Below are positions 1 to 64,000 of a DNA stretch of 64,000 nucleotides, piece after piece. A program made the translations under genes and the position numbers. Origin of the DNA: Pseudobacteriovorax antillogorgiicola (lineage in GTDB: Bacteria; Bdellovibrionota_B; Oligoflexia; Oligoflexales; Oligoflexaceae); NCBI RefSeq assembly GCF_900177345.1, contig NZ_FWZT01000007.1, positions 186,001 through 250,000 of the forward strand. Reading direction: 5' to 3'. Each line of letters starts with the position of its first letter. Within the stretch, counting starts at the first letter, position 1. The notes below the pieces were generated by a model. It had not been told where the DNA came from. It did no database searches and saw nothing but the letters and a program-made list of their open reading frames with translations.

Positions 1-2
1 AT

Positions 3-1670
3 TTGCCGGAAGATTATGTGGCTGCATTCTCGACCCGCGCTCAGGCGAATGCCTTCTCAACGGCTAAGGCGAGGCTGAACTATAACCACTCCGACTTCTT
101 TCTCGGGCTTGGAACAAGCTACGGTGATAATGTTCTATTAGAAAATCAATTTAAGGGCTTTCAAATCCCTGCTCACTTTAAGCTTAATACTCGTTTGTTC
201 TCCATCAACCCGCAGCAGTACCTAGGAATTCCCATTTATGTAGATCTTGAGGCAGAGAGCTTCCTGATCGATGACAATCAGGGTAGCTTGACCAATCAAG
301 ACCGAGATTTAGAAACTCTGGGCAACGGCACTTGGCAGAGGGCTAATCTAGGCTTGATCTCGCCCATCGTTCGCGAGGGTATCGTCAGGGTTGATCACTT
401 CTCCGATTTGGAACTCAGGCGCATTACCCACGAGGGTTTAGAGCAAGACAGCAGCACAATAGAAAGCTGGCGCTCGGGACTCACCGTCAATCTGCCGATT
501 GACGGTATGGGGCCATTGCCTAGTATCTTCCAAAACGACGATGAGCAAACAAAATACCTACATCACATCATGAACTGGTCGATGACTTATTCCGCACGAC
601 CTGTGGTGACAAGACGAGGCCTCTATGGAAGCGAGGATACCAATGGCACTCCTCTCGTTTACTTTGCGTCCGATCGAGATTTTCTCACCACCGACGGTCG
701 CGATGTTAGCTCGGAAGACACGATGATTCCTCACCAAAGGGTAACACTAGCCACGACTCACCGTTGGAAAACCTTTGACAGGGGCTGGCAGGTGATACCA
801 GGAAAGATTCCAGAAGTGGAAGAGAATAAGGAAAAGATCGAGAGCCTCCATGAGCAGGCTAAACGGGAGCTGTTATTTAGCTTAGATCGACGGATTGGCA
901 AGGACGAGCGTATCTTTAAAGAGAACGACGACGGGTCCATCGATTGGTATATCAATCGCTATAAACTGCAGGATTCTAATTCGATTGAACCAGTCAATTT
1001 TAGCGCCTCAATGACCTTTGACTTTGAGCAGGAGCGTCTGCGTCAGGATCAAATTCAAGAAAATAAAGACTTGGAACAGCAGGCTTCGGTAGCTAGTGAC
1101 GAGCTAGCAGAGGAGTTGCGTGCCCAGAAAGTTCCTTACTACTCACTGCCTGAGTCATGGAGTGGCCCCTACTTTAGTCTCGGGCTCAACTGGGCTGGCT
1201 ACAACCTGACCACCAGTGTGAACTATAACATATATAAAAGAACCTCGACCTCGACCCGTTTTGATTTATCCTTGCCACCGTTTTGGAAAACCAGCCTGGG
1301 GCTTAGCTACATCTTTGAAAAGAGCCCTGAATTGGAACCAACAACAGGTGATCTTTTGTTCAAGCAAACCAAGACCACGACCATGGGCATATCCACTGGC
1401 TTGATTCCCTACATCTCTACCGGCATCAACTTGGTGCAAAGACAAGTAGAAGGTAACGATAGCCAGTACGGAACATCGGTCAACCTATCCTATACCGATG
1501 ACTCAGGCTGCTGGGGTTTGCGATTTGTAAGAGAGAAGGATCTCAATGTTGACGAGGCCAACGCCAACTATATTTTGCAGCTATCGGTGATTTTTTTGGG
1601 TAACAGTCGATCTGGTGATCTTTCTCCAGCTTTGGAACGAGAGATTCCAAGATTTACATTTACCCGCTAG
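3..1670 (+). CDS. lptD: LptD-like outer-membrane LPS-assembly protein, C-terminal part
   Basis: The 5' end lies outside the window, so only the last 555 residues are seen and the first codon shown is not the real start. The protein is rich in alternating beta-strand patterns typical of an outer-membrane barrel. It ends with a segment containing DDSGCWGLRF followed by a strand and VIFLGN, resembling the C-terminal Cys-Trp and FLG motifs of LptD (OstA_C), which inserts lipopolysaccharide into the outer leaflet. A charged, coiled-coil-like insert (about residues 275-385) interrupts the barrel region and is unusual. The stop is followed by speD after 24 bp. The family call rests on the C-terminal motif and barrel texture; a different large outer-membrane protein is possible. 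Confidence 0.65.
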   Translation: MPEDYVAAFSTRAQANAFSTAKARLNYNHSDFFLGLGTSYGDNVLLENQFKGFQIPAHFKLNTRLFSINPQQYLGIPIYVDLEAESFLIDDNQGSLTNQDRDLETLGNGTWQRANLGLISPIVREGIVRVDHFSDLELRRITHEGLEQDSSTIESWRSGLTVNLPIDGMGPLPSIFQNDDEQTKYLHHIMNWSMTYSARPVVTRRGLYGSEDTNGTPLVYFASDRDFLTTDGRDVSSEDTMIPHQRVTLATTHRWKTFDRGWQVIPGKIPEVEENKEKIESLHEQAKRELLFSLDRRIGKDERIFKENDDGSIDWYINRYKLQDSNSIEPVNFSASMTFDFEQERLRQDQIQENKDLEQQASVASDELAEELRAQKVPYYSLPESWSGPYFSLGLNWAGYNLTTSVNYNIYKRTSTSTRFDLSLPPFWKTSLGLSYIFEKSPELEPTTGDLLFKQTKTTTMGISTGLIPYISTGINLVQRQVEGNDSQYGTSVNLSYTDDSGCWGLRFVREKDLNVDEANANYILQLSVIFLGNSRSGDLSPALEREIPRFTFTR

Positions 1671-1694
1671 AAGAATGTTCAAGGGGAGGAAACA

Positions 1695-2462
1695 ATGAAG
1701 CGAATTGCGGCCTTTGATGGGCCTATTAAATTGGATGGATTTAATAACCTCACCAAAGCCTTGAGCTTCAACCTTTATGATTTTTGTGTTGCTCGTAACG
1801 AGAAAGAGCAAGAAGCCTATGTGAAGTATATTTACGATCGCTATAGCGCTAGCCGCATTACAGAAATTCTTAAGGGCATTTGCCAGATCATCGAGGCTAA
1901 TGTTCTCGCTGTTTCCGATCAAGACTATGACCCTTGGGGGGCCTCATCCCTGGTGCTGATGAGTGATATCAAAGGTAGTGGAGTTAGCGAGGTGAATATG
2001 CATCTTGATAAGAGCCACATCTGCGCTCATACTTACCCTGATTTTCGGGAAGATGGTAAAGTCTGCACCTTTCGTGTTGATATCGATATTGCAACCTGTG
2101 GCGAGATATCACCTCTTCGGGCTCTGAACTATATGTTCGAAGCGTTTGAGTCAGATGTGGTGGTCTCTGATTATGTGGTTCGTGGCTATACCCGTGATAC
2201 TCAAGGACGCAAAGTGTTTATGGATCATGAGTTAAGTAGCATTCAGGACTATATCGACCCCAAAATTCTTCAGGATTATCATTGTGTAGATCTTGCTCTC
2301 CAGTCTGAAAATATATGGCAGACTAAGATGCTAAGAACCCGGATGGATGAAGCGTCCTACTTCATCGAAGACGTCGACACCAAAGATCCTCAGATCCAAT
2401 CCTATCTGAAGCTTGTGAAAGAAGAGATGCGCAGCTTAGTATTTATGTGGCCTGAGTCTTAG
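1695..2462 (+). CDS. speD: S-adenosylmethionine decarboxylase proenzyme
   Basis: SpeD decarboxylates S-adenosylmethionine to supply aminopropyl groups for spermidine synthesis in the cytoplasm. The 255-residue length and layout match the gamma-proteobacterial (E. coli-type) enzyme. It contains GFNNLTKALSF near the N-terminus, HLDKSHICAHTYP with the self-cleavage site between Lys106 and Ser107 (Ser107 becomes the pyruvoyl group), and CTFRVDIDIATCGEISPL and NIWQTKML further on. An AGGGGAGGAA ribosome site precedes the ATG. No spermidine synthase gene is adjacent in this window. The gene is convergent with the VWA gene, 38 bp apart. Confidence 0.96.
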   Translation: MKRIAAFDGPIKLDGFNNLTKALSFNLYDFCVARNEKEQEAYVKYIYDRYSASRITEILKGICQIIEANVLAVSDQDYDPWGASSLVLMSDIKGSGVSEVNMHLDKSHICAHTYPDFREDGKVCTFRVDIDIATCGEISPLRALNYMFEAFESDVVVSDYVVRGYTRDTQGRKVFMDHELSSIQDYIDPKILQDYHCVDLALQSENIWQTKMLRTRMDEASYFIEDVDTKDPQIQSYLKLVKEEMRSLVFMWPES

Positions 2463-2500
2463 CTCAAGCCCGATGTAAGACATCTTTCGGGTAGTCACCA

Positions 2501-4021
2501 CTAAAGAGAATAGCTAATCTTCAGTTCGACCGCCTTTTTAGGGTCTAAGCCATTGATAATGACAGCATTGCCATCGAGTCTATACCACTGTCGATCTAAG
2601 ACCTTGCCATTAAGTTCAACTTTAGAGATTAACCGAGGGCTTAGCTTGAGGTTAAAGCTTGGCTCTTCCACATTGGCGTTTTGTACCAAATTCTTGAGTA
2701 GTTTGGCGTAGTCTGGCTCATCACAGATATCAAAGGTCAGTCCTCCTGAATCCTCTGCAAGCTTGTAGTAACTGGCATCAGAGAATGATTCGCCAAGGGA
2801 GCAGTCAGTGGAGTGCCGGGGTGCGAAGGCGTGGAATTTGAGGTTCTTAATTTGATTGTCGATTCTTACTAGCCTACGTAGCGAATTGTATTCTTTGATA
2901 TTGTCTCTTAGCTCTCGATTGCCATTGCCTGGATCATGAGTGTCTGAAATGAAAATCACGTGAACCATGGCATCGCGGCGAAAGAGTTGGTGTCCGGTAT
3001 TTTTTAGGAGCAATTGCTCAAATGCTGTGATACCAGCCTCAGCGTTGGCATCAGAGAGACTTGTCTGTAGAGCTGCTCTGAGACAAAATGTCTCCTGATT
3101 TGCCGTTTTTTGGTAGGGGCGAAACCACTTCTCGCGACAACCATCGAGTCTATAGTTTTCCTGAATCTGAGTATTATTTGGATATAGGTTGCGATAGTTT
3201 TGAATGGCATCAGCATTCACAAAGTCTAGGAAACCTGGCTCTTGACGAAGGTCTAAGCCATGTTTTAACCAGGGGGCCGAGCCATAACTCTTGTGGCGCA
3301 AACCCAAGTCGTCCAGTTGGGCAACCCCAGTAGTCATGACCGCTAGCATACTGTTGTTGGAGAAATTTTTTGGGTCTTTTAAGACCCGAACGAAACCATC
3401 ATAGACTTTGCTGATGAGTCTTCGGGTGGAACTGGAGTTATCAATGACGAATAGGTAATCGACCTTGGGGTCTGGTGTCCCGTACTGGAATGATTCAGCA
3501 AAGGTCTCGTTCAGGCCTTCGAATTTTTTTATGGCATCGCGATAAAATCCATTCCGACAATCGATACGACCCGTAGTTGTTTGCTGGGCGTTTCTAAATG
3601 CAGACGTGATACTAAGGTCTAAGTAATCGGGAAATTGGTTATGGATGATTTCCGCGACAATGTTCACTGTATCTTCTGACCCATCAGGGTTTCGAAACAT
3701 GTCATCGAAGTCTCTGCTTTGGTGCAAATTACCAATGGGTAGCACAAGCTTGCCCTGGGATACCTGATAAGGCTCCAAAGATATGAATCTGAGATCATTA
3801 AACTGCAGTTGTGGATCGCTGCAGATCTTTGTCTTCAGTATCGAAAACGCTGATAAATTAGCTTGTTGTGTTTGTGATTGGTGTGAGTCGTGTTGCGTCG
3901 CTCTCAAGAGGCGATTCACTTGAAATGCCTGGTTCACCATAACAGCCCCCGATATCAAGCCTGCCATGGATAAGGTTAAAAGTGGTGCCGAACCTCTTTG
4001 GTCTGCAAAGATTTTTCTCAT
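2501..4021 (-). CDS. Pilin-like N-terminus plus VWA-like domain protein
   Basis: The reading frame is open further upstream, but the ATG at 4021 has AGGAGG eight bases before it and starts just before a short basic stretch and a hydrophobic segment. The N-terminus carries RGSAPLLTLSMAGLISGAVM, a Gly-Ser-Ala-Pro-Leu leader into a membrane helix that resembles TadE/pseudopilin-type export signals. Around residue 190-200 the sequence YLFVIDNSSS has the DxSxS core of a von Willebrand A metal-binding site, and the following 250 residues fit a VWA fold (VHVIFISDTHD later). The product is probably anchored in the inner membrane or in a pilus-like fibre with the VWA domain outside. The N-terminus resembles that of the Hint protein at 43755-46160. 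Exact role unknown. Confidence 0.7.
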   Translation of the reverse strand: MRKIFADQRGSAPLLTLSMAGLISGAVMVNQAFQVNRLLRATQHDSHQSQTQQANLSAFSILKTKICSDPQLQFNDLRFISLEPYQVSQGKLVLPIGNLHQSRDFDDMFRNPDGSEDTVNIVAEIIHNQFPDYLDLSITSAFRNAQQTTTGRIDCRNGFYRDAIKKFEGLNETFAESFQYGTPDPKVDYLFVIDNSSSTRRLISKVYDGFVRVLKDPKNFSNNSMLAVMTTGVAQLDDLGLRHKSYGSAPWLKHGLDLRQEPGFLDFVNADAIQNYRNLYPNNTQIQENYRLDGCREKWFRPYQKTANQETFCLRAALQTSLSDANAEAGITAFEQLLLKNTGHQLFRRDAMVHVIFISDTHDPGNGNRELRDNIKEYNSLRRLVRIDNQIKNLKFHAFAPRHSTDCSLGESFSDASYYKLAEDSGGLTFDICDEPDYAKLLKNLVQNANVEEPSFNLKLSPRLISKVELNGKVLDRQWYRLDGNAVIINGLDPKKAVELKISYSL

Positions 4022-4316
4022 GCTTGGTCCCTCCTCTGCATAAAGCTTCGACTCCTGAAACAAAAAACTTTGATGGTGTGGTAAGGTCTGCGAGGGGGGA
4101 GGCTGAAGCAGCCTAATATGATTCGGGTTTTGTGTCATCAGGTGAGATTTGAATCAATTTTATTTGGATTGGTAAGAATTCTATTTCAAGGGTCTGCTTT
4201 TGATTTCATCCTGTAAGGCGCAAAATTAACGCTACTTTTCAGGGGGCTGCTTGCACCTGAGGCAACCCTGGACTATGCTAAACGCGACTTGAAATGATGA
4301 GACGAGGTGGAATTCC

Positions 4317-6692
4317 ATGCTTAAAAAAGCCCTGATCGCTGTAGCTTCTGTGATCGCCCTATTACTTGGATTTGTGATCATTACACCCCTGGTTGTCGAT
4401 GTGAATCAGTATCGGCCCGAGATTGAGCAATTGATTCAAAAAAATATCAACGGCTCAGCGAAGATTGGCAGACTCTCTCTTTCTCTTTGGGGGCGTCTTG
4501 CCATTGAAATCGATGAGCTAGAAGTCAAGGATGCAAAGGGCAAACGAGTCTTGGCCGTCCAGGGCAGTTCTATCAACTTCCCTTTCATCAGCCTGATTAG
4601 TGGTGCTCCAGAATTAACCCTACGTCTTGATGGCCCTGAGATTTATGCGATCAAAGAGTCCGATGGCAGTTTTAACCTGCTAAGTCTTGCGAAAGAGGAC
4701 TCCAAAGCCTCAGCTGCCAGTACAAGTTCCACGAGCGAGCCAGAAGCAGCACCAACTCCTGCCGCCGAAGAAGCTGCAGCACCTCAAGGGTTAGCACCTA
4801 TAATTGTGGCATCGAAGGTGGATCTTTTGATCGAAAATGCCAAGGTTATCTTTTCAGATAAGGGCTCGGGCTTGGAGCAGAAGATTACCGACTTCAATAT
4901 CCTGCTCAAGGATGTCTCCCTTGGTCGACCTATGGATCTTGATATCTGGGCTGATCTCAATACCAAACTTGATACTATAAGCCTTGAAGGCCCCTTTAAG
5001 ATGACCGGTGAGATCAATCCTGTTCTAAAGGACCAGGAAGTTCAAGGGTTTGAAGTGAAGCTAGAAAGCATCATGGATAAGATTAGCATTTCAGTACCCG
5101 AGACCTTTCGAAAGTCCGATAAAGTTACGACCCAATTACAAATTGAAGCCTTCGGATCTCCAGAAAAACTAACACTCAAGAGCCTGATCATCAAGTTTCA
5201 CGACCTCGTTTTAGAAGGACGGGGAGAGGCTATACTTGCGCCAGAGCTGAGCTACTCATTTAATTTCTCACAAAACCAGATCAATCTAAAAACTTGGAAA
5301 GAGATCCTTCCTCCTCTAAAGGACTTTGTAAATGAAGATATGAAGCTCTCTTGGACAGCGGACCTCGTCACAGACCACCTCAAAACCTTCAAGTTGAACT
5401 TTAAAGCCCCTGAAAACGATCTGACACTGGTAGCAGGAGTTGAAAATTTTTCCGCGCCTAATATCAACCTCAATATGAAGTCCACTGGTCTAAATATCGA
5501 TCGCCTCTTGCCACCATCAAAAGAGGAAGCAGAGGCTGCCAAAGCCAAGCCAGGGTCGTCATCCTCTGCTGCAGGCACCGGTGGAAACGCTGTGTCAGGA
5601 GCGGATGGAAATGCCGCTCAACAAAGCGCGGCTGAGCAGGCAGCAAGCGATGTTGATGCTCAACTTGCTGAGTTGAAGAACAATGAAATGCTAAAGCAAA
5701 TGAAGGCTCAAGTCGGAATCCGCTTCGACAAAGTTACGGCTATGAATGTTGATGTGCAAGACTTTATCTTAAAATTCACATTCAATGATCTTAAAGCTGT
5801 TATTGAGCCGATCAAATTGAAAGTCTTTGGTGGGCAGATCAATACCTTTGCAAGTTTGAACTTGCAGGGCCCTAGGCCGATCTACAAAGCGAAGCTTACC
5901 GTAGACTCCATTCAATTTAAGGATGCAGTAGAAAGTCAGCTTCCCAAATTTGCCAATACTATTATGGGCAATCTATCGCTGTCTGGTAATGCTAAAGGTG
6001 AAAGTTTAAACAACGACTTGATGATGAAAAATCTAGTCATGAATGGTGACTTTAAGATACTTGATGCTAGTTTTGCGACCGTCGACATTGTGAAAATGGT
6101 CAATGAAGGGGGAGCTAAAGCCATCCAAACTATCAAGGAAAAGTTCCCAAAAGCACCTCTTGGGTCGATAGCGAGTCTAGGCTCGGGTGAGGGAAAGTTC
6201 AAGGAAGTCAGTTCGAATTTCTCGTTGGCACAGGGGGTCATGAAAGCTCCTAATTTCAAAGCATTGTCATTCCCAGGCAAGGGAGTAGATATTAACGGTT
6301 ATACAGAAATTGACCTTTTAGGTGATAAAATCCAAGCGGACTGGAATGTGATTGATACTTACAATAAAACGGGTCTTAAGTCGGTATCTCTAAAAGAAAA
6401 GGGAGTTGAGGTTAAGGAGATTTTAGCCGAGCCTGGCAAACCGATTCGCTTTCCTATAAAGGTTGGCTGTAAACTCAGTGAACCTTGTTACAAATACGAT
6501 GCTATTCCCGGTCATTTTTGGAATATTGCATCGAAAAAGATTGAAAAGGCTGCTGGAGATCGGCTTAAGGCGGAGCTGAAGAAACGAACTGCTAAGGAGC
6601 GCGAGAAGATCAAGAAAAAGCAGAAAAAGGTTGAAGAAGATCTTAAAAAGAAAGCCAAGGATTTCTTAAAGGGAAAGAAACTACCCTTTTAA
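4317..6692 (+). CDS. AsmA-family envelope protein
   Basis: This 791-residue protein has an N-terminal membrane anchor (residues about 5-28) followed by DVNQYRPEIEQLIQKNING, typical of the AsmA start, where the chain enters the periplasm. The long beta-rich body and a C-terminal AsmA_2-like segment (residues about 520-690) fit the AsmA/TamB/YhdP group of bridge-like proteins implicated in moving phospholipid to the outer membrane. Two low-complexity Ala/Ser/Glu linkers (about 128-155 and 402-440) and a Lys-rich tail at the extreme C-terminus are not core to the family. The start follows GAGGTGG. It appears monocistronic. Confidence 0.88.
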   Translation: MLKKALIAVASVIALLLGFVIITPLVVDVNQYRPEIEQLIQKNINGSAKIGRLSLSLWGRLAIEIDELEVKDAKGKRVLAVQGSSINFPFISLISGAPELTLRLDGPEIYAIKESDGSFNLLSLAKEDSKASAASTSSTSEPEAAPTPAAEEAAAPQGLAPIIVASKVDLLIENAKVIFSDKGSGLEQKITDFNILLKDVSLGRPMDLDIWADLNTKLDTISLEGPFKMTGEINPVLKDQEVQGFEVKLESIMDKISISVPETFRKSDKVTTQLQIEAFGSPEKLTLKSLIIKFHDLVLEGRGEAILAPELSYSFNFSQNQINLKTWKEILPPLKDFVNEDMKLSWTADLVTDHLKTFKLNFKAPENDLTLVAGVENFSAPNINLNMKSTGLNIDRLLPPSKEEAEAAKAKPGSSSSAAGTGGNAVSGADGNAAQQSAAEQAASDVDAQLAELKNNEMLKQMKAQVGIRFDKVTAMNVDVQDFILKFTFNDLKAVIEPIKLKVFGGQINTFASLNLQGPRPIYKAKLTVDSIQFKDAVESQLPKFANTIMGNLSLSGNAKGESLNNDLMMKNLVMNGDFKILDASFATVDIVKMVNEGGAKAIQTIKEKFPKAPLGSIASLGSGEGKFKEVSSNFSLAQGVMKAPNFKALSFPGKGVDINGYTEIDLLGDKIQADWNVIDTYNKTGLKSVSLKEKGVEVKEILAEPGKPIRFPIKVGCKLSEPCYKYDAIPGHFWNIASKKIEKAAGDRLKAELKKRTAKEREKIKKKQKKVEEDLKKKAKDFLKGKKLPF

Positions 6693-6710
6693 CTTTCGAG
6701 CGCTAACCGA

Positions 6711-6731
6711 TCCAGGCTCAATGAGCCTGGA
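6711..6731. terminator. 21-base palindromic hairpin after the AsmA gene
   Basis: TCCAGGCTCA and TGAGCCTGGA are exact reverse complements around one central A, 18 bases past the AsmA stop and overlapping the stop of the small minus-strand gene. There is no T-run on either side, so a bidirectional terminator role is plausible but not proven. Confidence 0.4.
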
Positions 6732-6951
6732 AACGCCGACAAATCTCGTGGCAGGCTTCGATAAGCTGGTCGTCCCCTGCACCGAAGCCCCCATCAAATA
6801 CAATACGGTACCCTTCGTTGTCACCTTTGATATGAAAGCGATTATTGCTATTCTTGGGGTTTCCCGATTGAATGATCCTAGACTTACATTGCGAGAAGGC
6901 ACTTGCTGCTGATGAGTAAGTATTGAAGTAAAATTCTGCAAAACCTAACAT
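6718..6951 (-). CDS. Small hypothetical protein (77 aa)
   Basis: This short frame starts with ATG preceded by GAGG at good spacing. It encodes a protein ending in GYRIVFDGGFGAGDDQLIEA plus a basic helix, which reads like a compact alpha/beta protein, not noise. I do not recognise the family. It lies between the AsmA gene and the 3' end of lhr. Overlapping frames on either strand of this interval look less protein-like. It may not be expressed. Confidence 0.4.
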   Translation of the reverse strand: MLGFAEFYFNTYSSAASAFSQCKSRIIQSGNPKNSNNRFHIKGDNEGYRIVFDGGFGAGDDQLIEACHEICRRFQAH

Positions 6952-7022
6952 GCCGAGACCTCAGTGTAGTCCTAAAATATTGTCATAACACTTGGTACGG
7001 AATTCACTGCTGAAAGTTGAAC

Positions 7023-7038
7023 GGGGCTGCTAGGCCCC
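7023..7038 (-). terminator. GC hairpin downstream of lhr
   Basis: GGGGC and GCCCC pair around a six-base loop about 40 bases past the lhr stop on the minus strand. The T-rich stretch precedes the hairpin, so it is not a canonical intrinsic terminator. Confidence 0.3.
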
Positions 7039-7077
7039 TGAATATAGGCTATTTAAAAAAATTAAATAACTCATGGC

Positions 7078-10000
7078 TTAGTGTGATGGTTTGACAATAT
7101 CTGACCAATTCAGATGGGAATGGTGCTGACCTTCTGCCTTGCTGAAAGATTTCGAAGCAGGGCTTTGGTCTTGAGGTCTATCCAAAAATTCGCGAATGAA
7201 TGGGTCTTGTTGTCGGTAACGGCCATTGAGTTTGATAGCCCTCTTGATCATTTCTTCTGCTTCGAACCCGAGCTTTTTGAGGAAGTGAACCTCCCCAGCA
7301 TCGCGATAGGCGATCAGGTCACCATCCTCAAAGACCACACGATTGCCTGGGACGGCTGGGATCTTGGGGTTTTCGTCGAGGATGCCCACCAGATTGATTG
7401 GGTCACAAGCGGAAAGCACAACCCAGCGGTTCGGCTGCTTGGCTGCTTGCCTTAGGTGGTCCACAGCTTCAGGAAGAGCGAACTGTTCTCCTGAAACATT
7501 TTTGACGAAGCGACCACCGCGAATTTCACCGCGCATCTCAAGCTTACGATAGATCCGGACTAGATCGCGCCATTGAGGTGCCAAGCGCTCACGGCTCAAC
7601 AAATCGCGAAAGATGATGCCGTAACGCTCTAGTAGGAGCCATGCCCAGTTTTCAAGTCGCTCTTCATGGTTCACCTCAGCAATGGGGTTGCTACCAGGAA
7701 AGGCCGACCAACGACCTCCACGCTGAAAGCCCGTTTCAAATAGCAACTGACGACGAGATCGTTTTACGAGATCGGCCTTACGTTTGCGATCTGGTGCAAT
7801 TAGAGGGCGGATGGCCTCGAAACCATCGGCTGAAGCAAGACCTAAGCTAATCAGCTCTCCCAGCGCCTCTTCAATCCGGCTACGTGGCATGGCCAACTCG
7901 TGAACGAGGTCCTCATAAAAGGGCGCCCCAAGTTTTTGTATTGCTTCGTATACCATTGAGCCGTCTCCCGAAAGTTGGCCCTCGTGGCTCAGGCGATCTG
8001 GTGGAATCAACCACGGCATGTGACTGCGAGGGAAAATTGAGATCGGCATCACCCGACTGAGCAAGCTCCCCTTGCCTTTCTGTTCCTCTTTCCGAGCTGG
8101 AGGGCGCAATCGACCCCAGGCGATAAGTCCGTTAAAACACAATTTGTCCAAGCAAGATGTGCCGTAGGATCTTACTCTTGCGGGGAGCAGCTCTGATTCC
8201 CAAGAGCTGCATGGAACTTCAAATCCCATCAGCATCTGAATCACTCGGAGAACTCCTGACTCCTCGCTGAGCTTGGAGGTTTCTGCGATGTGATGGTGTT
8301 CGATCAAGAATTTGATGTACTGCTTTGGACTTGCGGGCCTGATTTGCTTGCGCAACCCCTCGATGGTGAGACGATGAATGCGCGCAAGGAGGCGACGCTC
8401 ACACCATTCCCGAGACTCTAAGTTCTGGCCAGTGAAGCCGCCGGACAAGACCAGGCCATCGGATTCTAGGGCTTGCAACGCTGACAGGATGTGTGAGCCC
8501 GCGATACCAAGGCAGTCCTGCAAATAATCAATAGCAACGGGCCCTCTAACTTCCATATGCCCTTTGATTAAGGTTTTGAGAGCTTCTCCCCATTCTACAT
8601 CCCGACGAAGATGAGCTGGGACGTGAGAATGATCCAGTTGGTTGTCTGGATCATACAAGGCTTTGGCGATCATGAGATTTTCAGTACAGCAGATATAGTC
8701 CTGCTCTTCATATGAAAAAATTTGGATGCGTTTCTGGTCAAGAAGAGGTTCTAGATATGACTGCCAGCCTTCCAACTCATGCATTCCTAAGACAACGAGA
8801 TGATAGAGACCATCGTGGAGCTCATCAGGGCTTCGCACCATAGGCCAGGCTTCTTGGCGAACCTTGGCGATAGCTTCCGGGTCGAGAGCTGCCAGGGACT
8901 CTAAGTCTTTGGGATCGAGAGTTCGGCGGGTGAATACGGCTCGGGTGCGGCGCTCTTCCAAAGGAGCGTCATCGAGAAATGCATAGGGGTTCGCATGAAT
9001 CAGTTCGTAGCTGAAGGGTGATGGTTCCCGTGTATCCATGCCTTGGAACTGAATGTGACCATCGTCCTTGGCCTCCATGATGGATTCGAAGCGCGTGATA
9101 TCCATCGCTTCGGTGAGGCAATCGATAACTGTCTGTTCAACGTAGGGGTGATCTGGAACCTCTAAATCGCCCGTGCGGTGCTCGAAGCACTGGGTTTGCT
9201 GCGGGAATACAGCCGTCAGCAGGTCATCTGATTGATAGCGTTGCAAATGTGGAGGAACTCGCTTGCCGCCCTTGAATCGAAGGATGGCCAGGGCACGGGT
9301 GATATTCCACCGCCAGCGGATCTGAAACATAGGTACATCGAGCAGTGCTTGGATTAAAAGATCCCGACAGTTCTTGGCATTGAGCATGGAGAACAAGGCA
9401 TCGATCGGAAAGCTTTGGTTGGGCCCTACAGATAGGACGATGCCATTGTCATCGGCACTAGCCTGTAGCTCGAAGTCAAAGCCACGGCAAAATCGCTTGC
9501 GGAACGCTAAACCCCAAGCACGATTGATTCGTGTGCCGAATGGCCCGTGAACCACAAGCTGCATGCCGCCGGTATCATCGAAAAAGCGCTCAAATAAAAC
9601 CTTTTCTTGGGTGGGGAGGCTTCCCGTTGCCAGCTTCTGGCTCGCGCAGTAGTGCAAGATTTGTTTCTGACCCCAGGGGTCATCGGAGCATATGCCTTGT
9701 AGATAGCCTTGCGCCTGTTGCCAGCCCTTTGGAACGTCGTTGCTTTCGAGGTTCCAAGCCGGATCATCGGAATCATCAACGTTGAGATGTTGATCGAGTT
9801 CTTGGCGAAGCTCAGACACATGCTGCGACAATTCAAAGCTTCGGCCCGGAGCTTCACCAAACCAAAACGGAATGGTCGGGGGAGCTCCGCCTGCATCGTG
9901 AACGACTACTTGGCCTTGGCGGACAGCCTCCACCCGCCAAGAGGTGTTACCGAGCAGAAAAATATCTCCCCGGCTACTTTCTACCGCAAACTCTTCGTCG

Positions 10001-11523
10001 AGAGTGCCCACAAAGGTTCCATTTTCTCCGGTGACGACTCGATAAAGATTTTGTTCCGGAATGGCGCCACCAGATGTCAATGCGGAAAGACGTGCGTGTC
10101 GCCGAGCTTTTAGCTTTTGATTCACCTGATCGTAATGGAGGTAGGAACCCTTGCGATTTCGGTCACTGATGCCGTTAGCTAAGATGTGAAGCACTTTATC
10201 AAACTGACATTTGCTTAAATTCCGATACACCCAAGAGCGACGAATCAATGCAAGTAATGAATCCGTTTGCCAATCTTCAGCGCTGCACATAGCGACAATT
10301 TGCTGGGCTAAGATATCCAAGGGGGCGACAGGAATTTCAATACGATCTAAGTCCCCTGCTTGACAAGCTTTCATCAAAGCATAGCATTCCACTAGTTCGT
10401 CACGAGTAAGGGCAAACAAGCGACCCTTCGGCACCAAACCCAAGGCGTGACCTGATCGGCCGATCCGTTGCATAAACACACCGATGGACCGGGGTGAACC
10501 TACCTGACAGACGAGGTCGATATACCCCACATCGATTCCCAGCTCCAGGGAGGCTGTGGCGACAATCGCCTTCAATTCGCCACTCTTTAACCTTTGCTCA
10601 GCTTTATGGCGAGCCTCTTTTGAAAGGCTTCCGTGGTGGCTTGTGACAGCGTCTTCGCCTAAGATTTCAGAAAGGTGGAAGGTGACACGCTCGGCCATAC
10701 GCCGAGTGTTGACAAAAATCAAGGTGCTCCGATGCTGCTTGATCTGATCGGAAAGACGTTCGAAAACTTCAGCCCATTGATCATGACTGCATATGGCTGA
10801 GAGCGCTGTAGCTGGCAAATCCACGGCCATATCCAATTGTCTTTTGGAGCTTTCGTTGACTATGTGACAAGGGCTTTGCCCAGTTAGGAAGCGGGCGATG
10901 TCTTCCATGGGCTTCATAGTAGCAGAAAGCCCGACCCGGGTAAGTGGCCCTTCTGTAAGGTGGTCCAAGCGCTCGATGCTCAGGCTGAGGTGGCTCCCCC
11001 GCTTGTCTCGCGCTAAGGCATGGATCTCATCAACAATCATGGTGCGACAGGGTTTTAGCATGGCGCGACCGCGATCCGAGGTGAGAAGCAGATAGAGGGA
11101 TTCTGGTGTAGTTACCAGAATATGGGGCGGATCCTTTAGCAAACGACTGCGTTCGTAGGCCGAACTATCGCCGGTACGCAGACCCACTTTAATATCAATG
11201 CTTCGCTGGAACTTTTCCTTAACGAGTTCAGTGATCTGCTGGAGAGGTTCTTCGAGATTGTGCTTTACATCGTTGGACAAGGCCCGTAAGGGTGACACGT
11301 AGACCACTTGTAAGCCACTGGCTAGGCTTCCGGCAATCCCTTGGCGAATCAGACGATCAATTGCCACCAAAAAAGCAGCCATAGTCTTACCGGAGCCGGT
11401 AGGTGCTGCAATCAAGGTGTGTTGGTCGGCTTGTAGGGATGGCCAACCTTCTTGCTGAGGCGGAGTAGGGCCTTGAAATCGCCCCCGAAACCACTCTTCA
11501 ACAATCGGGTGGAAACCATCCAT
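7078..11523 (-). CDS. lhr: ATP-dependent helicase Lhr
   Basis: A 1481-residue superfamily 2 helicase close to the length of long bacterial Lhr proteins (about 1500 aa). The N-terminal half shows Walker A (APTGSGKTMAAFL), motif II DEIH, SATMKP (motif III), FVNTRRMAE (motif IV) and QRIGRSGH (motif VI), followed by winged-helix and Lhr-core regions and the long C-terminal extension. Lhr unwinds DNA and RNA-DNA hybrids with 3'-5' polarity and is linked to DNA repair. The stop of purA and the start of lhr on the same strand are separated by 15 bp (purA is upstream), so the two may be co-transcribed. Confidence 0.95.
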   Translation of the reverse strand: MDGFHPIVEEWFRGRFQGPTPPQQEGWPSLQADQHTLIAAPTGSGKTMAAFLVAIDRLIRQGIAGSLASGLQVVYVSPLRALSNDVKHNLEEPLQQITELVKEKFQRSIDIKVGLRTGDSSAYERSRLLKDPPHILVTTPESLYLLLTSDRGRAMLKPCRTMIVDEIHALARDKRGSHLSLSIERLDHLTEGPLTRVGLSATMKPMEDIARFLTGQSPCHIVNESSKRQLDMAVDLPATALSAICSHDQWAEVFERLSDQIKQHRSTLIFVNTRRMAERVTFHLSEILGEDAVTSHHGSLSKEARHKAEQRLKSGELKAIVATASLELGIDVGYIDLVCQVGSPRSIGVFMQRIGRSGHALGLVPKGRLFALTRDELVECYALMKACQAGDLDRIEIPVAPLDILAQQIVAMCSAEDWQTDSLLALIRRSWVYRNLSKCQFDKVLHILANGISDRNRKGSYLHYDQVNQKLKARRHARLSALTSGGAIPEQNLYRVVTGENGTFVGTLDEEFAVESSRGDIFLLGNTSWRVEAVRQGQVVVHDAGGAPPTIPFWFGEAPGRSFELSQHVSELRQELDQHLNVDDSDDPAWNLESNDVPKGWQQAQGYLQGICSDDPWGQKQILHYCASQKLATGSLPTQEKVLFERFFDDTGGMQLVVHGPFGTRINRAWGLAFRKRFCRGFDFELQASADDNGIVLSVGPNQSFPIDALFSMLNAKNCRDLLIQALLDVPMFQIRWRWNITRALAILRFKGGKRVPPHLQRYQSDDLLTAVFPQQTQCFEHRTGDLEVPDHPYVEQTVIDCLTEAMDITRFESIMEAKDDGHIQFQGMDTREPSPFSYELIHANPYAFLDDAPLEERRTRAVFTRRTLDPKDLESLAALDPEAIAKVRQEAWPMVRSPDELHDGLYHLVVLGMHELEGWQSYLEPLLDQKRIQIFSYEEQDYICCTENLMIAKALYDPDNQLDHSHVPAHLRRDVEWGEALKTLIKGHMEVRGPVAIDYLQDCLGIAGSHILSALQALESDGLVLSGGFTGQNLESREWCERRLLARIHRLTIEGLRKQIRPASPKQYIKFLIEHHHIAETSKLSEESGVLRVIQMLMGFEVPCSSWESELLPARVRSYGTSCLDKLCFNGLIAWGRLRPPARKEEQKGKGSLLSRVMPISIFPRSHMPWLIPPDRLSHEGQLSGDGSMVYEAIQKLGAPFYEDLVHELAMPRSRIEEALGELISLGLASADGFEAIRPLIAPDRKRKADLVKRSRRQLLFETGFQRGGRWSAFPGSNPIAEVNHEERLENWAWLLLERYGIIFRDLLSRERLAPQWRDLVRIYRKLEMRGEIRGGRFVKNVSGEQFALPEAVDHLRQAAKQPNRWVVLSACDPINLVGILDENPKIPAVPGNRVVFEDGDLIAYRDAGEVHFLKKLGFEAEEMIKRAIKLNGRYRQQDPFIREFLDRPQDQSPASKSFSKAEGQHHSHLNWSDIVKPSH

Positions 11524-11538
11524 AGAACACTCTTTTCG

Positions 11539-12798
11539 TTAGCGGAACAGAGCATCCTGACGATTCACGCCAGTTCCCACATGAGAGACAGGTGCATCGA
11601 TGATCTGTTCGATTTCTTTAATGTAGTCCAAAGCTTCCTGGGGAAGTTGATCCATGCTTCCGGAGTTAGGAATATCCCCCGACCAGCCCTTTACAGTTTT
11701 ATATATCGGTTTGCAGTCCTTGAGAACTTCAAAGCTCCAAGGGAAGTCTTTGATTTCGCCAAGCTCTGGATGCTCATAGGCTACCGCGATTTTTAGCTCA
11801 TCGAAATCCGATAGAATATCCATCTTATTTAATATGATGCCATCGAAACCATTGGCATCAACGCAGTAGCGTAACGCCACTCCATCAAGCCAGCCACAGC
11901 GTCTTGGGCGGCCGGTGGTAGCACCAAATTCGTGACCTTTTTCAGCCATCTTTTTGCCTGTGTCATCAAACAGTTCGGTAGGGAAGGGCCCTTCCCCTAC
12001 ACGGGTAAGGTAAGCCTTAGCGACTCCATAAATCTTGTCGATATACCTTGGGGATAGCCCCAAACTGGAGAACGCACCACCCGCTGCGGTGGAACTTGAT
12101 GTTACAAATGGGTAGGTGCCGTGATTGATATCAAGCAAAGCGCCTTGGGCTCCTTCTAGAAGAAGTCTTTTGCCAGCCTTTACATCAGCACGGAGCTTCG
12201 CCTCGGCGTCAACAACGTAGGGCCCAAGAGCAGACGCAGCGCCGTGGAAGGCCTCCCAATCAGCGGCTTGGTTTTTGAGGTTAGCAGAGAATTCTGGGAA
12301 ACGCTTGGTCATCATCTCAAGCCATTGCTTGCGGCGTGCTTCATCAACGTAGTCTCCGAGACGTAGGCCGGTCCGATTGGCTTTCTCGGCATAAGTTGGT
12401 CCAATACCCCGCTTGGTGGTGCCGATGGGTTGGTCAGACTCTGCCTCGCGCTTGCCATCCAGATAGATGTGCCATGGAGTTATGACATGGGCTCTAGCCG
12501 ATAGCCAAAGGTTGCTCGGAGTGAGTTTCGTGTGGTGCGCCACTTTTTGAATTTCATCCACTAGCTGAGATGGATTCACAACGACACCCGCTGTGAGGGC
12601 ACAAGTCTTGTCTTGAAAGATCCCGCTTGGAATCTGATGAAGGACCACCTTTTCGCCATCGACGTAGAGGGTGTGGCCGGCATTGTTACCCCCTTGGTAG
12701 CGAGCTACAATATCAGAATCTTTCGCTAAAATATCGATCCATTTGCCTTTGCCCTCGTCTCCCCACTGGGCGCCCACAAGGATGGTCACATTTCCCAT
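11539..12798 (-). CDS. purA: Adenylosuccinate synthetase
   Basis: PurA joins IMP and aspartate using GTP in the first committed step of AMP synthesis. The start chosen (ATG at 12798) follows AAGGA and gives MGNVTILVGAQWGDEGKGK, with the catalytic Asp14 in the signature GAQWGDEGKGK; the open frame extends 15 codons further but without a better start. Other landmarks are NNAGHT, GTTKRGIGPTY, GAQGALLDINHGTYPFVTSS and TTGRPRRCGW, all standard for the family. It is divergent from purB, the next enzyme of the pathway, and just upstream of lhr. Confidence 0.97.
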   Translation of the reverse strand: MGNVTILVGAQWGDEGKGKWIDILAKDSDIVARYQGGNNAGHTLYVDGEKVVLHQIPSGIFQDKTCALTAGVVVNPSQLVDEIQKVAHHTKLTPSNLWLSARAHVITPWHIYLDGKREAESDQPIGTTKRGIGPTYAEKANRTGLRLGDYVDEARRKQWLEMMTKRFPEFSANLKNQAADWEAFHGAASALGPYVVDAEAKLRADVKAGKRLLLEGAQGALLDINHGTYPFVTSSSTAAGGAFSSLGLSPRYIDKIYGVAKAYLTRVGEGPFPTELFDDTGKKMAEKGHEFGATTGRPRRCGWLDGVALRYCVDANGFDGIILNKMDILSDFDELKIAVAYEHPELGEIKDFPWSFEVLKDCKPIYKTVKGWSGDIPNSGSMDQLPQEALDYIKEIEQIIDAPVSHVGTGVNRQDALFR

Positions 12799-12960
12799 TT
12801 TTTGTTCCTTTTTATCGGTTTTCGGAATATCCAGGTTTCGCAAGACGTTGCTCTATTTAACTTATGTTTTCGTCTCTGTCCACTGGAACTCCTGTAGGGG
12901 CCATGGTATACCGAGGCTGCATCAGGCATCGTAGATCCCCTTAACGAACGAGGTTTAGCT

Positions 12961-14349
12961 TTGAACACACTTGAGAACCAACTTTTCGCAGTGTCAGCAG
13001 TCGATGGTCGTTACCGATCCAAGGTTGAGGAGCTGGCGCCACTCACCAGTGAGGCAGGCTTGATTGCCAATCGGATTCGCGTGGAGGCAGCTTGGCTATT
13101 GCACTTAGATGAGTGTCCTGAAATCCACGGTGATCTCAACTTGCCAGCGAGTATCAAGCCTGTCTTAGCTGAACTGGTTACGGGGCCAAGTCAGGAAGCG
13201 TTTATTTCAGTCAAGGATTATGAGAAGACCACCAACCACGATGTGAAGGCGGTTGAATATTATCTGCGAGACGTGCTTAAGAATCATGGCTGCGACGATC
13301 AGCAACTGGCGTTTATCCATTTTGCCTGTACAAGCGAAGATATCAATAACCTTTCCTATGCGTTGATGCTAAAAGACTGTCGTGACCAGGTGTTGCTGCC
13401 CTACATGGATCGTATAATTGATGACCTTAAAGCTAAGGCGAAGCAAACAGCCTCGCTACCAATGCTATCGCGAACCCATGGTCAAACGGCATCACCCACC
13501 ACCCTTGGGAAGGAGTTTGCAGTTTTCGGCCATCGCTTGCTCAAGCAACGACAGAGCTTGGCTGCCGTGGAGTTAGAAGGCAAGATGAGTGGTGCGGTTG
13601 GAAATTATAACGCTCATATTTCTGCCTACCCTAGCGTGGATTGGCATCAGCTTAGCCGGTCATTTATTGAGGAGCGTTTGGGGTTGAAACAAAACCCTTT
13701 GACCACGCAAATTGAAAACCACGACTCGATGATAGCATTTACCGATCTTGTGAAGCATTTTAATACGATTTTGATTGGTTTTGCCCGCGATATGTGGTCC
13801 TACATCTCGATTGGCTACTTTAAGCAGCAAACCAAAGCTGGTGAAGTGGGTTCCTCGACAATGCCTCATAAGGTGAACCCGATCGACTTTGAAAATGCTG
13901 AGGGGAATTTAGGGATTGCGAATGGTATCGCTAGCCATCTTTCCGATAAACTGCTGATCTCGCGCTGGCAACGAGACTTGAGTGACTCAACGGTTCAGCG
14001 TGTACTGGGAACCTTATTTGGCCATGCCTTGATCGCCTATAAATCAACGCTTAAAGGCTTGGACAAGGTGCTCGTCAACGAAGAGCGCTTGAGGGAAGAT
14101 CTTGATCAGGCTTGGGAGGTTCTCGCTGAGCCAGTTCAAACAGTGATGAGACGATACGGAATTGCAGATGCCTATGAGCGACTTAAGGCAGCTACCCGTG
14201 GTCGACCTGTGGATCGCGATGCGATTCAGAGCATGATAAGAGATTGTCAGGAGATTCCTGTGCAAGCCAAGCAAGACCTGTTAGCCTTAACTCCGGCAAC
14301 TTATCTTGGCATTGCGGAATCCTTAACTTTGGAATTTGTGAACGGATAG
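12961..14349 (+). CDS. purB: Adenylosuccinate lyase (TTG start)
   Basis: PurB cleaves adenylosuccinate to AMP and SAICAR to AICAR, releasing fumarate. The 462-residue protein is of the E. coli type: AVSAVDGRYRSKV at the start, TTNHDVKAVEYYL, HFACTSEDINNLSYALML, LSRTHGQTASPTTLGKE and the signature SSTMPHKVNPIDFENAEGN. The start codon is TTG, with GAGG seven bases upstream; no ATG lies before the conserved N-terminus. The purA-purB divergent arrangement puts two linked steps of AMP synthesis around one 160-bp control region. lpxD follows after 6 bp, likely in the same transcript. Confidence 0.96.
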   Translation: MNTLENQLFAVSAVDGRYRSKVEELAPLTSEAGLIANRIRVEAAWLLHLDECPEIHGDLNLPASIKPVLAELVTGPSQEAFISVKDYEKTTNHDVKAVEYYLRDVLKNHGCDDQQLAFIHFACTSEDINNLSYALMLKDCRDQVLLPYMDRIIDDLKAKAKQTASLPMLSRTHGQTASPTTLGKEFAVFGHRLLKQRQSLAAVELEGKMSGAVGNYNAHISAYPSVDWHQLSRSFIEERLGLKQNPLTTQIENHDSMIAFTDLVKHFNTILIGFARDMWSYISIGYFKQQTKAGEVGSSTMPHKVNPIDFENAEGNLGIANGIASHLSDKLLISRWQRDLSDSTVQRVLGTLFGHALIAYKSTLKGLDKVLVNEERLREDLDQAWEVLAEPVQTVMRRYGIADAYERLKAATRGRPVDRDAIQSMIRDCQEIPVQAKQDLLALTPATYLGIAESLTLEFVNG

Positions 14350-14355
14350 GTTTTT

Positions 14356-15432
14356 ATGCAACTACAGGAAATCGCCAGTCAGTTAAAGATTGATGTGATC
14401 TGGCCCGAAGGGGCGGATCAAAATGTGGATATATCAGGGGTGGCCCCCATAGATGGAGCCAGAACGGGAACGATTAGCTTTATCGCTGATACAAAATATT
14501 TGGATCTGGCTAAGAAAACTGGTGCTAGCGCCTTGATTACACGGGATGAAATTCCTAATTGTCCCGTGCCGCAGCTGATACACCGCGATCCTCACTACGC
14601 TTTTGCCAGGACTGCCAACCTTTTCTATCAGCCAGATCATGGTCCCAATGTGATCAGTGATAAGGTAGAGGTTCATCCTAGCGTTCAACTGGGTGAGCAT
14701 GTCACTGTTTATCCCTTTGTCTGCATCAGTCCAGGAGCTGTCATTGGCGATCATGTAGTGCTTTACCCTGGGGTATTTATCGGTGCCGATGCCATAGTTG
14801 GTGCGAACTCTGTGCTCTATGCAAACGTAGTGGTCGGCGAGCGATGTCAGGTGGGCGAGCGCAACATCATTCATCCGAATAGTGTTCTAGGAGCTGATGG
14901 ATTCGGCTTCGCTGTTGGAGACGGTGAAATCGTCAAAATTCCACAGACTGGGATTGCAAAAACTGAAGATGACGTGGAATTGGGTGCTTGCTGTACCATC
15001 GATCGCGCTGCCTTAGGAGAGACAGTGGTGAAGCGCGGCACCAAGTTCGATGATCATGTTCACGTCGGGCACAACTCTACGGTCGGAGAGAACTGCATGT
15101 TTGCTGCCATGGTAGCAATCGCTGGATCGACGAAAATAGGGAATTGGTGCTTGGCTGGTGGGCAAGCCGCGGTTGCTGGTCATATAGAAGTGGGTGACAA
15201 GGTTCGTATTGGGGCCAAGGCCGGAATCATCAGCAGCGTCGAAGGCGGGCAGATGGTGATGGGCTTTCCTGAGCAGCCTGCCATGCAATGGCGTCGGGCT
15301 CGTGCTATGGAAAGAAAGCTGCCGGAAATGGCGAAGAAAATGAAGGCGATGGAAGCCCGCTTGGCAGAACTAGAGATCCAGCTTGGGGAGCGTAAAAGTT
15401 CTTCTAATCAAGAACCACCTCAGGAATGCTAG
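14356..15432 (+). CDS. lpxD: UDP-3-O-acylglucosamine N-acyltransferase
   Basis: LpxD adds the N-linked hydroxyacyl chain in lipid A synthesis, supporting a true LPS outer membrane. It has an N-terminal uridine-binding domain (about 1-100), hexapeptide left-handed beta-helix coils (about 105-300), the catalytic His239 in HVHVGHNSTVGENCMF, the same number as in E. coli, and a C-terminal helical extension (about 310-358). The last 29 bases overlap the 3' end of the convergent lipoprotein gene. Confidence 0.95.
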   Translation: MQLQEIASQLKIDVIWPEGADQNVDISGVAPIDGARTGTISFIADTKYLDLAKKTGASALITRDEIPNCPVPQLIHRDPHYAFARTANLFYQPDHGPNVISDKVEVHPSVQLGEHVTVYPFVCISPGAVIGDHVVLYPGVFIGADAIVGANSVLYANVVVGERCQVGERNIIHPNSVLGADGFGFAVGDGEIVKIPQTGIAKTEDDVELGACCTIDRAALGETVVKRGTKFDDHVHVGHNSTVGENCMFAAMVAIAGSTKIGNWCLAGGQAAVAGHIEVGDKVRIGAKAGIISSVEGGQMVMGFPEQPAMQWRRARAMERKLPEMAKKMKAMEARLAELEIQLGERKSSSNQEPPQEC

Positions 15433-16903
15433 GCGCTACCCAATCTGATTGGTAATCTGCAATCGATTCCAGTTCGTTTGTGATGGGACCGTTCACCGAC
15501 TTTGCATAGCCATCATTGCGACCAATGTAGTTGTCCCCTGTACCCGAGTCGCAGGTAGCGGTTGGTGCAAAAAGCGTCTCAGCATCGTCAAGATTCCAAT
15601 AGCCACTGCTGAGATCAAGGCTGAGACTCTGTTTTTGCACGAGAGACGTGTACTGTATGCCAGGGCTTACGGGCAAGCAGGCCATCCCTTGGATGGTATA
15701 GAAGTCATCGGAACCGAAACTTGTCGAATCATCTCGATGACCAAAATAGGCCGATCCAGTTCCATCGGATTGAGTTTGGGCATTGAATACTAGCAGTGTG
15801 CTTGTTCGCCAAACAATTGCTAGGGAACCGAACCCAGATTTGTCGACATTGTCTAGGACTTCAGCCCAAGAGCTGTCTGCGGTGTAATAATTCTCTGCGA
15901 CCTCGTTGCTGGTGCTATCGAAATACTCGGTTGAATCCGTCGTGACGAAGGCTTGGCGATAGCGATACTGAAGGTTGCTATTCGCGTACTTGTACTTGAG
16001 GGACATGGCTAAATCCCTAGAATCTTCGAAATCCTGAATCTGAAATTGAGCAACTCCACTGTAGCTTTGGAAGGTGTTGCTCTGGACCACATGTTTGAAG
16101 CGAAGGCTGAAGGATTTTGTGAGGTCCCGGCTGATATCCGTGAGACTCCCTTCTATATCAGTGACAAAAACAGGAAACGATTCACTATTATCTCGTTCGT
16201 AGGTAATTAGAACGCTGCTAAGGCTAAAGTTACTGCTACTGGTATCGACGGAGCTGATGGTGTCGGTGAAGTCCACGCTTTCCCCTACGGTGTCAGGTAA
16301 AGCCAGGCTATCGAGGCGTCCGGCGCATCCTACAAATGATATCAATCCGATCGCGGTTTGGGCGTAAGCTCCGACGCTTTCCATGAGGCTGTTGGCTGCT
16401 TCCGAGGAGCAAGCCTCACCAGATGTTTTGGTGACATCTGCATAGTCCCACCAGATTCCGGCATTCCCGCTTGGGATATCTACATCGTTACCGGTGATAG
16501 TCGGGCCAAAACAAGTCGCGTGACCAAAGTCATCTTGAGCCAGACTAAATGAAGATGGCATTGCGGCGGTGCAGCTACTGAGATCTTTTGTTGTGATGGT
16601 ACTTTTCAAGACATTGAGTTGACTTAAAAAATCGTTATCCCCAGAACTTTGGGTGAGGCTTGCTTGTGTCTCGTCGCTAAGCGCTTCTATGGCTTCGAGG
16701 CTCTGCTGCTCTGTCGGCGAACTAAGGACAAGGTCTTGAGGGACAATCGCCTCTGTTTCTGCGATTGAGATGTTTAATTGACCATAGTTAACTGTGGGCT
16801 CCCTTTCAGAGCTTTCAATGGTTTCCGTGGGGGATTGTCCGCAGGCTGGATTGAGCAGAAGGATAAGGCTCCAGCCGATTCCAATGGAACGTTTTTGCAT
16901 CAT
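15404..16903 (-). CDS. Large secreted lipoprotein, function unknown
   Basis: The N-terminus (MMQKRSIGIGWSLILLLNPA then Cys) is a lipoprotein signal with the lipidation Cys at about residue 21. The mature 480 residues are rich in Ser, Thr and Asp with few Lys, as in secreted surface proteins, and contain several Cys likely in disulfides. GAGGAG precedes the start. I recognise no domain. It is convergent with lpxD and overlaps it by 29 bp at the 3' ends. Confidence 0.72.
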   Translation of the reverse strand: MMQKRSIGIGWSLILLLNPACGQSPTETIESSEREPTVNYGQLNISIAETEAIVPQDLVLSSPTEQQSLEAIEALSDETQASLTQSSGDNDFLSQLNVLKSTITTKDLSSCTAAMPSSFSLAQDDFGHATCFGPTITGNDVDIPSGNAGIWWDYADVTKTSGEACSSEAANSLMESVGAYAQTAIGLISFVGCAGRLDSLALPDTVGESVDFTDTISSVDTSSSNFSLSSVLITYERDNSESFPVFVTDIEGSLTDISRDLTKSFSLRFKHVVQSNTFQSYSGVAQFQIQDFEDSRDLAMSLKYKYANSNLQYRYRQAFVTTDSTEYFDSTSNEVAENYYTADSSWAEVLDNVDKSGFGSLAIVWRTSTLLVFNAQTQSDGTGSAYFGHRDDSTSFGSDDFYTIQGMACLPVSPGIQYTSLVQKQSLSLDLSSGYWNLDDAETLFAPTATCDSGTGDNYIGRNDGYAKSVNGPITNELESIADYQSDWVAPSIPEVVLD

Positions 16904-17081
16904 GGGGAGAGGCTCCTCTATTGCTACACCCAGGTAATGCTTCGGACGAAATCCGCGAGAATTAAAAGGCTTAGTTCATTTTTCATTCGAATGGTAAGAA
17001 AGTGCTAAAAATCTGGCTGCAATTCCCAAATAGTTACTTTATTTTTAGTTGTTTGGAAGTTTCCTGCATTGCGAACGATGC

Positions 17082-17687
17082 TTACTTACCTTCGAAAATG
17101 AGTGAGGTGTTATTCGCTGGCATGGGGTGGCTCGATTGAAGTGCAAAACCATTTGCTTCAGCCAGATCGCAGACGTCTTCAAAAAAGCGAATTCCCCAGG
17201 TGCTGTCCTTCGATCTTAGCCATTGGTCGAACTCGATGTTGCCGGAGCTGGCTTCCCGATCCTTATGAAAGTATGGCCCATAGAGGTAAATGCGGCCCCT
17301 GGGTTTCAAGCAGTGGGCAGCGCAGCGGAAAAGACCTTGAGTTGTTTCCCAGGGGCTAATGTGTATCATGTTGATGTTCACGAGTAGATCGTAGCTATCT
17401 TTCTGAGGCCATGTTTGGTGATCAAGACAGTCGATCTTCTTGGGGGCTAAAAGGTTGTCTTGACTTAAATCATCTCGCCAAATCTGGCTTGCAGCCAAGG
17501 CTTCATCTTGATAGTCAGACAATTGCCATAGGACATGGGGCTGTCGCTTACAATAATAATGGCCATGCTGGCCCGTGCCTGATGCAAGCTCTAAAATCTT
17601 CTTTGGTTCTGGATTAAGATTTTCGATGATCTCGATGATGGGGCCTTTGTTACGTTCTGCGGATAGGTTGACAGGTTTTTTCTCCAC
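17082..17687 (-). CDS. DUF938-family SAM-dependent methyltransferase (GTG start)
   Basis: The 201-residue protein matches the DUF938 pattern: SAERNKGPI at the N-terminus, ILELASGTGQHGHYYCKRQP (SAM-binding motif I), NINMIHISPWETTQGLF, LYGPYF, and a C-terminal MPANNTSLIFE. Members are predicted Rossmann-fold methyltransferases with unknown substrates. The start is GTG with AAGGAG seven bases upstream. The gene stands alone. Confidence 0.85.
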   Translation of the reverse strand: MEKKPVNLSAERNKGPIIEIIENLNPEPKKILELASGTGQHGHYYCKRQPHVLWQLSDYQDEALAASQIWRDDLSQDNLLAPKKIDCLDHQTWPQKDSYDLLVNINMIHISPWETTQGLFRCAAHCLKPRGRIYLYGPYFHKDREASSGNIEFDQWLRSKDSTWGIRFFEDVCDLAEANGFALQSSHPMPANNTSLIFEGK

Positions 17688-18010
17688 AGTAAGGCTCCTT
17701 TTTCAAAAAAACATCTGCGACTATATCTAACACTTCTGAATCTTATTTGCGAGCTTGAGAAAACATCGATCTATCGTTTTGAGCGTAAGCTCAGCCCTTC
17801 ACTTTTGAGCGGGAAATTTGATCAGATCTTTGACAAGTAAGAATCCTGCTGACATGGTAATTTGCTAAGATAGTAAAAATAGTTAAATGAAAATAAACTC
17901 TTAGGGATTTTGTTGAGATGGTACGCTCAATGCAATCCACATCCATGACAGCCATGCTGCTGCCGTATTTGTTGCTGATTTTTGCGGAATTGAATTGCTA
18001 GGAGTCCAGA
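17688..18010. other. Intergenic stretch with small hairpin and AT-rich leader
   Basis: This 323-bp gap lies between divergent genes. It holds a TTGACA hexamer (17830-17835) without a good -10 at the right distance, a short hairpin TGAGC-gtaa-GCTCA, and an AT-rich section before the haem lipoprotein gene. The control signals for the DUF938 gene and the haem lipoprotein presumably lie here, but I cannot place a promoter with confidence. Confidence 0.4.
17918..18001 (+). CDS. Possible 27-residue hydrophobic leader peptide
   Basis: An ATG-initiated mini-frame encodes a short peptide with a hydrophobic core MLLPYLLLIFAE and a final Cys, ending nine bases before the haem lipoprotein gene. No strong ribosome site is seen (only GTTGAG). 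It could be a leader peptide, a small membrane protein, or chance. Confidence 0.2.
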   Translation: MVRSMQSTSMTAMLLPYLLLIFAELNC

Positions 18011-18694
18011 ATGAAGAATCTTACCCTTTTAGGGACAGTATTGTCCTGCGCGCTTATTATGATTTCCTGTGGTAAAGAAAAGAAAAAAGGTGGTGGTAGC
18101 CCAGAGCCTACGCCACGAAACGGCACAGAGCAGCAGCTCCTTGGTGACGAGATGGTCGGTATTGTGGAAAAATACTGCGTCGAGTGTCACAATCCAAGTT
18201 CAGCTGCAGCTAACCTTGAACTCACTCAAATAGACGTTATCCTTGCCAATGCGGGACGAATCGTCACTTCGATTCAAAATGGTTCAATGCCAAGCAACGG
18301 ACGAACTCTTACTGCTGAAGAATTATCTATTGTAGCAGCCTGGGCGGAAGCTCAGTATCCAGCTCCTACTCCTGGTACTACAGTGACCACCGATCCTGAA
18401 GCGGGTCCTGATAAAGACGACGGTATCGTTGACGATCAAGCCAACGATGAAGACGGACCAAGTAAGGATAACCCAACCCAGAACAATGACTACAAGAGTG
18501 GTTGTGATGACAAAAGCGGTGATAACCAAGACGATGACTTTGTAGAAGAGGACCGTGATGGCAAAGGTAAAGGTAAAGGCAAAGGAAAAGGAAAAAGCTG
18601 GTGGAGTTGGATTAAAGATGTAAAAAAAGACAGGGATCACTGTCACGAAGACCACGATAAAGATGATAATGGCGACGACTTCTACGGTCGCTAA
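18011..18694 (+). CDS. c-type haem lipoprotein with Asp-rich tail
   Basis: The signal peptide ends in a lipobox, LIMISC, with the lipidation Cys at residue 20. A small cytochrome c-like domain follows: KYCVECHN (haem motif CxxCH, residues 56-60) and a downstream SMPSNG Met as possible axial ligand. After residue about 125 the chain becomes Asp-rich and includes a run of alternating Gly-Lys (about residues 181-194) and a His/Asp-rich end. The domain resembles the monohaem modules attached to periplasmic dehydrogenases. A terminator follows at 18714-18746, so it seems monocistronic. The tail may bind metal ions or the cell wall; this is inference. Confidence 0.8.
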   Translation: MKNLTLLGTVLSCALIMISCGKEKKKGGGSPEPTPRNGTEQQLLGDEMVGIVEKYCVECHNPSSAAANLELTQIDVILANAGRIVTSIQNGSMPSNGRTLTAEELSIVAAWAEAQYPAPTPGTTVTTDPEAGPDKDDGIVDDQANDEDGPSKDNPTQNNDYKSGCDDKSGDNQDDDFVEEDRDGKGKGKGKGKGKSWWSWIKDVKKDRDHCHEDHDKDDNGDDFYGR

Positions 18695-18713
18695 TGCATA
18701 AGTTCCGCTTCAT

Positions 18714-18746
18714 TTTCGATGGTGATTGGCTCACCATCGAAATTTT
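18714..18746 (+). terminator. Intrinsic terminator of the haem lipoprotein gene
   Basis: TTTCGATGGTGA and TCACCATCGAAA form a perfect 12-bp stem with a five-base loop, followed by TTTT. It lies 20 bases past the haem lipoprotein stop codon. Confidence 0.8.
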
Positions 18747-18765
18747 GGAACAAGAACCTTTCCTC

Positions 18766-19473
18766 TTATCCCGCTAGCCGTTTAGCTGCCCCAGCCACAA
18801 GTTGTTCTTTGATTGGCTTGAGAATCCAACCATTAATATTGTAGCCTTTGGCCTTTTTAATCACATTGATATCAGTAATTTCTGTGACGACGACAATAGG
18901 AGTTGTCTTGAAAGCCTTGAACTTTCGAATAGCAGCGAGAACTTGCACGAAATTGGGAGCCGATATCGTTAGATCCACAAAGATGCAATGAATGTCTTGG
19001 TGGAGTGTCAGCGTTTTGGGGAGTTCGCGGAGGTCATGAACTTCGATTGGCTTATAGCCGGTGCCCACTAGCTCTTGTTTCATCTGTGTCACATATGAGC
19101 CTGGCTTATCGATAATGAGCATTTTCTTACCAACGATAACCTCTTTCGATGGTTCGTGTGGAGTTGGTCTAGGGACTCTTTTTTCAGGGCGTTCAAATCC
19201 TAGGGACTCTGCTAGTTCGTAGAGCTGATCCGCCTTTCTAGGATCAGGGCTAAGGCCGTCGCATCCGTGCCGGTAGATTTCAGCCGCTGAGATAGCTGCA
19301 ATGGGATCACCATCGTTGGCTGCTTCTTCGAACCATTTCAGGGCCTCTCTGATATCAGAGTCCTTCAAAAGGCCTAGCTCATGAAGCAAGCCTACAGAAG
19401 ATTTCGCATCCCTGTCGCCTTCGTGAGCCGACTTGAGCAGCTCTGAGAAAGGCTTTTTTTCGTATCGAACCAT
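18766..19473 (-). CDS. Sel1-repeat plus receiver-domain protein
   Basis: The N-terminal 80 residues contain Sel1-like repeats (SSVGLLHELGL, ALKWFEEAANDGDPIAAISA), which form helical protein-binding solenoids. Residues about 115-235 form a receiver-like domain: LIIDK, a likely phospho-acceptor Asp in IFVDLT, VVVTE and WILKPIK with the conserved Lys. One acidic residue of the usual metal pair is missing, so phosphorylation is uncertain. The frame opens two codons earlier, but the ATG at 19473 has GAGG six bases upstream. Likely a cytoplasmic signalling adaptor. Confidence 0.75.
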   Translation of the reverse strand: MVRYEKKPFSELLKSAHEGDRDAKSSVGLLHELGLLKDSDIREALKWFEEAANDGDPIAAISAAEIYRHGCDGLSPDPRKADQLYELAESLGFERPEKRVPRPTPHEPSKEVIVGKKMLIIDKPGSYVTQMKQELVGTGYKPIEVHDLRELPKTLTLHQDIHCIFVDLTISAPNFVQVLAAIRKFKAFKTTPIVVVTEITDINVIKKAKGYNINGWILKPIKEQLVAGAAKRLAG

Positions 19474-19598
19474 GAGCATCCTCAGCCGCGTGTCCTATCA
19501 TGATGCTTCTCATCATACCATGATTCGGGATATTTTTCGCAAATTGAATGTCGGGAGAGAAAGGTGCCCGAGGCACCGGTATCGATTGGATCAGATGG

Positions 19599-20273
19599 CT
19601 ATTTAGCAAAGCCTTTAGTCAGAGTACCATGAAAATGAACGCAGGGCAGAACTGCTGTTTTTGGTAGAAGCATGGTTCCTGGTGAAAGTACTGCATTGCA
19701 ACCAGTTTGGGAGTCATGTCCCAGGATCGCTCCAAGCTTTCTCAAGCCAGAAGCTGTGAGGTCACCAGTGTCTGGATGTTTGACTTTAACTTCATCGCCA
19801 CGTAGCTTTAAGTTAGCTAACTTCGTGCCCGCGCCTAAGTTCACCCGATCACCTAAGATCGAGTCCCCCACGTAAGCAAAATGTCCTGCTTTTGCATCGC
19901 GACCAAAGATGGATCCCTTGACTTCGGTGGTATGCCCTACCACAGCTTTTTCCCCTATAATAGCCGTGCCTCGGATAAAAGCTCCGTGCCGGACTTCAGC
20001 TTTGGGGCCTATGTAGGTCGGGCCTTGGATGTATGCGGTGGGGCCCACTACAGCTCCTTCAGCAATGTAGACCGGACCTTCGATGATTGCTTGGGGATGA
20101 ACCTGACCATGAATCACAGGAGAGTCTGTGACTCCCAGCTCTTTCAGAATTGCTGCAATTCGTTCTTTGAGCGATGATCCTAGCAACTGAAAGACGTCAT
20201 CAACCAGAAGCTGACTAAAATCCAAAATATCACCTGATTCAAAAAATATCCTGGGACTTATCAATTTGGTCAT
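19599..20273 (-). CDS. Left-handed beta-helix (GlmU-C/acyltransferase-like) protein
   Basis: This 224-residue protein consists mainly of hexapeptide repeats (IIEGPVYIAEGAVVGPTAYI and further coils) that fold as a left-handed beta-helix. GHFAYVGDSILGDRVNLGAG resembles the acetyl-CoA-binding region of GlmU (which has SYLGD and NIGAG), and GHTTEVKGS resembles the same enzyme group. The uridyltransferase half of GlmU is absent, replaced by a short helical N-terminus. It may be a sugar N- or O-acetyltransferase, or one half of a split sugar-nucleotide enzyme. AGAGG precedes the ATG. Confidence 0.75.
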   Translation of the reverse strand: MTKLISPRIFFESGDILDFSQLLVDDVFQLLGSSLKERIAAILKELGVTDSPVIHGQVHPQAIIEGPVYIAEGAVVGPTAYIQGPTYIGPKAEVRHGAFIRGTAIIGEKAVVGHTTEVKGSIFGRDAKAGHFAYVGDSILGDRVNLGAGTKLANLKLRGDEVKVKHPDTGDLTASGLRKLGAILGHDSQTGCNAVLSPGTMLLPKTAVLPCVHFHGTLTKGFAK

Positions 20274-20414
20274 TCAACAAACCTCTGAGATTAGGAAGTT
20301 TTTGCCTAAAGGCTTTGCAATTTTTGCCGACCTGAGAGTTATTCACAGCCACAAATGTGCTCTTTAGGTTAATGCAGGGACCAAGAACAATCTAGAGGAA
20401 AGGTAGTGTTGCGT

Positions 20415-20630
20415 ATGGTTGATTTAAACACGTTTAAGAAACAAGTGAAGTCGTGGATTCGTGATAATCCCGACGGAACTCTCGGCGACCTTCGGGATTA
20501 CTGTGAAGATCTGATTCCCGCCAGTCAATTCACAGCTTACTCTTGGCTCATCGAGCAAACGGTTGGATGGTACAAGCATATTTTGGACCATCGTGAGATT
20601 ACGGAAGAGCAACTGGAAGTTGTCGATTGA
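20415..20630 (+). CDS. Small acidic hypothetical protein (71 aa)
   Basis: The frame is open from GTG at 20406, but MVDLNTFKKQVKSWIRDNPD from the ATG at 20415 reads as the natural start, with AGAGGAAAGG upstream. The product is a small helical protein with several Trp and Tyr residues. I do not recognise the family. A 20-bp perfect palindrome follows the stop. Confidence 0.6.
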   Translation: MVDLNTFKKQVKSWIRDNPDGTLGDLRDYCEDLIPASQFTAYSWLIEQTVGWYKHILDHREITEEQLEVVD

Positions 20631-20641
20631 TTGATGGGAGA

Positions 20642-20661
20642 AGTTTTGCCTAGGCAAAACT
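20642..20661. repeat. 20-bp perfect palindrome
   Basis: AGTTTTGCCT is followed directly by its reverse complement AGGCAAAACT. The site lies between the convergent 3' ends of two small genes. It could form a hairpin with an eight-bp stem and a CTAG loop, or be a dimeric protein-binding site. There is no T-run. Confidence 0.6.
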
Positions 20662-20694
20662 AAAAGTTACGGATCCGAGCAAGGTTCCCGTGGC

Positions 20695-21021
20695 CTAGGA
20701 GTTCACCGTGGCCATCTGTTCCTTGATCGAGTCATACTCACTTTCATCAATGAAGTCTAGAACTTCGAGATCTTCAAAACCCAGATCCTCGATCCAGTCT
20801 ATATTGAGCATCTCTGGGAGTGGGGAAACAACTGAGGTTCCATCTTCACGCTCGTAGTACTCGTAAGCATCCAAGATTTTCCCAGTTTTTGTAATCTGAT
20901 AGTAGTGATAACCGTCGCCGTTTACCACGTGGCCATCCCGTGAGTCTCCTGTCCAATACTCCTTGGCGAACACGATTTCTGGAGTTTTCGGCTCAATGCT
21001 GTGTAACTCTCGAGAATTCAT
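20695..21021 (-). CDS. Acidic hypothetical protein (108 aa)
   Basis: The start at 21021 has AAGGAG six bases upstream, better than the in-frame codon at 21054. The product is strongly acidic with aromatic clusters (GDGYHYYQITKTGKILDAYE), a pattern of short beta strands ending in an acidic helix. I recognise no family. It is separated from lepB by about 150 bp on the other side. Confidence 0.6.
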   Translation of the reverse strand: MNSRELHSIEPKTPEIVFAKEYWTGDSRDGHVVNGDGYHYYQITKTGKILDAYEYYEREDGTSVVSPLPEMLNIDWIEDLGFEDLEVLDFIDESEYDSIKEQMATVNS

Positions 21022-21168
21022 AAAGGCTCCTTCTCTGGGACGCTTGTTAAACACCTAACAGCCTTTTTCGGCATCGCCAAGAATTTTTTTAGAAGAAGCC
21101 TAGAGGGGAGTTTTTTTGATCTGGTTTCGAAGGTTTACAGCTCCAAAAAGGAGCTTAACTACCTGACT

Positions 21169-21897
21169 TTACTGAAGCCCGTGACCGAAACGCTGGAATC
21201 GGAAGTTTGGTAAGAATTCACCATCTTCGGAAAACATGCTCCAGATGACAAACAAGGCCTTACCACGAACATAGGAAAGGGGAACGACACCCCATGCGCG
21301 AGAGTCTGTAGAGTTGTCACGGTTATCTCCCATGACGAACAGAGAGCCTTCAGGTACGGTAAACTCCCCATCGCTTGGAAACCGAGATGGAAACACATCG
21401 AAGGGACCAGGCTTGTCTTGCAGGACCCAATGCTCGATGCCATCCAAGTTTTCCCTGAATAGATTCTTGATTTCAGGGTTGTCATCGATGTCGGCAAGAA
21501 TATCTCGATCGTGGTTATGATCTGTTTTTTCTTGGGCTTTGCCGTTGATGAAGATTCGGTTATTTTCAACCCGAATGCGGTCACCTGCCTTGCCAACTAC
21601 TCGCTTAACGTAGTCAATCTGAGTGTCCTTGGGATATCGAAAGACGATGATATCGCCGCGCTCTGGCTCTCCCCACTCAATGACAGAGATATCTGTGAAG
21701 GGAATCTTAAGGCCATAACTGAGTTTAAAGGCGAGCAATCGATCACCTACCTTAATGGTGGGCTCCATGGAAGCAGTAGGCACATGGTATGGCGAAGCAA
21801 TGGACCAACGAAAACAAAGAACGAGAAGAATTAAGAAAAACAGAGAGCGTAAATTTTCAGGGCTCCAAAAACCAGGTTTCTTCTTTTCATCAGTCAT
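21169..21897 (-). CDS. lepB: Signal peptidase I
   Basis: LepB removes signal peptides from exported proteins at the outer face of the inner membrane. The 242-residue chain has one N-terminal membrane segment (about 18-36), the catalytic Ser43 in PTASMEPTIKVGD, the general-base Lys98 in YVKRVVGKAGD, and the family box FVMGDNRDNSTDSRAWG. It is shorter than E. coli LepB, as in many other phyla. Confidence 0.95.
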   Translation of the reverse strand: MTDEKKKPGFWSPENLRSLFFLILLVLCFRWSIASPYHVPTASMEPTIKVGDRLLAFKLSYGLKIPFTDISVIEWGEPERGDIIVFRYPKDTQIDYVKRVVGKAGDRIRVENNRIFINGKAQEKTDHNHDRDILADIDDNPEIKNLFRENLDGIEHWVLQDKPGPFDVFPSRFPSDGEFTVPEGSLFVMGDNRDNSTDSRAWGVVPLSYVRGKALFVIWSMFSEDGEFLPNFRFQRFGHGLQ

Positions 21898-22036
21898 CTT
21901 AACTTGCCTTTCTTGGGTGTACTACAGCTCGATAACAGGAGCAGATGCAATATGTTTGTCTAGTGATGAGAGCTTCTTAAGTCCTAAGCACTCCAGCCGA
22001 TAAAGCCTAAGGTTACCATGTACAGGGAGTTTCGCA

Positions 22037-22327
22037 TTGAGATTTTTGTGCATCATCGCGATTTTTGCAAACCTGCTAAGCCCCCAAGCCTCAGCTTATA
22101 CAGCCAATAAAGTTTGGTTTGAATTCATGGATACGGGGCAGTACAAAGTTGTGGTCAACTACACCGTTCCCGAGCTAAAGGAATTTCGAGAATCATATGT
22201 CATTTTCAACCAGAAGCGGGATGCCGAAGCGTACTTTTGGGCTTTGGTCCGAGGTGCTGACTTCTATCCAGGTCAGCCCCTCGTAACGGAGTATAAGGAG
22301 CCGAAACTTCGGCCCGACCCTTGGTAG
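22037..22327 (+). CDS. Small periplasmic protein (TTG start)
   Basis: The start codon is TTG with GGGAG seven bases before it. The first 20 residues form a signal peptide ending in SPQASA, followed by a 76-residue mature chain rich in aromatic residues (VWFEFMDTGQYKVVVNYTVP). The pattern of strands suggests a small beta-sandwich. Family not recognised. It is convergent with the PfkB gene, whose stop follows directly. Confidence 0.6.
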   Translation: MRFLCIIAIFANLLSPQASAYTANKVWFEFMDTGQYKVVVNYTVPELKEFRESYVIFNQKRDAEAYFWALVRGADFYPGQPLVTEYKEPKLRPDPW

Positions 22328-23302
22328 CTAGCCGATTTTAACTTGATCCAAGGCTTTTTTGGACACGACTCCACCAATTCGGCTAATCACATCGCTTGCT
22401 AGAGTAGCAGCAATCTTGCCACAGTCTTCGAGGCTTCGATCATTGTAGAAACCATATAAGAATCCTGCTGCAAACATATCGCCAGCTGCAGTTGTATCAA
22501 CGACTTTGGTCGCAACAGGCTCAACTTTGATACGCTGATCGCCCTTGCCAATCAAAGCGCCTTCAGCGCCCAACTTGATGACTGCTATTGCACCTGTTTT
22601 GGTAATCTCATCGCAAGCTGCTTCAGGGCTTGATTGGTATAATAGTTTTGCTTCGTCTCGGTTGGCGAAGACGATGTCTGCCTTATCAATCATCGCTACA
22701 AAGGCTTCGCGATTATGCTCCACGACAAATGGGTCGGCGACATCGAAGCTTACTATGACGTTGTTATCTCGCGCGATTTGAACTGCTTTTTCAATGGCCT
22801 GGATCTGTTCTGGTGAACCCCATTGGTATCCGCAGAAGTGGAAAACTTTTGAGTTGGCAATGGCTTCCATGGGGACTAATGACTCGTCGAATAGGCAGCT
22901 GGCGCCTAAGTTTGTATTCATCGTCCGCTCGCCGTCGGGAGTGATCAGAATAAAACAGGTTCCCGTATCTGCATTTTCACTGTGAAGCAGATGGGCGTCG
23001 ATTCCCAACTCGTTCATCCGGTTTTCGATGTGAGTTCCGTAACCATCATGACCAACCATGCCAGCAAAGGCGGTATTGGCACCGAGAGATGCTAGGGTCC
23101 GGATGGCATTGAGGCTAGAACCACCAAGCTCTTGGGTGGTATTCTTGGTCTCAAAATGACTCTTCACCTCGTTTTGCCTGGCGTCATCGACAAGGTGCAT
23201 GATGCCCTTGTTTAGTCCTAACTTGGTAATGTCAGATTCTTCCGCTTCTACTAATATGTCCATCAGAGCATTGCAAATGGATGATACGTCGTACTTACTC
23301 AT
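22328..23302 (-). CDS. PfkB-family sugar or nucleoside kinase (adenosine-kinase-like)
   Basis: A 324-residue ribokinase-family enzyme: TQELGGSSLNAIRTLASLGA at the substrate side, GMVGHDGYGTHI, and the C-terminal signature VVDTTAAGDMFAAGFLYG with the catalytic Asp275. Its layout resembles adenosine kinase-like members, in which an N-terminal CNALMDI is found, and it would phosphorylate a ribosyl or related substrate with ATP. The start at 23302 is preferred over the upstream in-frame codon at 23380 because conservation begins at MSKYDVSSI. Substrate not determined from sequence. Confidence 0.85.
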   Translation of the reverse strand: MSKYDVSSICNALMDILVEAEESDITKLGLNKGIMHLVDDARQNEVKSHFETKNTTQELGGSSLNAIRTLASLGANTAFAGMVGHDGYGTHIENRMNELGIDAHLLHSENADTGTCFILITPDGERTMNTNLGASCLFDESLVPMEAIANSKVFHFCGYQWGSPEQIQAIEKAVQIARDNNVIVSFDVADPFVVEHNREAFVAMIDKADIVFANRDEAKLLYQSSPEAACDEITKTGAIAVIKLGAEGALIGKGDQRIKVEPVATKVVDTTAAGDMFAAGFLYGFYNDRSLEDCGKIAATLASDVISRIGGVVSKKALDQVKIG

Positions 23303-23401
23303 AATGCTCAGGGTCTCCTCGCGATGAATATCATTTTTTAAACAGGCTTTGGTTGTAGGTCTGGTGTGACGTATTGTCAACAGGGAAGGCGGTTGGCTTT
23401 G

Positions 23402-23965
23402 TTAGGCTGTGGTTTCAATTGGCTCGCGAAAGCTACGATCATCACTGCCTTCAGTCGCAAGTAAGCTATAATTGCGGCGCTCGGCCTCGTGCTTCAAAAG
23501 CTTTGATTGGAGTGCTTCCAGGTCTCTAAGGTTGCTTGAAAAGATGCTCAAGAACCGCCGATGAGCCAGATGAGCGATGAGAAGGGAGCACAGAACGGGG
23601 ACAAAGTAGAGCTTGGTGAACACATATGGGGCTAGGCTAAAGCCAAGAAGGCTCATGGTGCTGCCGACTAGGATATTGCGACGTTTGCGCCAAAAGCCCT
23701 CATGATCCCGATTCGAAGCAATGGCAAAGCTGATAAATGTGAGGAAGGAGACGAAGCTTACCAACCAAGCAGGTATGGCGAAGGTGAAGGTGATGCCCAT
23801 CGCGGTAAGGCACACTGCAAAAGCCCAAGTTGCTGACTTATTTTGTTCCCGTAGGATGACTTCTTGCTGAAACAGGTGGGCCTTGCCCTTGCGTATGGTC
23901 CAGACCCATAAACAGCAAATGATCATAAGAGTTCCTAAGGGAGTCCCGATCTGAGGGATATCCAT
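23402..23965 (-). CDS. Integral membrane protein, unknown function
   Basis: The 187-residue chain has about four or five hydrophobic segments: residues about 8-24, 45-80 (probably two helices) and 98-130. They are followed by a soluble C-terminal helix of about 45 residues. GGAG lies eight bases before the ATG. No family recognised. It lies upstream of the PfkB kinase on the same strand, 99 bp apart. Confidence 0.6.
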   Translation of the reverse strand: MDIPQIGTPLGTLMIICCLWVWTIRKGKAHLFQQEVILREQNKSATWAFAVCLTAMGITFTFAIPAWLVSFVSFLTFISFAIASNRDHEGFWRKRRNILVGSTMSLLGFSLAPYVFTKLYFVPVLCSLLIAHLAHRRFLSIFSSNLRDLEALQSKLLKHEAERRNYSLLATEGSDDRSFREPIETTA

Positions 23966-24208
23966 AGCTAGGGCTCCGTCTATTTGTTATTTATATCGAG
24001 CATGTACTTCTGATTATAGATGGAATCATGAAGCTTGTCACTTTCACAAAATAGATTTTTCTTCATTCGCCCTTTATCTCCCATCTTTGAAACCGCTGAT
24101 GATCTTTCTAAACCTGGCTTAGCTTTGCAAAGTGGTCAGAGAAGATTTAAGAAGATTGTGGAATCGCTCAAAATAACCAAGAATTAAGGCATTTTCATGA
24201 GCTGAAGA

Positions 24209-25042
24209 CTATCCAGCTTTCTGGGCCACTTCGCTCAATGCTTTGTGGATCACAAATACGGCTTTCAAAGGTGTGGCCGTTGTCACACGGATTGGGACAC
24301 AAAACTCGACTTGATCCTTGTTTCCTAGATTGATGCCTATTATATGCGCAGGCAAGCGCTTTAGGTTTTCAAGCGTATGTTTCATTCCTTGTTGGTCTCG
24401 GCTGCTTAGTTTGCCATCGATTGTTAAGGTTGTGTAGGTTCCATCTGAGGAAATCGAAACCTTTTGCACTTCAGAGAAGAATGATTGCCCTTCGCTAAGG
24501 AGCTGCGACATGATCGCGGCCCGATCCTCGTCGGTGCCATAGTCTTCGTGCCACTTGCCAAGCCAATCATTGGCCTGCTTGCCGTTACCTAGGTTCAATT
24601 GCGTTCTATGGCTTCCCCAGCCGTGGCATCGGGTGAAATCGATACTTTGGGTTTTTTGACAAACCTGAGAGATCAAGTTGTGCATGTAGTTGCTTGCGAG
24701 ACGGTCTGATGGGTCCATCCAGATGGAAATTGCAGCTTGTGGGTACTGATGCCAGCGGACTGCAGACGTAATATCATCGGCATGAATTTGATGGATGAAT
24801 GCCAGAAGGTGATGGTGGGATAGCTGATTCAATTCGCTGATCTGGCCAACATTTCTGTTCGAAGAAAACAATAGAAAGTAGACCTCTTCCTGATCTTGGT
24901 TGAGCTTGGCGATCAGAGGCGACTGGCTCTCGGTAGCGAAACCCTGCTTCAAGGATGCCTGCAGACAAACAATAGTTTGCCTCAAAGAATCCTTAAAGTG
25001 GATGAGGCCCTCGAACCTCTTCTTTTTCTGAGGAACAGTCAT
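24209..25042 (-). CDS. Hypothetical cytoplasmic protein (277 aa)
   Basis: The product has no signal peptide or membrane segment and is a mix of helices and strands. The C-terminal third (KVSISSDGTYTTLTIDGKLS and following) looks like a small beta domain. I see no known motif. The ribosome site is weak. It is on the same strand as pgsA, which lies 128 bp upstream. Confidence 0.55.
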   Translation of the reverse strand: MTVPQKKKRFEGLIHFKDSLRQTIVCLQASLKQGFATESQSPLIAKLNQDQEEVYFLLFSSNRNVGQISELNQLSHHHLLAFIHQIHADDITSAVRWHQYPQAAISIWMDPSDRLASNYMHNLISQVCQKTQSIDFTRCHGWGSHRTQLNLGNGKQANDWLGKWHEDYGTDEDRAAIMSQLLSEGQSFFSEVQKVSISSDGTYTTLTIDGKLSSRDQQGMKHTLENLKRLPAHIIGINLGNKDQVEFCVPIRVTTATPLKAVFVIHKALSEVAQKAG

Positions 25043-25170
25043 TCTACTTCGATAACTCTATAGTTTTATAAACATTCGTCTAGCAGAGTTATCGGAGGGC
25101 CGGCTCTAAATTTAAGGAAATCTTAGGGAAAATCTGCCTTGCAGCTTATCTGTCTAAAATTATTAGATTA

Positions 25171-25728
25171 TTACTTGGATCGACTAAGCTCCCAGTACTT
25201 CGCCCAATAGGTGTAGGCAGAATAGTAGGACAAGCCAATGGAAATCCAAATTAAGACCATGCCTGGCACGTACCAGCTTGCTAGAGATGACATCAAGAAA
25301 CCAATGGCTAAGTCTTGCACCGCAGTTTTCCACTTGCCAAAACTGTTGACCTCGATGGTGAACTTTTGTTCCATCGCAGCCAAACGTAGCCCGGATACGG
25401 CAATCTCGCGGCAAATGATCAGGGTCGCGATCCAGGCTGGCATGATGTTGTCGTTGGTCAATAAAATGATTGCGGCAGTCACTAATACCTTGTCCGATAT
25501 GGGATCTAGGAGCGCCCCCATTTTGGTGACCCCATTATACTTACGAGCCAAGTAGCCATCGAAAAAGTCTGTCATTGCTGCCAAACCGAAAAGAATGGCA
25601 CAGAACACTTTGATGCCTTGGACATCTAAGGGAAATAATATCAATATGATGGGGACTACAGCGACCCTCATCAAAGTAAGCTTGTTTGGCAAGGTTTTTA
25701 GCCAACTTGTCATCTCATCTGGCTTCAT
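25171..25728 (-). CDS. pgsA: CDP-diacylglycerol-glycerol-3-phosphate phosphatidyltransferase
   Basis: PgsA makes phosphatidylglycerol-phosphate, the precursor of phosphatidylglycerol and cardiolipin, in the inner membrane. The CDP-alcohol phosphatidyltransferase signature is present as DFFDGYLARKYNGVTKMGAL and then LDPISDK, i.e. DG..AR........G...D...D. NKLTLMRVAVVPIILILF opens the first membrane helix, and several others follow. The start at 25728 (GAAGAG upstream) is my choice; the frame continues to a TTG at 25815 that would add 29 atypical residues. Confidence 0.92.
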   Translation of the reverse strand: MKPDEMTSWLKTLPNKLTLMRVAVVPIILILFPLDVQGIKVFCAILFGLAAMTDFFDGYLARKYNGVTKMGALLDPISDKVLVTAAIILLTNDNIMPAWIATLIICREIAVSGLRLAAMEQKFTIEVNSFGKWKTAVQDLAIGFLMSSLASWYVPGMVLIWISIGLSYYSAYTYWAKYWELSRSK

Positions 25729-25851
25729 GAATGCTCTTCGCCCCACTGGCAGATTATTATTAGGTAATTCCTTTTTAGGCTTGGCAGTATCGATTGTCAA
25801 ATGTAACGTTGGCAACGTTTTTTAGGTCTGGTCTAGTTTAGAAGGCGGAAC

Positions 25852-27456
25852 ATGGAAAGTGTCATAGCCACCGATCATCTTATCATCGGCTCGGGTATTT
25901 CAGGGCTGATGCTGGCCCACAAGTTAGCTGCAAAAGACAAGGTGACTGTGATTGCCAAGGGGAGTTTGTTTGATAACAATACTCGCTATGCACAAGGTGG
26001 AATCGCCTCAGTTCTAAGTCCAAAGGACTCCTTTGAAAAGCACATCGAAGATACCGAGGTCGCGGGTGCCGGCCTCTGCCATCCTGAGATTGTGTCCGTG
26101 GTCGTTCGAGGTGGGCCGAAAGCCATTCGTGAACTGATCGACCTCGGGGTGGACTTCACCAAGCGAGCTGGAGCAGAGACCGAGAGCGTTCCTTACCACC
26201 TCACAAAAGAGGGTGGGCATTCCAAGCGTCGAGTCATTCACTCCGACGATCTTACAGGTAAAGAGGTTTTGAGAGCTCTTGTAGAGGCTGTTAAAGCGAA
26301 TCCAAATGTGACTATCTACGAAAACGCTTTCGCGGTTGACTTGATTACCACCGATCGATATGCGCCTAGTTTCTCTGAAAATATCTGTCTCGGGGCTTAT
26401 GTTCTGCGACGAGAAACTGATGATGTCATCTGCTTTCAAAGCCGCCGCACCTATCTTTGTGCTGGGGGGCATGGAAAGGCATATCTTTATACTTCAAATC
26501 CTGATGGGGCTACGGGGGACGGTTTGGCGATGGGGTGGCGTGCTGGCTGTAAGGTGGCTAACCTGGAGTTTATGCAGTTCCATCCAACCTGCTTATTTCA
26601 CCCTGATGCTAAAAACTTCCTTATTTCTGAGGCTGTCCGTGGTGAGGGCGCGGTGCTGAAAGATGCCAGTCGTCAGCCTTTTATGAAGCGGTATCACCAC
26701 TTAGGGTCGCTGGCCCCGCGAGACATTGTTGCTCGTGCCATCGATTTAGAGCTGAAAAAAAGCGGTAGCTCCCATCTCTATTTGGATGCCACAGAGATTG
26801 GTGCCGAGAAAGTGAAGGAGCATTTTCCCAATATCTACAATACCTGCCTCAAGTATGGCATCGATATCACAAAAGACATGATTCCAGTGGTGCCAGCTGC
26901 CCACTATAGCTGTGGCGGTTTGGTCGTCGATGAGCATGGCCGAACCAATGTTCACGGCCTCTTTGCATTGGGCGAGGTTGCATGTACGGGGCTCCATGGA
27001 GCTAATCGTTTGGCATCGAACAGCCTTTTGGAGGCATTGGTCTTCGCTGATCGTGTGGCTGCGTGGGCTTTGGATCATGTGCCTGATGGTATCAGCGATG
27101 TTAATATCCCGAAGTGGAATTCGGGGGATACAATAGTTCCTGACGAGCTCGTGGTATTGACTCATACCTGGGACGAGATCCGGCGCCTGATGTGGAATTA
27201 TGTGGGGATTGTGCGTTCAGAAAAACGCTTGCAACGAGCCTTTGATCGCATCATATCAATTCGGAAAGAGCTTGATACCTACTACTGGCACTATCAAATC
27301 AGTGATGTATTTTTAGAAGTCCGTAACCTTGCAGATGTAGCCTATCTTACGATCAAATGTGCGCGAAAGCGCAAGGAGTCGCGGGGCATCCACTACAACA
27401 TAGATTATCCGGTACCGGCTGATGATAGCCCCGCAAAAGACACCGTTATTTGGTAA
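25852..27456 (+). CDS. nadB: L-aspartate oxidase
   Basis: NadB oxidises aspartate to iminoaspartate, the first step of de novo NAD synthesis. The 534-residue flavoprotein has the dinucleotide motif LIIGSGISGLMLAHKLA near the N-terminus, NTRYAQGGIASVL, NPDGATGDGLAMGWRAGC, FMQFHPTCL, a SLAPRDIVARAI segment, and the HYSCGGLVVDEHGRTNVHGL / GEVACTGLHGANRLASNSLLEAL region. Length is typical. No nadA or nadC lies next to it in this window. Its 3' end overlaps that of the App1-like gene by 11 bp. Confidence 0.96.
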   Translation: MESVIATDHLIIGSGISGLMLAHKLAAKDKVTVIAKGSLFDNNTRYAQGGIASVLSPKDSFEKHIEDTEVAGAGLCHPEIVSVVVRGGPKAIRELIDLGVDFTKRAGAETESVPYHLTKEGGHSKRRVIHSDDLTGKEVLRALVEAVKANPNVTIYENAFAVDLITTDRYAPSFSENICLGAYVLRRETDDVICFQSRRTYLCAGGHGKAYLYTSNPDGATGDGLAMGWRAGCKVANLEFMQFHPTCLFHPDAKNFLISEAVRGEGAVLKDASRQPFMKRYHHLGSLAPRDIVARAIDLELKKSGSSHLYLDATEIGAEKVKEHFPNIYNTCLKYGIDITKDMIPVVPAAHYSCGGLVVDEHGRTNVHGLFALGEVACTGLHGANRLASNSLLEALVFADRVAAWALDHVPDGISDVNIPKWNSGDTIVPDELVVLTHTWDEIRRLMWNYVGIVRSEKRLQRAFDRIISIRKELDTYYWHYQISDVFLEVRNLADVAYLTIKCARKRKESRGIHYNIDYPVPADDSPAKDTVIW

Positions 27457-28561
27457 TATCCTTTGAGTCCTTGGCCAACTTGCTGGCCCACGCCTCGGCT
27501 TCGGTCACCATGCGATCCCCCTCAAGGTTTAGCTGGTCGAGGCAGAAATCTCTAAAGTAATTGCGAGTTGGAAGGACTTCGGCAAGCGGTACTTGACCGA
27601 GAGACGCAATCACTTTTTCCACGATGCCAATATCGTCCTCAGAAATTCTGCCGTATTGCTTAAGGCTTTCCAGGTTACTGATCAATAGCTCTCGGGGGAA
27701 GAGGCATTGGTTATGAAATCTACGAACCAGTCGTGGCAAGGAACGAATATCTACCATATCTCGATGTATCATCAGCATGAGGGCTTCGAAGTAGTTGCCA
27801 AAGGTGAAGATCACATCGGTGATTGGCGGGTGATAGACGGTTTGGTAACCGGGAGCTTCACGAATCAAGATGCCATCGACTCGAACGTCAGGTCGCTCCG
27901 AGAGTAAAAGTTTCCGCAAGTCAGTGGCCACTTCATCTTGAATTCCTCCAGCGACGAGATAGCGGATATACTGATCCGCAGACAGTTTTCCGTCTAGAAA
28001 AAGAGCCAAGCCGATATAGATATAACCGTCAAACTCGGCATTGTCTCCGATGAGTAGGAAGCGAGACCCTGGTTTTGCATCCTTCATGATGGTGTATAAG
28101 GTAGCAGTTTTGTAAGCGACATGATGACGAAGCAGTCCAATCCTGCCCTTGCGGATGTTATATGCCTGGTTTTTGAAGGTGTCCGACGTCCAGTCAAGGC
28201 CATCATAGCGGAGCTTCTCCTCTAGAGTATTTCGAAGCTGTGGGGGTGATGCGGAGACGAAATGCAGTGGCCGAGGGGCCAGTTGCTCATCTTGTCCGGG
28301 CAGGCCGTAGGGGTGTCGCCAACGACAGGCGACGAGGAAGGGGGACGCTCCCTGGACAGTGACCTTATCCTTTGCCTCTTCTAGTACAATGCGCAGCATT
28401 TGCATTTTTGTTTCAAAGGACGTTTCCAAGTAAGTTTTATCAATATCGCAAACGATCTGGATCGTTCCGTCTCGAAAAGGCTCGAAGATCCGAGTATTGA
28501 CAAGTTGCCGAAAGTCGTAGTTCCCAAACGCAGACTTTCCGAAAGACCAAAACCGTTCCAT
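27446..28561 (-). CDS. App1-like (DUF2183) phosphatidate phosphatase-like protein
   Basis: The chain contains IQIVCDIDKTYLETSF, a DxDxT acid-phosphatase-type motif at about residues 38-42, then FVSASPPQLRNTLEEKL, a conserved Lys-rich region and LLIGDNAEFDGYIY. These in order are the hallmarks of the DUF2183/App1 catalytic domain of HAD-type phosphatases; the yeast member hydrolyses phosphatidate. The C-terminal 120 residues are a helical extension. No signal peptide, so presumably cytoplasmic. GGAG precedes the start. Confidence 0.75.
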   Translation of the reverse strand: MERFWSFGKSAFGNYDFRQLVNTRIFEPFRDGTIQIVCDIDKTYLETSFETKMQMLRIVLEEAKDKVTVQGASPFLVACRWRHPYGLPGQDEQLAPRPLHFVSASPPQLRNTLEEKLRYDGLDWTSDTFKNQAYNIRKGRIGLLRHHVAYKTATLYTIMKDAKPGSRFLLIGDNAEFDGYIYIGLALFLDGKLSADQYIRYLVAGGIQDEVATDLRKLLLSERPDVRVDGILIREAPGYQTVYHPPITDVIFTFGNYFEALMLMIHRDMVDIRSLPRLVRRFHNQCLFPRELLISNLESLKQYGRISEDDIGIVEKVIASLGQVPLAEVLPTRNYFRDFCLDQLNLEGDRMVTEAEAWASKLAKDSKDITK

Positions 28562-28640
28562 AGTGCTCCAAACGTAAACTCTTCTTGGCCTATTCTAGCG
28601 GATTTTCTGGGAGCTTCAACTGGACTCTGGGACATGCCCG

Positions 28641-29558
28641 TTAGGGAAGTCGAGATATCAAACTCGTCATCAGATTTGCATTGAAGTTGGCCTGGCTCAG
28701 CAGAGCTGTGTTGGCCTGCATTAGGATGCTTGATTGTGCCATTCTTGCGACTTCGGAGGCGTAGTCCGTGTCAGCGATGCGAGATTTTGCAGCCGAGATA
28801 TTTTCCTCTACAACTTCGTTATAATTGATCGCTGTTTGGAGACGCTTTTGTATCGCCCCATAAGAAGCTCGGAAATGACTAATACTATCAAGCGCCTGAT
28901 CATAAATTGAAGCAAATTGGTCGTCTTCAGGCTCAAGCATCTCGCGGGCGTCCTCTACTTCGAAATCCTCATCTTCATTGATAAGTTCTCGGGCGCTTCG
29001 AATCCCGAGGCCTTCGGTTGTGGCTATGATGTCTTTCAAGTTTTCAAATCTGATTTCGTTGATATCACCGCTTTCAGCCGTGGCAAGATCGGATATCAAC
29101 GGGTCAGCCACTCTAAGGATTAGGGTTTCGGGGGTGCGTTCGTCGTTGCCATTAAGCAAGGGAATGCTGTTGAACTCTGTTGAGGTTGCAATGCGATTCA
29201 GTTCATCATGGAGTGCTTCGTATTCAATGAAGAGGAACTTTCGTTCCTTGTCAGTCAGCGTTGTTGTAGCACCAGCGACATTGATTTCTTTCATGCGCAC
29301 CAAAATATTCGTGATTTCTGAAAATCCAGAATCTGCAGTTTGCAAGAGAGAAATTGCATCATTGATATTTCGCTTAGATGCTGCTAGCCCTCGCAATTTC
29401 AGTTCGAGCCCTTCTGCTAAAGCGCGATCTGCTGGTCGGGGGTCTCTTTGGGTGAATACCTTGCCAGAGCTAAGCTTTTCTAAAGAGTCTGTATTCTCTC
29501 GCCGAGCCTGTCCCAGGCGGCGAATGACCTTTTGTGCATTGACATTGATGTCAGACAT
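28641..29558 (-). CDS. fliC: Flagellin
   Basis: The 305-residue protein has both conserved flagellin ends: an N-terminal D0/D1 helix with LEKLSSGKVFTQRDPRPADR and a C-terminal helix ending in SSILMQANTALLSQANFNAN. The middle is short and includes an unusually acidic stretch (about residues 193-215) before the C-terminal D1 helix, so domains D2/D3 are essentially absent. It starts three bases after the stop of the upstream chemoreceptor gene, suggesting translational coupling. No other flagellar structural gene is seen nearby. Confidence 0.9.
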   Translation of the reverse strand: MSDINVNAQKVIRRLGQARRENTDSLEKLSSGKVFTQRDPRPADRALAEGLELKLRGLAASKRNINDAISLLQTADSGFSEITNILVRMKEINVAGATTTLTDKERKFLFIEYEALHDELNRIATSTEFNSIPLLNGNDERTPETLILRVADPLISDLATAESGDINEIRFENLKDIIATTEGLGIRSARELINEDEDFEVEDAREMLEPEDDQFASIYDQALDSISHFRASYGAIQKRLQTAINYNEVVEENISAAKSRIADTDYASEVARMAQSSILMQANTALLSQANFNANLMTSLISRLP

Positions 29559-29561
29559 AGA

Positions 29562-31526
29562 TCAGCTCGCTCGGTGATCAGTGCTCTTGCTATTATCGCC
29601 AATGAATAAGTCTTCCCCAGGGAGGTTGGCAATAGCCGATGCTGATGGCGTCTTGGGAGCTGAGACCTGCTGTTCTTTCGCTTTAAGATTTGTCTTTTGG
29701 TCCGTCCCCGGATCTGCCGATCCAGAATCGTTGTCAGAACCGTAGTCCTCTTCAAGCGATATCCCAAGGGCAGGGTTTTGCAATAAGGTTAAAGTACGAG
29801 AGCTACTCTTTAGAACTTGGATATTCTTGATGGCACTTACATTGTGATTGAACGCTCTTGTTTTGAATGACATGGAGTCTTTATAGAGGTGGTCAAGGTT
29901 GGCCTTGATATTTTCGGTGTTTGATAAGCTTTGCTCCACCTTGCTCTTGATTGTAGACACGCTACTTACAGTGAGCGAAAGTAGTTTTTGGGCATGGTTA
30001 ATCTCATAATATTGCCGCAGTAGTAGCCTAGACATGCGATCACTGTGGACCGTGAGCTGATTGCCCTCGGTGTTTATCAAAGTGCTCATTTGACTATGCT
30101 CTTCGAGTAAGGAATTCATATTGTTACTGAGCTTGCGAATGTCGTTGCCCGTACGCTCGATAGACTTAAGATCCGTGAAGTGATTGGTGACATCATTTCC
30201 TAGAACATCGAGGCCTGTGAGGGCGTGTCGTGACAGTAGCAGAGACTCTCGATAAGATTGATCAACGTCACGAATTTTTGAATAAGTTTCAGTTACGGCT
30301 TCGTTACTCTTTGCTAGGAGCTGTGAGGCTTGCTCAGCCTCTTCCTGGATCGTACCTAGCAAGTCGGTGATAGACTTAGTTGCGGTTGATGAACGAGCAG
30401 CTAAGTTTCGAACCTCTCCAGCTACCACAGCGAAGCCTTGCCCTTGCTCACCTGCGCGAGCTGCTTCTATGGATGCGTTCAAAGCTAGTTGATTGGTTTG
30501 TTCAGCAATGTCATCGATCACATCGATAATATTTACAATAGCCTCAGCCCGTTCGGAAAGGCCTTTCACTAAGTCCGAGGCGGCGCTCACATCGTCTTTG
30601 GACACGCGAATCGACTGTGACATGCTATCAAGGAAACGATAGCCCGAGCGTGAGTTCTCGAATAGTCGATTGAGATTGGTCCGCACATTCTCGCTATGAT
30701 TGTTGTGAATTTTGATAAACTCTAGTGACTTAGCTAGCCGCTCAGCGGACGTGCTTTGGAGTTTTACAACCTTATCAGATATCGATTTGGACTTGTCATG
30801 ATGCTCTCTTAGCTGGCGTAATTTGTTACCCATGGTATTCCATTCAAGCCTTGTTGCTGATGCAAAATGGGCACTGTCTCCGCATTGAGCTGAAAGTTTT
30901 TGGAGGAGTTTATCTACTTCGTTGAATGAATCCTGGGAAGCCCCTAGTTCCCGAGATAAGGCTCGAATATGAGCTGATAGAGTGATGATCTCATCGAACT
31001 GAGTTTCCAAACTATCTACGGACTGCTTATTCTCGCCACGATTAGAAACCGTATCAATATAATCCATGAGGTGATCAGCCGCTCCACTGATATCAGCGAT
31101 GGCACGTTCCATGGCTGCTTGCTCGACACTTGAGCTTCGACTGTTTGAAAACTGAAATTGTCCCAATAGCTTTCGTCGGCTGTATGGAACAATAAAGCTG
31201 AAGATCGAAATCATACAACAGCCAAGAGAAAATACCATGACTGAGGTAAGACCGTAGCTGTCGACCAATTCGTTGCCTTCCATAGCTTGATTGAGATCAT
31301 TCACCAAGCGTCCGAGGTCGTCGGCTGAGTCTGATGCTAATTCAGTTGGTGAAGCATTCAAGTTGTCAGCAATGAGCCTGAGTTTTTTTTGAGCAGCTAT
31401 GTAGGACGAAGTTTGATTCAGAACTGTAAACTGGATCACTTTCATATCGAACACTATCAGAAAATTGATCATTGATACTAGAAAAACTAGCAGAAAGAGT
31501 CTCTGAGAACTTCTTTGACCGTCCAT
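29562..31526 (-). CDS. Methyl-accepting chemotaxis protein
   Basis: The 654-residue protein has two membrane segments (about residues 10-27 and 93-114) bracketing a small periplasmic domain of about 65 residues, then a long coiled coil. The signalling hairpin tip is recognisable around residues 340-385 ([20 protein letters not shown] and EVRNLAARS), so it can dock CheA/CheW. No HAMP domain is obvious. The C-terminal tail is variable and shows no obvious CheR-binding pentapeptide. It lies just upstream of flagellin in the same transcript. Ligand unknown. Confidence 0.92.
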
Positions 31527-31642
31527 GGCAATGTCCTAACCTTAATTATCTCTGCGAAGCTAGGTATCGGAAAATCAATCGCTTTCATAAGAAGTGGTGG
31601 AAATTGCTGCGCGGAGAATAATGTATATCTGCTCTGAATCTC

Positions 31643-31670
31643 TTGCAAAAAGGAACGAATTTGTTATTTA
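31643..31670 (+). promoter_or_regulatory. Possible sigma-70-type promoter for cydAB
   Basis: TTGCAA, 16 bases, then TATTTA lie about 150 bp upstream of cydA in the 293-bp gap between the divergent chemoreceptor and cydA genes. The fit is fair, not strong. The rest of that gap shows no clear structure. Confidence 0.3.
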
Positions 31671-31819
31671 ATCACGAATGCACCTGGCCCTACATGACTC
31701 GGCTGTTAGGAAAGGTTTGGAGCTGATTTCGTATTAGGGCTTGCTCGCAGAAGGGATTTCTGATCAAATTCCTCTGGCCTGTCCTCTTGCATTCTTTTTT
31801 AATCGTCTTAGAGGTTGTC

Positions 31820-33124
31820 ATGACCGATCTTTTGGCCGCACGCTCTCAGATGGCCGTGTCTCTTGCCTTTCACATCATATTCTCAACTATCGGAATGGCG
31901 ATGCCTTTTCTGATGGCTACAGCTCATTGGAAGTGGTTGAAGACAGGCGAGCAAGTCTATCGCGATTTGACGAAGGCTTGGTCTCGGGGCGTCGCGATCT
32001 TTTTTGCGACAGGAGCCGTATCGGGCACGGCCCTTTCTTTTGAGCTAGGTTTACTCTGGCCTGGATTCATGGAGCATGCTGGGGCCATCATAGGGATGCC
32101 ATTTTCACTAGAAGGAACGGCTTTTTTTGTTGAGGCCATTGCCTTAGGCTTATTTCTTTATGGCTGGGACCGAATGCCTCGCTGGAGTCACTGGGGTGCC
32201 GGTGTAGTCGTCGGTATATCAGGTTTGCTGTCTGGAATGTTTGTTATCTCAGCGAATGCTTGGATGAATAGTCCAACTGGATTCGATTGGGTCAACGGTC
32301 AGGCGATCAATATCGATCCCTGGGCAGCAATGTTTAATGATCGGGCTTGGAATATGGGAATTCATATGCTCATTGCTGCGTTCTCGGCCACGGGATTCGC
32401 GGTTGCTGGACTTCATGGTATTCTGCTATTGAAGCGTCCGAACCATCTTTTTCATAGGCGTGCGATCAAGATCGCACTTCTTTGGGGCTGCGCGGGAGCT
32501 ATCATCCAACCGTTGTCAGGAGATCTATTGGCAAAGGAGACTGCAGAGTTTCAACCTTTGAAGTTAGCGGCGATGGAGGCTCATTTTAAAACAGAATCCG
32601 GAGCTTCGCTTGTGATCGGAGGCATTCCTGATATAGAAACTCAGGAAGTAAACTTTGCTATTAAGATTCCATACCTTTTGAGTATCTTAGCATTTGGAGA
32701 TCCCAACGCTACAGTGAAGGGTTTAGAAGACTTTCCCCGTGAGGAATGGCCTCCGGTTCTGCTTACCCATATCAGTTTTCAAGTGATGGTTGGAATCGGC
32801 AGTTTCATGATGGTGCTTGCTCTCGTGATTGTCTTCGTTCGTTGGAAGAAACCTCACCTACTTTTCCATCGTCGTCTGCTTCAAATATTGGGCCTTACCA
32901 CCCCATTGGGTTTTATTGCCATTGAAGCAGGCTGGTTTGTAACTGAATTGGGGCGGCAACCCTGGATTATCTATGGCATCATGAAAACCAAAGATGCGGT
33001 AACTCCCATGCCGGGAATGTGGGTGCCCTTTGCACTATTTTTCGTGGTTTACATATTGCTTGCGATTATCCTTGTTTGGCTGATGGCGAGGCAAATCGAA
33101 GCGATTCATAAGTCTTATCCGTGA
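31820..33124 (+). CDS. cydA: Cytochrome bd-type quinol oxidase subunit I
   Basis: The start chosen is the ATG at 31820, preceded by GAGG, which puts the conserved FHIIFSTIGMAMPF near residue 18 (with the b595 haem-ligand His). About nine membrane helices follow. GRQPWIIYGIMKTKDAVTP is the conserved quinol-site/C-terminal motif. The length (435 aa) and the short Q-loop place it with the cyanide-insensitive (CioA-like) short-loop group. It reduces O2 with quinol electrons in the inner membrane. cydB follows after 7 bp. Confidence 0.93.
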   Translation: MTDLLAARSQMAVSLAFHIIFSTIGMAMPFLMATAHWKWLKTGEQVYRDLTKAWSRGVAIFFATGAVSGTALSFELGLLWPGFMEHAGAIIGMPFSLEGTAFFVEAIALGLFLYGWDRMPRWSHWGAGVVVGISGLLSGMFVISANAWMNSPTGFDWVNGQAINIDPWAAMFNDRAWNMGIHMLIAAFSATGFAVAGLHGILLLKRPNHLFHRRAIKIALLWGCAGAIIQPLSGDLLAKETAEFQPLKLAAMEAHFKTESGASLVIGGIPDIETQEVNFAIKIPYLLSILAFGDPNATVKGLEDFPREEWPPVLLTHISFQVMVGIGSFMMVLALVIVFVRWKKPHLLFHRRLLQILGLTTPLGFIAIEAGWFVTELGRQPWIIYGIMKTKDAVTPMPGMWVPFALFFVVYILLAIILVWLMARQIEAIHKSYP

Positions 33125-33131
33125 GGCGACT

Positions 33132-34154
33132 ATGGTTGAAGTTATTCTTTTTTTCTTAGGAGCTTCGCTCATTCTCTACTGCATACTTGGTGGGGCCGAT
33201 TTTGGAGCAGGAATTATCGAGATCGTTAGCCCTCAGAAAATGAAGAACGAGATCGAATCAGCAGTTTACAAGGGCATGGGGCCGGTTTGGGAGGCCAATC
33301 ACATGTGGATCATTCTCGCAGTGGTTATTCTATTCAATGGCTTTCCAAAAATCTATGCTGAGCTGTCGATCTATCTTCATATTCCGCTGACTGCGATGTT
33401 GATGGGAATAATCTTCAGGGGTTGCGCATTCACCTTTCGTCACTACGATGCCAAAGCTGATAAGAGTACCGAAATATATGGCATAATTTTTCGTTATTCC
33501 TCACTCCTAACCAGTCTGATTTTGGGAGTTATTGCTGGTTCCCTGGCCAAGGGAAGCTTTCAGGAGATCGGACCAGGCCTAAGCTACTGGCAAGTTTATG
33601 GCCAGCCCTGGTTGAGCCCTTTCACTGTTGCCGTTGGTTTGCTTGTTACAAGTTTGTTTGCCTACCAGTCGGCGGTCTTTTTCGTCGGAGAGCCAGTATC
33701 TAATGAACTGAAAAAGCACTTTGTTCGCAAGGCTAAGCAGTTCAATATCGTAGCGATTATAACGGGAATCTTAGTTTTCCTTTTTGGGTGGGCAGAAAAT
33801 ATCAACCTTCTTGATCATTTTTTTACACACCCCGTTTCGTTGATTAGTTTGATTCTGGCGACACTAATCCTTGGACCTATCTGGTGGGGTTTGAGTCATT
33901 TCAATCGGTGGGTTGTGAGGGCATTATCCGGAGCCCAAATGGCTTTAGTGATCATTGGCTGGGTAGCCTTTCAGTTTCCAGATGTCGTTCGATTTCGTTC
34001 GGGAGCCAGTCTAGATCTTTACACACATGCAGCCCCAGAATCTACGATCACAGTCCTTGCTATTGCTTTACTCGCGGGTTCGCTGATTATTTTTCCAGCT
34101 CTGTTCTATCTTTTCCGAGTCTTTAAGCAGCATGAGTCAGGCCTATCGAGCTAA
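33132..34154 (+). CDS. cydB: Cytochrome bd-type quinol oxidase subunit II
   Basis: The partner of CydA, 340 residues with about eight hydrophobic segments. LGGADFGAGIIEI near the N-terminus and GPVWEANHMWIILAVVILFN are standard CydB sequences. It forms the heterodimeric terminal oxidase used at low O2 or under stress. The gap to cydA is 7 bp, so they form one operon. A CydX-type small subunit is not visible directly downstream, and no cydCD genes are in the window. Confidence 0.92.
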   Translation: MVEVILFFLGASLILYCILGGADFGAGIIEIVSPQKMKNEIESAVYKGMGPVWEANHMWIILAVVILFNGFPKIYAELSIYLHIPLTAMLMGIIFRGCAFTFRHYDAKADKSTEIYGIIFRYSSLLTSLILGVIAGSLAKGSFQEIGPGLSYWQVYGQPWLSPFTVAVGLLVTSLFAYQSAVFFVGEPVSNELKKHFVRKAKQFNIVAIITGILVFLFGWAENINLLDHFFTHPVSLISLILATLILGPIWWGLSHFNRWVVRALSGAQMALVIIGWVAFQFPDVVRFRSGASLDLYTHAAPESTITVLAIALLAGSLIIFPALFYLFRVFKQHESGLSS

Positions 34155-34171
34155 TTCTGAAGATAGGGCTA

Positions 34172-34227
34172 GCTTAAAGAATGTGAGGAGATAGTACAAA
34201 TCCTAGAGTGACGAGTATTCTTTAAGC
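34172..34227. repeat. 11-bp inverted repeat downstream of cydB
   Basis: GCTTAAAGAAT at 34172 and ATTCTTTAAGC at 34217 are exact reverse complements 34 bases apart, 18 bases past the cydB stop. The rest of the 295-bp gap before the HU gene shows no clear gene. It may be a transcript-end structure or an operator; there is no T-run. Confidence 0.45.
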
Positions 34228-34449
34228 GTAACGAAGTATCGTAGGTGTTGCTCCCCTTAATAGATGCGTATTATTAGCGGGTAACTTCCGATTCTTCGTC
34301 AAATTTATTAAATCCGGTTGATGTAAAACTATCAAATCCTATTTCTTGAAAGGAAATTATCCATTTTGCTACTTGCAATTCTTAATTTCCCTCTGATACC
34401 ATTGGCCTAAGTTTTCTATGAAACCCAAGTTTGAATTGGAGGTTTTTCT

Positions 34450-34743
34450 GTGAATCAAGCAGAACTCATCGATGCTATTTCATCTAGTACCGAGATGACA
34501 AAAGCTGATGTCAAGCGTGTTTTCGATGCTTACAAGGAAATTGGCTATAGGTACCTCAAAAAAGAAAAGCTAACTGCTGACTTTCCTTTGCCTGGATTCG
34601 GCAAGTTTAAGGTGGTGCAGAGAGCTGCTCGGAAGGGAATCAATCCCCAGACTGGTGCTTCGGTCAAAATCCCAGCACGTAAGGTTCCGGTATTCCGCCC
34701 TGGAACAGAAATCAAGCAGCACATTCAACCGAAAAAGAAGTAA
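34450..34743 (+). CDS. HU-family DNA-binding protein (GTG start)
   Basis: The 97-residue protein has the HU/IHF layout: a helical N-terminal dimerisation half (NQAELIDAIS... AYKEIGYRYL) and a beta arm with GFGKFKVVQRAARKGINPQT and VPVFRPG near the end. It bends and packs DNA as a dimer. The start is GTG with GGAGG seven bases upstream. It is followed by a strong terminator, so it is transcribed alone. It may be HU itself or a divergent paralogue; the insertion and the Lys-rich tail make the subgroup unclear. Confidence 0.88.
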   Translation: MNQAELIDAISSSTEMTKADVKRVFDAYKEIGYRYLKKEKLTADFPLPGFGKFKVVQRAARKGINPQTGASVKIPARKVPVFRPGTEIKQHIQPKKK

Positions 34744-34772
34744 TTTCTGATTACTATCTCCAGCATGTAATT

Positions 34773-34806
34773 GAGGATATGGTTTGCCCCTGTATCCTCT
34801 TTTTTT
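34773..34806 (+). terminator. Intrinsic terminator of the HU gene
   Basis: GAGGATA and TATCCTC form a seven-bp stem, with a 13-base loop region, followed by a run of seven T. It starts 30 bases past the HU stop. Confidence 0.75.
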
Positions 34807-34823
34807 GATAATGGAGTTATGTT

Positions 34824-35519
34824 GTGAGACGGGAAGTCTTTTTTGGAGGGTACATGGTTATAGCTATACTTGGCACTATAGTCTGGTTGTTCGCTAGCTG
34901 GGCAGGAGCTGTAACCGTAAATTTTGATGAATCGAAAAGCGAGCTAATCTGGATTGCCCGGAAAGTGAGTGGGGCTCATCGTGGGCAAGTCAGACTAAAG
35001 CAGGGTCAGCTAAGCTTCAATAAGGGAAACGTGAGTGGTTCCTTTGTGATCGATATGAACAGCATAGAAAATCTCGACTTAAAGGGTAGTTGGAAGACCA
35101 AGTTAGAGTCTCACCTGAAGTCGGAAGATTTCTTTCACGTAAGCGCCTATCCAGAAGCTACATTTAGACTAACGTCAGCCAAGGCTGTAGGCCCTCGGGA
35201 ATATATCTTCTCTGGTCCCTTAACAATTCGCGGTGTAACAGGAAGAATATCGTTTCCAGCTGTTTGGAAGCAATTGGGGGGGCGCTGGGCCTTGAAAAGC
35301 CAGATTCGCATCAATCGGCTCCACTGGGGAATTACCTACCATTCAGCTCACTTTTTTGACATCAAGGCGATCGGAGATCAGATGATTGATGATCACATAG
35401 AATTTGAGCTTCTACTTGTGGCTGACGGTAAAATTAGAGCACTTCAACCGGAGCAAAATTCGCAGGGCAACCGGGATGTTGCTTCACAAGGCCCATTGAG
35501 CGAGGATGACTTGCGCTAG
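34824..35519 (+). CDS. YceI-like periplasmic protein (GTG start)
   Basis: The first 30 residues form a membrane-spanning signal or anchor ending near WAGA. The rest matches the YceI/lipocalin-like pattern: a beta barrel with SELIWIARKVSGAHRGQV, FVIDMNSIE, SEDFFHVSAYPEATFRL and FSGPLTIRGVTGRISFPA. YceI proteins bind isoprenoid or other lipid ligands in a hydrophobic tunnel. The start is GTG (GGAG upstream) because an ATG just before it runs into a stop. It is followed by the amidohydrolase after 65 bp. Confidence 0.85.
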   Translation: MRREVFFGGYMVIAILGTIVWLFASWAGAVTVNFDESKSELIWIARKVSGAHRGQVRLKQGQLSFNKGNVSGSFVIDMNSIENLDLKGSWKTKLESHLKSEDFFHVSAYPEATFRLTSAKAVGPREYIFSGPLTIRGVTGRISFPAVWKQLGGRWALKSQIRINRLHWGITYHSAHFFDIKAIGDQMIDDHIEFELLLVADGKIRALQPEQNSQGNRDVASQGPLSEDDLR

Positions 35520-35584
35520 AGGGCGATCGCTGCTAGTGAAGGAGGGAATATAAACTAGTATCTCCCTACGAGAGGTTCCATCCC

Positions 35585-38272
35585 ATGAAACGACTTTTGC
35601 TACTCAGTTTGGTCGGCCTCACAGCTTGTGTCGCTGAACAGCCCGCTTCTACAAAAAAATCCTTAAGCTATCAGGAGCCACCACAGGCTCCCTCAGGAAG
35701 GCTGAGCGCCAAGACCCTTGAAAATCTGACCTCCCCGGAGATCCTTATCCAGAACGCAAGGATCATGACGGCTACTGACCAGGGAACGACCAAAGGCGAC
35801 ATACTCCTCAGAGATGGCAAAATCATGAAGGTTGGCGATCGGCTGAAAGTCTCAGCGTCGACTCAGACGATTGACGCTGAAGGAAAGTATGTGACTCCTG
35901 GTATCATTGACACTCACTCCCATATTGGCGTCTATCCCATGCCTGGGGTGAAAGCCCATTCTGACGGGAACGAAGCGATTCGAGCCCAGACAGCGGATGT
36001 ATGGGCCGAGCATAGCTTTTGGCCGCAGGACCCTGGTCTTTGGCGGGCTTTGGTTAGCGGTGTTACCACGATTCAAGTGCTCCCTGGATCAGCCAATTTG
36101 ATAGGTGGTCGAGGTGTCACATTGCATACCGTTCCTGAAACGGCAGTTGAGGCGATGAAGTTCCCTGGGGCGCCTCAAGGTTTGAAAATGGCCTGCGGTG
36201 AAAATCCGAAACGAGTTTATAGCGACAAAGGAGGGCCGGCGACCCGAATGGGAAACTACGCTGGCTATCGTAAATACTTCCAAGAGGCTTTCGAGTATGG
36301 GGAAGCATGGCGTCGCTATGAGCGAGACTTAGCTCATTGGCGAGATGAAGATAAGAAGGAAGATCCGCCCACAGCACCAAAGAGAAATCATGCCTACGAT
36401 ACATTGGTTGCAGCAATGAAGGGCGAGGTCATGGTTCATATTCATTGCTATCGGGCCGACGAAATGAGTTTGATGCTTGATCTTGCACGGGACTTCAAGT
36501 TTAAGGTCCGCTCTTTCCATCACGCCCTTGAGGGATATAAGATCGCTTCTCGTCTGGCTGCTGAAGGCGTATCCATATCTACTTGGGCTGACTGGTGGGG
36601 CTTTAAGATGGAGGCCTTTGACGGTATTCCTTACAATGCTGCCATGAGTCATGCTAAGGGCGTGAAGTCAATTATTCACTCTGACTCCGCTGAAGATATT
36701 CGCTTTTTGAATTTGGAAGCTGCCAAGGCTCTTACCGCTGGGCGAAGCCTTGGCCTTGAAATGAATGATGATGACGCCATCAAGTGGATCACTCAATATC
36801 CCGCCTGGGCTCTAGGTATCGATCAGTATGTCGGCACCATTGAGGAAGGCAAGATCGCCGATCTTGTTCTTTGGGATGACCATCCTTTTTCAGCATATGC
36901 GAAAACGGAGAAGGTTTTCGTTAAAGGCCAGATAGTGTTTGATCGGATCACTGAAAAAGCTCCACAGAGTGATTTCGAGACGGGTATTCGCAATTATGGA
37001 TTGGCTGATCGAGGCTCGCAAGACGAAGCTAAGGTAGGTCCAGGTATTCCTACGATTGAAGCAAGCCCAAGCTTGAATCCAGCAACTCTTCCCCAGAACA
37101 GCTTTGTCCTTGTAGGAGCTACTGTTTTTGACGGGGAGCAGCTCCGCGAGGATAGCAGTGTATGGGTTGAAAATGGTCGCATTAAGAGCGTAGGTGCAAG
37201 TGTTGAGGCTGGTTTGCAAGTCCCTAGGATCAAAGCTGTTGGAAAGATAGTGACTCCTGGTTTGATCGAAGTGCAAAGTCAGCTTGGTACTGTTTTGGTT
37301 GAGATGGAAAGCCAAGCCAAGGATCACACAGCCCATGCGGATATGAGTCCAGGGTTTCACGTGATAGATGGCTTCGACCCATATTCCATACGCATACCGA
37401 TCGCCCGCGAGCACGGGATTAGCTCTGCAATCGTAAAGCCTGTTGGTGGTATGATTTCGGGGCAGGGGTTCTCAGTTGACCTACGAAGCTCAATGGCCAG
37501 TATTGAAGACTCCCAGTCCTATCTATTTGCTCAAATAAATCATCGCAATGGCAATCGGGGAACGTTTTGGTTAAAGATCCGGGAGGCATTTGAAGATGCC
37601 GAGCTTTATAGTCAGCAAATGAGCTTTCTAAAAATGCGCCCTATGTCGACTCATCTAAGCCTATCTCCCATTCACCTTGAGGCTTTAGTGAGAGTGATGA
37701 AAGCCGAAATGCCTCTTGTTCTAGAGGCTCATCGCTTGAGTGATATTCTAGGAGCCCTTCGCTTTCGTAAAGAGATGCATGATAAGGGCTACAAGATCGA
37801 GTTGATCCTTGCTGGAGCAGAGGAATCTTGGCTGGCAAGCAAACAGCTGGCAGCGGCTCAGGTACCCGTAATTATAACGCCTACGCAGCAGATGCCTCGG
37901 ACACTCAATCAACTGCGGGTCCGAGATGACTTAGCAACCTTGTTGCAAGAGGCAGGGGTTCCGTTTGTGATTAGTACCAACGATATGAATGTTCGTCGCC
38001 TTCGCCAGCAGGCGGGGCGTGCTGTAGCCTATGGCTTACCTTATGAGAATGCACTAAAGTCGATCACAGCAGACGCTGCTAGGTATTTCAAGCTTGATGA
38101 TCGTGGATCGCTTTCGGTAGGGCTTCGTGCGGATCTTGTAGTTTGGAGCGGTGATCCACTAGAGCCTCAAAGCTATGTGGAAGCCCTTTGGATCGCAGGT
38201 CAGCTTCAGCAGCCGGGCCATCGTCAGCGACAGCTGGCTCGTTCTTATTTGGATGCTCCAGTATCTCACTAG
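35585..38272 (+). CDS. Tandem amidohydrolase-domain lipoprotein
   Basis: The signal peptide ends in LVGLTAC, so the protein is a lipoprotein (Cys16). Two amidohydrolase (TIM-barrel metal-dependent hydrolase) domains follow. In the first (about 50-460) the metal-binding HxH is intact in IDTHSHIG, with HIHCYRADEM, FHHAL and SIIHSDSAED later. In the second (about 500-880) the corresponding segment reads TPGLIEVQSQLGT, without the His pair, while ADAARYFKLDDRGSL and the RADLVVWSGDP end are kept. The first domain is therefore likely catalytic, the second a degraded partner. Substrate unknown; family members hydrolyse imidazolonepropionate-like or dipeptide substrates. Confidence 0.85.
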   Translation: MKRLLLLSLVGLTACVAEQPASTKKSLSYQEPPQAPSGRLSAKTLENLTSPEILIQNARIMTATDQGTTKGDILLRDGKIMKVGDRLKVSASTQTIDAEGKYVTPGIIDTHSHIGVYPMPGVKAHSDGNEAIRAQTADVWAEHSFWPQDPGLWRALVSGVTTIQVLPGSANLIGGRGVTLHTVPETAVEAMKFPGAPQGLKMACGENPKRVYSDKGGPATRMGNYAGYRKYFQEAFEYGEAWRRYERDLAHWRDEDKKEDPPTAPKRNHAYDTLVAAMKGEVMVHIHCYRADEMSLMLDLARDFKFKVRSFHHALEGYKIASRLAAEGVSISTWADWWGFKMEAFDGIPYNAAMSHAKGVKSIIHSDSAEDIRFLNLEAAKALTAGRSLGLEMNDDDAIKWITQYPAWALGIDQYVGTIEEGKIADLVLWDDHPFSAYAKTEKVFVKGQIVFDRITEKAPQSDFETGIRNYGLADRGSQDEAKVGPGIPTIEASPSLNPATLPQNSFVLVGATVFDGEQLREDSSVWVENGRIKSVGASVEAGLQVPRIKAVGKIVTPGLIEVQSQLGTVLVEMESQAKDHTAHADMSPGFHVIDGFDPYSIRIPIAREHGISSAIVKPVGGMISGQGFSVDLRSSMASIEDSQSYLFAQINHRNGNRGTFWLKIREAFEDAELYSQQMSFLKMRPMSTHLSLSPIHLEALVRVMKAEMPLVLEAHRLSDILGALRFRKEMHDKGYKIELILAGAEESWLASKQLAAAQVPVIITPTQQMPRTLNQLRVRDDLATLLQEAGVPFVISTNDMNVRRLRQQAGRAVAYGLPYENALKSITADAARYFKLDDRGSLSVGLRADLVVWSGDPLEPQSYVEALWIAGQLQQPGHRQRQLARSYLDAPVSH

Positions 38273-38347
38273 GCCTTCCATACGACGGAGTTCTTAGATC
38301 TTGAGTCATGTCCTCTTTTTCCCTAAGATCGGGAAAAGGAGGATATC

Positions 38348-39295
38348 ATGCCAACGATCTCACAAATTCAGTATATTCTTGCCGTTGATCGCTACCGGCA
38401 TTTCGGAAATGCTGCAAAAGCTTGTCATATAGCGCAGCCGAGCCTGAGTATGCAAATCCAAAAAGTCGAAGAAGAACTGGGGTTTCTCATATTTGACCGC
38501 AATAAGAAGCCTGTTCTAGCAACCAAAAAAGGTGAGCGTTTTATAGCGCAGGCCAAGCATGTGATTCGTGAGCACGAGAAGCTTATAAAGATGAGTCGGG
38601 AAGATTCGGATTCGATTTCAGGTGATTTTCGCCTAGGAATCATCCCTACGATCATGCCGTATTTGCTACCTAAGTTCATCGGCCTATTCTCAGAGCGATT
38701 TCCGGGTGTGACCCTAAGAGTCGATGAACTGAAGACCCAAGATATCATTTCAGAACTTCGTAAAGATACCCTTGATGCAGGGATTCTGGCAACACCACTT
38801 CAGGAAAAGGGGATCAGAGAGCGCCCTCTATTCTACGAGCCGTTTTTTCTATATGCCCATGAAGGTCATCACTTGCTTGGCCAGGAAAAAGTCTCCCCTG
38901 AAGGTTTTTCAAGCGAAGATATCTGGCTTCTAGAGGATGGTCATTGCTTTAAGAATCAGGTGAGTAACTTTTGTTCATTGGAGGAAAAAGCTGGAGTCTA
39001 TTCTAATATTATCTTTGAGGGAGGGAACCTCGAAACTCTTCGCTATCTCGTCAAAGAGAGTAAGGGCTACACACTCGTTCCGTATCTTTTTGCCGAAAAC
39101 CTTCCTCAGGAAGAAAAAACAAGTATGGTGAGGCCTTTTTGTGAGCCGATACCCAGCCGCGAAGTCAGCATTGTTTTCTCACGAGACCAGTGGAAAACCG
39201 ATATAGTCGGAGCTTTGCAAGAAGTTATACAAGAAGCCCTACCAAGTGGTTTAAACAATGAGCGAACTGCTCAACAAAAAGTGATTCCCGTTTGA
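38348..39295 (+). CDS. oxyR: OxyR-type LysR transcriptional regulator
   Basis: The 315-residue LysR protein has a winged-helix N-terminus (SQIQYILAVDRYRHFGNAAK, AQPSLSMQIQKVEEELG) and an effector domain. The two redox Cys of OxyR are conserved as Cys200 and Cys209 in LEDGHCFKNQVSNFCS, with the C-X8-C spacing of E. coli Cys199/Cys208, so it should sense peroxide by disulfide formation and activate defence genes. No catalase or ahpCF gene is adjacent. GGAGGATATC lies before the ATG. Confidence 0.9.
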   Translation: MPTISQIQYILAVDRYRHFGNAAKACHIAQPSLSMQIQKVEEELGFLIFDRNKKPVLATKKGERFIAQAKHVIREHEKLIKMSREDSDSISGDFRLGIIPTIMPYLLPKFIGLFSERFPGVTLRVDELKTQDIISELRKDTLDAGILATPLQEKGIRERPLFYEPFFLYAHEGHHLLGQEKVSPEGFSSEDIWLLEDGHCFKNQVSNFCSLEEKAGVYSNIIFEGGNLETLRYLVKESKGYTLVPYLFAENLPQEEKTSMVRPFCEPIPSREVSIVFSRDQWKTDIVGALQEVIQEALPSGLNNERTAQQKVIPV

Positions 39296-39388
39296 TTAAC
39301 TTAACAGGTAGCAAGGCCTTGGCATTCATTTGTCGAGACCTTGCCGAAAACGTACTTAATGGACTTTTAGATCAAGGCGGCGAAAATT

Positions 39389-41134
39389 CTATAGCAAGCC
39401 TTGCCTGATAGCATAGTCATTGGCCATGAGGTAGCGCTTGCCGTCAATAGGGTTATCAAACATAAAGTAAATCCAGCCATCCGATCGGAAGTGAGGGAAT
39501 ATCAAGCGCTGGAATGCTTTTGGAGTGTTTAGAGCAACGCTCTGTTCGTTGAGAAGATCTACCAAGTATAATCGAGATGATCGTTCTTCGAGAAGTTCCA
39601 GAAACTTTGGGTCAGTTTCACTCCCAAATCCTAGTTCCTGCCATTGCTGGGGTTGAATATAGTCATAAGTTACAAAGAACCGTTCATCGAAAGAAAATTT
39701 GCCCTTCTGGCCAGGGGTGCAAAACATACCTTGCTCGCTTAATGTGTAGCTGAAACCGCTTTCATCTTGGCTTCTTTTTGATCGGTAGAGCCGATATCCA
39801 ATATGCCGTGACTTACCCTCTTGTGAAGCAACAACGCGGCTGACAAGCACCTGATTCGACGGGGAGACATTCCAATCGATCTCCCAAGGAGTTTGAATCT
39901 CGCTGGGGGTTTGTTTCTGCCAGTTCTGACCATCAAAGATATAGGGGTGAAGCGCTACCTTGGTTTGAGGGCTATAGTTTGGGGTGAATGGTCCATCCCG
40001 AGGGCCGTAGTAATTCCCTGAATCGCTAGTAAAGGTTCCTGTCACCGCAAGATAGTTTTCAGAGTCTAGGCTACTACCTACGGCCTGATAAAGAGGGGTC
40101 TCGACGGCGTCACCAAAGCTGCACTGCTCTTCTGTGAAGGAAATTTTTTCGGTGCTGAGGTCTTCAATCAATGACTGTTGGCAAATTCCCGTGCTTTGAC
40201 CTTGGAATATAAACGCGCTGTTGTCTGGGAAAAATCCAGGATCGTAGTAAGCATCGATCTCAATCAAACGATCATTTCCTGGGCTTGTGAATTTACTACG
40301 CAGATCTACGATCATACTTGGATTGCCACCATAGGCTACAAAGCGACCATCGGCGGAGGATCGAATCCAAAAGTCGGTCGATTCTGGAAATTGATGAAGG
40401 ACATAAGTGGTTCCTTTGAGGTCCATTTCAATTCCTAAGTCTTGCGGGGTAGGGAATATGTTTTGACCGTTCCGTTGCTGTTTGAAACAGTCGATGGAGT
40501 TGCTACTATTACAAGCAAACATAGGAATCCCATTTTCCATGTTTCTAGCACCCCAACCCAAAAAGGCCATGCGATTGATGTGAGTCTTTAGTTCTGCCGA
40601 AACTTGATTTTCGCACTGAGTTGGACCATTGTAGGGATTGATAAGTTCATCGAGATGAGGCATGCCGTAGCTTGCCCAGGCAATGATTTTGTTTAGAATT
40701 TCCTGTTCCGTAGGAGTCGCTCCAAGAGGCATCGAGCTACGTTGCCTAAGGCTATCGTATCGCTCTAAACCATCGTTAGGATAGGCGTCAAGAAATAGGT
40801 TCTTGATCTCATCCGTGTGAATCGCTAATGAGTAAAGCGCTAAGTCGCTTGTCGCAAGATTTTCATCTCCGTTCCCTAAACATGAAATTCTTTCTATTGG
40901 GGTACGATCGACTTGAGGATTGAGACAATCATAGTAGATGTCTGCTGTGCGGTAAGACCAGCGAAGCAGAGTTTCCCGATCCTGCATATTATGGCAGTTA
41001 GAACAGGCAGGAGAAATACCATCTGCTTCTGTGATTCCTAGATAGGAAGCTACTTCTTTGGCGTCATCGAACGAATCCCCCATAGCTACCTGGCCCCAGT
41101 AGAGGCTCATGATGGGTAAAACAAAACGTAACAT
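39389..41134 (-). CDS. Secreted c-haem protein with beta-rich body
   Basis: A signal peptide (first about 19 residues) is followed by ACSNCHNM, a CxxCH haem motif at residues 44-48. A Cys/Trp-rich helical region runs to about residue 200. The remainder is beta-strand rich and reads like a propeller (repeated WIRSSADGRFVAYGGNP-like and YNFSDD-like elements), similar in style to TolB/WD-like beta-propeller proteins. It would be periplasmic or exported, with one covalently bound haem. It is the downstream gene of a pair with 41213-42487 (78 bp apart). Exact family not recognised. Confidence 0.65.
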   Translation of the reverse strand: MLRFVLPIMSLYWGQVAMGDSFDDAKEVASYLGITEADGISPACSNCHNMQDRETLLRWSYRTADIYYDCLNPQVDRTPIERISCLGNGDENLATSDLALYSLAIHTDEIKNLFLDAYPNDGLERYDSLRQRSSMPLGATPTEQEILNKIIAWASYGMPHLDELINPYNGPTQCENQVSAELKTHINRMAFLGWGARNMENGIPMFACNSSNSIDCFKQQRNGQNIFPTPQDLGIEMDLKGTTYVLHQFPESTDFWIRSSADGRFVAYGGNPSMIVDLRSKFTSPGNDRLIEIDAYYDPGFFPDNSAFIFQGQSTGICQQSLIEDLSTEKISFTEEQCSFGDAVETPLYQAVGSSLDSENYLAVTGTFTSDSGNYYGPRDGPFTPNYSPQTKVALHPYIFDGQNWQKQTPSEIQTPWEIDWNVSPSNQVLVSRVVASQEGKSRHIGYRLYRSKRSQDESGFSYTLSEQGMFCTPGQKGKFSFDERFFVTYDYIQPQQWQELGFGSETDPKFLELLEERSSRLYLVDLLNEQSVALNTPKAFQRLIFPHFRSDGWIYFMFDNPIDGKRYLMANDYAIRQGLL

Positions 41135-41190
41135 GTGAATCTCCTATAGTGTTAATAACAATAAATTACGTTGTCACAGTCAATCGTTCA

Positions 41191-42620
41191 TGACGAATCA
41201 ACTGCTGGTGCCTTAGTAGGTAGGGTAGGTTTGAAAGTATGAGACGACTTGTTGCATCTGCCTTTGGATGTTATTCGCGCCAAAAAAAAGAGACCAGGTG
41301 TAGTCAGATTGAAAGCTGGTACGATATTGAGATATCAATTGTGTCGGGTCGTTATTGAGAATTTCTGTAATATCTTGGGATCTTGAAATTTCGCCAGCGT
41401 ACTGGTGGCAACCCAAGCAGTTAGTCTTTTGATTATTTTTGCCATGCTCGATATATGGGTTGCTGCACCATGTTTGGGTGTGATCAAGTGTTGAAAAAGC
41501 ATTGTAGAAGCCTAGCAGAGATGCATCCGAGAAGTTGTGTCGTAGGTCTTGTTGGTTGTAGGACGCAACAGAACACATCTGATAATGATAGGACGAAAGG
41601 CTCGCTGGTCTATCTTGTCCCAAAGGTGATTGTAAAGGGTCCCACCACAGGCTCGACCATAGCCAGTGCTCGTGGGTTTTAGCACTTAAGTGGATTCCAG
41701 TTAAATAAAAAGTCGAATGGGAAAGGTTGGTCATCTTAATAAGACCTTCAGGTGCAAATGTCGAAGGGTGACCCTGCCAGGACTTATTCGGCATTAGAAT
41801 ATCAGGCAAAGAATTCTGGTCAACGACATAGTGCATTAAGGGAAAGCCTGGACCTTGCCGCTGCCATGCAGTTTTTATGATAGCGGTCCCTTGCGGGAAG
41901 GGAGGCAGGCATGGCTCAGCAGCACCTTGAGGACAATCGATGATCAATCGGTAGTTCTTTAGAATGTGCTGGAGGTAATGACTGTTAAAGAGAACTCTTT
42001 CAATACCTGGCAAGCTGATGAACTGGTCCGGTGTTTGAAACTCCTCCAACCACTGTTTGAATCGAGCCTCTGTCCAATGTGCTTGTTCCCAAATTGCTTG
42101 GTTGTGCCACTGCTCAGCTCTGAAAATTTCGTCTTCTGTGAAAGTTTGGTGACTACTGCGTTCTGATGAAGGAATCTTGCTATATAGATGTCTGAAAATT
42201 CTTTTGATATCGTCGGTGGCATACCAGCTTTGAAAGAGGTAGATGGAGCCAGACTCTCCGATCTTAATCTTTGAGAGTAAATCCTCCCACAACACCCATG
42301 AAATGTCTCTTTGAAATTTATGATTCATCGTAAGGGCGTCAGAAGATATTGACTCAAGGTCTAGGGAATAAAAGTCTCGTGGACTTTTAATGAGATGTCT
42401 GGCGGCGATTGTCGTTTTAAGCTCTGAATGAGATTGGCTTCCACATTGGGCCATCATGAGACACAGGAACATAAGAATAGATTTCAATGCTAGCCTCCTT
42501 CTTACTAGTCTTCAGAATATCAACATGGTTCATGAAGGGAGCGGGCAAAAAGTGCATGACGAATCCTTGACCTTCTGGCCAGTCCTGATTTGTTCGGTTC
42601 GCAGGTGAGCTTGACGAATC
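41191..42620. repeat. Three copies of TGACGAATC flanking the haem gene
   Basis: TGACGAATC is found at 41191-41199, 42557-42565 and 42612-42620, all on the plus strand, in the intergenic regions on both sides of the 41213-42487 gene. The last two copies are 55 bases apart. A nine-base word recurring three times may be a regulator site or chance. Confidence 0.25.
41213..42487 (-). CDS. Haem-binding lipoprotein, function unknown
   Basis: The leader MKSILMFLCLMMAQ then Cys gives a lipoprotein signal (Cys15). A single CxxCH (NCLGCHQYAG) lies near residue 356, so one c-type haem is expected in the C-terminal part. Trp-rich segments (WEDLLSKI, WHNQAIWEQAHW) occupy the middle. It is directly upstream of the haem/propeller gene 39389-41134 and probably co-transcribed. 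No family recognised. Confidence 0.62.
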   Translation of the reverse strand: MKSILMFLCLMMAQCGSQSHSELKTTIAARHLIKSPRDFYSLDLESISSDALTMNHKFQRDISWVLWEDLLSKIKIGESGSIYLFQSWYATDDIKRIFRHLYSKIPSSERSSHQTFTEDEIFRAEQWHNQAIWEQAHWTEARFKQWLEEFQTPDQFISLPGIERVLFNSHYLQHILKNYRLIIDCPQGAAEPCLPPFPQGTAIIKTAWQRQGPGFPLMHYVVDQNSLPDILMPNKSWQGHPSTFAPEGLIKMTNLSHSTFYLTGIHLSAKTHEHWLWSSLWWDPLQSPLGQDRPASLSSYHYQMCSVASYNQQDLRHNFSDASLLGFYNAFSTLDHTQTWCSNPYIEHGKNNQKTNCLGCHQYAGEISRSQDITEILNNDPTQLISQYRTSFQSDYTWSLFFGANNIQRQMQQVVSYFQTYPTY

Positions 42621-42709
42621 CCTATCTGCTATGAGTCCAATCTTACTTCGTTGTAATGAGCTTAGCTCTGCTCAGTTTTCGTCCGATCAAGTTGCCGTGG
42701 AGGCTGGTT

Positions 42710-43168
42710 ATGGAAGAAATTAAGTTAAAGATCGATGCGCTTGCAGATGCTAAGCGACAGATAGAGCAAACATTACCGATCCTTCAGGCGCTTCGGTCCG
42801 ACCATAGCAAGATTGAGCAGATGATCGAGATCGGCGATCACTTCAATGGGCTGATTGGTACGTTCAGTTTTGGTTCGGGAACGGATATTTTCGATGAGCT
42901 AGTCGATGTTGCAAGGATGATAGATAACGTTTGCCAGATCTATCGCAAAGATGAGCTGGGTGATATCCAACTTGAACACCTTGAATTTATCATAGGAGCT
43001 GTAAGCTACTCGCAAATTCTTTTAGATGTATATGTTCGCGAAGGCAAGATCGAAAGCCTCGGCTCTAAGAAGACTGATTTAATTAATGACTATAATAGGT
43101 TAACAGATGTGGAGGAACGAGAGATCCTCGATCAGTCTGACATTGATGACCTATTGAGTGATCTGTAA
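42710..43168 (+). CDS. Helical protein with CheZ-like CheY-binding tail
   Basis: The start at 42710 follows GGAGG and is preferred over the open frame from 42656. The 152-residue protein is strongly helical with no Cys-rich or membrane part. Its last residues, ILDQSDIDDLLSDL, closely resemble the C-terminal CheY-binding peptide of CheZ (SQDQVDDLLDSLGF in E. coli) and the N-terminal FliM peptide. The CheZ catalytic Asp/Gln helix is not visible, so it may bind a CheY-like protein without being a phosphatase. Its stop codon abuts that of a CheY-like regulator. It may act in motility control; this is inference. Confidence 0.6.
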   Translation: MEEIKLKIDALADAKRQIEQTLPILQALRSDHSKIEQMIEIGDHFNGLIGTFSFGSGTDIFDELVDVARMIDNVCQIYRKDELGDIQLEHLEFIIGAVSYSQILLDVYVREGKIESLGSKKTDLINDYNRLTDVEEREILDQSDIDDLLSDL

Positions 43169-43507
43169 TTAGAGGCAGGTTTTCAGCGCTTTCAGCAGTT
43201 CATCGTAATCAACTGGCTTCCGAATAAAGTCAGTGGCTCCCCTACTCTTGCTTTCCCATTCCAATGAATCCCCAGAAATTGCAATCACATGCTGGCAACC
43301 TAATTCTCGTGCTGCTGCCATCACTTCATAGCCCGAAACACTAGGCATGTTTATATCACAGATCACCACATCGTAGGGATGATCACGCAAGTACTCCATA
43401 GCACGTGCGCCGGAGACCATGGGACTTAATTCGATACTTGTTTCAGAAAGTAAGTCTTGGATCGATTCAATGAGATCAGGATCATCATCCACCAACAGGA
43501 CGTTCAT
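43169..43507 (-). CDS. Single-domain CheY-like response regulator
   Basis: A 112-residue receiver domain alone: acidic pair in LLVDDDPD, phosphorylatable Asp in VVICDINMPSVSG, Ser in VIAISGDS and Lys in FIRKPVDYDEL. No output domain, so it acts through protein contacts as CheY does. It is convergent with the CheZ-tail protein, stop codons adjacent. The two are not in one transcript, but location and motif suggest they may interact. Confidence 0.88.
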   Translation of the reverse strand: MNVLLVDDDPDLIESIQDLLSETSIELSPMVSGARAMEYLRDHPYDVVICDINMPSVSGYEVMAAARELGCQHVIAISGDSLEWESKSRGATDFIRKPVDYDELLKALKTCL

Positions 43508-43724
43508 GCATACAACCTTTGCGTGTTCAATCTTGCTACTAACTCAGCTATCGTCGGCAGTGTCTGTTTCTTTAAGGAAAAGGTTTTAGTTACTTACAAT
43601 GTTTGGCTCACAGATTAACTAGTTAAAATACCTAGAGAAATACTCGGGATGGAAAACTGCGGAATCGGTAGGAGATTAATTTATCATCGTGTTGAATTTG
43701 CAGAAGGTATATTATGAACGAGCA

Positions 43725-43742
43725 GGGGAGCCATAGCTCCCC
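43725..43742. repeat. Hairpin at the 3' end of the Hint gene
   Basis: GGGGAGC and GCTCCCC pair around CATA, 13 bases past the stop of the minus-strand Hint gene. The A-run on its plus side would be a T-run before, not after, the hairpin on the transcribed strand, so it is a 3' stabilising hairpin at best, not an intrinsic terminator. Confidence 0.45.
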
Positions 43743-43754
43743 AAAAAGTAGGAA

Positions 43755-46160
43755 TTACTTTAGCATGCCCTTGTTTTGTAGAAAGCGAATGAAGTCTTGG
43801 GACTCAGCTTCGGCTTTGGAAAGTTCCTTAAGTTTTTTGCGGCTCGCCCCCTGGATGAAAAAGTCCCCAGTCGCGAGACCGTTTGCCACGAATGTGTGCT
43901 GATCAAGGCTGACAGTTTGAGAACCGCTGGTTTGTTTTAGCTTAAGGTTCCACACAAGTCGACCGCTTTCAATGGGCAGGCGCTCAATCTTCTGAATCTT
44001 TACTTCGTCGAGAGACTCTGTAATGATATAGTCACCCACCTTCAATTCGATTGCATCTTTGAAGCCGGCACTTGTGGCGAAAGGATGATTATAGGTTGCT
44101 GTGACAGAACGATCACTATAGAAAATCTTGTATAGCTCGCGCTTTTGGTTGCCAACAATGACGCTTTCAACCTCTGCTGGAGCTTGCGTGGAGGGGTTGT
44201 AGACAAATTCACCCTCCTTGAGGTCTTCGATATTTTTAATCCGGCCATCTGCCATCTTTATTTCTGTACCAGCGATAAAACAACCGTTATTGTTACGGCA
44301 AATACGCGATGACGTTTCCCGGCGGCAGTTATTTCGATCCATGATATCGAAGTACTCAAGGTAGAAGCAAACGGTCAAGTCGTTCTTCGTACCGGCGTTG
44401 GCTGGTGCATCCTTATACTCGCATTCGGTTTTCCACTCATAACTCCGCACTCGTCGCTGAAAAACGTTGCTTGTGGATTTTACCATAGTGCACTCACCAG
44501 ATAGACTTCCCTGATTAGACTTATCTTTGTTTTTGTCGTCGTCATCGTCATTTTTCGATTTTGATATAGCTTCGAGCCATTGGCAGTTTGCTTCCTGTTT
44601 ACAGGCTTGCTCGTTATCGTATTTTTTGCATGTGTTTTCAAGTGCAACTGTTTCTGAGCGGATTTCTTCAACTTCGACAACTCCTTCACGAATTCCAGAA
44701 AAATCGTGACAGACATTGTTATCAACTTCAGATTTTTTGCTGTCGGTAAAATCTGAATGACAATCTTGGTCGACCCACTTGGTTCGGTTGTCTTTTATAA
44801 CACGCATTCCTTCATTTGTAGATGCGGTTGGTTTCCAGTCCGAATAGCTAACTAAGGATGCACGTTTCTCATAGTCATCCAAGCCGGCATCAAGAGATAT
44901 TCGACCATCGATATCATTTCGCCTGGGGATGCGATCGGGACCGTAGTAGCTACAATTCTTGTATTGGCTATAATGGTACTCCTGCGTCTCGTAGGGAAAA
45001 CTGATACGGGAACAGAAATCAGGCTCACTGGTTCCTAGTGTCCTTTTACATCCATCTTTTAAGCGATCGCGAATCATTTCATAAGACTCTCCTGGCGGCC
45101 ATGCAAAGGCATTGGCACCCTTTCGTTGGTTGTCGAAAAGAAAACCTTCGAATTCAACCATATTATTGTCGACATGACCAATATTCAGGGTCACTTCACC
45201 ATCTGAATTGGTTTGAACCAAATCCTCTTTGACCATCTTACCTTTGACACCTTGGGGCTTTTTGAATGGATTCTTTCGGCCATCTTTATAAGCTTCATCA
45301 AGAAATTTTTGAAGATCTTCGGGATCATCGGTGGGGTCATTTTCATGCATTTTTTTAACGGTATAGTTTGCGACATTTACAGAAAGAGTCATACTTTCAG
45401 CATACTCAGGATTAGGCATGAGGTGCATCTTGCCATTGGCCTTATACATAACATTGCCATCGGTGTTTCGTAGCGGCTTCATAAAACGACAGTGGTCGAC
45501 GTTGCAGATTTCACCGTTTTCAGAGGAACACAACCGAGATGGATCATTATGTCTGATACGAGCATCCCTGGCTAGTTTAATCGAGCTATCTTCTGGATGC
45601 TCTGTAGTTGCTTTTACTTGAAAGTAAGATTCCGTGGAGTTCTTACCAATAACGTTATTCACATCCGGAGTATCAAGTTTAGCGACAACTTCCACAGTCG
45701 TCGTGATGTCAAACCCTTGAATGCAGTTGGAACTTTCGTTCTTCAAAATGTCAGTGTTATCGCGATCAACAAATACGTCAGAATTTGTAATGTCCGGCTT
45801 TAGGCAGTTTGTAATCTGAAGAGTATTTCCTTTTAGCTCCCAGTTCTTGTGGGTTCCTCCACCTCGAACGCGAGAACCCGTCTTCGTATCGAGGTCCTTA
45901 TTCTTTTCAAAGCCACTCCCGGCCTTGTTTGGTACAATGATACTATTTCCCGCCAGCTGCGAGGTAAGAGCGAGTGCTGCCTCGTTTGCCATTTGCAAAT
46001 AGAACTTGCTAACGGTCCGTTTCTGGGATTTTAAGGACTGTTCCGCAACGAAGTTTGCGATCTTAACGCCACCGACGATGCCTCCAGCTACAACCAATGC
46101 CATCACTAAGGGGGCTGCTCCTGATTCCCCTCTTAGGGACCAAATATTTTTATGCCTCAT
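43755..46160 (-). CDS. Pilin-like, Cys-rich protein with C-terminal Hint domain
   Basis: The 801-residue protein has a pilin/TadE-like N-terminus (RGESGAAPLVMALVVAGGIV) with a membrane helix at about 12-38. The middle (about 180-620) is Cys-rich, with CKKYDNEQACKQEANCQW resembling a PSI-type Cys-x-Trp knot and an Asp-rich linker after it. The last part is a Hint domain starting at Cys627 (NNGCFIAGTEIKMADGRIKN), with a TxxH motif in TATYNHPF and DQHTFVANG. The expected His-Asn end (block G) is missing, so C-terminal splicing is not expected but N-S acyl shift and self-cleavage at Cys627 are possible. It is the third gene of the operon 47781-43755. Confidence 0.78.
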   Translation of the reverse strand: MRHKNIWSLRGESGAAPLVMALVVAGGIVGGVKIANFVAEQSLKSQKRTVSKFYLQMANEAALALTSQLAGNSIIVPNKAGSGFEKNKDLDTKTGSRVRGGGTHKNWELKGNTLQITNCLKPDITNSDVFVDRDNTDILKNESSNCIQGFDITTTVEVVAKLDTPDVNNVIGKNSTESYFQVKATTEHPEDSSIKLARDARIRHNDPSRLCSSENGEICNVDHCRFMKPLRNTDGNVMYKANGKMHLMPNPEYAESMTLSVNVANYTVKKMHENDPTDDPEDLQKFLDEAYKDGRKNPFKKPQGVKGKMVKEDLVQTNSDGEVTLNIGHVDNNMVEFEGFLFDNQRKGANAFAWPPGESYEMIRDRLKDGCKRTLGTSEPDFCSRISFPYETQEYHYSQYKNCSYYGPDRIPRRNDIDGRISLDAGLDDYEKRASLVSYSDWKPTASTNEGMRVIKDNRTKWVDQDCHSDFTDSKKSEVDNNVCHDFSGIREGVVEVEEIRSETVALENTCKKYDNEQACKQEANCQWLEAISKSKNDDDDDKNKDKSNQGSLSGECTMVKSTSNVFQRRVRSYEWKTECEYKDAPANAGTKNDLTVCFYLEYFDIMDRNNCRRETSSRICRNNNGCFIAGTEIKMADGRIKNIEDLKEGEFVYNPSTQAPAEVESVIVGNQKRELYKIFYSDRSVTATYNHPFATSAGFKDAIELKVGDYIITESLDEVKIQKIERLPIESGRLVWNLKLKQTSGSQTVSLDQHTFVANGLATGDFFIQGASRKKLKELSKAEAESQDFIRFLQNKGMLK

Positions 46161-46192
46161 TCTACAACCTCACTCTCATTATTTCTCTAACA

Positions 46193-46960
46193 TCAAGACT
46201 TTGGTTCTAGGTCTGGCTTTAGATACTGAACGTTACCCGTGTTGCTGGGGGGTAAAAGCATCTGGCGTTTGATCCAACGGACTCGTTTTGTCTTATCTTC
46301 GTGCTTGCGATTTTTCTGACTGATGATAGCTGCCCAAATGTAGACTTTGTGAAACCTTGTGTTGTTGTCATAGACAAGGCAGGCAGCTCCTGCGACTGCA
46401 TGCCGAGAAAGTCGCTGACCACGAGTCCTGGGAAACGTGCGGCGCCCCACTCCTTCAATATCGATGACTGCTTCGGTTCTTTGACCAACACCACAGTCAA
46501 CCAAGGACAAAAGGTTCCGACACTCGGGGACGTCAACAACATGCTGATCCAGGTAATCCTGATTCATTACAGGTAAGAATGTCTGTAGCGTATCTGGTGC
46601 GCCTATACACCTTGTGCCGATGCTAAAGATTCTCTGTTTACTGTCGTTGCGATCGAATACGTTCATGGTAGTGCCGATCGTGAAATTCTCAAACTCGTCC
46701 TGAATTTCCCAACGCTCTAGTTTGGGGTCATCAGATGGAGATTCTGGGTCGAACGCGGTGGTATATAGATTTTTGCGGACAACTGTCATCCATTGTAGAA
46801 TTTCATCACGGGAATTGGAGTAGGCTTCTAGCGTCGAGGATGAACTTAGGATGCGAGGAATAAACTTGCCTGCTCCCATAATGATAACTGAAAGTATGGC
46901 AACGCTAATCATCATCTCAATGAGAGAAAAGCCCGAATTTGAACCTATACGCTTCTTCAT
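46193..46960 (-). CDS. Type IV pilin-like (pseudopilin) protein
   Basis: The N-terminus MKKRIGSNSGFSLIEMMISV is a class III prepilin signal with the Gly/Phe cleavage site and Glu+5. The mature chain is about 245 residues, with several Cys and a disordered C-terminus. It resembles PilV/PilW/GspJ-type minor pilins. Its ATG overlaps the stop of the upstream gene by four bases (ATGA). GGAGGGG precedes the start. Confidence 0.85.
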   Translation of the reverse strand: MKKRIGSNSGFSLIEMMISVAILSVIIMGAGKFIPRILSSSSTLEAYSNSRDEILQWMTVVRKNLYTTAFDPESPSDDPKLERWEIQDEFENFTIGTTMNVFDRNDSKQRIFSIGTRCIGAPDTLQTFLPVMNQDYLDQHVVDVPECRNLLSLVDCGVGQRTEAVIDIEGVGRRTFPRTRGQRLSRHAVAGAACLVYDNNTRFHKVYIWAAIISQKNRKHEDKTKRVRWIKRQMLLPPSNTGNVQYLKPDLEPKS

Positions 46961-47781
46961 GGCCCCTCCAAGGTTAAACCCTTGACAGCCTTTGATATAT
47001 AGAGCCTGCCATCACTTTTGCTTAGAGAGTAGCCAAGATTATTTTCCGTCGAAGCTGCTTCTGAAAAGCGGTGTACGGCGTAGACAACTTGAAGTCCGCG
47101 GCCAGAAAACTCGTTCTGCTTATTGCATTCAATAGGAATACCGCGGTTGAAGTCCCAGAAAGTTCCCTTCATTTCAACAATAGCATTTTCAAGTAAGGCA
47201 CACTGATAAAGAGAGTTTCTAGTAGACCGATCTACATTTTGTACGATACTAGGATACTTACAACGCTCGAAGACCTGGAGGATTTTTTTAGCCGGGTTTG
47301 AACTACCTTGTTTTGCTTGTACTTCCGCCCAAAAACTCTCGTGAGATTCAAAAACTTTTGTAGCCTGGATCGTATCGACCTTGTCAGGCTCGTTATACTC
47401 ACTTTCCAGGTCGATGTAGTTGCCGAGGTACATGTAGCTCTGGGCATGAGAACGGGCTTTTCTGATTTCGCGAACAATCTCGAAGAGGTTATTACCTTTA
47501 CACTGCTCGGAAGTCGGGAATTCAGTAATACGCCGCTGCAAGTTTTCCCAAAAAAGTTCAGCTTCGTAGCGTATCATCTGATCTGATTCGTAAACAAGAT
47601 CTGCAGCCTGTGCGACTCGACGAGCCTTCATATTGTTGACAATGCTTTGGGAGCCCCAATAGAAAGACGCTATCAGGAGGACAACGCTGAGCATGGTCTC
47701 TATTAGTGTTGCACCGCCTTCGCTGCGAAGCGAAAGAACATTAGAAGGAGCGGTATGAGTCTTGTCAGTGAACCGTTGCAT
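46957..47781 (-). CDS. Pilin-like (pseudopilin) protein
   Basis: The chosen ATG at 47781 follows GGGAAG; the frame continues to a TTG at 47793. The N-terminal LRSEGGATLIETMLSVVLL is a variant prepilin signal (Gly-Gly-Ala before the hydrophobic helix, Glu at the usual place). The mature part is about 245 residues with several Cys. It is the first gene of the three-gene operon leading to the Hint protein, with overlapping start and stop codons to the next gene. Likely a minor pilin of a type IV pilus-like or type II secretion-like apparatus. Confidence 0.75.
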   Translation of the reverse strand: MQRFTDKTHTAPSNVLSLRSEGGATLIETMLSVVLLIASFYWGSQSIVNNMKARRVAQAADLVYESDQMIRYEAELFWENLQRRITEFPTSEQCKGNNLFEIVREIRKARSHAQSYMYLGNYIDLESEYNEPDKVDTIQATKVFESHESFWAEVQAKQGSSNPAKKILQVFERCKYPSIVQNVDRSTRNSLYQCALLENAIVEMKGTFWDFNRGIPIECNKQNEFSGRGLQVVYAVHRFSEAASTENNLGYSLSKSDGRLYISKAVKGLTLEGP

Positions 47782-47998
47782 AGCACTTCCCAACTGATCG
47801 TTACGTTATATTGACTCTAATTCTTACAAGGCGTGAGATTTGATATTCGATCCGAGCTTAACTATTATTCGGTTAGGGCTGAGGCGGGCATGAGTGAAAA
47901 GCGAATCACGGATTTAAATGGAATAAACCCCTTTAATATCGATGGGTATCCGTTGCTAAATATCGCCGAATTAGGATTCTTGCAGCTTCTATCTTACT

Positions 47999-48181
47999 CT
48001 AAAAATGTACTTGAGGTGGGTTTTCACCCTTATCGTCCGCAAGGTAGGCCGAAGCCTTTTCTTCCAAGTATAAACGGTGACGCCGCAGGTCTTCTGCTTC
48101 GTGTATATTGGTTTGAAGTAGTATGAGTCGGTCCACTTGCCGAATCATCTCTGCTAGTCGTATGTATATGGGGTGAACCAT
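47999..48181 (-). CDS. Small helical protein (60 aa)
   Basis: The ATG follows GGGAG seven bases upstream. The product is helical and charged (LAEMIRQVDRLILLQTNIHE) with no membrane segment. Family not recognised. A larger frame on the opposite strand (47833-48126) covers the same DNA but reads less like a protein. Confidence 0.5.
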   Translation of the reverse strand: MVHPIYIRLAEMIRQVDRLILLQTNIHEAEDLRRHRLYLEEKASAYLADDKGENPPQVHF

Positions 48182-48314
48182 CTTAAAACTCCCTTCATCA
48201 AGTACTATGCTACCTGCAAGAAAGAGACCTTACTAGTGGTAAGCTAAGTCAGGTGCTTGAAGCCATGGAGCTTGACTAATTTCTGAACACTGAATAACGA
48301 GGCGACAGAAACGC

Positions 48315-48728
48315 TTAACGAGTTGAGAGGCGAGAAACTGCTTTTTGAACTTTGAAGGGGTGGATCGTTTGAATTCCTAAGTCAATCGCTTTCGGGCTTG
48401 TACTTCGAGGAGCGATGATAGTGCGATAAATTTGGGCCTTGGAGTGTTTCTTAAAATCGATTTGATTTAAATGGACCCGAATACAGCGAGCCAACGGTGA
48501 ATCCATAGTCTCGTTGCGAATGCCCATAAAGTGGGCTTTGCCCATCTGGTCAATCAAGAAAACGATCATAACCTGACGCTTCTGTCGTTTGTTGGTTTTG
48601 GGAGCGAAGCAGTGATCAAATTGCGAATTCTCGCCAAACAAAGAATCTTCAAGGCTTTCGGAACCTGTCAGAGAACAAGAGCTTATGAAAATAGCTGGCA
48701 AGATAAATCTTAAAATGCGAAAACCCAA
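48315..48728 (-). CDS. AgmX/TonB-C-like small lipoprotein (TTG start)
   Basis: The start is TTG with GAGG five bases before it; the leader ends in IFISSC (lipoprotein). The body (CFAPKTNKRQKRQVMIVFLI ... GIRNETMDSPLARCIRVH) follows the pattern of the AgmX/PglI C-terminal domain found in gliding-motility and TonB-like proteins of delta-proteobacteria-type genomes: a beta strand with a G-x-V-x-x-F-x-I element, then a conserved Cys before a short strand. The product is probably outer-membrane anchored. It is downstream, on the same strand, of the lipoprotein gene 48833-49099. Confidence 0.6.
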   Translation of the reverse strand: MGFRILRFILPAIFISSCSLTGSESLEDSLFGENSQFDHCFAPKTNKRQKRQVMIVFLIDQMGKAHFMGIRNETMDSPLARCIRVHLNQIDFKKHSKAQIYRTIIAPRSTSPKAIDLGIQTIHPFKVQKAVSRLSTR

Positions 48729-48832
48729 AGTAACCTCGTTCTTTAAAGTCTATGTCCAAGCGAGGAATCGTGAAAGCGACCCGAATTATAGTGCTAATCT
48801 CTCCCGAGTTCTAGTCAGTAGTGATGACTTCC

Positions 48833-49099
48833 TTAGTCGTGATACTCGGCTTGCCAATATCGAGAGTTCATACAATTTTCATGGTAGCGATCGTCAAAAA
48901 AATGCGGTTGTTCCTTGTCATCAGTGGATTTCCAGCTGGCTTGTCGATCACAGGCTTGCAAGTCGTTCACGAGTTTGCGGTCAAGTGCTGATTCGGAAAG
49001 ATCTTCAGCTCCATCGTAGGTGTACTCAATTCGCTCAGGAACGGAGGTGCAGGCACCCAACCAGATACCCATCAAGGTACCAAAGGCAAATTTCATCAT
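48833..49099 (-). CDS. Small lipoprotein (about 88 aa)
   Basis: MMKFAFGTLMGIWLGAC gives a lipoprotein signal (Cys at residue 17). The mature part is acidic with three more Cys. The start at 49099 is preferred to the open frame from 49159, as GGAGA precedes it. Family unknown. It is divergent from the sigma-54 activator gene. Confidence 0.6.
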   Translation of the reverse strand: MMKFAFGTLMGIWLGACTSVPERIEYTYDGAEDLSESALDRKLVNDLQACDRQASWKSTDDKEQPHFFDDRYHENCMNSRYWQAEYHD

Positions 49100-49311
49100 A
49101 ATCTGGGTCTCCGACTCACAATCTGTGGTTTTTCGCTTATGAAGCAAGGGGAGTACCAATGGCAGATCCCGATGATTTCCGGGGATTAGGGCTCGATTAT
49201 TTTGTAGAAAAGCTATCCACTATCGGAAAGCCATACAACGGAGGCGAGTGAAGGGTTTCGGCGACACCTACCTGTCACAAAAATGCCAGGCACGCTACGA
49301 TAAACATTCCA

Positions 49312-49340
49312 TTGCGCCTTATCTGAAATCGGCCTAGAAT
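49312..49340 (+). promoter_or_regulatory. Candidate sigma-70 promoter for the NtrC-type gene
   Basis: TTGCGC and TAGAAT are separated by exactly 17 bases, about 40 bases before the start codon. Both hexamers are close to the housekeeping consensus. It suggests the activator is expressed constitutively while its targets use sigma-54. Confidence 0.45.
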
Positions 49341-49381
49341 ACACACTTTGTTGACTATATCAAACTGTCGGAGTGTGGGGC

Positions 49382-50809
49382 ATGAGCCAGTACGAGGGAC
49401 GGCTATTAATCGTCGATGACGATGTGAATACGTGTAAATTTTGGCAGGCTGCACTGGGTGAAGAGGGTTTCCGCGTCGACTTTTGTCACACTCTAAGTGA
49501 TATGAAGGACGTCACAAAGAGATACTTTGTTGATGCTATACTGCTCGACTTGGACTTAGGGGAAGAAAGCGGTTTGGATGGTTTACCATTCCTAGTTTCA
49601 GAGTCTCCGTTTTCTCGGATCTTTATTCTCACTGCAAATGCCTCCCTTGATTCAGCGGTCGATGCTTTCCGGAGTGGGGTTTTCGACTATATTACGAAAG
49701 ACACCAATCCCGAAGACATTGCCCAGAAGGTTCGCGATAGCCTATCAAAATCTTCAGTAGAATCCCATGTCGCCAAGGAAGAGGTTACCAAGATTGGGTT
49801 AATAGGTCAGGGGCAAAGGTTTTCAGAGCTGTGCACCACCATTGATCAAGTCAAGGATGTCGACTCAACGGTTTTGATTTTGGGAGAGTCGGGAACTGGT
49901 AAAGAGATCGTTGCACGAGCCTTGCATCGGCTGTCTTCCCGCAAGCAGATGCGCTTTGAGGCCATTAACTGCGCGGCGATTCCTGAGAGCCTCTTGGAGT
50001 CTGAACTATTCGGCCACAAGAAAGGTGCCTTTACCGATGCAAGTAGCGATCGGAAGGGCATTTTCGAGCTTTGCAACAAGGGCACACTCCTTCTCGATGA
50101 AATTGGCGACATGCCCTTGAGCTTGCAGACTAAGTTGCTTCGAGTACTCCAAGAAAAGGAAGTGGTTCCTGTAGGCTCATCCAAGCCCATAAAAATAGAT
50201 ACCCGAGTGATAGCGGCGACTCACCGCGATCTCCTGGAAGAGATCCAATCGGGTCGCTTTCGCGAAGACTTGTACTATCGTCTCTCAGTAGTACCAGTAA
50301 ATATTCCGCCTTTGAGACATCGTAAAGATGACATTGGTGTATTACTGGAACACTTCTTGAAGGAGCTTAATAAGCGCTTTAACAAAGAGGTGCTACCACC
50401 AAGTACAGATGTGCTACGTCGGATCATGTCTTACGACTGGCCCGGAAATGTTAGAGAGCTTAAGAACGCCGTTGAGCGAGCCGTGGTGCTCTCTCCCGAT
50501 GGAAAGATCCATGTGGAGCACCTGTTCCGCCACCTTCACAAAGTTGACTTTGACGAAGAGGCCGAGGGGAATTCCTCGGGGGGCGAAGGGGTCACTCTGG
50601 GGGGCGAGATTTTCGATATGGCCCTGACAGATGCAAAACAGGCCTTTGAGAAACAGTATTTGGAAAGGCTCTTAAGCAAGACAGGCGGAAACATTGCAGA
50701 ACTGGCCCGCCGTTGCGGTCGATATAGAGCAGATATCTATAGACTTTTTGAAAAGTACGACATCGATCACCAGTCCTATCGGCAAGATGGAGGAAAGGCT
50801 GAAACTTAG
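49382..50809 (+). CDS. NtrC-family sigma-54 response regulator
   Basis: The 475-residue protein has a receiver domain (LLIVDDDV, phosphorylatable Asp56 in DAILLDLDLG), an AAA+ sigma-54 activator domain with GESGTGKEIVARALH (Walker A) and a GAFTDA loop (variant of GAFTGA), and a Fis-type helix-turn-helix at the C-terminus (GGNIAELARRCGRYRADI). It would activate sigma-54 promoters when phosphorylated. The ATG at 49382 is chosen over a GTG nine bases earlier. The hybrid kinase starts 68 bp downstream and is its likely partner. Confidence 0.93.
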   Translation: MSQYEGRLLIVDDDVNTCKFWQAALGEEGFRVDFCHTLSDMKDVTKRYFVDAILLDLDLGEESGLDGLPFLVSESPFSRIFILTANASLDSAVDAFRSGVFDYITKDTNPEDIAQKVRDSLSKSSVESHVAKEEVTKIGLIGQGQRFSELCTTIDQVKDVDSTVLILGESGTGKEIVARALHRLSSRKQMRFEAINCAAIPESLLESELFGHKKGAFTDASSDRKGIFELCNKGTLLLDEIGDMPLSLQTKLLRVLQEKEVVPVGSSKPIKIDTRVIAATHRDLLEEIQSGRFREDLYYRLSVVPVNIPPLRHRKDDIGVLLEHFLKELNKRFNKEVLPPSTDVLRRIMSYDWPGNVRELKNAVERAVVLSPDGKIHVEHLFRHLHKVDFDEEAEGNSSGGEGVTLGGEIFDMALTDAKQAFEKQYLERLLSKTGGNIAELARRCGRYRADIYRLFEKYDIDHQSYRQDGGKAET

Positions 50810-50877
50810 GAGATGCTCGATAATTTTACCGGCAGAAATATGGTACAATCACCTGTCTACACATGGGGAGCGGATCA

Positions 50878-53118
50878 ATGAAGCCGATTGGTAAGCCAGA
50901 GCGCGTTTTAACAACAGGCTATATGGCGACTCTGGTGGTGATTGCTCTCCTAACGGGTGTTTCAACACTTTTCCAGGTTCGATACATTTCAGTTGAAGAG
51001 AATGCTGCCGATGCAGTCGCTAACATTGCCCAGCAGCAGATTCGAGTCCAAGAGATGGCTCTTGTGGTGAATCGCCTGTCTAACACAATTCTCGATAGCT
51101 ACACAGACGAGGATCGGCAAAGGCTCCTGCATCTGGCTGATGTGTTGGAGGAAAAGCACCAGCATTTGATGAAAAAGTTTGAAGCAGACTCAGTCTTTCT
51201 TTGGGATATCACAGACTCAACTTTATTGAGTCAAGGTGATGTCGAAACCTATACGAGGCTTGAGGTGCTCATTGGCAAGTACTTACAGAACACGAGGTAT
51301 ATCGCTAATGCTGGGGATCGGGTTACAGATCTCGATGAACTATTGATAGAAATCGAATCTCTGAGTCGATCGATCCTGACTAGCTTTGAAACTATCTTAG
51401 GAACTTATGCTTCAGAACGAGAAGAGAAGGTTCGCTCCTACTTAGACTTTCAGATCATGGGGTTTTTCTTTGTGGTGGGAGTGCTACTTCTTGTCGGCAT
51501 GTTTGTTTTTCGACCCATAGCCAATCATATTCGGCAGTTTCGTCTCGATCTTGAAAAATCCCAACGGGAAGCCGAGCGGGCGAGCAATATCAAGACTGAT
51601 TTTCTCACTAATATCAGTCATGAGATACGAACACCTCTGAGCGGTATCCTTGGTTTTACCGATATCTTATTGAGTGACTCGGATTGTACCGGCGAGCGCC
51701 GCGATCATGTGTTTTCTATCAAAAGAAGTGCCAAGCATCTGAAGACTTTGATTGACGATTTGCTCGATCTATCGAAGGTTGAATCGGGCAAGATCGAGAT
51801 AAACCTTGAAGAAGTGAATCTAATGAGGGTCCTCCACGAGGTTGTCTCCATCGTTGAAGTAAAGATGAAAGACAAGGGCTTAGACTTTCGAACTCAGTTC
51901 CAGTCAGAGATTCCTGAGCATGTGATCAGCGATGGCATTCGTGTCACTCAAGTACTTGTTAATATCCTTGGTAATGCCGCAAAATTTACTGATGAAGGCC
52001 GGGTTTTATTGCAAGTTTCAGCGGCTCAAAAGGACAACACCGCGACGCAACTAAGGTTTACCATCGTCGATACGGGCTGTGGAATTCCACCTGATAAAAC
52101 CAAAAAGCTCTTTAAGCGATTTTCTCAGGTTCATAGCTCCTTGGTTCAGAAAACTGAAGGTACTGGTCTTGGTCTTGCTTTATCGAAGCATCTGGCCAAA
52201 TTACTCAAAGGTGACCTCGTACTAGTCAATAGTCGCCCTGGGATGGGCAGTACCTTCCAGTTTACCGTGCCATGCGAAGTGCCAGTGGGAACCAAAACGG
52301 TATCTGAGTTTTCTCCTATGGAGGATGACCCCGATGATGTTGTGGAAGCTGAGACATTCCAAGGTTTCTTGGAGGGGGTTAAGGTTCTCCTTGTAGAAGA
52401 CGGTCACGATAATCAAAGGATCTACAATTACTTCCTTAAGCTTTCTGGAGCGACAGTCATTTCCTGCTGGGATGGCGAGGCCGGTTTGGAACAAGCTACA
52501 AATAACAGCGATATCGACATTATTTTGATGGATATTCAATTACCGAAGATTGACGGCTACACTGCGACAAATGAACTGCGGGTTCGAGGAATCAAGACCC
52601 CTATTATTGCTCTGACAGCACACGCCATGCGAGAAGAAAAAGAGCGTTGTCTTCGCTCTGGGTTTAGTGCCTATGTTTCAAAGCCTGTTTCCATTCCATC
52701 GCTGATGCGAACGATTCGATCGACGCTTAGGAAAAAAACACCAATGAAAAAAGAGACTCAATCACCAGTGATCCGATCGAAGTACCACGATCGAGAGGTC
52801 TATCGCCCGATGATCATCGAGTTTATAGATACTCTATCCTGCCGGGTTGAAGAGCTACAATCGGCTTATGATGGTGAAGATTGGCTGCAGCTTCAAAAAC
52901 TTGCCCATAAATTGAAAGGAGCTGGTAGCACATATGGCTTTACTGATATCAGCAGACTTACTGAAACCATTGAATCGCGATCGAAGGAGATGGGCGATAG
53001 CAGCGAGAATTCCGAGGAACGGTCTATCCTCGGTAATGTGCTCAAACAGCTAAGCCAAGTTTGTGAACAGGTGAAGCAGGGTGGTGAAGATCTGAAGGAA
53101 AACTCCTCGAAAGCCTGA
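50878..53118 (+). CDS. Hybrid histidine kinase with receiver and HPt
   Basis: The chosen ATG at 50878 follows GGGGAG; the frame opens five codons earlier. The 746-residue protein has two membrane helices (about 16-35 and 195-212) around a helical periplasmic sensor, a HisKA domain (His248 in NISHEIRTPLSG), an HATPase domain (ILGNAAKFTDEGR, GTGLGLAL), a receiver (Asp552 in IILMDIQLPKIDGY) and an HPt domain with His677 in LAHKLKGAGSTYGF. The full phosphorelay to the adjacent NtrC-type regulator is plausible. The signal sensed is unknown. Confidence 0.93.
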   Translation: MKPIGKPERVLTTGYMATLVVIALLTGVSTLFQVRYISVEENAADAVANIAQQQIRVQEMALVVNRLSNTILDSYTDEDRQRLLHLADVLEEKHQHLMKKFEADSVFLWDITDSTLLSQGDVETYTRLEVLIGKYLQNTRYIANAGDRVTDLDELLIEIESLSRSILTSFETILGTYASEREEKVRSYLDFQIMGFFFVVGVLLLVGMFVFRPIANHIRQFRLDLEKSQREAERASNIKTDFLTNISHEIRTPLSGILGFTDILLSDSDCTGERRDHVFSIKRSAKHLKTLIDDLLDLSKVESGKIEINLEEVNLMRVLHEVVSIVEVKMKDKGLDFRTQFQSEIPEHVISDGIRVTQVLVNILGNAAKFTDEGRVLLQVSAAQKDNTATQLRFTIVDTGCGIPPDKTKKLFKRFSQVHSSLVQKTEGTGLGLALSKHLAKLLKGDLVLVNSRPGMGSTFQFTVPCEVPVGTKTVSEFSPMEDDPDDVVEAETFQGFLEGVKVLLVEDGHDNQRIYNYFLKLSGATVISCWDGEAGLEQATNNSDIDIILMDIQLPKIDGYTATNELRVRGIKTPIIALTAHAMREEKERCLRSGFSAYVSKPVSIPSLMRTIRSTLRKKTPMKKETQSPVIRSKYHDREVYRPMIIEFIDTLSCRVEELQSAYDGEDWLQLQKLAHKLKGAGSTYGFTDISRLTETIESRSKEMGDSSENSEERSILGNVLKQLSQVCEQVKQGGEDLKENSSKA

Positions 53119-53224
53119 TTTTAATGTATGAATCTCAATACAGTACTGGGCCGACTGTAGGGATTAAGTTTCAGAATCATCATACCAATAGCCAAGATAG
53201 CTACAAATACTACCGTAATTACCC

Positions 53225-53240
53225 TGGAATGCTTCCTGCA
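53225..53240 (+). promoter_or_regulatory. Candidate sigma-54 promoter before the pseudo-receiver gene
   Basis: TGGAATGCTTCCTGCA has GG-N10-GC spacing and fits TGG at -24 and cTGCA at -12 of the sigma-54 consensus. The resulting transcript would start about 12 bases before the 53263 gene, which is unusually short. Confidence 0.35.
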
Positions 53241-53262
53241 CCTCTGCTGCAAGGAGGTACAA

Positions 53263-53628
53263 ATGGATAGCGAACATCTGCGTCCCAAAATGTTATTACT
53301 GGAACCAGATTTTCTCTGGCGCAGGACTATGGCGCGCTTTGCCGAAAAACATGGCTTTCGTGTGCAACTTGTCACTTCATTTTCAGAGCTGAAAAAGCGC
53401 TGGCATAAGTTTGAACCAGATGTGCTTGTCACCAGCAATGATGTACGTCACCACAAAACCGCTTCTGAGATGACCTATCTTTTTGGCAGAACGCCAACAC
53501 TGATTATATACGGCGCTTCCCAGCGCCGAAAAAGTTTACCAAAAGATCCCTACACAGAGGGCATTGCCAGAAATCAAGGGGCGATAAGTATCTGTGAAAA
53601 AGCAAAAAACATGATAAAAGAACTCTGA
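53263..53628 (+). CDS. Degenerate receiver-like protein
   Basis: A 121-residue protein with the strand/helix pattern of a receiver domain (KMLLLEPDFLWRRTM, FEPDVLVTSNDV, TPTLIIYGAS) but with Ser/Asn where the phosphorylated Asp should be and no typical conserved Lys. It probably acts as an unphosphorylatable signalling partner. It has a perfect AAGGAGGT ribosome site. It is 78 bp upstream of glnN, probably co-transcribed. Confidence 0.6.
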   Translation: MDSEHLRPKMLLLEPDFLWRRTMARFAEKHGFRVQLVTSFSELKKRWHKFEPDVLVTSNDVRHHKTASEMTYLFGRTPTLIIYGASQRRKSLPKDPYTEGIARNQGAISICEKAKNMIKEL

Positions 53629-53646
53629 ATCAATAATCCTTAATAC

Positions 53647-53664
53647 CAAAAAATATATTTTTTG
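53647..53664. repeat. 18-bp AT palindrome upstream of glnN
   Basis: CAAAAAATATATTTTTTG is a perfect palindrome between the degenerate receiver gene and glutamine synthetase III. It could be an A+T-rich promoter element, a bent DNA site, or a weak terminator. Confidence 0.45.
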
Positions 53665-53706
53665 AACGCTATTCAGCGGACAAATTGAACTTTATAGGAG
53701 TTATCC

Positions 53707-55923
53707 ATGGGAACGAAGACGAGAGCCAATGCCCGATACGAAGCGATAGCCAAGATGAGTTCGAGAAAGATTCGGACCTTCAATCGACCAGAGGCCTCGA
53801 ATGGCGCAGTCATGAGTATTCCGCAATACTTTGGTTGCAACACCTTTGGTTGGGACCTCATGAGCCAGCGCTTGCCAAAAGATGATGTTCAAGAATTACG
53901 TGAGGTGTCTCCAAGTCGGCGAAAGTTGACTCCAGAACTGGCGGACAAGGTTGCCTATGCAGTAAAAGAATGGGCGATTGCCAAGGGGGCAACTCACTAT
54001 TGTCACTGGTTCCAACCGCAAACAGGTGGCACTGCAGAAAAACACGATGCTTTCTTTTCGTTCGATAAAAGTGGCGGGGCTATCGACCACTTTACTGGCA
54101 ACGAACTGATGCAACAGGAACCCGATGCATCCAGTTTTCCTAGTGGTGGACGACGCTCAACGTTCGAAGCTCGCGGCTACACAGCTTGGGATGCCACGTC
54201 ACCAATGTTCTTGATGGAAACTGACAACGGCTTCACCCTTTGTATTCCATCTATTTTTATTTCCTACTCAGGGGAACACCTGGACGAGAAAACTCCGTTG
54301 CTTCGATCGATCACAACAGTCAGTGATCATGCGAAGGAATCACTGGAACTTCTTGGCGAGCAGAACTTCAGCCATGTTGTAAGCAATTGCGGGCCGGAAC
54401 AAGAATATTTTGTAATAGATCGCGCACTTTATGAACTGAGACCCGATCTAGTCCTTGCTGGCAGAACTGTGCTCGGTGCGATGCCACCCAAGCATCAGCA
54501 GCTTAGTGACCACTACTTCGGTTCAATCAAGCAGCGAGTCGTGAACTTTATGATGGAGTGTGAGCATGAGCTATATAAGCTTGGAGTGCCATGCAAGACG
54601 AGGCACAATGAGGTGGCCCCATCTCAGTGTGAGTCAGCTCCCATCTATGAATTTGCAAATATTGCAGCGGATCACAACCAGCTAACAATGGAGATCATCC
54701 GACAGGTGGCCAAGCGGCACGACCTAGTCGCGCTTTTCCACGAGAAACCATATGCTGGTATGAACGGGTCAGGCAAGCATTTGAACTGGTCGTTGGCTAC
54801 CAATACTGGGACAAACTTACTGGATCCAGGCGATAAGCCTCATGAAAATATCCGTTTCCTATACTTTCTAACGGCAACCATTAAAGCGGTTCACGATTGG
54901 TCCAAGCTACTTCGCTTGAGTGTAGCATCCGCAGGAAACGACTTCCGTCTTGGTGCCAATGAAGCACCACCGGCAATCATGAGCGTTTTCTTAGGGCAAA
55001 CATTATCTAGTATCTTGGAACAGCTAGGTTCTGGCGAGGACCCTACACCATCCGAAACTGAAATCAATCTAGACATAGCCCGGATTCCTGTCATTGCGAA
55101 GGATAATACCGATCGCAACCGAACCTCACCCTTTGCCTTTACGGGCAATAAGTTTGAATTCAGAGCTCTCGGTTCCAGCCAGAGTATCAGCAGTCCCATC
55201 GCCTATCTAAATACAGCGATGGCTCAGGCTCTGAAGGAAATGAATGACAGCTTGCGCAGCATTGCAGGAGGAAATAAGCCTTCAGAAAAGCAAATCCTTG
55301 AAGTTATCTCCAAGACATATAAATCTTGCAAGGCTGTTTGCTTTGAAGGTGATGGTTATTCTGAAGAATGGCACCAAGAGGCTGAATCTCGTGGCTTGCC
55401 AAACCTAAAGAACACTCCAGAAGCCTTACAAACCTTGCTAGACGAAAAGACCCGCAAGCTTTTGATCGATCACGAGATTTTTGGCAGTGGTGAAGAGCTA
55501 GATGCCCGATATAACGTCTTGATTGAGCGCTATAACATGCTTAAGATGATCGAATTCCAGAGTCTAGAGAACCTTGTGGCAACTCATGTCATACCAAGTT
55601 TGAGCCAATACCTTGGCGACGTGGCAGGAAGTTACAAGAGCGTTACCGACGTTCTTGGGGATGGTGCAACGAAATCTCAGAAGCGAGATCTGGAAAACCT
55701 AAACGAACTTCTTCAAAGTATGAGTGATAGCCATCGTCAGCTTTCTGATTTTATACATAGTTCGGCGGAAACAGATGATGAAGGTAAGCTTGGTGACGAT
55801 ATTTCCAACAAAGGGCTTGAGATTGCTCAAAAGCTTGAAGAGTTGAGTGCTCAAGCGGAAGAAAAAATCGATGATATGCTGTGGACATTGCCTAAGTATC
55901 GCGAGATGATATTTAGTCTTTAA
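53707..55923 (+). CDS. glnN: Glutamine synthetase, type III
   Basis: GlnN makes glutamine from glutamate and ammonia using ATP. The 738-residue length and motifs (THYCHWFQPQTGGTAEKHDA, NGSGKHLNWSL, and the RFNDTRNRTSPFAFTGNKFE-like region with TDRNRTSPFAFTGNKFEFRA) are those of type III enzymes, which form a double hexamer and differ from the shorter GlnA type I/II. The start at 53707 is preceded by AGGAG. A strong terminator follows at 55988. Control by the adjacent sigma-54 activator is plausible but not shown. Confidence 0.95.
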   Translation: MGTKTRANARYEAIAKMSSRKIRTFNRPEASNGAVMSIPQYFGCNTFGWDLMSQRLPKDDVQELREVSPSRRKLTPELADKVAYAVKEWAIAKGATHYCHWFQPQTGGTAEKHDAFFSFDKSGGAIDHFTGNELMQQEPDASSFPSGGRRSTFEARGYTAWDATSPMFLMETDNGFTLCIPSIFISYSGEHLDEKTPLLRSITTVSDHAKESLELLGEQNFSHVVSNCGPEQEYFVIDRALYELRPDLVLAGRTVLGAMPPKHQQLSDHYFGSIKQRVVNFMMECEHELYKLGVPCKTRHNEVAPSQCESAPIYEFANIAADHNQLTMEIIRQVAKRHDLVALFHEKPYAGMNGSGKHLNWSLATNTGTNLLDPGDKPHENIRFLYFLTATIKAVHDWSKLLRLSVASAGNDFRLGANEAPPAIMSVFLGQTLSSILEQLGSGEDPTPSETEINLDIARIPVIAKDNTDRNRTSPFAFTGNKFEFRALGSSQSISSPIAYLNTAMAQALKEMNDSLRSIAGGNKPSEKQILEVISKTYKSCKAVCFEGDGYSEEWHQEAESRGLPNLKNTPEALQTLLDEKTRKLLIDHEIFGSGEELDARYNVLIERYNMLKMIEFQSLENLVATHVIPSLSQYLGDVAGSYKSVTDVLGDGATKSQKRDLENLNELLQSMSDSHRQLSDFIHSSAETDDEGKLGDDISNKGLEIAQKLEELSAQAEEKIDDMLWTLPKYREMIFSL

Positions 55924-55987
55924 CTTCTGCCCTGTATTCTCTGCTTTGTCTTTTTGAGATATAGTGGACGAATCAATTTTCGTTACC

Positions 55988-56027
55988 AGAAACCAGATGA
56001 AGGAATCGTTTCATCTGGTTTCTTTTT
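55988..56027 (+). terminator. Intrinsic terminator of glnN
   Basis: AGAAACCAGATGAA and TTCATCTGGTTTCT form a perfect 14-bp stem with an eight-base loop, followed by a T-run. It lies about 65 bases past the glnN stop and closes that operon. Confidence 0.85.
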
Positions 56028-56129
56028 CCCGTCTCCTGCACGATACATATCCTCAAACAATGTATGCATATACCTACGGCCAGCGTTGATTATGTCGTGA
56101 AAACACCGTAATTACGACGCTTTTGGCCT

Positions 56130-56145
56130 TGGACTGGAATTTGCT
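56130..56145 (+). promoter_or_regulatory. Candidate sigma-54 promoter before the BON gene
   Basis: TGGACTGGAATTTGCT has GG-N10-GC and a perfect TTGCT at -12. It lies about 90 bases before the start of the pseudo-receiver/BON gene in a 310-bp intergenic stretch. Confidence 0.45.
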
Positions 56146-56233
56146 TCTATCTTATTAGATCAGTTGTTCTGTCGGTTAACTCTCGATCGAAGTGGTAAAG
56201 ATCTTTTGTTCGTTAAACAATGAGAGGTGGCAC

Positions 56234-57340
56234 ATGCTAGATTCTTACCCAAGCCTAAGTCCCGAGTCGCAATTGGCTCCCGAAATTCCCGGCTTGAATA
56301 AAGAGAGAAAGCCAGACCTTTACCTAATTGGAGATAGAAAGAAGTCGAGAGACTTAGCTCTGTTACTCAATGGTCTGGATGTGAATCAAGTCTGGATTCC
56401 AGACGTTCGTGATATCCGGGCACGGCTTAGTCCTACGGCGATCAGTGTGATTTTTGTAGAGCCAATGGTTGGCCTTATACGCGGTATCAAAATGGTTAAA
56501 AAGTCTGGCCTACTAAAGAATATTCCGATTCATGTGGTGACCAGTAACTCCTGCCCAGATAAATTAGCGAGGACTTACTACCGACTCGGGGCTAGCAGCG
56601 TGGTCTCCTACCCAGAAGAAAAGTTTCTCGTCCAAGATATCGTGCAAGAGTTGCATCAGAACAAAGCGGATAGAGCCAGTAAAATGCAGCCAGAAGGCCG
56701 ATTTCGACGGGCTATGTGGGCACGACTAAAAGCGGTGGTCGACCATGCGAGACGCTTCCGCCTGAAATGCCGTGACGGAGTGGTTTATCTAGCCGGGCAG
56801 GCGAGTAGCCGGAGGCAGAAAGAGAAAATCGAAGAAGTCCTGAGAGACGCGCCAGGGGTCGAAAGAATTGTTCACGGTGATTTCCGAGTCTCGGCAATGA
56901 GTGACCAAGAGCTTTTGTTGACGCAAAAGATAGACGATCTGTTGCTAGCAACGGAAGGCGTGGCGGAGCAATCTGTGGCTTATGAAGTGTATGATGGAGA
57001 AGTCGTGATCACTGGTCATGTCAGCAGTAAAAGGGCTATGAAACAATTGGAAAAGGCTATCAAGCGACTTGAAGGAGTTCACCGCGTGCGGAACCTGATT
57101 TCTATTTCTCGACAGCAGGCTATTACGGACCAAAACTTGGCCAAGACCATCGAATCTAGACTTCGACGCTTTTGCCACCAGTCGAGTATTGGTGTTAAAG
57201 TCATGAAAAATATTGCGGTTCTCAATGGATCGGTAGACGACAGTGGCAAGCGCCGTTTGGCAGAGAATGTTGCAAAGCAATATGGCCAAATCCAAGCTGT
57301 TGTCAACCGGTTAGATATATCCCAGGCGCAAGGCTCATAA
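56234..57340 (+). CDS. Pseudo-receiver plus three BON domains
   Basis: The start at 56234 (AGAGGTGG upstream) is preferred over the open frame from 56192. Residues about 25-150 form a receiver-like fold (PDLYLIGD, SVIFVEPMVG, IHVVTSNS) with Glu in the phospho-acceptor position and no Lys at the usual site, so it is not a classical receiver. Three BON modules follow (each with GVVYLAGQASS, GEVVITGHVSS, or AVLNGSVDD as the beta core), normally membrane- or phospholipid-binding in OsmY-like stress proteins. No signal peptide is seen, so this copy is cytoplasmic. Followed by the HPF/HhH gene after 61 bp. Confidence 0.7.
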   Translation: MLDSYPSLSPESQLAPEIPGLNKERKPDLYLIGDRKKSRDLALLLNGLDVNQVWIPDVRDIRARLSPTAISVIFVEPMVGLIRGIKMVKKSGLLKNIPIHVVTSNSCPDKLARTYYRLGASSVVSYPEEKFLVQDIVQELHQNKADRASKMQPEGRFRRAMWARLKAVVDHARRFRLKCRDGVVYLAGQASSRRQKEKIEEVLRDAPGVERIVHGDFRVSAMSDQELLLTQKIDDLLLATEGVAEQSVAYEVYDGEVVITGHVSSKRAMKQLEKAIKRLEGVHRVRNLISISRQQAITDQNLAKTIESRLRRFCHQSSIGVKVMKNIAVLNGSVDDSGKRRLAENVAKQYGQIQAVVNRLDISQAQGS

Positions 57341-57401
57341 ACTAAACTTTGAACCAGCATGAGTTAGCGCAGTGGCATAAACTATTTAAAAGGAGTTCAC
57401 C

Positions 57402-58277
57402 ATGGATCTTCAAGTATCATATCAAAATAGACGTCGATCGGAGCGAGCAGAGTCTTATCTGCTTGATCATTTGAACGAGTTCGAGCCGATTAGGAATCGG
57501 GTTGACTTAGCGATGGCAGAATTGATCGTCGATGGCGACGGTGTCCACACAGTCAAGCTAGGGATTAAGACTCCAAAAGCTTTTCGCAGCCTTGTGAAGG
57601 CGAGGCACGAAAACCTCTACACCGCTATGCATCAGGCAGTTGAGAAACTAAAGCGGAGAATAAAGCGTTCCCTGGGTAAGATGGCGCTAGACAGTCGCAA
57701 GCCCCATAATGTGATGTATGGCGAGCTTCAAGAGCCCCCTGAATTGACTATCGACGCTGAGAACGTTATTCGCTTTGAGGACGCGTTGAGAGCGAAGGGC
57801 AGGCTTCATCCGGTAAAGCTCATAGTCACAAATGACGATATCGCGGCTTTCTTAAAGGAGCTAAGTCTTCGCCTTGCATGCATGGGCGCGGCCAAGCGAG
57901 ATCTGAAACACTTTGATAAGGCTATTAAGAAGGTAGAGCGTAGCGATGAGTCGATCCAAGATCTTGTTCTGAGCGACAGTAATCTAGAGAAGGCTCTGCG
58001 TATCAAACGGCCTATAGCCCATAAAATTGAGGAATTTGTTCGAGAGGGTCACTCAACCCTACTTGAGCATCTGCGAGAACAAACCCCCAACGACATTCAA
58101 GATATCGTTCGGGTTAAGGGGATCGGGCCAGTAAAGGCCAAGCAACTCTATGACTATTGTGAGGTTAATGAGTTGGAAGAGTTAGAAAACATGGCGAAAC
58201 AGGGGAGAGTGAAGCAAATTCCTGGTTTTGGCGAACACATTGAATCCGAGATTGTGGGCAATGCTGCCAATCATTAG
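57402..58277 (+). CDS. HPF-like domain fused to helix-hairpin-helix domain
   Basis: Residues 1-95 follow the ribosome hibernation factor (HPF/RaiA) pattern: a beta-alpha-beta-beta-beta-alpha domain ending in the basic helix ENLYTAMHQAVEKLKRRIKR. Normal HPF is 95-190 residues with no DNA-binding part. Here a middle helical section (about 100-225) and a C-terminal pair of helix-hairpin-helix motifs follow (DIVRVKGIGPVKAKQLYDYC and VKQIPGFGEHIESEIVG) as in PolX/ligase-type DNA-binding domains. The product may link ribosome inactivation with nucleic-acid binding. No good match to a known fusion comes to mind. Confidence 0.7.
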   Translation: MDLQVSYQNRRRSERAESYLLDHLNEFEPIRNRVDLAMAELIVDGDGVHTVKLGIKTPKAFRSLVKARHENLYTAMHQAVEKLKRRIKRSLGKMALDSRKPHNVMYGELQEPPELTIDAENVIRFEDALRAKGRLHPVKLIVTNDDIAAFLKELSLRLACMGAAKRDLKHFDKAIKKVERSDESIQDLVLSDSNLEKALRIKRPIAHKIEEFVREGHSTLLEHLREQTPNDIQDIVRVKGIGPVKAKQLYDYCEVNELEELENMAKQGRVKQIPGFGEHIESEIVGNAANH

Positions 58278-58319
58278 AGGATTTTTTCAGTGCATTTAAA
58301 TGGATCAGGAGCCTCAGTC

Positions 58320-58898
58320 TCATTCAGGAGATTGAGGTTTTTCAGTATCAGAGTCACCAACGGAGCGCTTTACCTCTTGGATCTTACGACGGACGACCAA
58401 CACTGCATCCTGCCATTCTTCTGGGAAGTCAGAGGTCATAATATCAACCAAACGCTCGGCCCGCGCCGCAGTTTTGTGTATCTTGCTTCGACTGAGAGCC
58501 TTAGTATCGGAAAGATTATCGTAAAGGTCTGCAAGTTTGCAGAGCCTTACGGAGACAGATGCGTCCTCAAGTTCTGATGCGTACTTTTTCTCTCGCTCCG
58601 GTTTGTCTAGGTCCATATCTTTCGAAAGCTCGTCAACGTAGCTAGCGACTCGTTTGCCAAACTTTCGTTCTAGGTCTTTTCGCTCACAATCAGTATCTTC
58701 GATGGTATCGTGCAAGACACCAGCAGCCAGAACTTCTTCATCATCGACACCGAAAACTTCTGAGAGAATCGTCATCACTCGGACGGGATGGGCAATATAG
58801 GGAGTCTCATCATCTTTTCGCATTTGACCATGATGCTGCTTAGCAGCAAATGTCACCGCCTTGAGGGGTAATGGAAGGGTATTTCCTTGTTTCTTCAT
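58320..58898 (-). CDS. Stand-alone RelA/SpoT-type HD hydrolase
   Basis: The 192-residue protein matches the HD half of RelA/SpoT enzymes: AAKQHHGQMRKDDETPYIAH with the metal-binding His37, then GVLHDTIEDTD (His63-Asp64), and KLADLYDNLSD at the second metal/substrate region. It lacks the synthetase half and resembles small alarmone hydrolases (MESH1-type) that degrade ppGpp. Two candidate sigma-54 promoters and a dyad lie upstream (58992-59248). It is convergent with the HPF/HhH gene. Confidence 0.8.
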   Translation of the reverse strand: MKKQGNTLPLPLKAVTFAAKQHHGQMRKDDETPYIAHPVRVMTILSEVFGVDDEEVLAAGVLHDTIEDTDCERKDLERKFGKRVASYVDELSKDMDLDKPEREKKYASELEDASVSVRLCKLADLYDNLSDTKALSRSKIHKTAARAERLVDIMTSDFPEEWQDAVLVVRRKIQEVKRSVGDSDTEKPQSPE

Positions 58899-58991
58899 GT
58901 CCAGCCTCGCCTTTGTAAAAGTAAAACAAGAGTGAGGCTAATCAGGTTCCACATAAACTATTGAGAGGCAACACTCACCCAAGTGAGGAAA

Positions 58992-59007
58992 TGCAGGAAA
59001 TATGCCT
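58992..59007 (-). promoter_or_regulatory. Candidate sigma-54 promoter for the HD-hydrolase gene
   Basis: On the minus strand the sequence AGGCATATTTCCTGCA has GG-N10-GC. It shares GGCAT-N5-CTGCA with the promoter at 59233. The gap to the start codon (58898) is about 80 bases. Confidence 0.45.
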
Positions 59008-59082
59008 GATCTCTTGGTGACAAATTATCAAAGTGAAGCAATGTGAAGACTAAAATGTGTTGATTGGACGTATAGTCAGGCC

Positions 59083-59110
59083 TTCAGTGTAGGAGTTTTC
59101 CTACACTGAA
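59083..59110. repeat. 28-bp dyad between divergent sigma-54 candidates
   Basis: TTCAGTGTAGGA and TCCTACACTGAA are perfect 12-base inverted repeats around GTTT. It lies about 75 bases upstream of the minus-strand promoter candidate and about 120 bases upstream of the plus-strand one, the usual range for an activator (enhancer) site. There is no T-run, so it does not read as a terminator. The 386-bp gap otherwise contains only the two promoter candidates and AT-rich DNA. Confidence 0.6.
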
Positions 59111-59232
59111 ACACTTTCCGGGATTGCTGAATTGTGACTAGAGTGTAAGTTTGCTCCTCAGAATAAGTCAAATTATATCATAAAAAATAGCAAATTAGTG
59201 GCAGTTGGCATCATGGGAATGCAGCCGAGGGC

Positions 59233-59248
59233 TGGCATGAACCCTGCA
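59233..59248 (+). promoter_or_regulatory. Candidate sigma-54 promoter for the PRC gene
   Basis: TGGCATGAACCCTGCA has GG-N10-GC and fits TGGCA at -24 and cTGCA at -12. It lies 37 bases before the start of the PRC-barrel gene, giving a leader of about 25 bases. Confidence 0.55.
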
Positions 59249-59284
59249 GCTTTGCAGACAGGATGAATTTCTATAGGAGTGCGG

Positions 59285-59986
59285 ATGTTTATTCGAATAC
59301 AAGATGTTTTAGGTAAGGTTTTACACGCTCAGGATGGTGTCATGGGAACGGTTCACGATTTTCTTTTCGATGATGAAACGTGGACCATCACTCATGTAGT
59401 CATCGCCTGTCATAACTGGGTGGGTGTCGAAAAGTTTGTTGTTGAAGCAAGCCTAGCCGGAATTGAGCCACATATGGATGGTATAGGGGTTTCCGTGAAT
59501 CTCAGCAAGGAGGGGCTCCACGAAGGTTCGATTGCAAACACTAGTGGACCTCAGGCGAGACAAGAGGCGGGTAGCTTGGAAGGGTTTTACCTCTGGAGGA
59601 TGGCGAGAACAATCCCGCATACAGGGTTGGTTCCTGGAAAGACGAATGTTTTGCAAACCAGTGATCGTGGTCTAGATGCTAAATTGAAGAGTGTCCGAAC
59701 CTTAAGTTCCGGCTACCGAGCGATGACTGTTGATGATGAAGAGCTTGGCTGCTGTGATGATGTCCTAGTCAACCCTGAGACTTGGAAGATCGTTGGCATG
59801 AACATTAGCAATCGCCGATGGCTGCCATCTACGCAGGATTTGATTCTTCTACCGAAGGAAGTCAGGCAGATTGATCAAGAGTCCGAGATGCTAAATACCA
59901 TTGAATTCGAGAAACCGGCATTCTCGCAACCATCGGCTCAAGAAGAACCAAATTACCTCCAGTCAGTGATCAATTTTTATCAGTAA
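59285..59986 (+). CDS. Double PRC-barrel protein
   Basis: The ATG at 59285 follows AGGAG; the frame also starts with a GTG six bases earlier. Two PRC-barrel modules are visible: about residues 5-80 (GTVHDFLFDDETWTITHVVI) and 130-205 (VDDEELGCCDDVLVNPETWK), each with the D-x-x-T/W-x-I/V strand pattern. PRC barrels occur in ribosome maturation factor RimM and in photosynthetic or stress proteins, where they bind proteins or RNA. The deiodinase-like gene follows 32 bp downstream. Confidence 0.8.
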   Translation: MFIRIQDVLGKVLHAQDGVMGTVHDFLFDDETWTITHVVIACHNWVGVEKFVVEASLAGIEPHMDGIGVSVNLSKEGLHEGSIANTSGPQARQEAGSLEGFYLWRMARTIPHTGLVPGKTNVLQTSDRGLDAKLKSVRTLSSGYRAMTVDDEELGCCDDVLVNPETWKIVGMNISNRRWLPSTQDLILLPKEVRQIDQESEMLNTIEFEKPAFSQPSAQEEPNYLQSVINFYQ

Positions 59987-60018
59987 GAATTTAATTGATG
60001 AAAGGAGTATAAAGACCA

Positions 60019-60687
60019 ATGAGTCAGAGTTCGAGATATAACTACAAGTCCTATAAGCCTCAGAAATGGGGCGACGACGTATATTCTTCAGGAATCGACT
60101 GCCATGATCCATTCCCAATGAAGAGCGTAGTGTTGGACAATCTCGGACGCAGAGTGAACTTGAAGAAGCGGTTTCGCGGTAAACAAATCGTTCTGGAAAC
60201 AGGTAGTCTAACCTGTCCCTCCTATGTAGCTAATATCGAAGCTATGAACTCTCTTGCAGACGATTTTCCAGAAATCTGCTTCATCGTGCTCTATGTTCGA
60301 GAAGAAAACCCCGGAGATGTTATCCCCTCGGTAGCTTCTATGGAGCAGAAACACGATCGGGCATTCTTTCTAGAGAAGCTTGAAGATGAGCGACGGCAGA
60401 TATTCGCAGATGGTCTTCAAGGCAACTTGCATAAGCAAATCGGTACCTACCCGAATCTAGTCTATGTGATCGATCCGGACGGTAATGTTGAGTACAAGCG
60501 CTTATGGAATAAGCCAGGGGAGTTAAGGTCCCACTTAGAAGGTAGCGTGATGCATCGAAACCAACGCCGAGATGAACGGAGCGTGGATTTTAAAACGGCC
60601 TTCAGGGTCTTATTTCGGGCCGGTCCTCAGGCCCTTGTGAACTATATCAAGTCAAAGCCCTTGATGTGGAAAACACGCCAGGAGTAG
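60019..60687 (+). CDS. Deiodinase/thioredoxin-fold protein
   Basis: The 222-residue chain has a thioredoxin-like fold with IVLETGSLTCPSYVANIEAM, matching the iodothyronine deiodinase active site with Cys66 in place of selenocysteine, then FIVLYVREENPGDVIPS. A helical C-terminal part follows. The likely role is a cytoplasmic thiol-dependent reductase; iodine removal is not implied. It is transcribed with the PRC-barrel gene and ends next to the di-haem lipoprotein gene. Confidence 0.75.
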   Translation: MSQSSRYNYKSYKPQKWGDDVYSSGIDCHDPFPMKSVVLDNLGRRVNLKKRFRGKQIVLETGSLTCPSYVANIEAMNSLADDFPEICFIVLYVREENPGDVIPSVASMEQKHDRAFFLEKLEDERRQIFADGLQGNLHKQIGTYPNLVYVIDPDGNVEYKRLWNKPGELRSHLEGSVMHRNQRRDERSVDFKTAFRVLFRAGPQALVNYIKSKPLMWKTRQE

Positions 60688-60690
60688 AGC

Positions 60691-62862
60691 CTAGATGTCC
60701 CATAGGAATGCTTCGAGAGCTTGCCGATCGTCGGCACTGAGTTTTTTATAGGCTGCTACTTCATCGCTGGCTTCTCCATCGTGCCAAAGAATAGCTTCCA
60801 TAATCGACTTTGCTCTGCCGTCATGCAGCAACTCAATCCGGTTGGTTCGCACCTTAGCCTGGGTCATCTCATAGGTTACGTTAGTGTCACCAGGATGGAA
60901 TATATCTTTATGATGGGCGCTAGCATACTTGGTATTCTTAAGACCCCACAAAGGAGCGGTTCGCCAGAGCCTTGCTTGTGGACCCTTATGATCGTCAGCA
61001 AGTCCCGGGCCCATGTCGTGAAGTAGCAAGTCCGTATAGGGGTGAATGTACTGCTCACTCAACTCGGCGAAGCGAGATGTTCCCGTCCTCCAGTATGGAG
61101 CGTGGCAGCTTTCGCAACCAAGTAACTTAAAGATCTTCTCACCCTGTCTGACTTGAGGGTCTTCAGGATTTGTCCGTGGAGGCACTCCCAGTAAAGACAT
61201 ATAACTTTCCATACCCTCGATTGCTTCCTTTGGAAGATGTCCTTTGCCTGTTTGACAATTTCCAGAACAATCTAATAGATTCTCTTCGATAGTGGTCACA
61301 CCCATATCATGTTTGAGGGCGGTGCGTATCTGAGCTGCAAGGTCCACTTGATTTGCTTTCCAGCCAAATCGGGCAGTTTTACCGGCAACCTTCCCTGCCC
61401 GACCAGCAGACAACTGGTCCAGGCGTTCGATCTCTTGGGCAGGAATCGCATTGATCAAACCCATGCCAATCAAAGACAAAGGGCGCCTGACCGACAACGC
61501 AACTGGTGCTCTGCTTTTGCCACTCTCAATCACAAAAACAGGCTTGGAAAGTTCAACTTCGGTGCCGTCGTCTAGAGTGACAATCTTCGTTTCGAAGCGA
61601 GAGATAACTAGGTTGCCTTCTTTTTGAGGGCCATCAGTCTGTAGTTGGTTGCCGTACACTCTATGGCTTCTGCCAGTTTGGGGGTCTAGAGTTTTTGCTA
61701 CTGTCCCGTGAATCGCTTGGCCAGCGGCAGGAAGCAAGAATCCGGCGTTGTGCTGGTGGCAGCCATTGCACGAGGTCATGTTGTATGAGCTTCCTGCATA
61801 GGCACTTCGATCCTCCTGCATCGCTGGTCGGAATACCGATGGCTTATCATCAGAAGGGTCTGCAATATGTTGTCCCGAGATAAAATCTGTATGAAACCAA
61901 GTTCTGCCCATAAGGAATTCCGCAGCTCGGTCATGAGTTAGATTAAATGCTTGTTGTTGCAAGCTGTTCCAAGGTTCCACCCGAGTTGTTGGGGTGGTGG
62001 TCCATCCTCCAGCATAGCGCCAAGCTTCTGGAAACTCGCCGCGAGCCTGAAAATTATCAATAAAAAGGCCAGGTTCGCCTATCTTGATTCTAAAAAACTC
62101 GGAGTAGTAGGCAGATAAATTATGTGGATTAACGGTTTTTTGCTCTGCCCAGTTTGGAAACTGCTCATCGTTAAAAAAACGGTATTCAAACGTCAGCAAT
62201 TGACCAGCTTCAAGATCTTCCTGATATCGTTCAAATAGCTCTCCGCTTAATTCGAAGCTGAAGTGTCGGTTGTCCTTAACGTGAGCCATGCGATTATTAA
62301 TCTTGAACTTACTTCGTAGGGTTTCATTGGCCAAGGGGTCGCCAACATAAATTGCAGAAAAATCAGGCCCACGATCTCTTTCATAATCCTGCGGCCATTC
62401 TGTGAGAAGTGTAAAGCGAATGAGTTTTTGCCCAACTGGAGTAAAATCTTCTACGCGAAAGCGAGTGGTGCGGCCTTCCCAATAGAAAGGGTTAAATTTG
62501 GCAAAATCCATGTCATTTTCATGACGTCGACGGACCCTTACCACCCCTTCTGTAATAGCAACGCCATCACCATTTAGAAAGCCTGATATCCGTTTGCCAA
62601 TTTTATTAAAATCCTTTTCAAAAGGCATAAAAGTGAGCTCGCCACCCTCCATCATAGCCGGACCTTCGGGCATTTTTGGGGGGATTCTCTGATCGACAGA
62701 ATCAGCGGAGTCCATCGTGGTGTCGTTAGGTTGGGGTCTTGGGTCATTCTCTCTCAATGAGATTGGAGCGTCTGGTGCTTGAAGATTGCTGCAGGACAAG
62801 GTGGCGGCAAGAAAAAGAAGGCTGCTACCTATTAAGCTTATCCGACAAAGTTTATCGTTCAT
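60691..62862 (-). CDS. Di-haem oxidoreductase-like lipoprotein
   Basis: The ATG at 62862 has GGAG six bases upstream; an upstream in-frame TTG is less likely. The signal peptide ends in FLAATLSC, giving a lipoprotein (Cys24). Two haem motifs are seen: CNGCHQHNAG near residue 365 and CESCHAPYWR near residue 585. They are spaced as in the DUF1111 di-haem oxidoreductases (putative peroxidase/thiol oxidoreductase family), which also carry KGPQARLWRTAPLWGL near the C-terminus. The N-terminal 300 residues are an additional domain. Convergent with the deiodinase-like gene, with 3 bp between stops. Confidence 0.85.
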   Translation of the reverse strand: MNDKLCRISLIGSSLLFLAATLSCSNLQAPDAPISLRENDPRPQPNDTTMDSADSVDQRIPPKMPEGPAMMEGGELTFMPFEKDFNKIGKRISGFLNGDGVAITEGVVRVRRRHENDMDFAKFNPFYWEGRTTRFRVEDFTPVGQKLIRFTLLTEWPQDYERDRGPDFSAIYVGDPLANETLRSKFKINNRMAHVKDNRHFSFELSGELFERYQEDLEAGQLLTFEYRFFNDEQFPNWAEQKTVNPHNLSAYYSEFFRIKIGEPGLFIDNFQARGEFPEAWRYAGGWTTTPTTRVEPWNSLQQQAFNLTHDRAAEFLMGRTWFHTDFISGQHIADPSDDKPSVFRPAMQEDRSAYAGSSYNMTSCNGCHQHNAGFLLPAAGQAIHGTVAKTLDPQTGRSHRVYGNQLQTDGPQKEGNLVISRFETKIVTLDDGTEVELSKPVFVIESGKSRAPVALSVRRPLSLIGMGLINAIPAQEIERLDQLSAGRAGKVAGKTARFGWKANQVDLAAQIRTALKHDMGVTTIEENLLDCSGNCQTGKGHLPKEAIEGMESYMSLLGVPPRTNPEDPQVRQGEKIFKLLGCESCHAPYWRTGTSRFAELSEQYIHPYTDLLLHDMGPGLADDHKGPQARLWRTAPLWGLKNTKYASAHHKDIFHPGDTNVTYEMTQAKVRTNRIELLHDGRAKSIMEAILWHDGEASDEVAAYKKLSADDRQALEAFLWDI

Positions 62863-63178
62863 TTCATGCTCCAATAGTCATCTACAGAATCTGCTCGGTT
62901 TCGTTTTGTCTGGTTAAGACAAGCTTGTTGGTGCAAGGATCATGCTGCGCACCTTTTAAAAAAAAGGAAGTTATTTTGGAGGTATCTTGATATTCATCTA
63001 TTGTATTCACTCACTAAGAATCAAACATGTCTGAATACTAGTCGAAAAATAGTTGAAACGTTTAGTTTTTTCTCTTAGAAATTGCTGTGTTATAGGCCTA
63101 GAGTCAGGCTTTAACCCTAATCGTGATAAGTAGTGCTGGCGTATATATGTTTGCGAACCATTCGCCTAGGAGGAAGCT

Positions 63179-63796
63179 ATGAACTACTGGCTCACCCTCG
63201 TTATGATCGTGTGTTCATGGGAGTTCTGTCTAGGGATGGGCCAAGGATCGCCAAATGAACCGAAACAAATTGCAGAAATTAGGAGTTACAGTTTTCAACT
63301 GGGCGGACGTCTCTCTCGAAGTTGGGATCGGGTTGGAGATACTAGTGCCAATGAAGATAACTATAGTTTGGATCTTAGTGCCTTGCGCTTAGGGCGGCAC
63401 ATCCATTACGGGCCGTTGGTCTCATATAATAGATTTCTCATCCGTTATTCAGATCCTAGTCTTCGGGGGGCAGCTCGAACTAGTCTAGGCTTTGGCGTTC
63501 AAGTAAAACTAACGTTGAACGATATTCAAGCAGCTAGGGAAAGTATCTACGTCAGGACAGCCTTGGCAAGGATTGAGTCCTTAGATGATGACGAGGTTCA
63601 AAAGTCAGAATTCGATAGCCTTACCGTTGGGTTTGGATACGAGTTCTTTCTCAATTCCTATGTGTCCTTGCAGCCAGAATTGGTGCTTAGTCGTTCCTGG
63701 TACCTAGTCACCCTTGACGATGCTAGCTTTGCTTCTGAAAGTAGTCGTCGAACAGATGATATGAATCTGCAGTTAAACATCGGTATTTACCTTTAG
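63179..63796 (+). CDS. Predicted small outer-membrane beta-barrel protein
   Basis: A signal peptide (first about 20 residues) is followed by about 185 residues with alternating hydrophobic and polar residues in repeated strands (SFQLGGRLSRSW, SLGFGVQVKLTL, SLTVGFGYEFFL), typical of an eight-strand OmpX/OmpW-style barrel. The last strand ends in Leu and not Phe. AGGAGG precedes the ATG. No gene is visible in the last 200 bases of the window. Confidence 0.7.
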   Translation: MNYWLTLVMIVCSWEFCLGMGQGSPNEPKQIAEIRSYSFQLGGRLSRSWDRVGDTSANEDNYSLDLSALRLGRHIHYGPLVSYNRFLIRYSDPSLRGAARTSLGFGVQVKLTLNDIQAARESIYVRTALARIESLDDDEVQKSEFDSLTVGFGYEFFLNSYVSLQPELVLSRSWYLVTLDDASFASESSRRTDDMNLQLNIGIYL

Positions 63797-64000
63797 AATC
63801 TAGGAAATAACTACAGGTTTAACAAGTTGCATTGCTGTGTAAGATCAGATCGAAACTAATTCATCTAAGAATCTATCCTAGGCTCTTTATAGTTCTTGAG
63901 GAAAGACTATACCCAAAGAGCTAGCTAAGATTTCATCCATTTAGGGAGTTACCGTTGGAGGCTTAAAGAATTTTGGTGCGATCCACTGATTTATTTCTTC

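Follow-up and report, generated by a model that had tools for sequence, protein, structure and literature searches.

The locus raises the question of what a Hint domain does at the C-terminus of a protein encoded in a pilin-like operon. Hedgehog-type processing has been described in eukaryotes, and most of the known Hint domains of bacteria are those of inteins and toxins. The operon is a tight set of three genes on the minus strand, at positions 43755–47781 of the window, by which we mean the whole 64,000-nucleotide stretch of Pseudobacteriovorax antillogorgiicola DNA that was analysed (open reading frame positions are those of the initial annotation). Our main reading of the last gene product, an 801-residue protein, is that it would be a minor-pilin-like surface protein with a C-terminal hedgehog-like autoprocessing domain, cleaving or ligating after Gly626; from the sequence and the model we give this a probability of roughly 0.55. 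The features are collected in Table 1.

Table 1. Features of the three-gene operon and of the Hint protein that it encodes
Feature	Positions	Strand	Basis
Gene 1, minor-pilin-like protein, PilV/PpdA-like position	46957..47781	-	ATG start at 47781; PRK10506 E=0.0013
Gene 2, type IV minor pilin-like protein, PilW/PpdB-like, 255 aa	46193..46960	-	GFSLIE motif; N_methyl 2.1e-7; PRK10557 3.7e-9
Gene 3, Hint protein of 801 aa, N-terminus pilin-like, body rich in Cys	43755..46160	-	open reading frame
Residues 13-34, hydrophobic pilin-like segment (SGAAPLVMALVVAGGIVGGVKI), no Glu5	46059..46124	-	hydropathy
Residues 627-770, HINT domain of the GD...Q type	43851..44282	-	family profile, fold matches, alignment
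Cys627, following Gly626, predicted to be the nucleophile in the N-S acyl shift	44280..44282	-	70/70 Cys among sequences from three phyla with a residue at this position
Thr689-Tyr-Asn-His692, block B TxxH	44085..44096	-	His 74/74; first position almost always Thr or Ser
Gly765-Asp766 replacing His-Asn, then Phe767 (no +1 Cys/Ser/Thr)	43863..43868	-	Asp 72/73
Residues 771-801, C-terminal tail, helical and short, with no room for a toxin domain	43758..43850	-	family tails 9-43 aa

The identity of the Hint domain had to be settled first, since searches with the single protein leave it in doubt: all of its Hint matches in Pfam and NCBIfam lie below threshold, those in Pfam being Intein_splicing (2e-4) and Vint (2e-4). 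A profile search, proposed as a check in the initial annotation, settles the matter when it is made with the family profile, which matches the bacterial intein-like (BIL) domain 2lwy at 7.9e-12 and the BIL2 structures 6tmm/6y75 at 4e-12. The AlphaFold (AF2) model, with a pLDDT of about 95 in the core, has 6y75 (1.3e-11) and hedgehog 1at0 (2e-5) among its fold matches. The 801-aa protein thus carries a genuine HINT domain starting at Cys627, a fold with blocks A and B, and the TxxH motif and the missing C-terminal His-Asn are both as first described. Asp766 aligns with Asn143 of BIL2 6tmm in the family profile alignment, and the residue that follows this position in the family is Leu in 57/73 sequences, Ser in two and never Cys or Thr. 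Because the first-step residues are conserved while the terminal Asn and a +1 Cys/Thr are absent, N-terminal self-cleavage or ligation is predicted and not splicing. An essential role for His755 was considered and dropped, as this position varies in other phyla.

The state of the predicted nucleophilic cysteine can be judged from the other cysteines of the protein. The body is Cys-rich as annotated, with 18 Cys ahead of Cys627, and its residues 35–600 were assigned to no known domain. In all Oligoflexia members tallied, the Hint domain contains no Cys other than its first residue (Cys1). The remaining Cys, those of the body, add up to an even number in 32 of the 37 members (nominal p=4e-6, for related sequences that are not independent); odd counts were found in three related members, L074, L076 and L077. 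The even pattern was not seen in the Myxococcota-like relatives. A single Hint Cys beside an even number of body Cys suggests that Cys627 is probably a free, reactive thiol among disulfides. A redox trap of Cys627 by Cys612, which is invariant in the 35-member alignment, was also considered and dropped: the short lipoprotein members have a second Cys about 85–95 residues upstream as another possible partner of Cys612, and the even count likewise points against the trap and favours a free Cys1.

The domain belongs to a large and well-conserved family, apparently unstudied. The 801-aa protein is one of dozens of such proteins: the P. antillogorgiicola genome holds 14 Hint matches, and matches occur in 39 of the 58 genomes of its phylum; no viral relatives of the family were confirmed. 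The same Hint type also occurs in two other phyla, there attached to lipoproteins or secreted proteins, which makes a pilin segment just one of the anchors used. Many members also have a neighbour in common, an undescribed membrane protein of about 280 aa, encoded beside the Hint gene at 22 Oligoflexia loci and at 9/9 loci of a second phylum. In that second phylum most Hint proteins start with what looks like an ordinary signal peptide, which ties the partner to the Hint domain and not to the pilin part. For this partner, no Pfam family was matched by more than one member, and neither the search against solved sequences nor the fold comparison gave anything significant. The partner gene is absent beside the gene of the 801-aa protein and from the rest of the window; the same genome holds an orphan copy. 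The earlier proposal of self-cleavage or thioester attachment is partly supported, at the level of sequence, since the first-step residues are conserved in three phyla and the splicing residues are absent, but it was too narrow for a large family with several anchors and often a partner gene.

How firmly the protein can be placed among pilins depends on the gene. Genes 1 and 2 overlap by 4 nt, and 32 nt separate genes 2 and 3; promoter-like sites were no commoner than in shuffled sequences, and terminator-like sites were about one standard deviation above shuffles. Three adjacent pilin-like N-termini had been annotated, which is secure for gene 2: its protein matches the Pfam N_methyl/GFxxxE profile above the cut-off (30.6 bits versus 21.2) and TIGR02532 at 7.9e-7. 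It is probable for gene 1, whose open reading frame is 278 aa long when counted from a TTG and whose protein (GGATLIETMLSVVLLIA) has Glu5 and a weak profile match. For the Hint protein the N-terminus matched neither N_methyl nor any other pilin profile in Pfam and thus shows no class III prepilin signal by profile, so its pilin-like status is argued from its anatomy (a short n-region, a Gly and an uninterrupted hydrophobic stretch) and from its minor-pilin neighbours. A prepilin peptidase gene is encoded. The initial annotation suggested looking for the same gene order in other genomes, and the Hint gene does recur together with homologues of one or both pilin genes: at L048 it adjoins homologues of both gene 1 (E=3e-15) and gene 2 (E=1.5e-7), and at L049 a homologue of gene 1 (E=6e-7).

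Given this N-terminus, the hydrophobic segment may be a plain signal anchor, in which case the protein would be a membrane or surface Hint protein with no pilus role and the neighbouring pilin genes would be incidental. The lack of a profile match agrees with this, as do the lipoprotein or secreted nature of the relatives and the fact that about half of the Hint loci have no pilin-motif neighbours. However, pilin-motif genes lie no more than three genes away from the Hint gene at 17/36 loci, compared with 0/218 for other, background genes, pilin homologues recur beside the nearest relatives of the 801-aa protein, and two members of the family, L076 and L077 only, have near-canonical prepilin N-termini. 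We therefore consider a plain anchor unlikely. Slightly less unlikely, though still doubtful, is that the Hint domain performs no cleavage and is kept as a stable docking or ligand-binding module for a partner or target. The loss of His-Asn and of the +1 nucleophile would fit such a module, as would the partner linked to the Hint domain in two phyla and the conservation of Gln770 and Asn655-Pro656, which have no known catalytic role. A paralogue in the same genome, L044, keeps the fold after losing Cys1 and the Asp, so their loss has been tolerated at least once. Binding alone, however, would not preserve Cys1 in 70/70, the His in 74/74 and Asp766 in 72/73 sequences across three phyla, nor would it keep Cys1 as the sole Cys of the domain.

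Two further explanations are very improbable. A polymorphic-toxin domain (PT-HINT) releasing a C-terminal toxin is suggested by weak PT-HINT matches in 17/35 members, but only 9–43 aa follow the Hint domain, with no C-terminal toxin domain, and C-terminal release would require the terminal Asn and its His, which are replaced by Asp and Gly. An inactive intein remnant, which the initial annotation had named as an outcome that would overturn its reading, could be suspected from the sub-threshold single-sequence intein matches and from the degenerate L044. Purifying selection and the conserved residues contradict it: in the closest pair, the Hint domain has dN 0.021 and dS 0.378 (dN/dS about 0.06) and the body dN 0.113 and dS 0.386 (dN/dS about 0.29), and the Hint domain is better conserved than the body in 6/6 pairs. 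A domain more conserved than any other part of the protein is not a remnant; moreover, it is always C-terminal in surface proteins and never inserted in a housekeeping protein.

Under the autoprocessing reading, the pilin-like segment would insert the 801-aa protein, which would probably form a tip-type complex with the two pilins encoded upstream, the tip location being presumed. After export, the Hint domain would fold and the Gly626–Cys627 bond would be converted to a thioester. With neither the splicing residues nor those for Asn cyclization in place, the thioester should be resolved by an outside nucleophile, which may be water, assisted by Asp766 where the Asn used to be, or an acceptor's amine or other group. 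The new C-terminus of the pilin segment and Cys-rich body would then lie at Gly626, and a 175-residue Hint fragment would be released. In many relatives the cognate membrane protein probably acts as acceptor, activator or docking site, and this copy would need the partner in trans, for example from the orphan gene, or none. A more specific and tentative version, which we think improbable as it stands, has the pilus-borne thioester transferred to an acceptor (membrane partner, envelope or target molecule), so that the body would be fixed or displayed by a covalent surface attachment system. If true, this would be a bacterial counterpart of hedgehog ligation or of sortase.

The analysis thus describes a multi-copy bacterial family in which a terminal Hint domain, with conserved first-step residues and without splicing residues, is carried on pilin-like, lipoprotein or secreted anchors, often with a dedicated membrane partner. 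The conserved domain and its frequent matching partner suggest that surface proteins are cut or chemically linked in this way. The role of non-splicing bacterial Hint domains becomes directly testable, with the partner gene as a handle on the acceptor.

Compared with known systems, the 801-aa protein fails as a splicing intein in the terminal Asn, the penultimate His and the +1 Cys/Ser/Thr. The best sequence and fold matches of its Hint domain are the BIL domains (2lwy; BIL2 6tmm/6y75), which likewise yield mainly cleaved products (PMC7664689); however, the closest solved structure, 6y75, keeps the terminal Asn143 where the 801-aa protein has Gly-Asp. With the hedgehog Hog/Hint domain (1at0) it shares a C-terminal Hint domain after a secreted N-terminal part, Cys1, TxxH and the absence of a terminal Asn, whereas the bacterial family has only a 9–43 aa tail in place of a sterol or adduct recognition region and ends the domain with an Asp...Gln motif. 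Vint (PF14623; 8r2c), which lacks canonical C-terminal motifs (PMC2362128), is the most frequent Pfam match (33/35 members, weak), but its fold match is weaker than that of BIL, and Vint proteins are probably intracellular eukaryotic VWA proteins. An uncharacterized group of secreted bacterial Hint proteins (Dassa & Pietrokovski; Burglin 2008), from Stigmatella, Myxococcus (MXAN_6253), Reinekea, Photorhabdus and others, has a C-terminal Hint domain divergent from intein, Hog and BIL, signal peptides in some members and two conserved upstream Cys (PMC2362128). The Myxococcota-like lipoproteins found here, compared with that group by its description, probably belong to it, although no pilin anchor or partner gene was described there and its mechanism was not studied. 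Finally, the modular pilins (PilB and PilC of Streptococcus sanguinis; GspK) carry a functional module on a small pilin module and are proposed to sit at the filament tip; the modules named in the part of that account consulted are mostly for binding (vWA, lectin), with a peptidase type, and Hint is not among them (PMC8179133). The 801-aa protein differs from these in that its N-terminus gives no pilin profile match, and with it the known modules of modular pilins would come to include a reactive one.

The initial annotation described a pilin-like three-gene operon whose last protein ends in a Hint domain, and this is confirmed by the open reading frames, the N_methyl match of the 255-aa protein and the fold matches of the Hint domain. 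The genes are spaced by a 4-nt overlap and then a 32-nt gap; the called start of the first is TTG, with an ATG at 47781. The 255-aa protein is type IV pilin-like by profile (N_methyl 2.1e-7, above cut-off), its nearest family being ppdB/PilW-like. The 278-aa protein carries GGATLIETMLSVVLLIA with Glu5 and gives a weak profile match. In the 801-aa protein, a short basic N-terminal stretch leads through a Gly into an uncharged hydrophobic segment lacking Glu5; a body with 18 Cys follows, then the Hint domain from Cys627 (Cys1) and a 31-residue helical tail. Elsewhere in the window, a 545-aa protein has a pilin-like N-terminus of the same style (RGSAPLLTLSMAGLISGAVMVNQ) followed by an apparent vWA/MIDAS stretch (VDYLFVIDNSSST); it has no Pfam match and no Hint domain, and is possibly a second modular pilin.

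Features in the window and in other contigs of the same genome (G000)
Feature	Location	Strand	Remark
Three genes, head to tail	window 47781 to 43755	minus	278 aa, 255 aa, 801 aa
545-aa protein	window 2501-4138	minus	
Hint-pilin paralogue	L044 5792-7360 (C19)		
Orphan partner copy	L183 2988-3857 (C4)		no adjoining pilin-like Hint gene
Small secreted Hint proteins	L183 5876-6769 and 7511-8338; also C2, C3, C10, C24, C26		

As a single query, the 801-aa protein gave Hint matches that were all sub-threshold. It also brought up further Hint proteins in the genome and in relatives, and a family profile of 30 of their Hint domains matched the bacterial intein-like (BIL) structure 2lwy (7.9e-12), the BIL2 structures 6tmm/6y75 (~4e-12) and several inteins. 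Foldseek ranked the AlphaFold model of residues 596-801 (mean pLDDT 85, core ~95) closest to 6y75 (1.3e-11) and 2lwy (4.7e-11), followed by inteins, Vint 8r2c (8e-6) and hedgehog 1at0 (2e-5). In the profile alignment, Asn143 of 6tmm (C1A-N143A in the entry title) lies three residues past ANGVL, and Asp766 matches it three residues past ANGLA. Thus, Gly-Asp replaces the intein His-Asn, and the earlier reading of a Hint domain without C-terminal His-Asn is borne out.

We compared 75 different Hint domains from three phyla, setting gapped rows aside. Cys1 (70/70), the His of TxxH (74/74) and Asp766 (72/73) are conserved, Thr689, Gly765 and Gln770 are nearly invariant, and His755 varies. Asp766 is followed by Leu in 57 of 73 domains and by Ser in two, never by Cys or Thr, and the tail behind the domain spans 9-43 aa. 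Together, these features point to a domain in which the first acyl shift should be feasible, splicing impossible and C-terminal cargo absent. Cys1 is the sole Hint Cys in the Oligoflexia sequences tallied, and the Cys count between membrane segment and Hint is even in 32 of 37, a tally of related sequences in which three related members are odd; the even pattern is absent from the Myxococcota-like lipoproteins. These counts suggest that Cys1 is probably left as an unpaired thiol in an oxidising compartment. An inactive remnant, the alternative raised initially, is ruled out by the conserved residues and because change in the Hint domain is far slower than in the body (dN 0.021/dS 0.378 versus dN 0.113/dS 0.386 in the closest pair), the domain being better conserved in 6/6 pairs. 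The paralogue L044 in the same genome has lost both Cys1 and Asp (DSW for GCF, no GD); this naturally dead Hint adjoins a divergent pair of pilins.

At 17/36 loci the Hint gene has Glu5 pilin-motif genes no more than three genes away, and the motif occurs in 0/218 other genes of these stretches. L048, the window's nearest relative, encodes counterparts of the two pilins of the window (E=3e-15 and 2e-7), and L049 a homologue of one. The grouping of genes recurs, in L048 in the order pilin-Hint-pilin. Many Hint genes also adjoin a gene for a new partner membrane protein (~270-340 aa, a single N-terminal membrane segment, four invariant Cys), encoded at 22 Oligoflexia Hint loci. In a second other phylum it lies immediately downstream of the Hint gene at 9/9 loci; since most of the Hint proteins there have ordinary signal-peptide-like N-termini, the partner goes with the Hint domain and not with the pilin part. 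Across the phylum search, 14 of 15 partner-bearing genomes have a Hint match. No Pfam family was matched by more than one partner, and neither solved-sequence nor fold matches were significant despite a good model (pLDDT 85). Of the six copies in the window's genome, five adjoin Hint genes and one is an orphan. At the window locus there is none, and the 801-aa protein is the only intact pilin-like Hint copy of this genome found without one; it is therefore possible, as speculation, that it pairs with an unlinked partner.

The Hint profile has 14 matches in this 7.28 Mb genome and at least one in 39 of the 58 genomes from its phylum. Relatives with names are Oligoflexus, Oligoflexales and Silvanigrella MAGs, so that the window probably comes from Oligoflexia. 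Most strong members run from a pilin-like N-terminal segment through a body to Hint at the very end; a few (L063, L067, L072) are lipoproteins. The same Hint type occurs in two other phyla, reached via L129 and L127. The first (matches in 74/195 genomes) appears to be Myxococcota, in agreement with MXAN_6253 in PMC2362128. Its genomes (phylum of G058; L164-L174) hold up to 8 matches each, and the proteins inspected are mostly lipoprotein-like and ~620-660 aa, with CLAEGT at the start and VGDxxxQ at the end; some others are ~310-330 aa. The second has matches in 13/46 genomes, the inspected proteins mostly having a signal-peptide-like start. In the window's genome, a second, weaker group consists of secreted Hint proteins of small size (about 270-350 aa); CGC and GDNxWQ motifs occur in some of them.

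With the fold, the step-one catalytic residues, the absence of splicing residues, the terminal position and the operon setting established, a mechanism can be proposed. The 801-aa protein would be exported and may locate to a tip; a thioester would form at Gly626-Cys627 and be resolved by water or an acceptor, releasing the Hint fragment. Asp766 could act as a general base where inteins cyclise Asn, and the partner may have a role in processing. Self-cleavage or thioester attachment, as first suggested, is plausible and strengthened; hydrolysis and ligation are indistinguishable from sequence.

Among known systems, a PT-HINT toxin is ruled out, as no toxin follows the Hint domain. Modular pilins are already known, and the passages of PMC8179133 consulted do not list Hint as one of their modules; a full-text literature search for 'Hint domain' and 'pilin' returned no such system by title and abstract. 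The family is probably related to a group of secreted bacterial Hint proteins, divergent and with two Cys upstream, that Burglin 2008 and Dassa & Pietrokovski noted (PMC2362128); mechanism, partner and pilin link are not described there. BIL domains are nearest in fold and sequence, although the window family lacks their Asn. Hedgehog differs in having an adduct recognition region, but is closest in predicted mode of working, sharing an N-terminal product, a terminal Hint domain and the absence of Asn.
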